The position numbers were made by a program, and so were the translations under genes. Of a DNA stretch of 36,314 nt, positions 1-36,314 are shown one piece after another. This stretch comes from Lachnospiraceae bacterium (lineage in GTDB: Bacteria; Bacillota; Clostridia; Lachnospirales; Lachnospiraceae): assembly GCA_017613435.1 (NCBI GenBank), contig JAGADU010000039.1, positions 1 to 36,314 of the forward strand, in the 5' to 3' direction. Each line of letters opens with the position of its first letter. The first letter of the stretch is position 1. A model generated the notes under the pieces. The model was not told the DNA's origin. It searched no databases and saw only the letters and a list, made by a program, of their open reading frames with translations.

Positions 1-858
1 GGCTGCCATAAATGTTTCACTCAGACGCCCTATAACCATCGCAACGGCATTGGTCCCGAGTGCCAGTATTCCGTCGCTTACCAAAACGGGTATGCTTATC
101 CTGACGTATTCGAAGAAAAGCGACCCCGTTTTCATCAAAAGGTCTTTAATCCTGAATCCGATCTTTTTGTCTATAAAAAAGAGGTATCCCAAAATCAGCG
201 TAAATTCGAATATTCTCGCAATCAAAGTGCCGAGTGCCGCACCGGAAACTCCCATTTCGGGAGCGCCGAATTTACCGAAAATAAACATATAGTTCATCAG
301 AAGATTAACGAAAAACGCTCCGATCGAAACAAGGAGGGGATAGAGCACCTGTCCCACGCTTCGAAGAACGATGGTAATAACAAGGGACAGACCCACAAAG
401 AAATATGTCGGTACCGAATAATTAAAATAATAAACCCCGAGTCTTATAAGGTTCCTTTTGCCGGTATACATTCTCATAACCAAATCGGGTGCGAAAAAAG
501 TCGCAAGCGCAAAGGCGGCTGCGAGAATCAGATTTAACCTTATCACCAGACATACCGTCTGCTTCAATGCCCTAAGAGCGTCTTCTTGCTCTTTTTCCCC
601 GCTTTCGGATTTTTTAATCCCCCAGTATCTTGATACAAGAACCGAGGCGCCCATTCCGAGTCCCATGCAAAAAATCTGAAACACGCTGATAAAGGAATTG
701 GCAAGCGAAGTCGCGGACAGTGCGCTGTCTCCGAGTCGTCCCACCATCATCGTATCGAGCATGTTAACGCCTATCGTGATAAGACTCTGCACCGCTATCG
801 GAAGCGCGAGAGTAAATACGTTTATGTAAAATTTTACGGATTCTTCGTGTTTTTTCAT
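1..858 (-). CDS. MATE-family efflux transporter (partial, C-terminus outside window)
   Basis: The first 286 residues of a multidrug and toxin extrusion carrier are present; the reading frame is still open at the window edge, and the family is usually about 450 residues. Such carriers sit in the cytoplasmic membrane and export cationic compounds using a Na+ or H+ gradient. The N-terminal helix LPIAVQSL is followed by the typical DTMMVGRLGDSALSA segment, then by a related IGRLSETFMAA segment near the window edge, as expected from two internal repeats. The ATG at 858 lies 8 bases after AAAGGAA; the in-frame ATG at 867 would overlap that ribosome site, so 858 is preferred. A terminator at 916-952 separates it from the kinase gene upstream. 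The substrate cannot be told from sequence. Confidence 0.9.
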   Translation of the reverse strand, partial: MKKHEESVKFYINVFTLALPIAVQSLITIGVNMLDTMMVGRLGDSALSATSLANSFISVFQIFCMGLGMGASVLVSRYWGIKKSESGEKEQEDALRALKQTVCLVIRLNLILAAAFALATFFAPDLVMRMYTGKRNLIRLGVYYFNYSVPTYFFVGLSLVITIVLRSVGQVLYPLLVSIGAFFVNLLMNYMFIFGKFGAPEMGVSGAALGTLIARIFEFTLILGYLFFIDKKIGFRIKDLLMKTGSLFFEYVRISIPVLVSDGILALGTNAVAMVIGRLSETFMAA

Positions 859-915
859 GGATGGCATTCCTTTGTTTTTTTTCCCCGAAGGCAAACATCT
901 TTCCTATTTTATCAC

Positions 916-952
916 AAAAAAGACTTCGGGAGTATTTCCCGAAGTCTTTTTT
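916..952 (-). terminator. Rho-independent terminator after the hybrid kinase gene
   Basis: A perfect 15 bp inverted repeat (916-930 with 938-952, arm AAAAAAGACTTCGGG) encloses a 7-base loop and ends in a T run on both strands, so it can act in either direction. It lies 19 bases beyond the stop codon of the hybrid histidine kinase and before the MATE gene on the same strand. Confidence 0.85.
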
Positions 953-971
953 CGAATTCGAAATTTCATTT

Positions 972-3332
972 TTAATCAGGCAAAAATTCCATTATTTCGT
1001 TATCGTCGTCATTTTCGTTTTTCGGAATTATTTTTAATATGGCTTCCGTGACGGCTTCGTATTTTTTCATAAGCGAATCGTGTTCGGCTTTAATCGTCTT
1101 TTTGTCGCCCTCGTTTGCGGCAGCCTCGAGTTTTGCGGCCTGTTGCGAAAGATTTGCGGCGCCTATCATCTTGGAAGTGCTTTTTAACGCATGCACGTAA
1201 ACGGCATAATTCTTCCAGTCTTCTTTGTCAAAGCTGTTTTGCAGGTTTTCGGTTTTCTCATCCGCGGAATTCGCATATTCCGCCAAAACCACACGGTAAA
1301 AATTCTCGTCGTTCTGGCAGTACCGCAAGCCTGTCGAAACATCGATATCGGCAGCCGAAAGAAGTTCGAGCCCTTCCTTTTTGGTCTCCTCTTCAATCTC
1401 CGACAAAGCTTCTTCTTTTACGATTTCGATCTTGTCTTTGGGAAGATGGCGCATAAGCATTTTTTCGAGAGCAAAGCTGTCGATGGGCTTCGTCAGATAA
1501 TCGGAGAAGCCCTCCGCCATATATCTCTCCTTGGCACCGATTACGGCATCCGCGGTAAGGCAGATTACCGGAACGTTTTGGCTTGCGCCGCCCTCACTCG
1601 CTCTTATTCTGTGAAGCGCCTCGGTTCCTTCCATCTCGGGCATTCTCTGGTCCATAAGGATCAAATCGTACTCGGTTTTTTGTGCCATTTTGACGGCTTC
1701 CGCGCCCGAAGTGGACGTATCGATCCGTATCAGGGTATTTTTCAAAAGATTTATTACGACCGTCAGATTAATTCTCGTATCGTCGACAATAAGAATATGC
1801 GCATCGGGCGCCCTGAAGGATTCCTTGTAGGCTCTTGCTTCGAGAACGCTCTTTTCGAAATGCTCCTGAAAATCTCCCACGGGTGTTTCGGAAACGATTT
1901 TCTGAGGAATCTTTACGCAAAAAGTCGAGCCCTTTCCGTATTCGCTGACAACCGAGATTTGACCGCCCATCATATCCAAAAGGCGCTTGGTGATAACAAG
2001 TCCGAGGCCCGTTCCTTCCACGGTGCTGTTTCGCTCCATCTCAAGGCGTTCGAATTTGACAAAGAGTTTTTCAATGTCATCCTGTTTGATGCCTATACCC
2101 GTGTCTTCAACCTTTGCGACAAGCATCAGGGAACCGTCTTCCCTTCTGTCTCCGCGAACGGTCATTTTGACGTAACCTTCCATGGTATATTTGACGGCAT
2201 TGTTTAAAAGATTTGTGAACACCTGACGTATGCGGACTTCGTCGCCGTAAAGTTCGTCGGGAAGCGTTTTGTCAACGTCGATGATGAATTCGAGTTTCTT
2301 CTCTTTGGCCTTAAAGAGAATCATGTTGCTTAAATTGTTAAGAAGCGAGCTTAACTGATATTTGGATTCCACAAGGTCCATTCTGCCGGCTTCGATCTTC
2401 GAAAAATCGAGAATGTCGTTTACGACCGCAAGCAGATTGTGACCCGCATTTTCCACATCTCCCGCATAAATGGTGATGTTTTTCAGCGCATCCCTCATGG
2501 CTTTGGGATCGTCCTCCGCCGTCTGCGTGGTGCGGCGGCTCTCCCTTAAAATCACCTCGTTCATTCCGAGAACCGCATTTATCGGGGTTCTGATTTCATG
2601 GGACATATTTGCCAGAAATTCGCTCTTTGCGAGATTTGCGCTTTCCGCGCGGACTTTCTCCTCAAGAAGTTCTCCCTGAAGATGCACAAAGGGACGAACC
2701 GTCAAAAAGGCGAGAATTGCGGCAAAAATCTGCGAAAATACAAGGATTATAACGTAACTTACAACCGTTGAACGCATCTGTGAAGCAAGCTGTCCTTCAA
2801 ACCAATCCGCCGTAAAATCGACCGCAACTATTCCCGCAACGTTTCCTTCGGAATCAAAAACGGGACTGTACGCACTGTAAAAAGTTCCCCATGTATCGGT
2901 ATACGAAATATCATCCACCGCCGCGGTTCCGCTTCCGGCTTTGGCAAGCGCTTCCGTGTATTCCGCGGTTTCACCGTATTTCGCGGGTCTTACGGGGTCG
3001 ATATCGAGCGTGAAGATGAAATGGTCCTTTTCCTCTTCCTTGATACAGTAAACATATTCGAGTTCGACATTGTCCTTGAAAACCGACAGGGTTTTGTAAA
3101 TTTCATTGTATTCGTCGCTTCCGACGCTGTCTTTTTGCAGGTTCTTTAAAATGTCTCCGTTTACGGAACCCGATGCGCAGTTTGCTATATCAAGCATACG
3201 CTGCTGAATCGCTTTTCTTATTCCGACCCTCGCCCTGGAAACCGAAACGGTGCAAAAAAGAATACTGGAGACCAGCAAAATGACCTCCACCATGATGATG
3301 ATTGTGGTTGATATTCGTGTCTTAGAAAACAC
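972..3332 (-). CDS. Hybrid sensor histidine kinase (sensor-HisKA-HATPase-REC-HPt)
   Basis: A 786-residue membrane kinase that carries a full phosphorelay in one chain. A membrane helix (about 8-30) is followed by an extracytoplasmic Cache-like sensor (about 35-185), a second helix (about 189-212), then HisKA with NMSHEIRTP (phospho-accepting His about 245). The HATPase has NLLNNAVKYT, DTGIGI and GTGLGL. A receiver domain with LILMDQRMPEMEG follows (Asp about 561), and a C-terminal HPt domain with VHALKSTS (His about 714). The output partner is not in the window, so the phosphoryl group probably goes to a response regulator elsewhere. The frame opens at a TTG at 3347, but that codon lies inside the ribosome site GGGAGGA; the GTG at 3332, six bases after it, is the better start. 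It is the last gene of a likely unit with the methyltransferase and Dabb genes. The ligand is unknown. Confidence 0.92.
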   Translation of the reverse strand: MFSKTRISTTIIIMVEVILLVSSILFCTVSVSRARVGIRKAIQQRMLDIANCASGSVNGDILKNLQKDSVGSDEYNEIYKTLSVFKDNVELEYVYCIKEEEKDHFIFTLDIDPVRPAKYGETAEYTEALAKAGSGTAAVDDISYTDTWGTFYSAYSPVFDSEGNVAGIVAVDFTADWFEGQLASQMRSTVVSYVIILVFSQIFAAILAFLTVRPFVHLQGELLEEKVRAESANLAKSEFLANMSHEIRTPINAVLGMNEVILRESRRTTQTAEDDPKAMRDALKNITIYAGDVENAGHNLLAVVNDILDFSKIEAGRMDLVESKYQLSSLLNNLSNMILFKAKEKKLEFIIDVDKTLPDELYGDEVRIRQVFTNLLNNAVKYTMEGYVKMTVRGDRREDGSLMLVAKVEDTGIGIKQDDIEKLFVKFERLEMERNSTVEGTGLGLVITKRLLDMMGGQISVVSEYGKGSTFCVKIPQKIVSETPVGDFQEHFEKSVLEARAYKESFRAPDAHILIVDDTRINLTVVINLLKNTLIRIDTSTSGAEAVKMAQKTEYDLILMDQRMPEMEGTEALHRIRASEGGASQNVPVICLTADAVIGAKERYMAEGFSDYLTKPIDSFALEKMLMRHLPKDKIEIVKEEALSEIEEETKKEGLELLSAADIDVSTGLRYCQNDENFYRVVLAEYANSADEKTENLQNSFDKEDWKNYAVYVHALKSTSKMIGAANLSQQAAKLEAAANEGDKKTIKAEHDSLMKKYEAVTEAILKIIPKNENDDDNEIMEFLPD

Positions 3333-3371
3333 TTGGGTTCCTCCCAAAAGAAACTTAAAATAACGGCAAAT

Positions 3372-4628
3372 CTATTTTTCTTCCGTAACCTGGAAAATCA
3401 AAAATTTCAAATAGTAGGATTCGTCCGCTGCCCAGAGAATCGGATGATCGGGCGCCTGCGTTCTGAATTCGATCTGTCTTAAACGTTTTCGGGCACTCTT
3501 TGCTGCCTGAAGAATCGTTTGTTTAAAAAGCTCTTCCGTCATAAAATGCGAACATGAGCATGTGGCAAAAAATCCTTTGTCGCGAACAAGTTTAAGCCCC
3601 TTCATGTTGATTTCGCGATATCCTCTTATCGCATTCTTTGTGGCTTCCCTCGATTTGGTAAACGCGGGCGGATCGAGGATTACGATATCGAATCTCTCAC
3701 CCTCTTTTTCAAGCCTCGGAAGTTCGTCCAAAACATCCGCGCACCTGAAAGACGCCGAATCCGAAAGATTGTTTGCTCTTGCATTTTCCTCTGCCTGCGA
3801 AACCGCAAATTCCGAAATATCGAGTCCCGTAACGTCTGTGGCTCCGGCCTTTGCGCAATTCAGGGCAAAAGTACCCATATGCGTGAAGCAGTCGAGAACC
3901 TTAAGTTTTCCCGCACCGCCGAGGTTTTCGGGATTGTTCAAAACGCTTTTGCAAAGACGCTGCATCGCAAGACGGTTGTATTTCTGGTCGAGGAAAAATC
4001 CGGTTTTCTGACCGTTTACGACATCGACCGTATATCTGATTCCGTTTTCGCTTATACAAACATTCGTGTCGAATTCTTCGCCGATAAAGCCCTTGTGAAG
4101 ATACATGCCTTCCTTTTTTCTGACGGAGGCATCCGACCTTTCGTATACGCCCTTTATATCCGTTCCGTCCTTTTTAAGAACGTCCTTTAATTCGTTTATT
4201 ATGATTTCCTTAAATCTCTCGATCCCGAGCGAGAGCGACTGGACAACAAGAACATCGTTGTATTTATCCACCGTAAGCCCCGGCAGAAAATCCGCTTCGC
4301 CGAAAATGATTCGAACCGAATTAAGGTTGTCGGACGTTTCGGCATTCATTACCGATTTCCTGTAATTCCATGCGTCTTCAACCCTCATTCTGAAGAATTT
4401 TTCGTCAATTTCGGTATCCGCGTTTCTTGTCAGAAGACGGATTCTTATCTTGGAATTGTCGTTTATAAAGCCCTTTCCGAGCGTAATGCCCGTATTGTCT
4501 TTTATTATTACGATTCCTCCGTTTTCGTATTCGCCCGCGATGCTTTCGATCTCGTTGTCGAATACCCATGCCCCGCCGGCTTTAAGGAGTCTTCCTTCAT
4601 TCTTTTTTAATGTAACGACAGCACTCAT
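3372..4628 (-). CDS. Class I SAM-dependent rRNA methyltransferase, RlmI/RlmK-like
   Basis: A 418-residue cytosolic enzyme of the RlmI type, which places a methyl group on a cytosine C5 of 23S rRNA. An N-terminal PUA-like RNA-binding part (about 1-70) contains GAWVFDNEI. Next come the family motif GQKTGFFLDQ (about 206-215), the SAM-binding motif VLDCFTHMGTFAL (about 244-256), DPPAF (about 319-323) and the catalytic-region motif CSCSH (about 357-361). Length and domain order fit the family. It follows the Dabb gene with a 12-base gap and precedes the hybrid kinase. The exact target base cannot be read from sequence, so no gene symbol is given. Confidence 0.9.
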   Translation of the reverse strand: MSAVVTLKKNEGRLLKAGGAWVFDNEIESIAGEYENGGIVIIKDNTGITLGKGFINDNSKIRIRLLTRNADTEIDEKFFRMRVEDAWNYRKSVMNAETSDNLNSVRIIFGEADFLPGLTVDKYNDVLVVQSLSLGIERFKEIIINELKDVLKKDGTDIKGVYERSDASVRKKEGMYLHKGFIGEEFDTNVCISENGIRYTVDVVNGQKTGFFLDQKYNRLAMQRLCKSVLNNPENLGGAGKLKVLDCFTHMGTFALNCAKAGATDVTGLDISEFAVSQAEENARANNLSDSASFRCADVLDELPRLEKEGERFDIVILDPPAFTKSREATKNAIRGYREINMKGLKLVRDKGFFATCSCSHFMTEELFKQTILQAAKSARKRLRQIEFRTQAPDHPILWAADESYYLKFLIFQVTEEK

Positions 4629-4640
4629 TTTTTTATCCGT

Positions 4641-4943
4641 TTACACTTCATAATCGAAGCAGCTTCTGATTTTGGTAAAAGGTCTTACCTTTTTGGTTGC
4701 GACTTCCACATGATCGGGATGAATCGCATATCCCTTGAGCGCATCTTCGTTTTCGAATGTCGAATCAAGCATCAGATCGGTGTTCGACGATTCAAGGGGG
4801 TTAATTTCCACCTTTATTTCAACGATTCCGGGAACTTTTCCCTTTAATCCCTCAAGACCTTCTTTTATCTCTTTCAAAATATTTTCTTTTTCTGAAACCG
4901 AATATCCGTCGTTAAGCGTCCAGACAATAATATGTTTTACCAT
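4641..4943 (-). CDS. Dabb (stress-responsive A/B barrel) family protein
   Basis: A 100-residue single-domain protein of the dimeric alpha-beta barrel fold. It begins MVKHIIVWTLNDG and has the family middle SSNTDLMLDSTFENEDAL and HPDHVEVA near the end, closing with DYEV. Bacterial members are mostly uncharacterised; some are linked to stress or to small-molecule binding. It is the first gene of a minus-strand unit with the RlmI-like methyltransferase and the hybrid kinase, and has a promoter candidate at 4981-5009. No catalytic residue can be named. Confidence 0.82.
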   Translation of the reverse strand: MVKHIIVWTLNDGYSVSEKENILKEIKEGLEGLKGKVPGIVEIKVEINPLESSNTDLMLDSTFENEDALKGYAIHPDHVEVATKKVRPFTKIRSCFDYEV

Positions 4944-4980
4944 TTTCTCTTCCTTTCGGATTAATCTGTGTCTTAAAAAA

Positions 4981-5009
4981 ATTATAAAATGATTTTACCC
5001 TTTGCACAA
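4981..5009 (-). promoter_or_regulatory. Promoter candidate for the Dabb-methyltransferase-kinase unit
   Basis: On the minus strand TATAAT (4981-4986) is preceded at 17 bases by TTGTGC (5004-5009). The -10 box is perfect and the -35 box weak. The leader to the ATG at 4943 would be about 30 bases. Confidence 0.5.
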
Positions 5010-5138
5010 TACAAAAATGACCGCAAAACAACAGTTTTTAAGCGTTTTTTTGCATGTAAAAACAAGAGTGCGCGCGAATTATTCGCGATAAAAACCGAAC
5101 ACGCGGCGGGGGAAACGAAAGAGGTGTCGCGTTATCGA

Positions 5139-5167
5139 TTGAATTATGAATCGATTTTCGATATTAT
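5139..5167 (+). promoter_or_regulatory. Promoter candidate for the HAD gene, overlapped by an inverted repeat
   Basis: TTGAAT (5139-5144), a 17-base spacer and TATTAT (5162-5167) lie about 40 bases before the ATG at 5206. The inverted repeat ATCGATT (5134-5140) / AATCGAT (5149-5155), 8 bases apart, covers the -35 box and could be an operator. Another small palindrome, CGCGAA-TTA-TTCGCG, is at 5073-5087. Confidence 0.5.
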
Positions 5168-5205
5168 TGAATAATCAAAAAACACTTCAAAAAGGAATTT
5201 TCGCA

Positions 5206-5862
5206 ATGTCCGACTTTAGCAAATCCGCGTTTGTTTTCGACCTTGACGGCACGCTTATAGATACCGAAAAATTATACAGAAAATACTGGCCAAAGGCTCT
5301 GGCCGATTACGGATACGAATTGAGCGACGAACGAGCTCTCATGCTTCGTTCGCTCGGCCGCCCCTTTGCGCCGAGGCAGTTCAAAGACTGGTACGGAGAA
5401 GATTTCGATTACGATCTGATAAGGAAAAGACGCAAGGAATATGTCGAAGGATATATCGAAGAAAACGGTGTCGAACTCCGTCCGGGCGTCAAAGAAATTC
5501 TCGCCTTTTTAAAAGACAAAAAAATAACCGTTGCAATCGCAACGGCCACGGATCCCGCCCGTACGGAAAAATACCTTGAAATGACGGGAATCCGTGAATA
5601 TTTTTCTGAAATAATATGTGCAACAATGGTAGAACGCGGAAAGCCTTCGCCCGACATTTACGAATATGCATGCAGGGCCCTTAACATGAACCCTTCCGAC
5701 TGCTTTGCAATCGAAGATGCTCCGAACGGGGTAAAAAGCGCATACGCCGCAGGTCTTAAGGTAATCTTTATTCCCGATCAGGCGCCCGCAGACGAGGAAA
5801 TTTCAAAAATGATTTTTGCGACTTTCCCCATTATCTTTGACATCAAAACCCTGTTTGAATGA
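5206..5862 (+). CDS. HAD-superfamily hydrolase, beta-phosphoglucomutase-like subgroup
   Basis: A 218-residue cytosolic phosphohydrolase or phosphomutase. All four HAD motifs are present: FDLDGTLIDTE with nucleophile Asp about 12 and general acid Asp about 14, IATATD, the lysine of RGKPSPD, and IEDAPNGVKSAYAAG. A helical cap lies between the first two, as in subclass I enzymes such as phosphoglycolate phosphatase or beta-phosphoglucomutase. The start chosen is the ATG at 5206, 8 bases after AAAGGAA; an earlier in-frame ATG at 5146 lies inside the promoter candidate. Its stop is one base from the stop of the convergent DUF3169 gene. The substrate is unknown. Confidence 0.88.
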   Translation: MSDFSKSAFVFDLDGTLIDTEKLYRKYWPKALADYGYELSDERALMLRSLGRPFAPRQFKDWYGEDFDYDLIRKRRKEYVEGYIEENGVELRPGVKEILAFLKDKKITVAIATATDPARTEKYLEMTGIREYFSEIICATMVERGKPSPDIYEYACRALNMNPSDCFAIEDAPNGVKSAYAAGLKVIFIPDQAPADEEISKMIFATFPIIFDIKTLFE

Positions 5863-5863
5863 T

Positions 5864-6685
5864 TTAACAGAATTTGCCCGTAACTTTTGCGCATGCAATC
5901 GTAAAAGAGGTTAACTGAACTATCCAGATAACAGCAACGCAAAGAAGCGGAACAATCGTAATATCGGCAAACATTCCGATAATGATAAGCAGTACGGTCA
6001 TTATCGTACATGTCATGTTCACTATATTGTATGCTTTGTAGGCTGCAATTCCGACCTGCTTCTTTTCGGCTTCGTCAAATCCCGAAACCCATTTCTTTTT
6101 AAACGAAAAATCAAAGATGCTTCCGTTTTTCTCGGGATTAAGGAGTTTTTCCATTTCGAGACTCTTTCTTTGAATGATAAAAAACAGCGCCGTGAAAATC
6201 ACCACTCCGATGAGCGAAAGGAAGAATCCGATCTCGTAAATTTCGGCGATAAATCCGGTTTCCGTCTTTACGCTCCTTAAATTGGGAAACAGATTGTAAA
6301 TACTTGCGCCGTGGAGGAAGAAGCAGATTATAATCGATCTTCCGACGGTTCCGAAAAGATCCGCCACCTTATCTTCGATCAGATCCCAATTGTCCTCTCT
6401 CTCTTTTTCCGTTCCCCAAAGCTTTTTGACTTTGATATATTTAACGATTGAAATAACGGCCGTTATCGTACCGAAGACATACATTGCGGCGGCAAAGCAA
6501 AGACTGAACAATTTTCCGTTTTCTTTGAAAAAATCAACCGACATTTCAAACAATTCGTGCTTGGATGCCAAAAAATAACCAAAGAAACTTCCGCCGATTG
6601 CAAAAACAGTCATCGCAATAAAGAATAAGGGCATTCTTTTGTAATCTTCTTTTTTTATTTCGTTAATACGTTTTTCTTCATTCAT
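5864..6685 (-). CDS. DUF3169-like polytopic membrane protein
   Basis: A 273-residue protein with about six membrane helices and a central polar loop. The segment NPEKNGSIFDFSFKKKW followed by SGFDEAEKKQVGIAAYKAY resembles the DUF3169 family, whose members are commonly encoded beside an XRE regulator; the family name is from memory and not checked. The start is placed at the ATG at 6685, 8 bases after AAAGGA. That ATG lies inside the end of the XRE gene, an 8-base overlap (ATGAATGA), so the two are probably translationally coupled. The function of the family is not known; the arrangement suggests a membrane partner or target of the regulator. Confidence 0.75.
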   Translation of the reverse strand: MNEEKRINEIKKEDYKRMPLFFIAMTVFAIGGSFFGYFLASKHELFEMSVDFFKENGKLFSLCFAAAMYVFGTITAVISIVKYIKVKKLWGTEKEREDNWDLIEDKVADLFGTVGRSIIICFFLHGASIYNLFPNLRSVKTETGFIAEIYEIGFFLSLIGVVIFTALFFIIQRKSLEMEKLLNPEKNGSIFDFSFKKKWVSGFDEAEKKQVGIAAYKAYNIVNMTCTIMTVLLIIIGMFADITIVPLLCVAVIWIVQLTSFTIACAKVTGKFC

Positions 6686-6902
6686 TTGCTTCGTCCTTTC
6701 CGTCATCCGTATACTCAAAAATATCTTCAACTTTAACGCCGAAAACCCCGGCCAGTTTCAAAGCCAAGGTTACCGAGGGAGAATAATCTCCCCTTTCTAT
6801 TAAACTGATTGTCTGGCGTGATACATGAACCATCGAGCCGAGTTCCTGCTGATTAACGCCCAGTCTCGCACGATGTTCTTTTAAGCGGTTGTTCAACGAC
6901 AT
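6678..6902 (-). CDS. XRE-family transcriptional regulator (regulator 1)
   Basis: A 74-residue protein that is almost only a Cro/CI-type helix-turn-helix. Helix 2 is NQQELGSMV (about 17-25) and the recognition helix is SRQTISLIERG (about 28-38), followed by the typical YSPSVTLALKLAGVFGV. The ATG follows GGGGGAG at six bases. It overlaps the DUF3169 gene by 8 bases and lies downstream of the CPBP protease gene on the same strand. In alignment with 434 repressor, a glutamine sits at the position of Gln29, which reads the ACAA half-site. This makes it the first candidate to bind the ACAA-N6-TTGT operators at 8153-8224; that link is inference. Confidence 0.9.
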   Translation of the reverse strand: MSLNNRLKEHRARLGVNQQELGSMVHVSRQTISLIERGDYSPSVTLALKLAGVFGVKVEDIFEYTDDGKDEANE

Positions 6903-6931
6903 CTTTTTCTCCCCCGTCGCGAAGAGGTTTC

Positions 6932-6952
6932 GGGAGGCCTGCGCGGCCTCCC
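6932..6952. other. GC-rich hairpin before the XRE gene
   Basis: GGGAGGCC (6932-6939) and GGCCTCCC (6945-6952) form a perfect 8 bp stem with a 5-base loop, 30 bases before the XRE start codon. Neither strand has a T tract after it, so it is not a normal terminator. It could protect or attenuate the transcript between the CPBP and XRE genes. Confidence 0.5.
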
Positions 6953-6958
6953 TTAATA

Positions 6959-7018
6959 CTACAACAAAATCGCAACTATAATTAAAAATGTTAACGTATA
7001 TATCACAAATTTATACAT
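6959..7018 (-). CDS. Possible 19-residue hydrophobic peptide
   Basis: A short ATG-to-TAG frame in the gap between the CPBP and XRE genes encodes MYKFVIYTLTFLIIVAILL, long enough for one membrane helix. GGATGA lies eight to ten bases before the ATG, a weak ribosome site. T-rich DNA produces hydrophobic codons by chance, so this may not be a gene. What favours it is its position within the unit and a comparable frame after the second XRE gene at 9306-9368. Confidence 0.3.
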   Translation of the reverse strand: MYKFVIYTLTFLIIVAILL

Positions 7019-7036
7019 GTTTATTCATCCGTTCGG

Positions 7037-8086
7037 TCAGGCATTTAATATCATTCCCAGATAATTGTATACGAAAAGTCCGAGAGTTGCGAGAATAAAA
7101 ATTATCATTCCGATATTTCCCCACGCAAATTTCATTCCTTTTTCAACCTGAGCCTCGGATTTTTTGATGACGATTTTTTTCTTAACAAGAACGATAATCC
7201 AAATTACGATTCCGATTAACGTCATTACAACACATAATCCCATCCAGCCGTAATACGGAAGGATCGTGGGAATAACCTCTCCCAGAATCTTGGTGTATTC
7301 CGCCTGCAAAGCCGTATCCGCGGGGTTCGAAGCGACCTTTTGAGCCATGTCGCTCATTTCTGCAACTTTATCAAAATCAATAAGTCCTGCAAGTCCTACG
7401 CCTATTATGCTTGCGGACAGATTGAATATCATGTGGTAAACAATCGAATACCATACTTTTCCGGTACGGATATACACATATGCGAAGACAGCTCCCATTC
7501 CCGTAGCGTAGAAAAACTGCGAGAAATTGCCGTGAAAGAGGCCGAACATAAGTGCCGATGATATAATGGCCACCCATTCCCCGTACTTAACGGTTCTGTC
7601 GATTAAGAATTTGCGGAATATCAGTTCTTCAAAAATCGGTGCAAGAATGCCTATCGTAAGTATTCTCCAAAAAGGTGCGGATCCGAGCATAAGATTTGCC
7701 AAAAGATTGCTGTTATTTGCGGATACGCCGAAAGGAAGCGTCAGTACCCTGTTAACAATAAATCCGACAACCGTTCCCGTTCCGCAAAGTCCGCAGCAAA
7801 GCAGGAAGCATACCGCAAATCCCATAGAGCCGAGTTTGTTCTTTTCCGGTGTCTTTTTATCCATCTTTCGAACAATCAAAGTCAGAACGGGAAATCCTAT
7901 TACATATTCCGGAATTATCAGTCCGAACAAAAATGTAAATACGCTGCCTCCCGTAAAGCTCTCGGGAAGAAATTTTCCGATTACCCGAATGATAAGTAAC
8001 TGTACCGCTACGACCGTGATTAAATAAATCGCTGCCGAAAGCGCATATTTCGAATAACTTTTTTTCATCAATACATCGTTTTCCAT
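7037..8086 (-). CDS. CPBP (Abi) family intramembrane metalloprotease
   Basis: A 349-residue membrane protein with about eight helices and the CPBP (PF02517) motifs: EELIFR (about 153-158), FGLFHG with His about 185, and YHMIFN with His about 218 and Asn about 222. These residues form the predicted metal site of the glutamic-type intramembrane protease fold related to Rce1. Bacterial members include bacteriocin self-immunity and peptide-processing proteins. All catalytic residues are present. The start is uncertain. An ATG at 8098 directly abuts the ribosome site AAGGAG, so the in-frame ATG at 8086, 12 bases after it, is preferred. It heads a unit with the tiny ORF, the XRE gene and the DUF3169 gene, and lies beside the three operators at 8153-8224. 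Confidence 0.88.
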   Translation of the reverse strand: MENDVLMKKSYSKYALSAAIYLITVVAVQLLIIRVIGKFLPESFTGGSVFTFLFGLIIPEYVIGFPVLTLIVRKMDKKTPEKNKLGSMGFAVCFLLCCGLCGTGTVVGFIVNRVLTLPFGVSANNSNLLANLMLGSAPFWRILTIGILAPIFEELIFRKFLIDRTVKYGEWVAIISSALMFGLFHGNFSQFFYATGMGAVFAYVYIRTGKVWYSIVYHMIFNLSASIIGVGLAGLIDFDKVAEMSDMAQKVASNPADTALQAEYTKILGEVIPTILPYYGWMGLCVVMTLIGIVIWIIVLVKKKIVIKKSEAQVEKGMKFAWGNIGMIIFILATLGLFVYNYLGMILNA

Positions 8087-8152
8087 TTGATGATTCATCT
8101 CCTTTTCAATTTCTCGTTTTGTTTTATATGAAGCTTCTTTAATAACCGTTTA

Positions 8153-8170
8153 TGACAACCTCTTTTGTCG
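8153..8170. promoter_or_regulatory. Operator 1, TGACAA-N6-TTGTCG
   Basis: Arms TGACAA (8153-8158) and TTGTCG (8165-8170) with spacer CCTCTT. The core ACAA-N6-TTGT is the consensus arrangement of phage 434 repressor operators. It is centred about 45 bases upstream of the start predicted from the TATAAA at 8123-8128, a place from which a bound CI-like protein could touch RNA polymerase. Confidence 0.65.
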
Positions 8171-8173
8171 TTT

Positions 8174-8191
8174 TGACAACTTTACTTGTCA
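8174..8191. promoter_or_regulatory. Operator 2, TGACAA-N6-TTGTCA
   Basis: Perfect arms TGACAA (8174-8179) and TTGTCA (8186-8191) with spacer CTTTAC; the symmetry extends one base further on each side. It starts 21 bases after operator 1, two helical turns, so dimers would lie on the same DNA face. Confidence 0.7.
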
Positions 8192-8206
8192 AACACAGTA
8201 TATCGA

Positions 8207-8224
8207 TGACAAGGAAAGTTGTCA
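8207..8224. promoter_or_regulatory. Operator 3, TGACAA-N6-TTGTCA
   Basis: Perfect arms TGACAA (8207-8212) and TTGTCA (8219-8224) with spacer GGAAAG. It starts 33 bases after operator 2, about three helical turns. Confidence 0.68.
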
Positions 8225-8302
8225 ATATCTTTTTTTGAAAAATTTTTTGAATCATCAAAAAGCCTGTAAACATGGCGTTTTACAGATCTTGTTTTATTTA
8301 TT

Positions 8303-8325
8303 CGATAATTTTTTATCGTTTATCG
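8303..8325. promoter_or_regulatory. TTATCG repeats just upstream of the DUF2975 promoter
   Basis: CGATAA (8303-8308) and TTATCG (8313-8318) are inverted with a 4-base spacer, and a further TTATCG follows at 8320-8325. The group ends 11 bases before the -35 box of the plus-strand promoter. It may be the site of a different regulator, possibly the second XRE protein acting on its own operon. The tract is AT-rich, so chance is possible. Confidence 0.35.
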
Positions 8326-8336
8326 TTAATTTTTTG

Positions 8337-8365
8337 TTGACAAAGATAAATTTCGGTGTTATTCT
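8337..8365 (+). promoter_or_regulatory. Sigma-A promoter for the DUF2975-XRE unit
   Basis: TTGACA (8337-8342), a 17-base spacer and TATTCT (8360-8365). The -35 box is perfect. The leader to the ATG at 8467 would be about 95 bases. Confidence 0.75.
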
Positions 8366-8466
8366 TCCCTTGTAACATACAAAAACCGGTTTTGAAAAAA
8401 TAAATTTTCATCGGTTTGAAGAACGGATTAACAACGACTCAAACCGAATCGTAAAAAGGAGTTATT

Positions 8467-9075
8467 ATGATCGAAGAGAATAAAAAACTTTCAAATGTTA
8501 AGAAAAGCTGCAAGGGAGCAAAGATAGTTTCGACAATCATCTTTATCGTGCTCCTCGCGGGCGCCGTATTATGTACGATATGCTCGATATTACTTTTCGC
8601 GGGAAGAGAAAAAACGGATCTGGAAATCAAAAACGCTCAGGCTTCCGGCTATGAAATGGATGTTGAATTCAAAGCGGGACCTTTTGTCCTCGGTTCGTTC
8701 GAAAACGGAGATTTCGTGGCGCATGAACCCATTGATTCCGATATTCCCGCCGTTGACAATTTCTTTAAAACAAATGCCGAATCACCCTCGGTTTACATGG
8801 GCACCTCTCTTTTTATAACGGCCATTATGATGCTGTTTTCGGCGTTTGCCTTCTTCCTGATTTCATCCGTGTTCTCCATCATCGTAAAAGAAGGCAATCC
8901 CTTCTGCAAAAGGGTGCTTAAAAGAACGCTTGTCGCAATGATAATATTAACCGTACTGGTCGGATTCAGTGCAGGTATTGCTTTCTTCGTACTCATGGGC
9001 TTTTTGACCTGGGTTATCTACACTGTGCTCGATTACGGTTGCGTACTTCAGATTCAGTCTGACGAGACATTATAA
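8467..9075 (+). CDS. DUF2975-like membrane protein
   Basis: A 202-residue protein with membrane helices at about 20-45, 113-140, 153-175 and 176-190, and an outside loop between the first two. The ending VLQIQSDETL and the preceding GNPFCKRVLKR segment match the DUF2975 pattern as I know it; members of this family are typically followed by a small XRE regulator, as here with a 13-base gap. AAAGGAG lies five bases before the ATG. The function of the family is not established; the pairing suggests that it senses or restrains the regulator at the membrane. It faces away from the CPBP unit. Confidence 0.8.
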   Translation: MIEENKKLSNVKKSCKGAKIVSTIIFIVLLAGAVLCTICSILLFAGREKTDLEIKNAQASGYEMDVEFKAGPFVLGSFENGDFVAHEPIDSDIPAVDNFFKTNAESPSVYMGTSLFITAIMMLFSAFAFFLISSVFSIIVKEGNPFCKRVLKRTLVAMIILTVLVGFSAGIAFFVLMGFLTWVIYTVLDYGCVLQIQSDETL

Positions 9076-9088
9076 CGGAGGGGAATAT

Positions 9089-9301
9089 ATGGGAAAAATA
9101 ATTTTAAGACTCGACCGTGTAATGGCCGACAGAAAAATATCTTTGAATGATTTGGCCGAAAAGGTGGGTGTTTCAAACGTCAACCTTTCCAAAATGAAAA
9201 CAGGCAAAATAAGTGCCATTCGCTTTTCGACTCTCGAAGCAATCTGCGAGGCACTCGAATGTCAGCCCGGAGACATTCTCGAATACAGCCGGGAAGAGTG
9301 A
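9089..9301 (+). CDS. XRE-family transcriptional regulator, YozG-like (regulator 2)
   Basis: A 70-residue regulator made of one helix-turn-helix of the type that accompanies DUF2975 proteins. The sequence opens MGKIILRLDRVMADRK, helix 2 is LNDLAEKVG, the recognition helix is SNVNLSKMKTGK (about 29-40), and it closes with ALECQPGDILEY. The ribosome site GGAGGGG lies seven bases before the ATG. The recognition helix differs from that of regulator 1, so the two probably bind different sites. It is co-transcribed with the DUF2975 gene and followed by a strong terminator. Confidence 0.9.
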   Translation: MGKIILRLDRVMADRKISLNDLAEKVGVSNVNLSKMKTGKISAIRFSTLEAICEALECQPGDILEYSREE

Positions 9302-9305
9302 TTAC

Positions 9306-9368
9306 ATGATAATTTTTGTAATTATAAATCTTTTGTCATTTCTGATCTTGTCGGAGATGTTTCCATAG
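9306..9368 (+). CDS. Possible 20-residue hydrophobic peptide
   Basis: An ATG-to-TAG frame starting four bases after the XRE stop encodes a peptide that opens MIIFVIINLLSFLIL, enough for one membrane helix. AAGAGTGAT lies before the ATG and partly matches the anti-Shine-Dalgarno sequence. It ends just before the terminator at 9373. It may be chance in T-rich DNA; the comparable frame at 6959-7018 beside the other XRE gene is the reason to list it. Confidence 0.3.
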   Translation: MIIFVIINLLSFLILSEMFP

Positions 9369-9372
9369 ATTA

Positions 9373-9400
9373 AGGACGGGGTTTTGCCCCGTCCTCTTTT
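9373..9400 (+). terminator. Rho-independent terminator after the DUF2975-XRE unit
   Basis: AGGACGGGG (9373-9381), loop TTTTG and CCCCGTCCT (9387-9395), followed by CTTTTATTC. The stem is a perfect 9 bp. It also lies just beyond the stop of the convergent membrane-protein gene at 9399 and may stop transcripts from both sides. Confidence 0.85.
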
Positions 9401-11237
9401 ATTCTTTCCTGTTTGCGTATGTGCAAAGATATGTGATTACCGGCATTGCGGCTATGTTTATATAAATGTATCGAATCCACGCCACCGGCGCAAGGAAACA
9501 GCTTAGCATGTACATAAAGGGAATCATCATCAAAGTAAGCCCCCTTCTGTCTTTTTTGTATAAAAGGAATGCAAAAGCCGCAAAATATGTCAAAACATAG
9601 AATGAACTTCTCCACGCATTTCCGAGAAGAGGAATCTTAAGACGCCCTTCTTTTTCGCCGTACATATAATCGAATATGCCGCTTCCCATCGGAAGATAAT
9701 TCATGTTTTCAACGGAAGGATAACCGTCATAAACGTTTTTGTTGTAAAGCTTTGTCGTTCCTGTAAGGAAATACGGGTATTCGAGAGGATACCAGTATCC
9801 GAGCGTCATTCCCGTTACCGATTCAAGGTACGATACCGGGTGCTTTAATCCGACTTTGACCACCAGTTTTAGGAAATTTATCTTGTTGGATTTAAGCAAA
9901 GCCTCGTTGGCGTCTTTTTTGATGCCGTCCGCTATTACAAAAGAATATTCGGAAAGCGCGTCTTCGGGAATATATGAAATGATTTCCCCGTATTCTGCGT
10001 CGGTCAGCGTATCTTTTTCACGAACCGCCACCCTTGCGAGACACGAAAGCGGAAGCGACATGCTCTCCCTCTCGGTATCCGTTTCACGAACGTTATATGC
10101 CTTCATCAGTATGTTTTCGCTGACTTTAAAGGCGAGAAATATCGATGCAGTAATAAGAATCACCGGAATTATTCTTTTTATTTTCTTTTGCAAAAGAAGA
10201 ATCAAAACGCCGCCCGCAACCACGGCATAAATCATATTGTTTCTGAAATGGCACGAAAGAGTCGAAGATAAGACGATTCCCGTTGCATAAAGCACTCTTT
10301 TTAAATGCTTTTTGGAATCCGTGTCTAAAAATCTTAACGCAAAAGTAAGCGCAATCAGAATAAATGCCGCGGACAAAACGCCCTTTATCGTTGAAATCGC
10401 AAACCACGCGTTTGCGGGATTAAGCAAAAATACAAAAAGTGCGGCGATTCGAATACTTTTTCTCACTCTTTTTTCGAAGAGATATTCCATAAAGAACGCC
10501 ACCGCAAAAGATAAAATTCCCATTTGAACGAGGGAGTAAATCATCATTCCGCTATTGACGTTTCCTCTCTGCAGGCCCCATTCGTAGGTTTTTCCGAGGA
10601 AAAGCGTGTGCAAAATCGAATGATGCGTGGTCATGCTGTTTGTCAGATAATCATGGAGCTGATAATCCGCATCGTATACGAAATTGATCGGCCAGTGATA
10701 AAGGAAAAGCGGAATAAAGCTTGCAAAAACGAGGCACCAGATTGCCAAAAGGTATAAAAGTCCGCCTTTAAGGAAGGATTTTTCTTCTTTTTCACCGTCT
10801 TTTTTTGTCCGATCGGAAACCATGCTTAAAAATCCGATGATTTCGGAAAGACAGGGGATTGTCAAAAAAGAAAGTCCGACGGCGACAACAACGGATATTG
10901 CGATATTTCGCCCCTCTCCCGAAAACGAATTGTTTCCGTAGAGCATGTATGCGCCCCAAACCGTCAAAAGACTTAAGGGAAGGGCGAATACTGCGGAGAT
11001 AATTACTCTTCTTTTGTCGCTTATTGCTTCTTTTTTGAAAAATCGGCGCAAAAGAATGCAGTCAAGCGCAAAAAAAGCTATGCATGCGGGATTCCATCCG
11101 AATGTTTCAGTCCCTAAATACCCTCCGTTCGAAGAGGTAATACCTGCCAGATAAGCGATTGAGAGCGCATTTATAAAAGCCGAAACAAAAATGAAAAATC
11201 CTTTTTTTTGCAGTTTTACGTCTTTAAATTTCTTCAT
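9399..11237 (-). CDS. Large polytopic membrane protein, possibly DUF6020/GT-C-like
   Basis: A 612-residue protein with about 12-14 membrane helices and one larger outside region (about 390-510). A loop near residues 180-200 reads YHWPINFVYDADYQLHDYL; an acidic tyrosine-rich loop of this kind early in a polytopic protein recalls GT-C glycosyltransferases and the uncharacterised DUF6020 family. I do not recognise it with certainty, and no catalytic residues can be named. The start has no good ribosome site: GGACGAG lies 13 bases before the ATG. It follows the AarF-like gene with a 25-base gap, so it may depend on that transcript. Confidence 0.75.
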   Translation of the reverse strand: MKKFKDVKLQKKGFFIFVSAFINALSIAYLAGITSSNGGYLGTETFGWNPACIAFFALDCILLRRFFKKEAISDKRRVIISAVFALPLSLLTVWGAYMLYGNNSFSGEGRNIAISVVVAVGLSFLTIPCLSEIIGFLSMVSDRTKKDGEKEEKSFLKGGLLYLLAIWCLVFASFIPLFLYHWPINFVYDADYQLHDYLTNSMTTHHSILHTLFLGKTYEWGLQRGNVNSGMMIYSLVQMGILSFAVAFFMEYLFEKRVRKSIRIAALFVFLLNPANAWFAISTIKGVLSAAFILIALTFALRFLDTDSKKHLKRVLYATGIVLSSTLSCHFRNNMIYAVVAGGVLILLLQKKIKRIIPVILITASIFLAFKVSENILMKAYNVRETDTERESMSLPLSCLARVAVREKDTLTDAEYGEIISYIPEDALSEYSFVIADGIKKDANEALLKSNKINFLKLVVKVGLKHPVSYLESVTGMTLGYWYPLEYPYFLTGTTKLYNKNVYDGYPSVENMNYLPMGSGIFDYMYGEKEGRLKIPLLGNAWRSSFYVLTYFAAFAFLLYKKDRRGLTLMMIPFMYMLSCFLAPVAWIRYIYINIAAMPVITYLCTYANRKE

Positions 11238-11262
11238 TTCGGGTTAACTCGTCCAATCCTTT

Positions 11263-12876
11263 TTATTTTCTTCTCTTTTGAATGATGACAATAAGTATTA
11301 TACCCATTACGAGGGCTGCGATAAAGCCCAAAAAACCGAGAACCGGGATTCCCAATATCTGCGGCTGCATGTCGGTGGTGCAAATCATGGCGGAACTGAT
11401 TATAACCGATGCCATGATTATGCAAAGAATCATATCTCCGACAAGCGTTTCGATACGCTTCATAAGGGGCTCGAATCCGACCGGTTCAATATTGATTTTG
11501 GTCTGTCCCTTTATTACGGCTTTCATAAGATCCGCCGAAAGAGACGGAATCGTCAGGGATTTTTTGGCGGAGTCGTAAACAGACTTAGCGTCCTGAACCA
11601 CCTCTTTTTTAAGGTCGAAATTCTCAAGCATTTCGTGCATTACTTTTCCGGAGAAAAGTTCCGCCATGTTGACGCCCGCGTTAAGCTTCGTGACAACGCC
11701 CTCCAGGGTGATGAGCGCACGAACGAGCATCGAGAAGCCCTTCGGCATCGATATTCCGTGTTTGGAAGCAAGTTCGACCACTTCGCTTAAAAGTTCGCCC
11801 ATGTTCAGATCTTCAAAATTAACGGAACAATATCTCTCCATCATTTCGTCGATGTCGTTAAAAAGGGCGGGATGATTGATTTCCCTTCCGGGATTTCCCA
11901 GCGCGATTACCGCATTTTTCATAAGATTGACGTCTTTTTGAACTACGGCCGTAATTGCGGTTTTAAGGATGTTCTGCTCTTTGGAACCGAGCCTTCCGAC
12001 CATTCCCCAGTCAAGCCAGACGATTTTGCCGTTTAATATTTCAAGATTGCCCTGGTGAGGATCGGCATGAAAGAGACCGTCGTCGAGAACCTGTTTCAAA
12101 AAGACATTTACGAGTTTGGTTGCAACTTCCTTTCTGTCATAACCCTCACTGTCGAGTTTTTCAAGATTTCCGATTGAAAATCCGTCGATGAAACTCATGG
12201 TCATGACTCTTTGCGTTGTATACGCCTCTTCGATGACGGGACAACTTACGTAATTGATTCCCTCCATGTTTTTGGCAAATTCCATCGTGGTCTCGGCTTC
12301 GATTCTGAAATCGAGTTCGTTAATCGAAACTTCTTTCAATTCCCGGACCAGCATGTCAAAATCCACTGTCTGATTGACCGGAGAAATCTTGGCCATTTTG
12401 GCCGCTTTCCCGAGAAGAGCAAAGTCCTTCATCATCATGTCCGCTACGTACGGACGCTGAACTTTGACAACCACTTTTCGTCCGTCGGGAAGAACCGCGG
12501 CATGAACCTGTGCTATGGAAGCGCTTCCCAAGGGCTTCTCGTCAATCGATTTGAAAAGCTTATCTACGGGAGCGCCAAGTTCGTTCTCTATTTCTTTTTT
12601 GATTACTTCTATATCAAGTGGAGTTACTTCGGCTCTTAAAAGTTCAAGTTCCTCGCAATATTCCCTGGGCAAAAAATCGCTCCTCGAACTCATTATCTGA
12701 CCGATTTTGATAAAAGTCGGTCCGAGATCCTCGAGAATATGTCTTAAAGTTACCGGGGTAAGGCCGTTCTTGACCAGATTGTGCTTTCGAATGACTCCGA
12801 GTATTTCCTCGAGACGTTTTGTTTCATCGAACATTTCCCTCGGAATGCTCTTTAATTTCATTTCCGCTTTAATCAT
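11263..12876 (-). CDS. AarF/ABC1/UbiB-family kinase-like protein
   Basis: A 537-residue atypical protein-kinase-like ATPase. Visible motifs are FIKIGQ (the family KxGQ, about 56-60), a glycine-poor loop GSASIAQVHAA, the lysine of VVVKVQRP (about 138), FHADPHQGN and the metal-binding LDWG. Two membrane helices close the chain (about 480-530). In other bacteria relatives support ubiquinone synthesis; in anaerobes without ubiquinone the role is unknown and may concern membrane lipids. The start is the ATG at 12876, which shares one base with the stop of the small gene before it (TGATG); a TTG one codon earlier is less likely. AAGGAAGGTGA precedes it. Confidence 0.9.
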   Translation of the reverse strand: MIKAEMKLKSIPREMFDETKRLEEILGVIRKHNLVKNGLTPVTLRHILEDLGPTFIKIGQIMSSRSDFLPREYCEELELLRAEVTPLDIEVIKKEIENELGAPVDKLFKSIDEKPLGSASIAQVHAAVLPDGRKVVVKVQRPYVADMMMKDFALLGKAAKMAKISPVNQTVDFDMLVRELKEVSINELDFRIEAETTMEFAKNMEGINYVSCPVIEEAYTTQRVMTMSFIDGFSIGNLEKLDSEGYDRKEVATKLVNVFLKQVLDDGLFHADPHQGNLEILNGKIVWLDWGMVGRLGSKEQNILKTAITAVVQKDVNLMKNAVIALGNPGREINHPALFNDIDEMMERYCSVNFEDLNMGELLSEVVELASKHGISMPKGFSMLVRALITLEGVVTKLNAGVNMAELFSGKVMHEMLENFDLKKEVVQDAKSVYDSAKKSLTIPSLSADLMKAVIKGQTKINIEPVGFEPLMKRIETLVGDMILCIIMASVIISSAMICTTDMQPQILGIPVLGFLGFIAALVMGIILIVIIQKRRK

Positions 12877-13289
12877 CAATCTTCACCTTCCTTCTTTTCT
12901 TTTAAGGTTTGACTGACTTTTTTAAGTGACAATTTGGATTCGTCGGGAGTGTCCTTCGCTTCCAAATCCAGGGCCTTTGCCTCTTTTTGCCCCTTCCTTT
13001 TGTCAAATTCGATTTCGGTTATTTTCCCGTCTTCGAGTTTTTCCCGGTTAAAATAAAGCGTTTTTCCGTCGCCCAAATCATAGGTTTTGTCTTCCTTTTC
13101 GCGCATTTGGCGACGTGCGGTTATTTCATCGCGGTTACCGTTGTAGAGGAGTTCCTCGTTGTCAACTTCTCCCATTCCGAAAATGACACTTCCTCTTCGA
13201 AGCAAATCTTTGATCTCTTCGTTTTGTTCGTCAATCGAGCCCAACGCTGCCAAAATCATATCTTTTGTTACGTCTTTGACTTTTTTCAT
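12876..13289 (-). CDS. Small charged protein upstream of the AarF-like gene
   Basis: A 137-residue soluble protein rich in Lys, Glu and Asp. The N-terminus (KDMILAALGSIDEQNEEIKDLLRRG) faintly resembles the small phasin-like proteins encoded next to AarF genes in Clostridia, but the resemblance is weak. The rest has a possible beta region (TYDLGDGKTLYFNREKLEDG) and a charged tail. GGGAGG lies six bases before the ATG. It is translationally coupled to the AarF-like gene and may be its regulatory partner; this is inference from gene order. Confidence 0.75.
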   Translation of the reverse strand: MKKVKDVTKDMILAALGSIDEQNEEIKDLLRRGSVIFGMGEVDNEELLYNGNRDEITARRQMREKEDKTYDLGDGKTLYFNREKLEDGKITEIEFDKRKGQKEAKALDLEAKDTPDESKLSLKKVSQTLKEKKEGED

Positions 13290-13377
13290 GTAAACCTCCC
13301 TGTATAAACGCGCTTTGCGAATCTTTTTTCAAGGATTGTTTTTATGCGATTGCCGCATCAGAGCAATTCTTTTATTA

Positions 13378-14829
13378 TTATTCTTCCTCAATCACAGCCT
13401 GAAATTTTCTTATGGATTCGGCCATATTTTCCTCGGTGATTTCACTAAACCATCCGAATCGAACCGTGGTTTTGGAAGCTTTGTCCTGATTGTTTAAAAT
13501 CTTTTCGTAATCGGCCCCGCTTATCGTATTCTGTTTGTCGTCATAATAATTTTCCGTCCTGCCGTTTTCGTCTCCCAACACTTCCTTGGCGCAGATTCGC
13601 TCAAGCACCGCCATGTCATACCGGAAAGACATCAAATAGTACTGCTTCTTTGAGCCGTTTCCTTCCAAATTGCAGTTTCCGTCCACGAGATATTTGTATC
13701 CTTCCATGGTTTCCAGGCGTTTGCAGGTGTTTATGGCGTAAAGATTCGGGGGCAGTTCGTAGAAATTCGGGTCGCTCAAACTGTTTGAATTAATCTTTTT
13801 TATACTTCCGTCGTTTTGAACCTCATATATGATCGAATAACCGTATCCTTCGCTTCCGCGGTGTCCGGATTTGATCACTTCGGGATAACCGTCACCGTCA
13901 AGATCCGTGATTGCATATGCAACGCCTTCTATCGTATCCTTTTCGCTTGCATCCCAAAGCATTTCGTCGGACAGTTCCCATTCTTTCGAATTTTCCAAAA
14001 GAATCTCAATCGGGCGGATATAGTTGACTTCAACTCCTTCCCATATTTCATCGTCCTTGTAATAATAATCCCGTCCTTCGTATCTGAAGGATTTTTTGTC
14101 ATCGGATATTTTTACTGCAAACGATGCATAAGAACCCCAGCCCGATCCCGGCTCGGATATCTCGCAAAGGTTTTCATCCGATCCGGATTTCGAAAAAAAC
14201 AGATCGTGACATTCCTGATACATGCAGGAATCCGCGTCGAAATACAAAAGTCCCTTGCCGGATTCGTATTCATATATGTCAAAATAATCCATGTTGTCGC
14301 TGACCCACCTGCCTTCGAAGAAATCGAATAATTCCTTGTCGGTTTCTTCTCTCTCGATTATGTTTTGCTCTGCGACTTTGGATTTTTCTCTTTGTTTCTC
14401 CCTCTCCTCGGCAGTGTAATAATGATTCACGTCTCCTTTATAGTCGCTCCATCCCAGATCAGTTGCCCCTGTACGCCAAATGCATACGTACGCGGACGTA
14501 TTAAGCTGTCTGAATCTAACTTCGTATTCGCCGGAGTAAACGTCCAAAGAGGTAATTGCCGTCGGATTGTCGGAATAAACGGTTATGGTACTGTTCCCTG
14601 CGTCGATGGTGGCCTTGGAATCGTCGGATGTCGAAAAGTTCGTAAAATCAGAGCCGCCTTTGAAACTTATTTTTACCCTGTCGTCGTAATAAACGGTTTT
14701 GGTGATATAAAACCAATCCGGATGGGATATGTTTTTTACGTCATAGGTATAGGCCGTACCCTTGGAGCATCCCAGAACGCACAAAATACCGAATATGGCT
14801 GTTATTATCGTCAATATGTTTTTCTTCAT
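13378..14829 (-). CDS. Lipoprotein of unknown function
   Basis: A 483-residue exported protein with a lipoprotein signal: MKKN, a hydrophobic run, and a lipobox VLGC with the modified cysteine at about 21. After maturation it would be anchored on the outside of the cytoplasmic membrane. The mature part is rich in Tyr, Asp, Ser and Glu. Near the middle, ITDLDGDGYPEVIKSG resembles a calcium-binding FG-GAP/VCBS-type strand-loop, a single copy. No enzyme motif is seen. GGGAGGAAAAAAC precedes the ATG. The gene stands alone between the small charged gene and araD, with a terminator of the preceding unit upstream. Confidence 0.82.
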   Translation of the reverse strand: MKKNILTIITAIFGILCVLGCSKGTAYTYDVKNISHPDWFYITKTVYYDDRVKISFKGGSDFTNFSTSDDSKATIDAGNSTITVYSDNPTAITSLDVYSGEYEVRFRQLNTSAYVCIWRTGATDLGWSDYKGDVNHYYTAEEREKQREKSKVAEQNIIEREETDKELFDFFEGRWVSDNMDYFDIYEYESGKGLLYFDADSCMYQECHDLFFSKSGSDENLCEISEPGSGWGSYASFAVKISDDKKSFRYEGRDYYYKDDEIWEGVEVNYIRPIEILLENSKEWELSDEMLWDASEKDTIEGVAYAITDLDGDGYPEVIKSGHRGSEGYGYSIIYEVQNDGSIKKINSNSLSDPNFYELPPNLYAINTCKRLETMEGYKYLVDGNCNLEGNGSKKQYYLMSFRYDMAVLERICAKEVLGDENGRTENYYDDKQNTISGADYEKILNNQDKASKTTVRFGWFSEITEENMAESIRKFQAVIEEE

Positions 14830-14952
14830 GTTTTTTCCTCCCGTGCCGGTATTGAACTTTCATATCAAAGATACGATTAAACCGCCTGTTTTTATGGCAT
14901 TCGGGTACCTTTTGGCCTTTGTGTTTACATGCATTCAATATCTTTACTCTAT

Positions 14953-14958
14953 ATTATA
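14953..14958 (-). promoter_or_regulatory. Possible -10 box for the lipoprotein gene
   Basis: TATAAT on the minus strand right after the araD terminator; the -35 region (CTTTTA at 17 bases) is poor. The leader would be about 115 bases. Confidence 0.3.
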
Positions 14959-14969
14959 CTTCGTAAACA

Positions 14970-15015
14970 AAAAAATAAAAGTCAGGTTATACCTTTGCGA
15001 TATCCTGACTTTTAT
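14970..15015 (-). terminator. Rho-independent terminator after araD
   Basis: ATAAAAGTCAGG (14975-14986) and CCTGACTTTTAT (15004-15015) form a perfect 12 bp inverted repeat around a 17-base loop. On the minus strand it continues into a T run. It lies 41 bases beyond the araD stop. Confidence 0.8.
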
Positions 15016-15055
15016 ATTGCAAGTTTGTTAACGAATCAAATCGGGCGGTGCTTTT

Positions 15056-15751
15056 CTACTTCTGTCCGTAGTATGCGTTCGCACCGTGCTTTCTGTAATA
15101 ATGCTTATCCTGCAACTCCTGTGGCGCTCTTTTGACTTCGGGATTTATCTGCTCGGTGAAAAGAGCCATCTTGGCAACTTCCTCCATAACAACCGCGTTA
15201 TGAACGGCATTGTCGGCATCCTTGCCCCATGCAAAAGGTCCGTGATTCTTGCAAAGAACACCGCATACGGCTTCGGGATCTTTTCCGAGACGATTGAATT
15301 CCGATACAATGAGCTTTCCGGTATTAAGCTCGTATGCCTCGTCAATTTCCTCTTTTGTAAGGCATCTCACGCAGGGAATATCTCCGTAAAAATAATCCGC
15401 ATGCGTCGTTCCGTAGCAGGGAATGTCTCTTCCCGCCTGCGCAAAACTTGTCGCATATGTGGAATGTGTGTGAACGACTCCTCCGATTTCGGGAAATCCC
15501 TTGTAAAGTTCAAGATGCGTGGGCGTATCGGATGAAGGATTGAGCTTTCCCTCAACAACATTTCCTTCCAAATCCACAACCACCATATCTTCGGGCTTCA
15601 TCACATCATAATCCACGCCGCTCGGCTTAATGACAAACAACCCCTTCTCTCTGTCTATCGCACTTACGTTTCCCCATGTAAAAGTCACGAGTCCGTGCTT
15701 CGGAAGAAGCATATTCGCTTCATACACCTTCTGTTTCAATTCTTCAAGCAT
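15056..15751 (-). CDS. araD: L-ribulose-5-phosphate 4-epimerase
   Basis: A 231-residue cytosolic class II aldolase-fold enzyme that converts L-ribulose 5-phosphate to D-xylulose 5-phosphate, linking arabinose use to the pentose phosphate pathway. Motifs are [16 protein letters not shown], the metal-site HTH pair (His about 94 and 96) in [23 protein letters not shown], and NHGPFAWG (His about 170). Length matches AraD. AGGAGAAAGGA precedes the ATG. The FGGY kinase upstream would supply its substrate if that enzyme acts on L-ribulose. The 332-base gap between the two genes is filled by a palindromic element. Confidence 0.93.
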
Positions 15752-15781
15752 TGTCTGTATTCCTTTCTCCTGTATATTTAT

Positions 15782-16071
15782 AAACCCGCGAGGGTTTTCG
15801 TCTGAAGTTTTCCCAAGCCCCGCAAAATGCTTCGGCGGGTTTCTTCCCGGCCGGACCCCGCAAAAGGATTCGGACCGGCAAACTTTTGCCGATGATTCTT
15901 AGCGAGTAAGTCGCGAACTGCCCGTTTCGAGGACTGTTTGAGCGAAGCGAGTTCCGCAGAAACGGGTTTGTTTGTGAGCGGCGAAACGAGCTTAGAATTC
16001 ATCGTGCTTTTGCGGGACGAACATTTCGCGGGGTCCGACCCTCAAGAAAAGAACGAAGCCTTCGCGGGTTT
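15782..16071. repeat. 290 bp imperfect palindromic element with terminal inverted repeats
   Basis: Almost the whole gap between the FGGY kinase and araD is a nested inverted repeat. Matching arms are AAACCCGCGA (15782-15791) with TCGCGGGTTT (16062-16071); CGGACCCCGC (15852-15861) with GCGGGGTCCG (16028-16037); a 13-14 base pair of imperfect arms (15890-15902 with 15991-16004); and CCCGTTTC (15921-15928) with GAAACGGG (15959-15966). The left arm holds a near-copy pair (15818-15835 and 15856-15873, 15 of 18 bases equal, 38 bases apart), which explains why outer and inner arms have different centres. No transposase and no clear target duplication are seen. It resembles a non-autonomous dispersed palindromic repeat. 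The remaining bases of the gap (15752-15781 and 16072-16083) hold only the araD ribosome site and a short spacer. Confidence 0.75.
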
Positions 16072-16083
16072 CGCCGGTGTAAT

Positions 16084-17670
16084 TTACAGAACGTCTACTG
16101 CGGCCTTCTCGATGGCGAGGCCTGCTTTGTATTTTTCGATGTAGGCATCGAAGCCTGCGACGTCAGAGGCGTCGGGCATGCATTTTTCGCATTTTGCGTT
16201 TTTGAAGATGACGTCGGATAAGTATTCGCTTAAGGATTTTCCGTTCTTTTTATCCATGTAAGCCGCAAGAAGCGCGATGCCCCATGCGCCGCCTTCGGAG
16301 GCGGTTTCCATTACGGAAACGGGTGCGTTGATGGCTGCGGCGGCGATTTTGGTGCCGACACCTTTGGTCTTGAAGTATCCGCCGTGTCCGTACATTTCGT
16401 CAACGCATACGCCTTCTTTCTTGAGCATGAGATCGAGGCCGACTTTGAGCGTTGCCATTGCGGAATAAAGGTTGGATCTCATGAGGTTTGCGAGCGTGAA
16501 ATTGTCGTTGGCGGTTCTTGCGAGAACGAGCGCACCTTTTTCAAATCCGGTAACGGGTTCTCCGGAAAGATAGTTGTACAAAAGAACTCCGCCGCAGTCG
16601 GCTTCGCCGTCAAGAGATACGGAATAGAGTTTTGTGAAAAGCTCGTTCATATCTACGTTCATTCCGAAAAGTTCGGAATATTCTTTGAAAATTTTAACCC
16701 AGTTGTTGATTTCGGAGGTGCAGTTGTTGCAGTGAACCATGCCTACAAGCGCTCCGTCGGGTGTTGTTACGAGATCTATTTCGGGATAAACCTTCGATAA
16801 TTCTTTTTCGAGAACGACCATTGCGAAAACACTGGTGCCTGCGGATATGTTTCCGGTTCTCTTCTTTACGGAGTTGGTCGCAACCATTCCGGTTCCGGCA
16901 TCGCCTTCGGGAGGACAGAGGGGAATTCCTGCTTTGAGACTGCCGCTCTCATCAAGCAGGTTTGCGCCTTCTTCGGTTAAGTATCCGGCATTTTCTCCTG
17001 CGTTTAAAACCTCGGGCAATAAGTCTTTAAGACCTTTTGCAAGGGCGGTTTCCTTTGCGAGAACGTCGAATTTTGCAATCATTTTTTCATCGTAATTTCC
17101 CGTGCTCATATCAATGGGGAACATTCCGGACGCATCTCCGACACCGAGAACTTTTCTGCCGGTCAGTTTCCAATGAACGAATCCCGCAAGGGTTGTAAAG
17201 AAATCGATGTCTTTTACATGCTCTTCTTTGTTGAGCATAGCCTGATAAAGATGGGAAATGCTCCATCTTTGGGGAATGTTGTAATCAAATTCTTTTGTAA
17301 GAATGCCGGCTGCCTCTCCGGTTATCGTATTTCTCCATGTTCTGAAAGGAACAAGGAGATTGTTTGATGCATCAAAAGCAAGATATCCGTGCATCATGGC
17401 GGAAATTCCGATTCCGGCAAAAGATGTCACGATAATGCCGTATTTATCCTTAATGTCCTTGGCCAGATCCGAATAGCAGGCCTTGAGCCCGTTGAAAATT
17501 TCCTCTTCGGAATAGGTCCAGATACCGTCTTTTAAACTGTTTTCCCATCCGAAACCGCCGATTGCGAGTACTTCGCCCGCTTCATCGCAGGCCACCGCTT
17601 TGATTCTCGTCGATCCGAATTCGATTCCGAGATATGCCTTGCCTTCTTCGATTAATTCTTTTGCTCCCAT
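16084..17670 (-). CDS. FGGY-family carbohydrate kinase, probable L-ribulokinase
   Basis: A 528-residue cytosolic sugar kinase. The phosphate-binding segment GIEFGSTRIK (about 15-24) and ISAMMHGYLAFD match the FGGY pattern, and NISAGTSVFAMVV is the second ATP-site loop. GHGGYFKTKGVG and SEGGAWGIALLAAY close the C-terminal domain. It is shorter than enterobacterial AraB and looks like the xylulokinase-like L-ribulokinases reported in clostridia. Its neighbour araD makes L-ribulose the most likely substrate, but D-xylulose is possible, so no symbol is given. GGAGG lies six bases before the ATG at 17670, 15 bases after the end of the GGDEF remnant. Confidence 0.88.
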   Translation of the reverse strand: MGAKELIEEGKAYLGIEFGSTRIKAVACDEAGEVLAIGGFGWENSLKDGIWTYSEEEIFNGLKACYSDLAKDIKDKYGIIVTSFAGIGISAMMHGYLAFDASNNLLVPFRTWRNTITGEAAGILTKEFDYNIPQRWSISHLYQAMLNKEEHVKDIDFFTTLAGFVHWKLTGRKVLGVGDASGMFPIDMSTGNYDEKMIAKFDVLAKETALAKGLKDLLPEVLNAGENAGYLTEEGANLLDESGSLKAGIPLCPPEGDAGTGMVATNSVKKRTGNISAGTSVFAMVVLEKELSKVYPEIDLVTTPDGALVGMVHCNNCTSEINNWVKIFKEYSELFGMNVDMNELFTKLYSVSLDGEADCGGVLLYNYLSGEPVTGFEKGALVLARTANDNFTLANLMRSNLYSAMATLKVGLDLMLKKEGVCVDEMYGHGGYFKTKGVGTKIAAAAINAPVSVMETASEGGAWGIALLAAYMDKKNGKSLSEYLSDVIFKNAKCEKCMPDASDVAGFDAYIEKYKAGLAIEKAAVDVL

Positions 17671-17685
17671 ATTTACCTCCGCAAT

Positions 17686-17931
17686 TTAATATACTATTTT
17701 GTCCCTGCCGGACTGTTTGCCCATGTAAAGCTTCTCGTCAACTTCTTTTAAATTGACTTCGATTGTCTTGGACAGATCGAATTCCGTCAGGCCGTAAGTC
17801 ATTGTAACGGAAACTTTTTCGCTTCCGTAAGGAACTTCGATTTTCTTTATTTCTTTGTAAATATCATGAACTGCCAGATATGCGTCGTCTCCGTTTAATT
17901 CTTTCCCCGACTTTATTAATGTTTTTTCCAC
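17686..17931 (-). pseudogene. Remnant of a GGDEF (diguanylate cyclase) domain, C-terminal part
   Basis: This 81-codon frame reads like the last half of a GGDEF domain: VHDIYKEIKKIEV, then VSVTMTYGLTEFD, then EVDEKLYMGKQSGRDKIVY, which matches the conserved end (ADKALYRAKxxGRNxV). The GG(D/E)EF active-site motif and everything before it are missing. The frame can only open at a GTG at 17931 inside the end of trkH, with no ribosome site. It therefore looks like a remnant of a deleted diguanylate cyclase, not a working gene. It lies between trkH and the sugar kinase and may mark the junction of a rearrangement. A functional short protein cannot be excluded. Confidence 0.65.
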
Positions 17932-19355
17932 ATCTGCGGTATGAAAAGAAGCAATATCGGATAAAGCTCAAGTCTTCCCGCAAGCATATCGAATATGAAT
18001 ACGATCTTCGACAGATAATTAAATCCCGCAAAATTGCCGGTGGGACCCACGACCTCAAGACCGGGTCCGATATTGTTCATCGTGGCCAAAACCGCGGTAA
18101 AATTGGAAATGATATCGTATTTGTCCGTCGAAACGATCAAAACCGAGCCGAAATAAATAATCGAAAAGAGGATGAAATAAACACATACGCTCTTAACCAC
18201 GTTTTTGTCGAGGGTTTTGTCATCCATGCCCACGGCTTTGACGCTTCTGGGATGTATGAAAGAGTGGATTTCCTGACGAACGGCCTTGAAAACGATAAGC
18301 ACTCTTGAGAATTTAAGACCGCCGCCCGTACTGCCGGCGCAGGCACCCGTTACCATCAAAAGAATGAGAATGGTTTTGGAAAGTGCGGGCCACGTATTAA
18401 AGTCCGCCGTCGCAAATCCCGTCGTCGTGATGATTGAAGCGACCTGAAATGCCGCATCCGTAAGGGCCGTACCGAACGACTGATACATTTTAAGGATATT
18501 CAAAGTAACGATTGCCGTTGATGCGATAATCACAATCAGATAAGTTCTTACTTCTTCGATATTGAAAATGTTTTTGAATTTTCTCGCCAGAATGAGGAAA
18601 TATACGTTGAAGTTGATTCCGTAAAGAATCATGAATATCGTAACATCCCACTTTATAAGCGTGGAAAATCCCGCAATGCTCGAATTGTATACGCCGAAAC
18701 CGCCGGTGCCGGCAGTTGCGCATGCGGTACATACTGCTTCAAACGGGGTCATTCCCATTATCCAAAGCGATATGATCTGAACAACGGTAAGAAAAATATA
18801 GATAATATAAAGAATCTGCGATGAATCCTTCATTTTGGGAACGAGTTTTCCGACTACGGGTCCGGGGCTTTCCGCACGGAGAAGGTGCATGTTTACGCCT
18901 CCGACCATCGGCATTATTGCCAAAAGGAATACGAAAATTCCCATTCCTCCGATCCAGTGCGAAAAGCTTCGCCAGAAAAGAGTGGCGTGACTTACGGCTT
19001 CAACATCCGTAAGAATCGTCGCTCCCGTGGTGGTAAAGCCCGATGTCATTTCGAATACAGCATCGATGTAATTGGGGATTTCCCTTGTAAGAAAAGGAGG
19101 AAGTGCTCCGATAAGACTCATGAAAAGCCACGCAAGTCCAACGCTTGCAAAGCCTTCTTTGGCAAAAAGCTGCATGTTTTTGGGCTTTTTAACGGACACC
19201 AAAATACCCGCAAGCATGCCTGCGAGCGCCACAACAATATATGCCCACCAGTATTTCTCATGATAATACATCGCTACCAGGCCCGGCAGAACCATAAATG
19301 CCGACTCGATCGCGATTACTTTTCCGAGTGTGAAAATTATAATTGCTATGTTCAT
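17916..19355 (-). CDS. trkH: TrkH-family potassium uptake membrane subunit
   Basis: A 479-residue membrane channel subunit for K+ (or Na+) uptake. The four pore loops are readable: TSGFTTTGAT, ATAGTGGFGVYN, IITTTGFATADFN and FTAVLATMNNIGPG, each with the filter glycine. AGSTGGGLKFSRV is a further conserved segment. Length and topology fit TrkH/KtrB. It works with the NAD-binding subunit TrkA encoded 19 bases upstream. The ribosome site is weak, as expected for a coupled second gene. The C-terminus is complete; its last 15 bases overlap the GGDEF remnant frame. Confidence 0.94.
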   Translation of the reverse strand: MNIAIIIFTLGKVIAIESAFMVLPGLVAMYYHEKYWWAYIVVALAGMLAGILVSVKKPKNMQLFAKEGFASVGLAWLFMSLIGALPPFLTREIPNYIDAVFEMTSGFTTTGATILTDVEAVSHATLFWRSFSHWIGGMGIFVFLLAIMPMVGGVNMHLLRAESPGPVVGKLVPKMKDSSQILYIIYIFLTVVQIISLWIMGMTPFEAVCTACATAGTGGFGVYNSSIAGFSTLIKWDVTIFMILYGINFNVYFLILARKFKNIFNIEEVRTYLIVIIASTAIVTLNILKMYQSFGTALTDAAFQVASIITTTGFATADFNTWPALSKTILILLMVTGACAGSTGGGLKFSRVLIVFKAVRQEIHSFIHPRSVKAVGMDDKTLDKNVVKSVCVYFILFSIIYFGSVLIVSTDKYDIISNFTAVLATMNNIGPGLEVVGPTGNFAGFNYLSKIVFIFDMLAGRLELYPILLLFIPQMWKKH

Positions 19356-19374
19356 ACCGCTATCTTAAATCTTT

Positions 19375-20730
19375 CTAACCGAGAATATCCTTGATATCGC
19401 TTAATCCGCTCTTGGTGGTTACGACAATAACCGTATCGCCTTCTTCGATGACGCTTTGACCTTTGGGGATAATGATGGTGCCTTTACGGTTGATGCAGCC
19501 GATAAGGATATCTCTCTTTAAGTTTAATTCCATGATGGGAACTCCGACAATCGGAGAATCCTTGAGAATTTTGAATTCAAGCGCTTCAACTCTTCCGCCG
19601 TTTAATTTGATAAGCGTTTCAACGTTGCTTCCGATGGAATTTTGCATCGCCCTGACATAGGATACGATGTAATCCGCAGCGATTTTATCCGGATAAATCA
19701 GGCTTCCGGGGCTGAATGTGTTGATTATGTCGTCAAAGGATATTCTGTCGATTTTTGTAATAACTTTTCCGCCTGTCTTTGTCTTGGCAAAAAGAGACAG
19801 GAAGATATTTGTTTCGTCGATGCCCGTTAACGATACGAAAGAATCGCAGCCTTCAATGCCTTCTTCTTTTAAAATCTCCTGGTTTGTCGCATCGCCGTTA
19901 ATAATCGTGGCTCTCGGAAGATCTTCGCTTAATACCTCGCATTTGTCTCTGTCGACTTCGACGATTTTTACCCTGATGCCCATCTTCAAAAGGATTTCCG
20001 CGAGATAATATGTCATCCTTCCGCCGCCGATGATCATGGTGTCCTTAACCTGATGCGTGTCATATCCGATCTTGGTGAAGAATTCCCTCGAATTGACGGC
20101 CGAAGCTACAATAGTGATTTTGTCGTTTGCACGCAGAATGAATGCACCGTTGGGAATGAAGATATCGTCTCCTCTCTCAACCGTACAGATAAGTATGTCC
20201 GAAAGCACTCTCTTTGAGACTTCGATAAGAGTCTTGTCCACAAAGGGCGAGTCTTCGGTAATTACGAGATTTAATAGTTCAACCCTTCCTTTGGCAAAAG
20301 TATCGATTTTATCCGCCGAAGGGAATCTTAAAAGTCGGGAAATTTCGACTGCTGCCGCATACTCGGGATTGATTATCATGGAAAGTCCGAGTTCGTCTTT
20401 GATATATTGAATTTCCTTGCTGTAAAGAGGGTCTCTTACTCTGGCTATCGTATTGCAGTTACCTGCTTTTTTGGCGAAAAGACAGCATAAGAGGTTGATT
20501 TCGTCCGATCCCGTAACGGCTATAAGAAGGTCCGTCTTTTCGATGTCGGCTTCTTTTTGAACCGAATACGAAGCGCCGTTTCCGACTATTCCCATTACGT
20601 CAAAGCTGTTGGTAATATCCGTTATTACCGCAGCGTTTTTGTCTATTACCGTTATATCGTGTTTTTCGATAACAAGCTGCTTGATGATCGAAAGACCTAT
20701 TTTTCCGCAGCCTACTATAATGATTTTCAT
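19375..20730 (-). CDS. trkA: Trk potassium transporter peripheral subunit TrkA
   Basis: A 451-residue cytosolic regulator with two RCK units, each a Rossmann fold plus a TrkA-C lobe. The first nucleotide site is IIVGCGKIGLSI (about 3-14) and the second IIGGGRMTYYLAE near residue 233. Each ends with a TrkA-C segment (for example LIEVSKRVLSDILI and VPIMELNLKRDILIG). It binds NAD(H)/ATP and gates TrkH. AAGGGA lies six bases before the ATG. It precedes trkH and follows the lipid kinase gene at 34 bases. Confidence 0.94.
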   Translation of the reverse strand: MKIIIVGCGKIGLSIIKQLVIEKHDITVIDKNAAVITDITNSFDVMGIVGNGASYSVQKEADIEKTDLLIAVTGSDEINLLCCLFAKKAGNCNTIARVRDPLYSKEIQYIKDELGLSMIINPEYAAAVEISRLLRFPSADKIDTFAKGRVELLNLVITEDSPFVDKTLIEVSKRVLSDILICTVERGDDIFIPNGAFILRANDKITIVASAVNSREFFTKIGYDTHQVKDTMIIGGGRMTYYLAEILLKMGIRVKIVEVDRDKCEVLSEDLPRATIINGDATNQEILKEEGIEGCDSFVSLTGIDETNIFLSLFAKTKTGGKVITKIDRISFDDIINTFSPGSLIYPDKIAADYIVSYVRAMQNSIGSNVETLIKLNGGRVEALEFKILKDSPIVGVPIMELNLKRDILIGCINRKGTIIIPKGQSVIEEGDTVIVVTTKSGLSDIKDILG

Positions 20731-20764
20731 TTTCTGTCCCTTTTTTGAAAATTATTTATATCAT

Positions 20765-21604
20765 TTATTTTCGTGCGGTGTATTCCGTAACGTTTCTTAC
20801 AGTTTCGCCGTCAATCTGCAAAGCGGTGGGTCTGTCGAATTTTACGGTTATTTCCTTACCGGTTCTGACTTCTACAAGCTTTTTGTTGTTGACATGCTCT
20901 CCTTTAAAGATAGCGGGGAAGCCCATGAGCGTTCCGATTCTTCCCTTATCTTTGAATACCATGCAAGTGAGCGTATCGCCCAATCTGTCCTGGTCGGGTG
21001 CGGCCTTCATTCCGCCTCCGTAATATTTTCCGTTCATAGCGGAAGCAAGCCATGTTCTCTTGTATTCCTTAGTCTCTCCGTCAACGGTTATCCATGAGCG
21101 GGGGCATTTGAATTTAAAGAGCACCAGTTTGATTGAAAGTGCCGTATAATCTATTTTTTTCTTGCCTGCGGCTTTAAGATCGTCTGCCATTTCGCAGCAT
21201 ACTCCGTCAACGCCGAATCCGATTCCGTTTAAGAATTTATAATCCGCTCCGTTAACGGTAACGGTCGGAAGGTTTTTAAGATATTTCTTGATTGAAGGCA
21301 TTTCGGACTGATCGTAATTTTCCTTGATGTCTCTGTAAAAATCGTTTCCGGTACCCGCGCAATATAAAAGAACGTCGCAGGGAATCTCCAAATCCGCCGT
21401 ATAATTGGCAAATTTGTTAAGCGTTCCGTCTCCGCCGCTTAAAATAATCAGATCGTACTCCGTCAGTTTGGAAACGAAATCCCCTGGATCGAGTCCGACA
21501 ACGTTTACTTCTTCGTATTCGCCGTCGATTTTTGATTTGATTGCTTCAAGACTTTCCTTTCCGTTTCCGTTATTTGACAATTCGTTGTACAAAATATACT
21601 TCAT
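20765..21604 (-). CDS. Diacylglycerol kinase-like lipid kinase (DagK/YegS family)
   Basis: A 279-residue lipid kinase of the DAGK catalytic fold. Motifs are SGGDGTLNKF (GGDGT about 57-61), CAGTGNDF (about 82-89) and GIGFGVDGVC. In Firmicutes such enzymes phosphorylate diacylglycerol and return it to phospholipid synthesis; other lipid substrates are possible. The opening KYILYNELSNNGNG corresponds to the usual NPxSGxG. GGAG lies eight bases before the ATG. It is the first gene of the likely unit running through trkA, trkH and the sugar genes. Confidence 0.88.
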   Translation of the reverse strand: MKYILYNELSNNGNGKESLEAIKSKIDGEYEEVNVVGLDPGDFVSKLTEYDLIILSGGDGTLNKFANYTADLEIPCDVLLYCAGTGNDFYRDIKENYDQSEMPSIKKYLKNLPTVTVNGADYKFLNGIGFGVDGVCCEMADDLKAAGKKKIDYTALSIKLVLFKFKCPRSWITVDGETKEYKRTWLASAMNGKYYGGGMKAAPDQDRLGDTLTCMVFKDKGRIGTLMGFPAIFKGEHVNNKKLVEVRTGKEITVKFDRPTALQIDGETVRNVTEYTARK

Positions 21605-21641
21605 GACATTTTCTCCGTTTTTTCACTTATTAAAACCGCAA

Positions 21642-21670
21642 TAAGGTAACCAAAAAAATCGGTTACCTTA
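21642..21670 (-). terminator. Hairpin after the glycine-rich gene, probable weak terminator
   Basis: TAAGGTAACC (21642-21651) and GGTTACCTTA (21661-21670) are perfect 10 bp arms with a 9-base loop. The T run after the stem on the minus strand is poor (TTGCGGTTTT). It lies between the glycine-rich gene and the lipid kinase gene. Confidence 0.5.
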
Positions 21671-21681
21671 CAAATAATCGT

Positions 21682-22338
21682 TTATTTCTCTGCCCGGGGG
21701 TTCATTCTTTCGGGTTTTTCGCCGTTATTCAAATCTTTGCCGTCATCGTAATACGCAAGCGAACTGCCGCAGTATCGGCAGAATTTGTCTCCGTTGTTTA
21801 CGCCTAAGCAATAAGGACAGTTTGCGTAATATCTCTTGTCCTGAGCCGCATTGAGTCTTGCCTCTTCCTGCATGACTTTGAGTTTTTCTATCTCAACCTG
21901 GTATTCGGCCTGCTGTCTTGCAAGTTCCGCACGCTGTGCGGCCTGCTGTCTTGCGAGTGCGGCATCTCTCTCAGCCTGCTGTTCAGCCATTTTGATCTGG
22001 CTGTTCTCATGCATTTTGTTGACGATTGCGGCACTTGCCACACCTACTCCGGCGCTTACCGCACTGCCCAAAAGAGAGCCTACGAGTCCGCCTCCTCCGC
22101 CGCCTCCTCTCGAAGGTGAAGAGAAATTAATGTTAACGGGAGAAATTCCGCCGCCGAACGCCGAAGGTCCGGGCATCGGAGCGATTGGTTTGGGAATTCT
22201 GCTGCCTGTTGAAATTCCGCCGCCGAATCCGCCTGCGCCGCCTCTCATTGCTCCGCCGCTTGCGCCTCTGAAAGTAATTCCGCCTCCCATATTGGGTCTT
22301 CCTCCGCGTGAATGTCCCGTATTACGTCCTATAGCCAT
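21682..22338 (-). CDS. Glycine-rich, coiled-coil, zinc-ribbon protein
   Basis: A 218-residue protein in three parts. Residues about 1-85 are Gly/Ser/Arg/Pro-rich with phenylalanines, of low complexity, ending in a glycine run. A small-residue hydrophobic stretch follows (LVGSLLGSAVSAGVGVASAA). Next comes a long Ala/Gln/Glu coiled coil (about 110-165). The end is a four-cysteine zinc ribbon, CPYCLGVNNGDKFCRYCG. I do not recognise a named family. The architecture suggests a self-associating scaffold. The start is the ATG at 22338 after AAGGAGG at seven bases; an upstream frame extension would swallow that site. The promoter candidate is at 22408-22436. Confidence 0.85.
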   Translation of the reverse strand: MAIGRNTGHSRGGRPNMGGGITFRGASGGAMRGGAGGFGGGISTGSRIPKPIAPMPGPSAFGGGISPVNINFSSPSRGGGGGGGLVGSLLGSAVSAGVGVASAAIVNKMHENSQIKMAEQQAERDAALARQQAAQRAELARQQAEYQVEIEKLKVMQEEARLNAAQDKRYYANCPYCLGVNNGDKFCRYCGSSLAYYDDGKDLNNGEKPERMNPRAEK

Positions 22339-22407
22339 TCTGCTTTCCTCCTTAACAGCCGATTTCATCGATTATGCAATCGTTTTTTCGACTGCCATAC
22401 TTCATAA

Positions 22408-22436
22408 ATTGTAACATATTTACCGTACTATTTAAA
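22408..22436 (-). promoter_or_regulatory. Promoter candidate for the glycine-rich gene
   Basis: On the minus strand TTTAAA (22431-22436), a 17-base spacer and TACAAT (22408-22413). The leader to 22338 would be about 63 bases. Confidence 0.55.
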
Positions 22437-22476
22437 CAGCATTTTCTTGTTATAAAAACGCTTCAATCCCGGGGGC

Positions 22477-22977
22477 TTATTCTCTGACGATTCCGATTTC
22501 TTCGAGATATTTATCCTGCTTTTCTTCCATCTCTTTCGCTTCATCCTCTTTGATATGGTCGTACCCCAAAAGATGGAGCATGCTGTGAGCTATAAGAAAA
22601 GCATATTCTCTTTTTACCGAATGGCCGTATTCTTCGGCCTGGGAAACGATTCTGTCTTTGTTTAAGCAGATTTCCCCGAGAATGGGAAGATCGGTTTCCG
22701 GATTGACCGACATCTTAAGTTCTTCGTCATCGATATCCAAAAAGTCTGCGGGAGCGCTCCACGAGAGATTCGGAAAAGACAAAACATCGGTTGTGTTGTC
22801 TATATTTCGGTATTCCCTGTTGTATTCCCTGACTTCTTCGGAATCCGTTATAAGAATATCCACTTCGCATTCGAAGGGACATCCTTCTTTTTCAAGGATG
22901 TGCATAACAACTTTTTCGGCAATTTTTTCTTTTTCGAAATCCGTTTTGAATTCCGCGTTTTCTTCGATTACAATCAT
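22477..22977 (-). CDS. ybeY: Endoribonuclease YbeY, 16S rRNA maturation
   Basis: A 166-residue zinc-dependent RNase needed for 16S rRNA 3' end maturation and ribosome quality control. The signature HSMLHLLGYDH gives the three zinc-binding histidines (about 131, 135 and 141). The upstream conserved segments NIDNTTDVLSFP and LGEICLNKDRI are present. Length matches the family. GAGGAA lies six bases before the ATG. It is usually found beside phoH, era or dgk genes; here it stands between the ABC pair and the glycine-rich gene, an unusual setting. Confidence 0.95.
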   Translation of the reverse strand: MIVIEENAEFKTDFEKEKIAEKVVMHILEKEGCPFECEVDILITDSEEVREYNREYRNIDNTTDVLSFPNLSWSAPADFLDIDDEELKMSVNPETDLPILGEICLNKDRIVSQAEEYGHSVKREYAFLIAHSMLHLLGYDHIKEDEAKEMEEKQDKYLEEIGIVRE

Positions 22978-23078
22978 TGCTGTTCCTCTAAATCACATTT
23001 TATATTTTTTTACTTGAAAATATATCCCGCATTGCGTGAAATATACTCCCGTTATTCGCACTTTTTTGCAAAAAAGCG

Positions 23079-24833
23079 TTACACACTTTGCTTTTCCTCT
23101 TCGGCCCACTGGCTCATGTAAAGCTCTTTGTAGAAACCGCCTTTTTTGATAAGCTCGTCGTGGCTTCCCTGTTCGATGATGTTTCCGTCCTTCATAACAA
23201 GGATGATGTCGGCGTTTTTGATCGTCGAGAGTCTGTGTGCGACGATAAAGCTCGTCTTGCCCTTCATGAGTTTGGCAAAAGCGTCCTGAACCTTTAATTC
23301 CGTACGGGTATCGATGGAGCTTGTCGCTTCGTCAAGGATTAAAATCGGAGGATTGATGAGCATTACCCTGGCTATGCAAAGAAGCTGCTTCTGGCCGTTT
23401 GACAGATTTCCTCCGTCCTCGTTGATTTCGGTGTCGTACCCTTTTTGCATTCTTTCGATGAAGCCGTGCGCATGGCATTCCCTGCAGGCTTTTACGACTT
23501 CCTCGTCCGTGAAATCCCTGCCGAGGGTTATATTGTCTTTGACGGTTCCTTTTCTTAACCAGGTTTCCTGAAGCACCATTCCGAAATTGTCTCGGTAGGC
23601 TTCCCTTGTATAATCTTTTATGTTTTCGTCATCGAATAAAATCTCTCCGGATTTCACCTCGTAAAATCTCATCAAAAGATTGATAAGCGTTGTTTTTCCG
23701 CAGCCCGTGGGGCCGACGATTGCGATTCTTTTGCCCCTGTTGACCTTAAGGGAGAAGTTTTCTATGAGCTTTTGTTTTTCGGTATACGAAAAACCGATAT
23801 CTTTAAATTCTATTGACTCGAAAGCTTCCTTCTTTTCGGTTTTGGCATCTTCTTTTTCGATTATTTCGGCCTCGTCCAAAAGTTCTTTTATCCTGTCCGC
23901 GCAGGAAATCGCATTCTGGAACTCGGTCAGTACGCCGGAAATCTCGTTGAAAGGCTTGGTGTACTGGTTCGCATACGATAAGAAAATCGTAAGTTCTCCG
24001 ACGGTCAGCACGCCGTTTTTTGCGATGGACAACGCGCCGAAAATCGCAACGGCGGCATAAACGAGCGAATTGACGAATCTTGTGGAAGGGTTCGTAAGCG
24101 ACGAGAAAAACGTTGCTTTTAAGGATGCGTCCCTGAATTCTTCGTTCATTTTGCAAAAGGCTTCCATATGGTCGGCTTCTTTTCCGAATGCTCTGACAAC
24201 CTTCTGGTTTCCTATCGTTTCGTTGATAAAAGCAACCTGCTTCGAGCGCGCTTCGTTCTGCTTTTTGAAAAGATTGTAGGTTTTCTTTGACACAAAGCCC
24301 GCAACGAAGAACGAAAGAGGTGTTATAAATACAACCACAAGCGTGATTTTCCAGTTAAACAAAAGCATCAAAACAAGCGTTCCGAGTATCGTGAGCACTC
24401 CGGTGAACACCTGAGTGAAGCCCATAAGCAAGCCGTCGGAAAGCGTTTCGACATCCGCAATCATTCTGCTTACAAGATCTCCCGCGGGATGGGTATCCGC
24501 GTACGAAATCGGGATTTTGTGAATCTTTTCCATCACGTCTTTCCTTATCTCGCATACCACTCCGGCCGCGAGACGGTTGTTCGAAAGGCTTAAGAAAAGC
24601 TGAGAGAAAATCGTGATGCCGACGGTAATCAATGCGATTTTGATAATCTTTATGAGCCCTTCGAAATCAACGATTCCCATATCGATTATCAAATCAACGC
24701 CCTGTCCGGTAAGAATCGGAATGTAAAGAGCGCCCGCCACGCATATTGCGGCAAAGACAATCGAAGCAAGAAGCAGATACCACTTCTTTAACACATATTT
24801 CATCAAAAAGGAAAAGGTTGAACGTTTTTTCAT
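23079..24833 (-). CDS. ABC exporter half-transporter (permease + ATPase), consensus subunit
   Basis: A 584-residue half-transporter with six membrane helices (about 1-310) and a nucleotide-binding domain. The Walker A motif is GPTGCGKTTL, the signature is NLSNGQKQLL and the Walker B is ILILDEATSSID with the catalytic glutamate. The signature deviates from LSGGQ (Asn for Gly). It overlaps the partner gene by four bases (ATGA), and AAGGAGGAGG precedes the ATG. Together they should form a heterodimer of the multidrug or lipid exporter type; the substrate is unknown. Confidence 0.93.
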   Translation of the reverse strand: MKKRSTFSFLMKYVLKKWYLLLASIVFAAICVAGALYIPILTGQGVDLIIDMGIVDFEGLIKIIKIALITVGITIFSQLFLSLSNNRLAAGVVCEIRKDVMEKIHKIPISYADTHPAGDLVSRMIADVETLSDGLLMGFTQVFTGVLTILGTLVLMLLFNWKITLVVVFITPLSFFVAGFVSKKTYNLFKKQNEARSKQVAFINETIGNQKVVRAFGKEADHMEAFCKMNEEFRDASLKATFFSSLTNPSTRFVNSLVYAAVAIFGALSIAKNGVLTVGELTIFLSYANQYTKPFNEISGVLTEFQNAISCADRIKELLDEAEIIEKEDAKTEKKEAFESIEFKDIGFSYTEKQKLIENFSLKVNRGKRIAIVGPTGCGKTTLINLLMRFYEVKSGEILFDDENIKDYTREAYRDNFGMVLQETWLRKGTVKDNITLGRDFTDEEVVKACRECHAHGFIERMQKGYDTEINEDGGNLSNGQKQLLCIARVMLINPPILILDEATSSIDTRTELKVQDAFAKLMKGKTSFIVAHRLSTIKNADIILVMKDGNIIEQGSHDELIKKGGFYKELYMSQWAEEEKQSV

Positions 24834-26650
24834 GCTTCCTCCTCCTTTTTGGGCAATTCTTCTTCGGGGAACTGCGATTTGTAAATTTCCCTGTAAACAT
24901 CGCAGCTTCTTAAAAGTCTTTCGTGGCTGTCGTATCCGACGACTTCGCCTTCGTCGAGAACTATGATTCTGTCCGCATCCGTAATGCTTGCGGCTCTCTG
25001 GGAAACGATAAAGCAGATCGAATCTTCGGCTATTTCGCGGATTCCCTTTCTTACTGCGCGCTCCGTCACATAATCGAGTGCCGACGTCGAATCGTCGAGG
25101 ATCAGTATTTCGGGCTCTTTTACGAATGCTCTCGCCATGGAAAGACGCTGGCGCTGTCCGCCCGAGAAATTCTTTCCGCCCTCGGTAACTTCGGTGTCGA
25201 GACCGTCTTTTTTGCCGAAAACAAAATCATAAGCCTCTGCGCGCTTTAAGGCTTTGATCATTTCTTCTTTTGTGGCGTCCTTTTTGCCCCAAAGGAGGTT
25301 GCTTTTGACGGTTCCGGAGAAAAGAACCGCGGTCTGCGCCGCAATTCCGATATTCCCGCGAAGAATTTCCGTTATCGCAAAATCATAGGGCTTTTGTTCG
25401 CCTTCTTTTGCATTTAAAAAACAATTCCCGTCGGCGTATTCCTTCATGTCTCTTTCGTTTATTTTTATCTTTCCGCCGGTGTTTAAATAATATCCGGCGA
25501 TAAGATTTACAAGCGTGGTTTTACCCGAACCGGTGCCGCCGATGATACCGATGATTTCGCCTTTTTTCGCTTTGAAAGAAACGTCTTTGAGGGCTTCTTT
25601 TAAGGCATTCGGATACATGAAACCGACGTTTTCGAATTCGACGGAATTTATTTTTTCAAAAGGATTGCCTTCTTTTTCGTCCGCGCTCTTTTTAATTTCC
25701 GCCCTGTTGTCAAAATCGGACAGCATATCCGTGATTCTGTCCGCGCATGCCACGGACTTGGTCATCGTAATGATGAGGTTGGCAAGCTTTATAAGCTCCA
25801 CGAGGATCTGCGCCATGTAATTCAAAAGAGCGATAACCGCACCGCGCTCGATAATGCCGGTGTTTACTTCTTTGGCACCGACATACAATACTGCGAGCGT
25901 TGCGATATTTACTATAAGAAAGGTCGCGGGATTCATTATCGCGGTGACTCTTCCCGCGAGAAGCTGTACGGCCTTTAACGCATCGGCTTTTTCTTCAAAA
26001 GCCTCTTTTTCCTCGTCATTGCAGTTAAAAGCGCGGATAACCCTGATACCCGTAAGGTTCTCCCTTGTTCTGACCGTTACGTCATCGAGAGAATTCTGAA
26101 CTTTTTTGTAAAGGGGAATGCTTTTTATGAGAATCGCGAATACCGCAACAAAAAGAATCGGCACGCAGACTACAAAAATCAACGCAGCTTTGACATTTAC
26201 GGTAAATGCCATGATGACCGCGCCGAATACGATAAAGGGCGAACGAAGAAAGAGTCTTAAAAAGAGATTTACGCCCGTCTGGAGCTGATTGATGTCGGAA
26301 GTGATTCTCGTGATAAGCGTTCCGGTGCCGTATTTTTCAAGCTCCGAATGGCTTCTTTTCTGAATATTGTCAAAAACCGCCTCTCTTACCGCTGCCGCAA
26401 ATCCCGTAGCCGCTTTGGCGGCAAAATACTGTGCGGTCACGGCGCAAATAAGTCCCGTGATTGCAAGAGCAACCATGAGCGCGCCCATTTTAAGAATGAA
26501 TGCCCTGTCGCCCTTATCGATTCCGTTTGTGACAACAGCTGCCACAACAAGCGGAACGAAAAGCTCAAAAGTCGCTTCCGTCAGTTTAAAAAGCGGACCG
26601 AGTATGCTTTCTTTGGTATACGGTTTTAAATATTTGAGCAGTCTTCTCAT
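24830..26650 (-). CDS. ABC exporter half-transporter, degenerate-site subunit
   Basis: A 606-residue half-transporter, first gene of the pair. Six membrane helices are followed by a nucleotide-binding domain with GGTGSGKTTL, signature FSGGQRQRL and Walker B ILILDDSTSALD, in which Asp replaces the catalytic Glu. This substitution is typical of one subunit in heterodimeric exporters. A 30-residue insertion lies between Walker A and the Q loop region. The frame opens at 26674, but the promoter candidate at 26685-26690 would start the RNA near 26678. The ATG at 26650 after GACGGA, whose product opens MRRLLKYLKPY, is therefore the likely start; an ATG at 26668 is the alternative. Confidence 0.92.
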   Translation of the reverse strand: MRRLLKYLKPYTKESILGPLFKLTEATFELFVPLVVAAVVTNGIDKGDRAFILKMGALMVALAITGLICAVTAQYFAAKAATGFAAAVREAVFDNIQKRSHSELEKYGTGTLITRITSDINQLQTGVNLFLRLFLRSPFIVFGAVIMAFTVNVKAALIFVVCVPILFVAVFAILIKSIPLYKKVQNSLDDVTVRTRENLTGIRVIRAFNCNDEEKEAFEEKADALKAVQLLAGRVTAIMNPATFLIVNIATLAVLYVGAKEVNTGIIERGAVIALLNYMAQILVELIKLANLIITMTKSVACADRITDMLSDFDNRAEIKKSADEKEGNPFEKINSVEFENVGFMYPNALKEALKDVSFKAKKGEIIGIIGGTGSGKTTLVNLIAGYYLNTGGKIKINERDMKEYADGNCFLNAKEGEQKPYDFAITEILRGNIGIAAQTAVLFSGTVKSNLLWGKKDATKEEMIKALKRAEAYDFVFGKKDGLDTEVTEGGKNFSGGQRQRLSMARAFVKEPEILILDDSTSALDYVTERAVRKGIREIAEDSICFIVSQRAASITDADRIIVLDEGEVVGYDSHERLLRSCDVYREIYKSQFPEEELPKKEEEA

Positions 26651-26684
26651 TTCTTCCGTCTTTCGCATTTTCACACTACCAAAC

Positions 26685-26690
26685 AGTATA
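26685..26690 (-). promoter_or_regulatory. Extended -10 promoter for the ABC pair
   Basis: On the minus strand TGG directly precedes TATACT, an extended -10 element; no good -35 is present. Transcription would begin near 26678, leaving about 28 bases before the ATG at 26650. Confidence 0.5.
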
Positions 26691-26715
26691 CCAAAATCTG
26701 CGGCTTTTGGGTATT

Positions 26716-26747
26716 AAAAAACTGCCTTCGTTCACCAAAGGCAGTTT
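26716..26747 (-). terminator. Rho-independent terminator after the PTS permease gene
   Basis: AAACTGCCTT (26719-26728) and AAGGCAGTTT (26738-26747) are perfect 10 bp arms around a 9-base loop; the minus-strand copy runs into TTTTTTAATA. It lies 20 bases past the permease stop. Confidence 0.85.
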
Positions 26748-26767
26748 GATTATCAGCAAATTATGAA

Positions 26768-27832
26768 TTATTGGAGTTTCATGTCTCCGTCTTTTATCCA
26801 GCCGAATTTTCTCATGATAAAAGCGATGATCCATGATATAACGCCCGGAAGAATAAAGCAGAGAAGCGCAATCTCAAGAAGCACGAGCCATGCGGGTGTT
26901 CCGTTGGCGGTCATAACCTGAAATGCGTTGATGGGGCCGACGAGTCCTGCGGTACCCATGCCGGATCCGATGGGATTGTTCTCAAATCCGAATACAAGGG
27001 TTGATACGGGGCCTAAAATCGCACTTGTGATAATTGCGGGAAGCCAGATAATCGGCTTCTTAACAATATTGGGCATCTGGAGCATGCTTGTTCCGATTCC
27101 CTGTGCAAAAAGACCGTTCCACTTGTTGTCTTTAAAGCTTGCTACAGCAAAGCCGACCATGTTTGCGCAACATCCGACGGTTGCTGCACCTGCGGCGATT
27201 CCCGAAAGCTGGAGAATTACGCCGATTGCGGCCGAACTGATGGGTAGCGTAAGCGCAATACCCATAAGTACCGATACGATAATTCCCATGAGGAAGGGTG
27301 CCTGATCCGCACCTGTCTGGATTGCTCCTCTTATCACACCCATCATCTTGTCGATGGGAATACCGAGCAAAAGACCTACCGTGCCGCCTGCCGTAATAAG
27401 ACAAAGCGGTGTAATAAGAATATCGAGTCTTGTCTTTCCCGCAACGACTTTTCCGAGATATACCGCGGAAATTGCGGCAAGGAATGCACCGAGGGGTTCT
27501 CCGGGACCCGGAAGGGTCATGCTTCCTTCGACAAGAATCGTTCCCAAAATAATCTGTTTGGCAAATGCACCGATCATACCGGATACCGCAGCCGATACTA
27601 TGGTAAGCGGCTGTGCTTTTAATTTGATGGCTACGCCGCAGCCGATACCGGCACCTGTAAGTATCTGAGCGGTTTTTCCGACCAATGTGACATATCTTCC
27701 GATTTCACCGGGAATTACCGCACCGATCTGTGCTACAATCGTTCCGATAATAAGCGTGGCAAAAAGTCCCGTTGCCATTCCGCTTAAACCGTCAATAAAA
27801 AACTCTTTCAAAAAATCCTTAAACTTCTTCAT
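26768..27832 (-). CDS. PTS_EIIC_2-type permease (putative PTS sugar transporter IIC)
   Basis: A 354-residue membrane protein with about ten helices rich in Gly, Ala and Ile. The order GLSGMATGLFATLIIGTI, GIGCGVAIKLKAQPL, PGPGEPLGAFLAA and GIGTSMLQMPNIVKKP fits the PF13303 group, annotated as a PTS IIC component. No IIA or IIB genes are nearby, and members of this group often stand alone, so sugar phosphorylation cannot be assumed. GGAAAGG precedes the ATG. It has its own promoter candidate (27883-27911) and terminator (26716-26747), so it is probably a single-gene unit. Confidence 0.82.
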   Translation of the reverse strand: MKKFKDFLKEFFIDGLSGMATGLFATLIIGTIVAQIGAVIPGEIGRYVTLVGKTAQILTGAGIGCGVAIKLKAQPLTIVSAAVSGMIGAFAKQIILGTILVEGSMTLPGPGEPLGAFLAAISAVYLGKVVAGKTRLDILITPLCLITAGGTVGLLLGIPIDKMMGVIRGAIQTGADQAPFLMGIIVSVLMGIALTLPISSAAIGVILQLSGIAAGAATVGCCANMVGFAVASFKDNKWNGLFAQGIGTSMLQMPNIVKKPIIWLPAIITSAILGPVSTLVFGFENNPIGSGMGTAGLVGPINAFQVMTANGTPAWLVLLEIALLCFILPGVISWIIAFIMRKFGWIKDGDMKLQ

Positions 27833-27882
27833 TTCCGCACCTTTCCGTTAACTTCAGTTATCAGATTAAATATTTTCAATAA

Positions 27883-27911
27883 ACATTATCATTGATAAAT
27901 TCTTTTGTCAA
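27883..27911 (-). promoter_or_regulatory. Promoter candidate for the PTS permease gene
   Basis: On the minus strand TTGACA-like TTGACA (27906-27911) is followed by TAATGT at 17 bases (27883-27888) or GATAAT at 15 bases (27885-27890). The -35 box is perfect; the -10 choice is unclear. Confidence 0.55.
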
Positions 27912-27933
27912 ACAAAATTTTAAACAAATTTAT

Positions 27934-27956
27934 AACCGCCCCGGTCAGAGGCGGTT
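27934..27956 (-). terminator. Hairpin after the SSS symporter gene, probable terminator
   Basis: AACCGCC (27934-27940) and GGCGGTT (27950-27956) form a perfect 7 bp stem with a 9-base loop; the sequence after it on the minus strand is AT-rich (ATAAATTTGTTT), not a clean T run. It lies 14 bases past the symporter stop. Confidence 0.6.
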
Positions 27957-27970
27957 AATATTTCGATTGT

Positions 27971-29602
27971 TTAATTATCTTTCTTTTCCGATTTGTCGGA
28001 TTCGTCTTCTTCAAGATACATCTTCTTGGGAACCGCTACCACCTTATTGTAGCAGGTGAAGATTTCCTCAACTTTTTCGGCCTTAAGCTTGGGAGTAACA
28101 AGGCTTACAATCGGAACAATCACAAGTCCCGAAAGCATTGCAAGCGCACCTGTTACGATGGGGCTTGTCAAAGTGAGGGATCCGATAACAACGGGACCGT
28201 GGAGCTGGCTTACGAGAAGGCCCGCAACCGTAATTCCGACGCCGGTAGCAAAACTTGCCCAAACAGACAGCTTGGTCACTTTCTTTGAATACAGACCGTA
28301 CATGAAAGGAGCAAGGAAAGCACCTGCAAGCGCACCCCATGAAATACCCATCAGCTGTGCGATGAATGTGGGCTTTGTCCATGCAATGATTACCGAAAGT
28401 ACCACGAAGAAAAGGAGGAAACATCTTAAAACGACAAGCTGTTTCTTTTCGCTCATTTCTTTTAAGATATTGCCCTTAACGATATCGAGCGTAACCGTCG
28501 ATGCGGATGTAAGTACAAGGCTCGATAAAGTTGACATCGAAGCCGAAAGAACAAGTACGACTACGATACCGATTAAAATATCGGGAAGGGATTCAAGCAT
28601 TCTGGGAATGATTGCATCGAATGCAATCGAGAATGCGCCGTTTTTGTCAATTGTTGCGATTACGCCGTCCTCAACAAGCTTTCCGCCTTCGTATGTACCG
28701 AAAAGTCTCGAGAAACCGCCGAGGAAATAGCAGCCGCCGGCTACAACAACCGCAAATGCGGTGGAAACAACCGCACCGGTTTTGATGCTCTTCTCGTTTT
28801 TGATGGCATAGAATTTGTGAACCATCTGAGGAAGACCCCATGTACCGAGCGATGTAAGAATGATAACGCTCAACAAATCCAGGGGATTTGCACCGAAGAA
28901 CGAATTGTAGATACCCTGTCCCTGAACGGGTGCGGAAGCGTCAACGGGAACTTCCGAGAGCTTCGTAAGTGCCGAATAGAAGCCGCCCTGTCCTCTTAAG
29001 ACGGAGATAACTACCGCCGAGATACCAAAGAGCATGATAATACCCTGAATGAAATCGTTGATCGTGGTTGCCATGTATCCGCCGAGGATTACATATACGC
29101 CCGTGAGGGCTGCCATGATAAGAATGCAGTATTCGTATTTAATGTCAAATGCCATCGCAAAGAGTCTTGAAAGACCGTTGTAAACCGATGCCGTATAAGG
29201 AATAAGGAAAATAAACGCAATTACGGATGCGGTTATACGAAGCGCCTTGCTGTCGTATCTTTTTCCGAAAAAGTCGGGCATCGTGGCCGAATTAAGGTGG
29301 TTGGTCATAATTCTTGTTCTTCGACCGAGAATAAGCCATGCCAGCAAGCTTCCTATAAATGCGTTGCCGATACCTATCCATGTGCTGGCAAGACCGAATT
29401 TCCATCCGAACTGTCCCGCATATCCGACGAAGATAACGGCCGAGAAATAGCTAGTGCCGTATGAAAATGCGGTAAGCCAGGGACCTGCCGTATTACCGCC
29501 GAGAACGAAATCTCCTACGCTTTTTGCTTTGGTTCTGGCGTAAATACCAACACCGACCATGACTGCAAAAAACAGGAACATCATAATCAATTTGATAACC
29601 AT
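27971..29602 (-). CDS. Sodium:solute symporter (SSS family)
   Basis: A 543-residue Na+-coupled symporter with about 13 membrane helices. Family segments seen are GDFVLGGNTAGPWLTAFSYG near residues 30-50, GWKFGLAST, TMPDFFGKRYDSKALR, GGYMATTINDFIQG and a helix with SASMSTLSSLVLTSAST that carries the Na2-site serine/threonine residues. It is close in pattern to proline and pantothenate carriers; the solute cannot be decided. A charged tail of about 40 residues ends the chain. GAGGAG precedes the ATG. It has a perfect-consensus promoter at 29680-29708. Confidence 0.9.
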   Translation of the reverse strand: MVIKLIMMFLFFAVMVGVGIYARTKAKSVGDFVLGGNTAGPWLTAFSYGTSYFSAVIFVGYAGQFGWKFGLASTWIGIGNAFIGSLLAWLILGRRTRIMTNHLNSATMPDFFGKRYDSKALRITASVIAFIFLIPYTASVYNGLSRLFAMAFDIKYEYCILIMAALTGVYVILGGYMATTINDFIQGIIMLFGISAVVISVLRGQGGFYSALTKLSEVPVDASAPVQGQGIYNSFFGANPLDLLSVIILTSLGTWGLPQMVHKFYAIKNEKSIKTGAVVSTAFAVVVAGGCYFLGGFSRLFGTYEGGKLVEDGVIATIDKNGAFSIAFDAIIPRMLESLPDILIGIVVVLVLSASMSTLSSLVLTSASTVTLDIVKGNILKEMSEKKQLVVLRCFLLFFVVLSVIIAWTKPTFIAQLMGISWGALAGAFLAPFMYGLYSKKVTKLSVWASFATGVGITVAGLLVSQLHGPVVIGSLTLTSPIVTGALAMLSGLVIVPIVSLVTPKLKAEKVEEIFTCYNKVVAVPKKMYLEEDESDKSEKKDN

Positions 29603-29679
29603 CTGTTTTCTCCTCTTGATGTGCTTTAATCATTTTACTTTATCGCTTTAAAGTGTCGCACTTCAACGCGCTGAATTGA

Positions 29680-29708
29680 ATTATACGATATTTTTTTTTC
29701 GCTGTCAA
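29680..29708 (-). promoter_or_regulatory. Perfect-consensus sigma-A promoter for the SSS symporter
   Basis: On the minus strand TTGACA (29703-29708), a 17-base spacer with an A tract, and TATAAT (29680-29685). Both hexamers are exact. The leader of about 70 bases contains a small inverted repeat, AAGTG-TCG-CACTT (29651-29663). Confidence 0.85.
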
Positions 29709-29780
29709 TCGTGAATCTCAAGGATTTAAGGCATTTTTCGCATCTTTTTTCTTAAAAAACCGAAAATTGTTTTTTACAAT

Positions 29781-29816
29781 AAAAAAAACCGCCGGAACCG
29801 TTTCCGATTCCGACGG
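29781..29816 (-). terminator. Rho-independent terminator after the membrane protein downstream of ahcY
   Basis: CCGCCGGAA (29789-29797) and TTCCGACGG (29808-29816) pair over 9 bp with one G-U wobble on the minus strand, followed by eight T residues (29781-29788 on the plus strand are all A). Confidence 0.88.
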
Positions 29817-29835
29817 GTATGAATGATTATTTTTA

Positions 29836-30519
29836 TTAATCTCTGGGTCTGTAATTCTGCATTGCTCTCATTGTCTGATAAATAAGAACGATCTGCCAGA
29901 TATAAACGACAATCATTGCTATAGCTGCTACTATCAAAACGAGTGCCGCAAGAATGCCGATAATCGGGATAATACATCCGATAACGCTACAAACCATTAC
30001 GATTACCAAAGTAACATAGAATTTTCTGATTTTTTCCCAGTTATAGGAAACGTTTGAGTCCGCAATATATGAGAGATTTTCCATACCGGAACAGAAATTG
30101 GTAAAATAAAATAATGAAACAATAGCGGCGGCAATCTTTAATATTGCTGTCAAAAAGCCCGCATCGGAAAGAAATGACTGTACTATTGAAATTCCCTGAT
30201 TGATGAAATACAGTATTGCGGCTGTTTTTAAAGCATCGTCATAATATCCCATCTTTAAAAGGTTTATGCCGAATATTATCGTTGCAACAATCACAAGCAC
30301 TGAAAATACACCGATTCCGATATAAACACCTGTGAGGTTGGTACTTTTCATAACACCGGCCACTACTCCCGCAATTACGGCATAAATGGTCATAACTACC
30401 GTTAACGCAATGTTAATTATGATGGTAAAAAATATTACCTGCATCCTTTTGCCCATATCTTCGTAGCGTCTTTTTAAGCCTTCTTGTTCTCTCTGAAGAT
30501 ATTCCTGTTCTGTTTCCAT
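29836..30519 (-). CDS. Polytopic membrane protein of unknown function
   Basis: A 227-residue protein with an N-terminal charged amphipathic helix (EQEYLQREQEGLKRRYEDM), which may form a coiled coil, and about six membrane helices rich in Ile, Val and Ala. No conserved polar motif that would indicate an enzyme or transporter is visible, and I do not recognise the family. AAGGAGGAG lies six bases before the ATG. It follows ahcY by 27 bases and is followed by a strong terminator, so the two genes probably share a transcript. Confidence 0.8.
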   Translation of the reverse strand: METEQEYLQREQEGLKRRYEDMGKRMQVIFFTIIINIALTVVMTIYAVIAGVVAGVMKSTNLTGVYIGIGVFSVLVIVATIIFGINLLKMGYYDDALKTAAILYFINQGISIVQSFLSDAGFLTAILKIAAAIVSLFYFTNFCSGMENLSYIADSNVSYNWEKIRKFYVTLVIVMVCSVIGCIIPIIGILAALVLIVAAIAMIVVYIWQIVLIYQTMRAMQNYRPRD

Positions 30520-30546
30520 TTTTCTCCTCCTTGGTACACTTAAATT

Positions 30547-31791
30547 TTATAATCCGGCATTCAGGTATTCTTCCTGCTCGGGTGTGAGTTTATCTATGTA
30601 TTTGCCGAGGAAATTCAGCTTCCTCTCGGCAACATCCATATCTACTTCCTTCGGTACGTCGATTAACATCGATCCGACCTGTCCGTTCTTTTCGACAAGA
30701 TATTTGGCGGAAAGAGCCTGAATTGCAAAACTCATATCCATTATCTCCGCAGGGTGTCCGTCACCTGCTGCCAGATTGACAAGTCTTCCCTCGGCCAAAA
30801 CAAATACCCACTGGCCCGTGGGAAGTTTGTACCCCTGGATGTTCTTTCTCATCTCCTTTGATTCGACCGCATTTTTCTTAAGCCAAGCCATATCTATTTC
30901 GCAATCGAAATGTCCTGCATTGCAAAGTATCGCACCGTCTTTTATCTGAGCGAAATCCTCTTCGTCGATAACCTTGTTGCATCCGGTAACCGTGATAAAG
31001 AAATCTCCGACTTTTGCGGCTTCCTTCATCGGCATTACGTCGAAACCGTCCATTACGGCTTCAATTGCTTTTACCGGATCGACTTCGGTAACGATTACTC
31101 TCGCACCGAGTCCTTTAGCTCTCATTGCGGTGCCTTTTCCGCACCAGCCGTAACCCGCAACAACCACGATTTTGCCTGCGACAATAAGGTTTGTGGTTCT
31201 GTTGATACCGTCCCAAACCGACTGTCCGGTGCCGTAACGGTTGTCAAAGAAATGCTTGCAGTCCGCATTGTTTACTTTTACCATCGGGAATTTGAGTTCT
31301 CCCGCTTTGTTCATTGCTTCAAGTCTGATAATACCGGTTGTGGTCTCTTCGCATCCGCCGATAACGTTCGGAATGAGATCGACAAATTCGGTATGCATCA
31401 TATGCACGAGATCGCCGCCGTCGTCAATGATAATATTGGGGCCGACCTCGAGTACGCTTTTGATATGGCGGTTGTATTCTTCTTCGTTGCAGTCATACCA
31501 TGCATGAACTTCGATGCCCGATTTAACAAGTGCAGCAGCAACATCGTCCTGTGTTGACAGGGGGTTTGAACCCGTTACATACATATCGGCTCCGCCTGCT
31601 TTAAGCACTTTGCAAAGGTAAGCCGTCTTTGCTTCAAGATGTACGGAAAGTGCGATTTTCTTTCCGGCAAAAGGCTTGCTCTTTTCGAATTCCCCTTCGA
31701 GGGTTCTTAACAGATCGCAGTTCCTTTTGACCCATTCAATTTTCTTTTCTCCGCTTTCGAAGAGATTAATGTCTCTGATTTCGCTTGCCAT
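30547..31791 (-). CDS. ahcY: Adenosylhomocysteinase (S-adenosylhomocysteine hydrolase)
   Basis: A 414-residue cytosolic NAD-dependent enzyme that splits S-adenosylhomocysteine into adenosine and homocysteine, removing the by-product of methylation. Seen are IIDDGGDLVH (about 121-130), EETTTG (148-153), the NAD site VAGYGWCGKGTAMR (about 211-224), CNAGHFD (290-296) and GDGHPAEIMD (343-352). It lacks the C-terminal extension with KxxxYRY found in longer bacterial and eukaryotic enzymes, so it belongs to the short type known from archaea and some anaerobes. The promoter candidate is at 31832-31861; the leader is too short for a SAH riboswitch. Confidence 0.94.
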   Translation of the reverse strand: MASEIRDINLFESGEKKIEWVKRNCDLLRTLEGEFEKSKPFAGKKIALSVHLEAKTAYLCKVLKAGGADMYVTGSNPLSTQDDVAAALVKSGIEVHAWYDCNEEEYNRHIKSVLEVGPNIIIDDGGDLVHMMHTEFVDLIPNVIGGCEETTTGIIRLEAMNKAGELKFPMVKVNNADCKHFFDNRYGTGQSVWDGINRTTNLIVAGKIVVVAGYGWCGKGTAMRAKGLGARVIVTEVDPVKAIEAVMDGFDVMPMKEAAKVGDFFITVTGCNKVIDEEDFAQIKDGAILCNAGHFDCEIDMAWLKKNAVESKEMRKNIQGYKLPTGQWVFVLAEGRLVNLAAGDGHPAEIMDMSFAIQALSAKYLVEKNGQVGSMLIDVPKEVDMDVAERKLNFLGKYIDKLTPEQEEYLNAGL

Positions 31792-31831
31792 TTATTATTA
31801 TCCTTTAAAGTTTTAAAAATTCGCTACATCC

Positions 31832-31861
31832 ATTATATTATAAAAAGTCCCTTTTTGTCGA
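31832..31861 (-). promoter_or_regulatory. Promoter candidate for ahcY
   Basis: On the minus strand TCGACA (31856-31861), an 18-base spacer and TATAAT (31832-31837). The predicted leader is about 35 bases. Confidence 0.6.
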
Positions 31862-31878
31862 AGGATTTTTTTAAATTG

Positions 31879-32535
31879 TCAATTTATGCAAAATTCCTTC
31901 CTCTCGCCTGTTTTGGGATGGTTGATTATCAGTCTGAATGCTTTGAGCTTCAATTCGCCGATACCCCTTTTTTCGCTTTCCGTCTTCGATTCGTTTGAAC
32001 CGTATTTGGTATCGCCGAGTATCGGATGACCTGCATTCGAAAGCTGCACCCTAATCTGATGATGTCTGCCCGTAATAAGCTTGATCACAAGAATTCCCGG
32101 GGCTTCTTCCCTGTATTCGAGAATTGCTTTTTTTCCTTCTTTGAATCGGGGGTCGTTTTCTTTGATTGCAAAAGACATATTGATTTTGGAATCTTTATAA
32201 AGATAATCTTCGAGAGTTCCTTCTTTAATCTCAAATTCGCCGAAAACCTCGGCTTTGTAATATTTGTCGATTCGACCCTTGGAAAGATCGTCCGAGAGCT
32301 TCGCCGCGGCTTTTTTGTTCAATGCAAAAAGAACGAGCCCGCCGACCGGCTGATCGAGCCTGTTTATCGCTGCAAGATAGGGATTTTTGATTCCCTCGTT
32401 TGAAAGCATGTTTTTTATGCTGCTCTCAAGATCCTTTTGGGCTATGTTTTTGGTCTCGATCGGAACGCCCGAAGGTTTGTTGACGACAAGAATATCTTTG
32501 TCTTTGTATATAATTTCAATGTTTGGATTTTTCAA
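31879..32535 (-). CDS. RluA-family pseudouridine synthase
   Basis: A 218-residue RNA-modifying enzyme without an S4 domain. The sequence IIYKDKDILVVNKPSGVP opens the catalytic domain, INRLDQPVGGLVLFA holds the catalytic aspartate (about 61), and TGRHHQIRVQLSNAGHPILGDTKYG is spread over the second conserved block. The usual HRLD is NRLD here, a variation seen in some family members. The start is a TTG at 32535 after CAGGAA; no better start is present. It follows the response regulator at 38 bases. The target uridine is unknown. Confidence 0.88.
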   Translation of the reverse strand: MKNPNIEIIYKDKDILVVNKPSGVPIETKNIAQKDLESSIKNMLSNEGIKNPYLAAINRLDQPVGGLVLFALNKKAAAKLSDDLSKGRIDKYYKAEVFGEFEIKEGTLEDYLYKDSKINMSFAIKENDPRFKEGKKAILEYREEAPGILVIKLITGRHHQIRVQLSNAGHPILGDTKYGSNESKTESEKRGIGELKLKAFRLIINHPKTGERKEFCIN

Positions 32536-32573
32536 TTATAATTCCTGTTTATAAGAAATTTTATCGCTTCGCT

Positions 32574-33266
32574 TTACATCTTAAAGCGGTATCCCACGCC
32601 CCAGAGAGTCTCGATATAAACGGGGTGGCTCGAATCTTTCTCTATTTTTTCGCGGATTTTTTTGATGTGAACCGTTACGGTTGCAATATCCGTTCCGGCG
32701 GGCTCGGCTTTCCAGATTTCACGGAAAAGATCTTCTTTGCCGAATACGCGGTTGGGATTTTCCGCAAGGAACAAAAGCAAATCGTATTCCTTGCCCGTAA
32801 AGGATTTTTCTTCTCCCTCAAGGAAAATACGGCGTGCGAGTTTATCGATTTTCAAACCGTTAACTTCTATCGTCTCGTTCTCGCTTCTGTGAGCGGAACC
32901 GACAAGGCGGTTGTATCTTGCAAGATGCGCTTTTACTCTGGCAACTAGTTCACTCGGAGAGAAGGGCTTGGTCATGTAATCGTCGGCGCCCACGCCCAAA
33001 AGCTGAACCTTGTCCCAGTCTTCCTTTTTGGCCGAAACGATAATGATGGGAATGTCCTTTTCTTTTCTGATTTCCCTGCAAACGGTCTGACCGTCGACTT
33101 CGGGAATCATGAGGTCCAATATTACAAGGTCGAAATTCTCTTCCAATGCCATTCGAAGACCGTCTCTTCCGTTAAGAGCGACTTCGACATTGTAATTATT
33201 CATTTCCAGATAGTCTTTTTCAAGTTCCGCAATCGCAAGCTCGTCTTCAATAATCAATAAGTTCAT
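32574..33266 (-). CDS. OmpR/PhoB-family response regulator
   Basis: A 230-residue DNA-binding regulator. The receiver domain has the acidic pair IIEDE, the phospho-accepting aspartate in VILDLMIPEVDG (about 51), the threonine/serine switch IIVSAKK and the lysine of YMTKPFSP. The C-terminal winged helix ends in the family block VTVHIKKIREKI and YIETLWGVGYRF. It is preceded by its histidine kinase gene (60-base gap), and the two form a two-component system. AGGGTGAG precedes the ATG. Target genes are unknown. Confidence 0.94.
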   Translation of the reverse strand: MNLLIIEDELAIAELEKDYLEMNNYNVEVALNGRDGLRMALEENFDLVILDLMIPEVDGQTVCREIRKEKDIPIIIVSAKKEDWDKVQLLGVGADDYMTKPFSPSELVARVKAHLARYNRLVGSAHRSENETIEVNGLKIDKLARRIFLEGEEKSFTGKEYDLLLFLAENPNRVFGKEDLFREIWKAEPAGTDIATVTVHIKKIREKIEKDSSHPVYIETLWGVGYRFKM

Positions 33267-33326
33267 GCACTCACCCTGTTTCTTTCCTAATCCTTCGGAT
33301 TAATTGTCTGTTCCCCCGATTTCGAT

Positions 33327-34658
33327 TCAGGTCTCTTCCTCGAAATCTCCGAGCATATTTATCACTTCGTTGTAATTCATTACCGCTTTGTTGATGGATT
33401 CTTTGTCTTCAAATTTATCCTCAAACATTTCTTTTGCGTCTTCAACGGTCAGTTCCTCGGTTTTTCCGTTTTTGTCTTCGGCATTTTCTTCGTAAATGTT
33501 TTCAATGTCTATATTAATCTGATCCGGCTCTTTGGTATAGTCGGCCATGATTTCGTCGGTGTATTTTCTTAAGGTAAAATGAATCGTCAGACCGACGGAG
33601 CCGTCAACCGTTGCCCAGATTCTGCCGCCGTGGTCCTCGATGATTTTTTTCGCAATCGAAAGACCTATTCCGTTTCCGCCCTTGTCCGAGTTTCTCGAAG
33701 TATCCGAACGGAAGAATCTGTCAAAAATCTTTTCGGTATCTTCCTTGGGGATTCCCATTCCGTTGTCCCTGACGTCTACCTGAATATATTCGTTCATGTC
33801 CTTGATGCGCATTCTGATAACGGATCTTTCGGGACATTTGTATTTGATGCTGTTCGAAATTATATTGTGGATTACTTTGCTCAGCTGTACGGGGTCGGCC
33901 AGAACCGCCGTGTTTTTCTTGACTCTGTTGTCATATACGAATTTCATTCCCTGTTCCTGCAGATCGAAGATCATCTCGGATGCGCAGTCGCCGAAATATT
34001 CGTCAACGGAAATTCTTCCGAAATTGTATGTAATCTCTCTGGCGTCGATTTTGGAATAACCCGTAAGTTCGTTTATAAGAGCGTTCAAAGCGTTTGCTTT
34101 GTTGTAAATCGTCTTGATGTAGCGGTCCATTTTCTCATCGGTATCCGCAACGCCGTCCATAATTCCTTCGACATATCCCCTGATGGAAGTGATGGGGGTT
34201 TTAAGGTCGTGCGTGATATTCGCGATAAGCTCTTTGTTCTGCTTCTCCGCAAGGTTCCTTCGGTCCCTGTTTTCCTTGAGTTTGACTCTCATGGACTCGA
34301 AATCCTTGAAAAGACCTTCGAATTCCGCCTGCTTGGGTTTGATCAAAGATGTGTCGTAATCTCCGTTTTCGATATTGTGAAGGGCTTTTTTCAACTGGTT
34401 GATGGGTTTGATGAATCCGTACATGAGCCAGTTGACCAGAACAATACCCGTCAGGACTATTACGCAGCCGATAACAATGATTGCGGAAATAAGCGATTCT
34501 TCGGACACCACGAAACTTACGCCGCCGTCGTTTTTTACCTTCTCGACGATCATAAATCCGAATCCGTAACGCAATACCATATAGCTTCCCGCTACGAGAA
34601 GCAGCGGAACCAGGATAAAAAGGATAAATGTTATTATCAGTTTGGTATTAATCTTCAT
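33327..34658 (-). CDS. Sensor histidine kinase with acidic C-terminal tail
   Basis: A 443-residue membrane kinase. Two helices (about 8-30 and 57-80) enclose a short outside loop of about 25 residues, so it probably senses within the membrane or through a partner. A HAMP domain follows (about 82-135), then HisKA with NITHDLKTP (His about 150), and HATPase with IISNSIKYK, DNGMGIP and GGNGIGLSIAKKI. Unusually, about 70 acidic residues follow the ATPase domain (371-443, rich in Glu and Asp). The ATG follows AAAAGGA at six bases and overlaps the end of tadA by 11 bases. The response regulator gene is next. Confidence 0.93.
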   Translation of the reverse strand: MKINTKLIITFILFILVPLLLVAGSYMVLRYGFGFMIVEKVKNDGGVSFVVSEESLISAIIVIGCVIVLTGIVLVNWLMYGFIKPINQLKKALHNIENGDYDTSLIKPKQAEFEGLFKDFESMRVKLKENRDRRNLAEKQNKELIANITHDLKTPITSIRGYVEGIMDGVADTDEKMDRYIKTIYNKANALNALINELTGYSKIDAREITYNFGRISVDEYFGDCASEMIFDLQEQGMKFVYDNRVKKNTAVLADPVQLSKVIHNIISNSIKYKCPERSVIRMRIKDMNEYIQVDVRDNGMGIPKEDTEKIFDRFFRSDTSRNSDKGGNGIGLSIAKKIIEDHGGRIWATVDGSVGLTIHFTLRKYTDEIMADYTKEPDQINIDIENIYEENAEDKNGKTEELTVEDAKEMFEDKFEDKESINKAVMNYNEVINMLGDFEEET

Positions 34659-35142
34659 TGTTTTCCTTTTCGGTTTTGAGTCTTTGCCTCAATCCCTTAA
34701 AAAAATCGGTAAGCATGTTTGAACATTCTTCCTCGAGCACGCCCTCTATTTTCCCGACCCTGTGGTTAAATTTATCCACGTTGAACAAATCGAGAATCGA
34801 GCCCGCGCAGCCCGCTTTTTCGTTCCTGCATCCTATAACAACGAGGGGGATTCTTGCCTGAACGATGGCGCCGGCACACATCTGGCAGGGCTCGAGAGTA
34901 ACGTACAAAACGCAGTCTTCAAGCCTCCAGTCGCCCGTTTTTTTGCAGGCTTTGTCGATTGCCGTCATCTCCGCATGCGAGAGGGTGTTTTTGTCCTTTT
35001 TGCGGCGGTTGTAGCCTCTCGCAATTATTTCGCCGTCCCTCACGATGACGCAGCCGATGGGAACTTCCCCTATCGAAGCGGCTTTTTCGGCCTGCTTTAT
35101 GGCCTTTTTCATGAATTTTTCGTGATCGTAATCAAATCCCAT
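34648..35142 (-). CDS. tadA: tRNA-specific adenosine deaminase TadA
   Basis: A 164-residue zinc enzyme that converts the wobble adenosine 34 of tRNA-Arg to inosine. The metal and catalytic motifs are HAEMTAI (His about 56, Glu about 58) and LEPCQMCAGAI (Cys about 86 and 89). VPIGCVIV and NEKAGCAGSILDL are further family marks. The frame opens at a TTG at 35151, but the ATG at 35142 (MGFDYDHEKFM) fits the usual N-terminus; no clear ribosome site is seen before either. The gene overlaps the sensor kinase gene by 11 bases. No SRP RNA gene lies beside it, unlike the common Firmicutes arrangement. Confidence 0.94.
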   Translation of the reverse strand: MGFDYDHEKFMKKAIKQAEKAASIGEVPIGCVIVRDGEIIARGYNRRKKDKNTLSHAEMTAIDKACKKTGDWRLEDCVLYVTLEPCQMCAGAIVQARIPLVVIGCRNEKAGCAGSILDLFNVDKFNHRVGKIEGVLEEECSNMLTDFFKGLRQRLKTEKENNED

Positions 35143-35159
35143 TATTCGCAAAACGACAA

Positions 35160-35177
35160 GGACTGCGCGTGCAGCCC
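35160..35177 (-). terminator. Weak hairpin after the DUF4177-like gene
   Basis: On the minus strand GGGCTGC-ACGC-GCAGTCC pairs over 7 bp with one G-U wobble and is followed by TTGTCGTTTT. It lies 7 bases past the stop at 35185 and may partly stop transcription before tadA. Confidence 0.35.
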
Positions 35178-35184
35178 CTGTCTC

Positions 35185-35763
35185 CTATGACATTTTTTCT
35201 CTTCTGAAAATGAGGAACATCTTTGTTCCCTTAGGCTCGGTCTGGATTCTGTCGAGCTCCCAGCCGTCCTGTGCGTATTTGTTGAGTATTTCTTCCGTCG
35301 TGACGAAATTTTCCTCGCCCAGATGGCCCTGTTTGGGTCTTTCTTTTTCCGTTTTGAAAGAATCGATGCTGTCAATCTTGTATTCGTACTGCTTGTTCGT
35401 GATTCTGTCAAGCTTAGTATGAATCGAGTTGACCGTATTTACGAGACATAAATCGAGTGCATCTTTAAGTTCTGCGGGAGATGCCTTTTCGAAAATATTC
35501 GTCTCCACAATTCTGTTTTTCTTAACAATAATCGTATCGTATCCGGCAGAAGTCTCGAGGATTTTCTGCTTTGCGATTTCAAGGTTGTCGACTCTTCTCC
35601 TATACCCCTTCTCATCAAGATAAGCGAGCGCAACCACCGTAAGATTGTCATCGTTGATTTCGAGCCCGGTATCGATGAGTTCCTCCGTCTCGTCAATGTA
35701 GGATGACTGAATTCGAGTGTTCTTCCTGATCTCGTCCAGCATGAGTTTTTTTAAGTCAATCAT
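35185..35763 (-). CDS. Uncharacterised protein with DUF4177-like C-terminus
   Basis: A 192-residue soluble protein. The C-terminal 60 residues (YEYKIDSIDSF, then LNKYAQDGWELDRIQ, then MFLIFRRE) resemble the small DUF4177 fold. The N-terminal 120 residues are charged and mostly alpha-beta, with no family that I recognise; an IVVKKNRIVETNIF strand region is visible. The start is the ATG at 35763 after GAGGGGA at seven bases; the longer frame from 35814 has no such site. It precedes tadA by 42 bases, possibly as the first gene of that unit. Confidence 0.8.
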   Translation of the reverse strand: MIDLKKLMLDEIRKNTRIQSSYIDETEELIDTGLEINDDNLTVVALAYLDEKGYRRRVDNLEIAKQKILETSAGYDTIIVKKNRIVETNIFEKASPAELKDALDLCLVNTVNSIHTKLDRITNKQYEYKIDSIDSFKTEKERPKQGHLGEENFVTTEEILNKYAQDGWELDRIQTEPKGTKMFLIFRREKMS

Positions 35764-35929
35764 TGTTTGTTCCCCTCTATATATTATTTGTTTCCGTTTT
35801 TTGTCCTTCAACACTTCTATGATAACTTATTTCGTACCATAAAAAAATACGTATCCGTTACCAATAATTTTGATTCTGTGTTTTTTTCTCCTTTCGAAGA
35901 ACGTCAAAACGGAAAAAATTTACCCTTTT

Positions 35930-35958
35930 AAGACATATTTTGACAACTGTGCTATAAT
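35930..35958 (+). promoter_or_regulatory. Promoter for the NrdG-like gene
   Basis: AAGACA (35930-35935), a 17-base spacer and TATAAT (35953-35958) with an extended -10 TG (TGC-TATAAT). The leader to the ATG at 36046 would be about 80 bases. Confidence 0.7.
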
Positions 35959-35963
35959 AATAT

Positions 35964-35979
35964 CCACAATAAATTGTGT
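35964..35979 (+). promoter_or_regulatory. NrdR box candidate
   Basis: CCACAATAAATTGTGT agrees with the NrdR consensus ACACWATATATWGTGT at 14 of 16 positions. It starts 6 bases after the -10 box, so a bound NrdR would block transcription start. NrdR normally uses two boxes about three helical turns apart; a clear second box was not found. Confidence 0.6.
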
Positions 35980-36045
35980 TTTTTGAAAGAAATTTTTACA
36001 AAAACCGCTAAATGGCCGATTCCGGCCCGCAGTTCGGAGGTTGTC

Positions 36046-36314
36046 ATGACGATACACGGATTAAGCAAAACCACATTACTCGATTATCCCGGTCATCTCG
36101 CGTGCACCGTTTTTACGGGGCATTGCAATCTGAGATGTCCTTTTTGTCATAACGGAGAACTTGTTCTTTGTCCCTCTACGGAACCCTCGATTCCCGAAGA
36201 GGACTTTTTCGCATTTCTCGAAAGCCGAAAGGGGCGTCTTGAAGGCGTTGCGATCACGGGCGGCGAACCCACGGTAAACGCGGACCTTGAGGATTTTATC
36301 AAAAAGATAAAAGA
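36046..36314 (+). CDS. Anaerobic ribonucleotide reductase activating protein, NrdG-like radical SAM (partial)
   Basis: The first 89 residues are present; the C-terminal part lies outside the window. MTIHGLSKTTLLDYPGHLAC is the typical start of the TIGR02495-type NrdG activase. The radical-SAM cluster motif is CNLRCPFC (CX3CX2C), followed by HNGEL and the SAM-binding GGEP motif in AITGGEP. The enzyme generates the glycyl radical of anaerobic ribonucleotide reductase NrdD. GGAGG lies six bases before the ATG. A near-consensus NrdR box in the promoter supports the role. Radical SAM activases of other glycyl radical enzymes are a less likely alternative. Confidence 0.9.
   Translation, partial: MTIHGLSKTTLLDYPGHLACTVFTGHCNLRCPFCHNGELVLCPSTEPSIPEEDFFAFLESRKGRLEGVAITGGEPTVNADLEDFIKKIK

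What the first reader, a model, noticed from the sequence alone, without database searches (positions are those of the whole stretch)
8153..8224. Three tandem 434-type operators (ACAA-N6-TTGT) in one control region
Three palindromes of the form TGACAA-N6-TTGTC(A/G) start at 8153, 8174 and 8207, 21 and 33 bases apart, near whole helical turns. The core equals the 434 repressor/Cro operator consensus. Operator 1 sits about 45 bases upstream of a start predicted from TATAAA at 8123-8128, which lacks a -35 box, so the protein could be an activator as well as a repressor. A three-operator cooperative switch outside a prophage would be unusual.
Basis: partly seen in the sequence, partly recalled or inferred. 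Interest (0 to 1): 0.75.

Follow-up and report, generated by a model that had tools for sequence, protein, structure and literature searches.

The report
Self-repressing membrane-stress operon with three operators
Three matching binding sites for a small repressor are built into the promoter of a bacterial operon that encodes a membrane protease, the repressor itself and its likely membrane sensor, and the same sites recur beside the same repressor gene in many related bacteria.

Summary
The three palindromes are real. The two perfect ones (8174, 8207) are the only exact TGACAA-N6-TTGTCA sites in the 2.1 Mb genome assembly. Operator 3 overlaps the -35, operator 2 covers the expected start, operator 1 follows 21 bp on. 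The operon is CPBP protease, XRE repressor (6678-6902), DUF3169 membrane protein.

The binder is very probably the operon's own XRE protein. Of 42 fetched relatives with the same type of recognition helix, 39 have at least one operator in the fetched DNA and 37 have two or more; of 36 with other helices, none has two. Outside the genus the operators sit directly before the XRE gene.

XRE plus DUF3169 is the arrangement of S. aureus AyrR/AyrA, which controls a secretion-stress operon. Here the cargo is a CPBP protease, not the AyrBC transporter; relatives carry CPBP, ABC or M50 genes. So it is best read as an autorepressed, probably membrane-stress-induced operon, not a phage switch and not an activated promoter. 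Binding and inducer are untested. New variant of a known kind.

The parts
8207..8224 (.). Operator 3 (promoter-proximal, exact palindrome TGACAAGGAAAGTTGTCA); overlaps the -35 box and spacer of the minus-strand promoter
   Evidence: position relative to the promoter repeated in 42 of 44 distinct regions
8174..8191 (.). Operator 2 (exact palindrome TGACAACTTTACTTGTCA); lies just downstream of the -10 box, over the expected transcription start
   Evidence: the 33-bp pair occurs in 22 of 295 genomes, reversed-pattern control in 0 of 295
8153..8170 (.). Operator 1 (TGACAACCTCTTTTGTCG, one departure), 21 bp further into the transcribed leader
   Evidence: a 21-bp-spaced site recurs (20 spacings of 21)
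8197..8225 (-). Promoter TTGACA-17-TATACT (11 of 12 consensus matches) of the CPBP-XRE-DUF3169 operon; start expected near 8190 (inferred)
   Evidence: identical hexamers in 10 of 10 aligned upstream regions
7037..8098 (-). CPBP (Rce1-like) intramembrane protease, 353 aa, with EELIFR, FGLFH and HMIFN motifs (motif meaning recalled)
   Evidence: Pfam PF02517 E 2.4e-23; motifs
6678..6902 (-). XRE/Cro-type regulator (74 aa), the proposed repressor; recognition helix SRQTISLIERG
   Evidence: Pfam HTH_3; nearest solved structures 9k3w and CylR2 1utx; operator association
5864..6685 (-). DUF3169 polytopic membrane protein (AyrA family), the proposed sensor; reading frame overlaps the end of the XRE gene; DEAE motif at residue 204, between the 4th and 5th hydrophobic stretches
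   Evidence: Pfam PF11368 E 3.7e-38; hydropathy and motif
8337..9301 (+). Context only: divergent promoter (TTGACA-17-TATTCT, 8337-8365), a 202-aa protein without a Pfam family (8467-9075) and a second, HTH_26-type regulator (9089-9301); not the binder in the preferred reading
   Evidence: the second regulator is found in 10 of 22 operator loci, 0 of 6 outside the genus

Best explanation
The sites are operators of the XRE protein encoded at 6678-6902, which represses its own operon. Dimers of this CylR2/434-like protein sit on operator 3 (over the -35 box), operator 2 (over the start site) and operator 1, and shut off the TTGACA-17-TATACT promoter; the 33- and 21-bp spacings put neighbouring dimers near the same face of the helix, which would favour cooperative binding (inferred). 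The DUF3169 membrane protein made from the same operon is the likely sensor: by analogy with S. aureus AyrA it would inactivate the repressor when the membrane is burdened, for instance with uncleared signal peptides or preproteins, and so raise the CPBP intramembrane protease together with repressor and sensor. Shown by sequence: operators, promoter overlap, operon order, association with this repressor subfamily. Inferred: binding, repression, cooperativity, the stress signal and what the protease clears.
For: Promoter with -35 inside operator 3, hexamers identical in 10 of 10 upstream regions. Geometry: in 42 of 44 distinct operator regions the best promoter starts one base before an operator. 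Less circular: a -10-like hexamer lies 16-18 bp on from 35 of 38 first members of 32-36-bp pairs, 9 of 38 second members and 1 of 20 sites placed 21 bp downstream. Association: of 80 CPBP relatives, the 6 with clustered operators are exactly the 6 with a close XRE relative (67-91% identity) next to the CPBP gene. Across 295 genomes, operator pair 22, XRE 35, both 20 (Fisher p 1e-19, relatedness ignored). Helix: 42 loci with SRQTIS[LQS]IERG[DE]Y[SN]PS, 39 with a site and 37 with two or more; 36 loci with other helices, 2 with one site and 0 with two. All 4 other phylum-wide loci over the DUF3169 cut-off have an XRE relative with sites. Named case: two Paraclostridium bifermentans plasmids, XRE gene then DUF3169 gene, sites at -85, -50 and -29. 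Outside the genus, operators lie directly before the XRE gene in 6 of 6. Dedicated sites: 79 exact sites in the 35 XRE-bearing genomes against 7 for the reversed pattern. DUF3169/AyrA: published as relaying secretion stress to AyrR (PMC5727409, abstract and passages).
Against: No binding or expression data. Exceptions: G113 (L160) has a 61% XRE relative with neither operator nor DUF3169 in the fetched DNA, G038 (L158) has one operator only, L124 has operators but no DUF3169-like protein on the operon strand in the fetched DNA. G110 has a degenerate pair (2 mismatches) with only a 42% XRE relative. G008 has the pair but no XRE hit, its pair lying near a contig end. L114 and L115 have the XRE gene without sites; their genomes hold the pair on another contig. 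Two DUF3169-linked relatives with SRQTIALIERG lack the motif (L174, L183), which fits a changed specificity but is not proof. DUF3169 here shows five hydrophobic stretches by a crude scan, not the six stated for the family. Spacings other than 33 and 21 occur (25-27, 40-43), so strict helical phasing is not required.
Confidence: 0.8

Rival explanations
1. The divergent HTH_26 regulator (9089-9301) binds the three sites and controls both directions.
For: It is encoded next door, divergent from the CPBP gene, and is strongly conserved where present (85-96% identity).
Against: Found in 10 of 22 operator loci and in 0 of 6 outside the genus within the 3 kb fetched. Its own promoter (8337) lies over 100 bp from operator 3. 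Its only solved relative in the search is not a 434/CylR2-type protein.
Confidence: 0.04
2. The XRE protein is an activator or dual regulator that uses a downstream promoter with TATAAA at 8123-8128.
For: TATAAA is present, and operator 1 lies upstream of it.
Against: The string TATAAA is found in only 2 of 10 aligned upstream regions, while the promoter inside the operators is identical in 10 of 10 and recurs in 42 of 44 distinct regions.
Confidence: 0.04
3. Same repressor, different signal: a CylR1/CylR2-like system in which an extracellular or membrane peptide, not preprotein or membrane stress, relieves repression.
For: CylR2 is among the nearest solved relatives of the XRE protein (E 4e-11) and works with a membrane partner (PMC3709268, passages).
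Against: The partner gene here is DUF3169, the AyrA family, not the three-helix CylR1; none of the 8 neighbouring proteins scanned is a lantibiotic or bacteriocin gene by Pfam.
Confidence: 0.15
4. A relic of a prophage immunity region (434-like three-operator switch).
For: The core matches the 434 form (recalled), and 434 repressor is a weak relative of the XRE protein (E 4e-5). Eleven phage records hold an XRE relative.
Against: No Pfam phage family among the 8 neighbours scanned. The two closest phage records are unverified faecal scaffolds that also carry DUF3169, so they may be bacterial DNA. Operators go with a chromosomal or plasmid XRE-DUF3169 pair over many genera.
Confidence: 0.02

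Closest known systems
AyrR/AyrA of the Staphylococcus aureus ayrRABC (cro/cI) secretion-stress operon
   Same: Small Cro-like repressor gene followed at once by a DUF3169 polytopic membrane protein; binding upstream of the repressor gene is reported for AyrR (PMC5727409, passages). The D-E(a/g)E motif in the loop after the fourth membrane stretch is present (DEAE). Some operator-bearing relatives also carry an ABC transporter gene (L128, L136, L144).
   Different: Here a CPBP intramembrane protease comes first and no ayrBC-like gene was seen.
CylR2/CylR1, Enterococcus faecalis cytolysin regulators
   Same: About 66-residue stand-alone XRE repressor (E 4e-11) paired with a membrane protein thought to pass on the signal (PMC3709268, passages).
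   Different: CylR1 is described with three predicted helices, unrelated by name to DUF3169; the target there is a toxin operon. The CylR2 operator paper is not held.
Phage 434 repressor/Cro operators
   Same: 14-bp ACAA-N6-TTGT core in a group of three; weak sequence similarity of the DNA-binding domain (E 4e-5).
   Different: Here the site is extended to TGACAA-N6-TTGTCA; there is one promoter, not a divergent lysis/lysogeny pair; no cleavable C-terminal domain (74 aa).

Membership tests
AyrR/AyrA (XRE + DUF3169) regulatory pair | Cro-like HTH repressor of about 67-74 residues | tested here: met
   74 aa, Pfam HTH_3 E 3.9e-14
AyrR/AyrA (XRE + DUF3169) regulatory pair | DUF3169 gene immediately downstream of the repressor gene | tested here: met
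   PF11368 E 3.7e-38; reading frames overlap at 6678-6685
AyrR/AyrA (XRE + DUF3169) regulatory pair | Six membrane segments and D-E(a/g)E between segments 4 and 5 | tested here: inconclusive
   DEAE at residue 204 between the 4th and 5th hydrophobic stretches; only five stretches by hydropathy. Motif found in 18 of 23 DUF3169-sized ORFs
AyrR/AyrA (XRE + DUF3169) regulatory pair | Repressor binds upstream of its own operon | not testable with these tools
   Operators and association fit; no binding data
AyrR/AyrA (XRE + DUF3169) regulatory pair | Induction by accumulated preproteins, relayed by the DUF3169 protein | not testable with these tools
   Published for S. aureus only (PMC5727409, abstract and passages)
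Full ayrRABC operon | AyrBC ABC transporter in the operon | tested here: not met
   Window operon has CPBP, not ABC genes; gene after DUF3169 on the strand is a Dabb protein. So not filed as ayrRABC
Phage 434-type immunity region | Phage genes and divergent repressor/cro pair around the operators | tested here: not met
   None of 8 neighbours has a phage family in Pfam
CylR1/CylR2 system | CylR1 membrane partner and lantibiotic operon | tested here: not met
   Partner is DUF3169; no lantibiotic gene among the 8 neighbours scanned

The most novel reading that the evidence does not exclude
XRE-DUF3169 pairs form a widespread Bacillota membrane-clearance switch with one shared operator code (TGACAA-N6-TTGTCA built into the -35 box) and exchangeable cargo: an ABC exporter, a CPBP intramembrane protease or an M50 site-2-type protease. 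In the window's lineage the CPBP protease would then be a protease-based counterpart of the AyrBC bypass, removing stranded signal peptides or preproteins by cutting inside the membrane.
Probability: 0.4. Interest if true: 0.7.

Novelty: new variant of a known kind. Interest (0 to 1): 0.5.

Why it matters
It supplies a specific operator sequence and promoter layout for a repressor-membrane-sensor pair that is known from one secretion-stress operon, and shows the same code over several families and more than one class of Bacillota. That makes target genes findable by sequence alone, and points to intramembrane proteases (CPBP, M50) as cargo of the same switch. If true, how Gram-positive bacteria notice and clear jammed membranes becomes testable in organisms where nothing is known about it.

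Tried and rejected
Rejected: TATAAA promoter and activator reading; divergent HTH_26 regulator as binder; prophage switch; a wider regulon in the own genome (the 7 other one-mismatch places fit chance). Rfam found nothing in the window. The one-mismatch site at 27893 was not followed up.

The CylR2 structure paper is not held. A search for DUF3169 on plasmids found only the two Paraclostridium plasmids, so no staphylococcal operator could be compared. Text searches for the motif or the AyrR operator gave listings only, none judged relevant from title and abstract start; DUF3169 is named in 5 held papers, of which one was opened for passages.

Counts to keep in mind: the first operator scan covered 33 of the 80 CPBP relatives; one search covered all 80 with the same six positive. 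In one search, 9 of 14 CPBP loci with a distant XRE relative were entered; the other five were scanned (0 clustered sites, one lone one-mismatch site). Of 43 matches, the loci of 13 were not fetched. Six of 50 regions were dropped as duplicates. Five of the six genome-contig loci with operators are the same genomes as genome-search loci, so the two sets are not independent. L158 and L165 look like near relatives.

Full report
Observation. The three palindromes stand where stated: 8153-8170 (one departure), 8174-8191 and 8207-8224 (both exact), 21 and 33 bp apart. Operators 2 and 3 are inverted copies of one another. In the own genome (2,106,620 bases, 84% complete) the exact form occurs only at these two places; the seven further one-mismatch places outside the cluster match the 6.2 expected by chance.

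Promoter. The best sigma-70-type promoter of 6600-9450 is on the minus strand at 8225-8197, TTGACA-17-TATACT, 11 of 12 (the scan as a whole found 10 promoter-like sites against 6.7 in shuffles, so it is the conservation that carries weight). Its -35 hexamer starts one base before operator 3 and its -10 lies between operators 3 and 2. Over 44 distinct operator regions from this and other genera, 42 have the best promoter starting exactly one base before an operator; the two exceptions (L158, L165) have one operator only. That search is favoured by the operator containing TGACA, so a less circular count was made: a -10-like hexamer at the right distance follows 35 of 38 first members of 32-36-bp pairs, 9 of 38 second members and 1 of 20 sites 21 bp downstream.

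Operon. Downstream on the minus strand are a CPBP (Rce1-like) protease, an XRE regulator and a DUF3169 membrane protein; the last two reading frames overlap. The divergent side has a 202-aa protein without a Pfam family and an HTH_26 regulator.

Who binds. (a) Of 80 CPBP relatives from genome contigs, six have clustered operators, and these are exactly the six with a close XRE relative beside the CPBP gene. (b) In 295 related genomes the operator pair was found in 22 (reversed control 0) and the XRE protein at E 1e-18 in 35; 20 have both. (c) Of those 35, 33 have two or more sites (28 in the fetched loci, G007 and G014 on another contig, G027, G173 and G224), one has a single site (G038) and one none (G113, which also lacks a DUF3169 hit in the fetched stretch). 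(d) In six genomes outside the genus the operators stand directly before the XRE gene. (e) Phylum-wide, 30 of 43 matches were fetched; apart from the window the four with the SRQTISLIERG-type helix have operators at the gene, two with SRQTIALIERG have none, one with SRQSISLLERG has a lone site 394 bp upstream, and 22 with other helices have none. Over all loci classed by helix: 39 of 42 with a site and 37 with two or more, against 2 of 36 and 0 of 36. One of the SRQTIALIERG loci (L174) instead shows two different palindromes 21 bp apart before its XRE gene. (f) The divergent HTH_26 regulator is present in 10 of 22 operator loci and in none of the six outside the genus.

Dedicated sites. In the 35 XRE-bearing genomes there are 79 exact sites (own count of the forward column) against 7 for the reversed pattern; at least five listed sites lie away from the XRE locus, and one in G224 was not placed. 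So the operator serves one promoter per genome.

What the pair resembles. The XRE protein's nearest solved relatives are 9k3w (PbsX family, E 3e-13) and CylR2 (1utx, E 4e-11); 434 repressor is more distant (E 4e-5). XRE followed by DUF3169 is the ayrR-ayrA arrangement. [quoted passage not shown] Passages of PMC5013292 report repressor mutations and upstream mutations ascribed to a putative operator, without a palindrome being named in them.

Cargo. Among 26 operator-side loci read for genes, with Pfam on 10 chosen proteins: CPBP genes before, between or after the pair (for example L091, L146, L138 confirmed by Pfam), ABC-transporter ATPases after it (L128, L136, L144), and an M50-type protein after it in L135 (above cut-off) and weakly in L132 (below cut-off). 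Many others carry XRE-DUF3169 with no such neighbour in the stretch fetched.

Mechanism. The best-supported reading is repression of the operon by its own XRE product at three operators, one of which contains the -35 box. By analogy with AyrA, the DUF3169 protein would relieve repression under membrane or secretion stress. The repression step rests on sequence and conservation; the stress signal and the protease's substrate are inference.

Novelty. DUF3169 is named in 5 held papers and AyrR in 7, four of them unrelated by title; the searches for the motif with operator terms and for the S. aureus locus gave no listed paper that, from title and abstract start, describes this operator. Papers outside the held library were not searched. 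I rate it a new variant of a known kind.

Noticed in passing
window 6959-7018 (-): A 19-residue hydrophobic reading frame (MYKFVIYTLTFLIIVAILL) between the CPBP and XRE genes, followed by a strong GC-rich hairpin (GGGAGGCC-GCGCA-GGCCUCCC). The whole gap folds only slightly better than shuffles (z -1.6).
   Followed up: partly
window 8467-9301 (+): A second membrane-protein plus small HTH (HTH_26) pair stands back to back with the first; the HTH is 85-96% identical in the 10 operator loci that have it, so two such modules may be coupled in this genus.
   Followed up: partly
window 27893-27910: A one-mismatch operator-like site (TGATAAATTCTTTTGTCA) in the gap before the 26768-27832 minus-strand frame; the number of such sites in the genome fits chance.
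   Followed up: no
L174 upstream of its XRE gene: A DUF3169-linked relative with helix SRQTIALIERG has two TTGTAT/ATACAA-type palindromes 21 bp apart in place of the TGACAA operator, as if one helix change went with a changed operator.
   Followed up: partly
L164, L165 (phage records MT837652.1, MT835936.1): Two unverified 'Bacteriophage sp.' faecal scaffolds carry the XRE-DUF3169 pair with operators; they may be bacterial DNA filed as phage.
   Followed up: no
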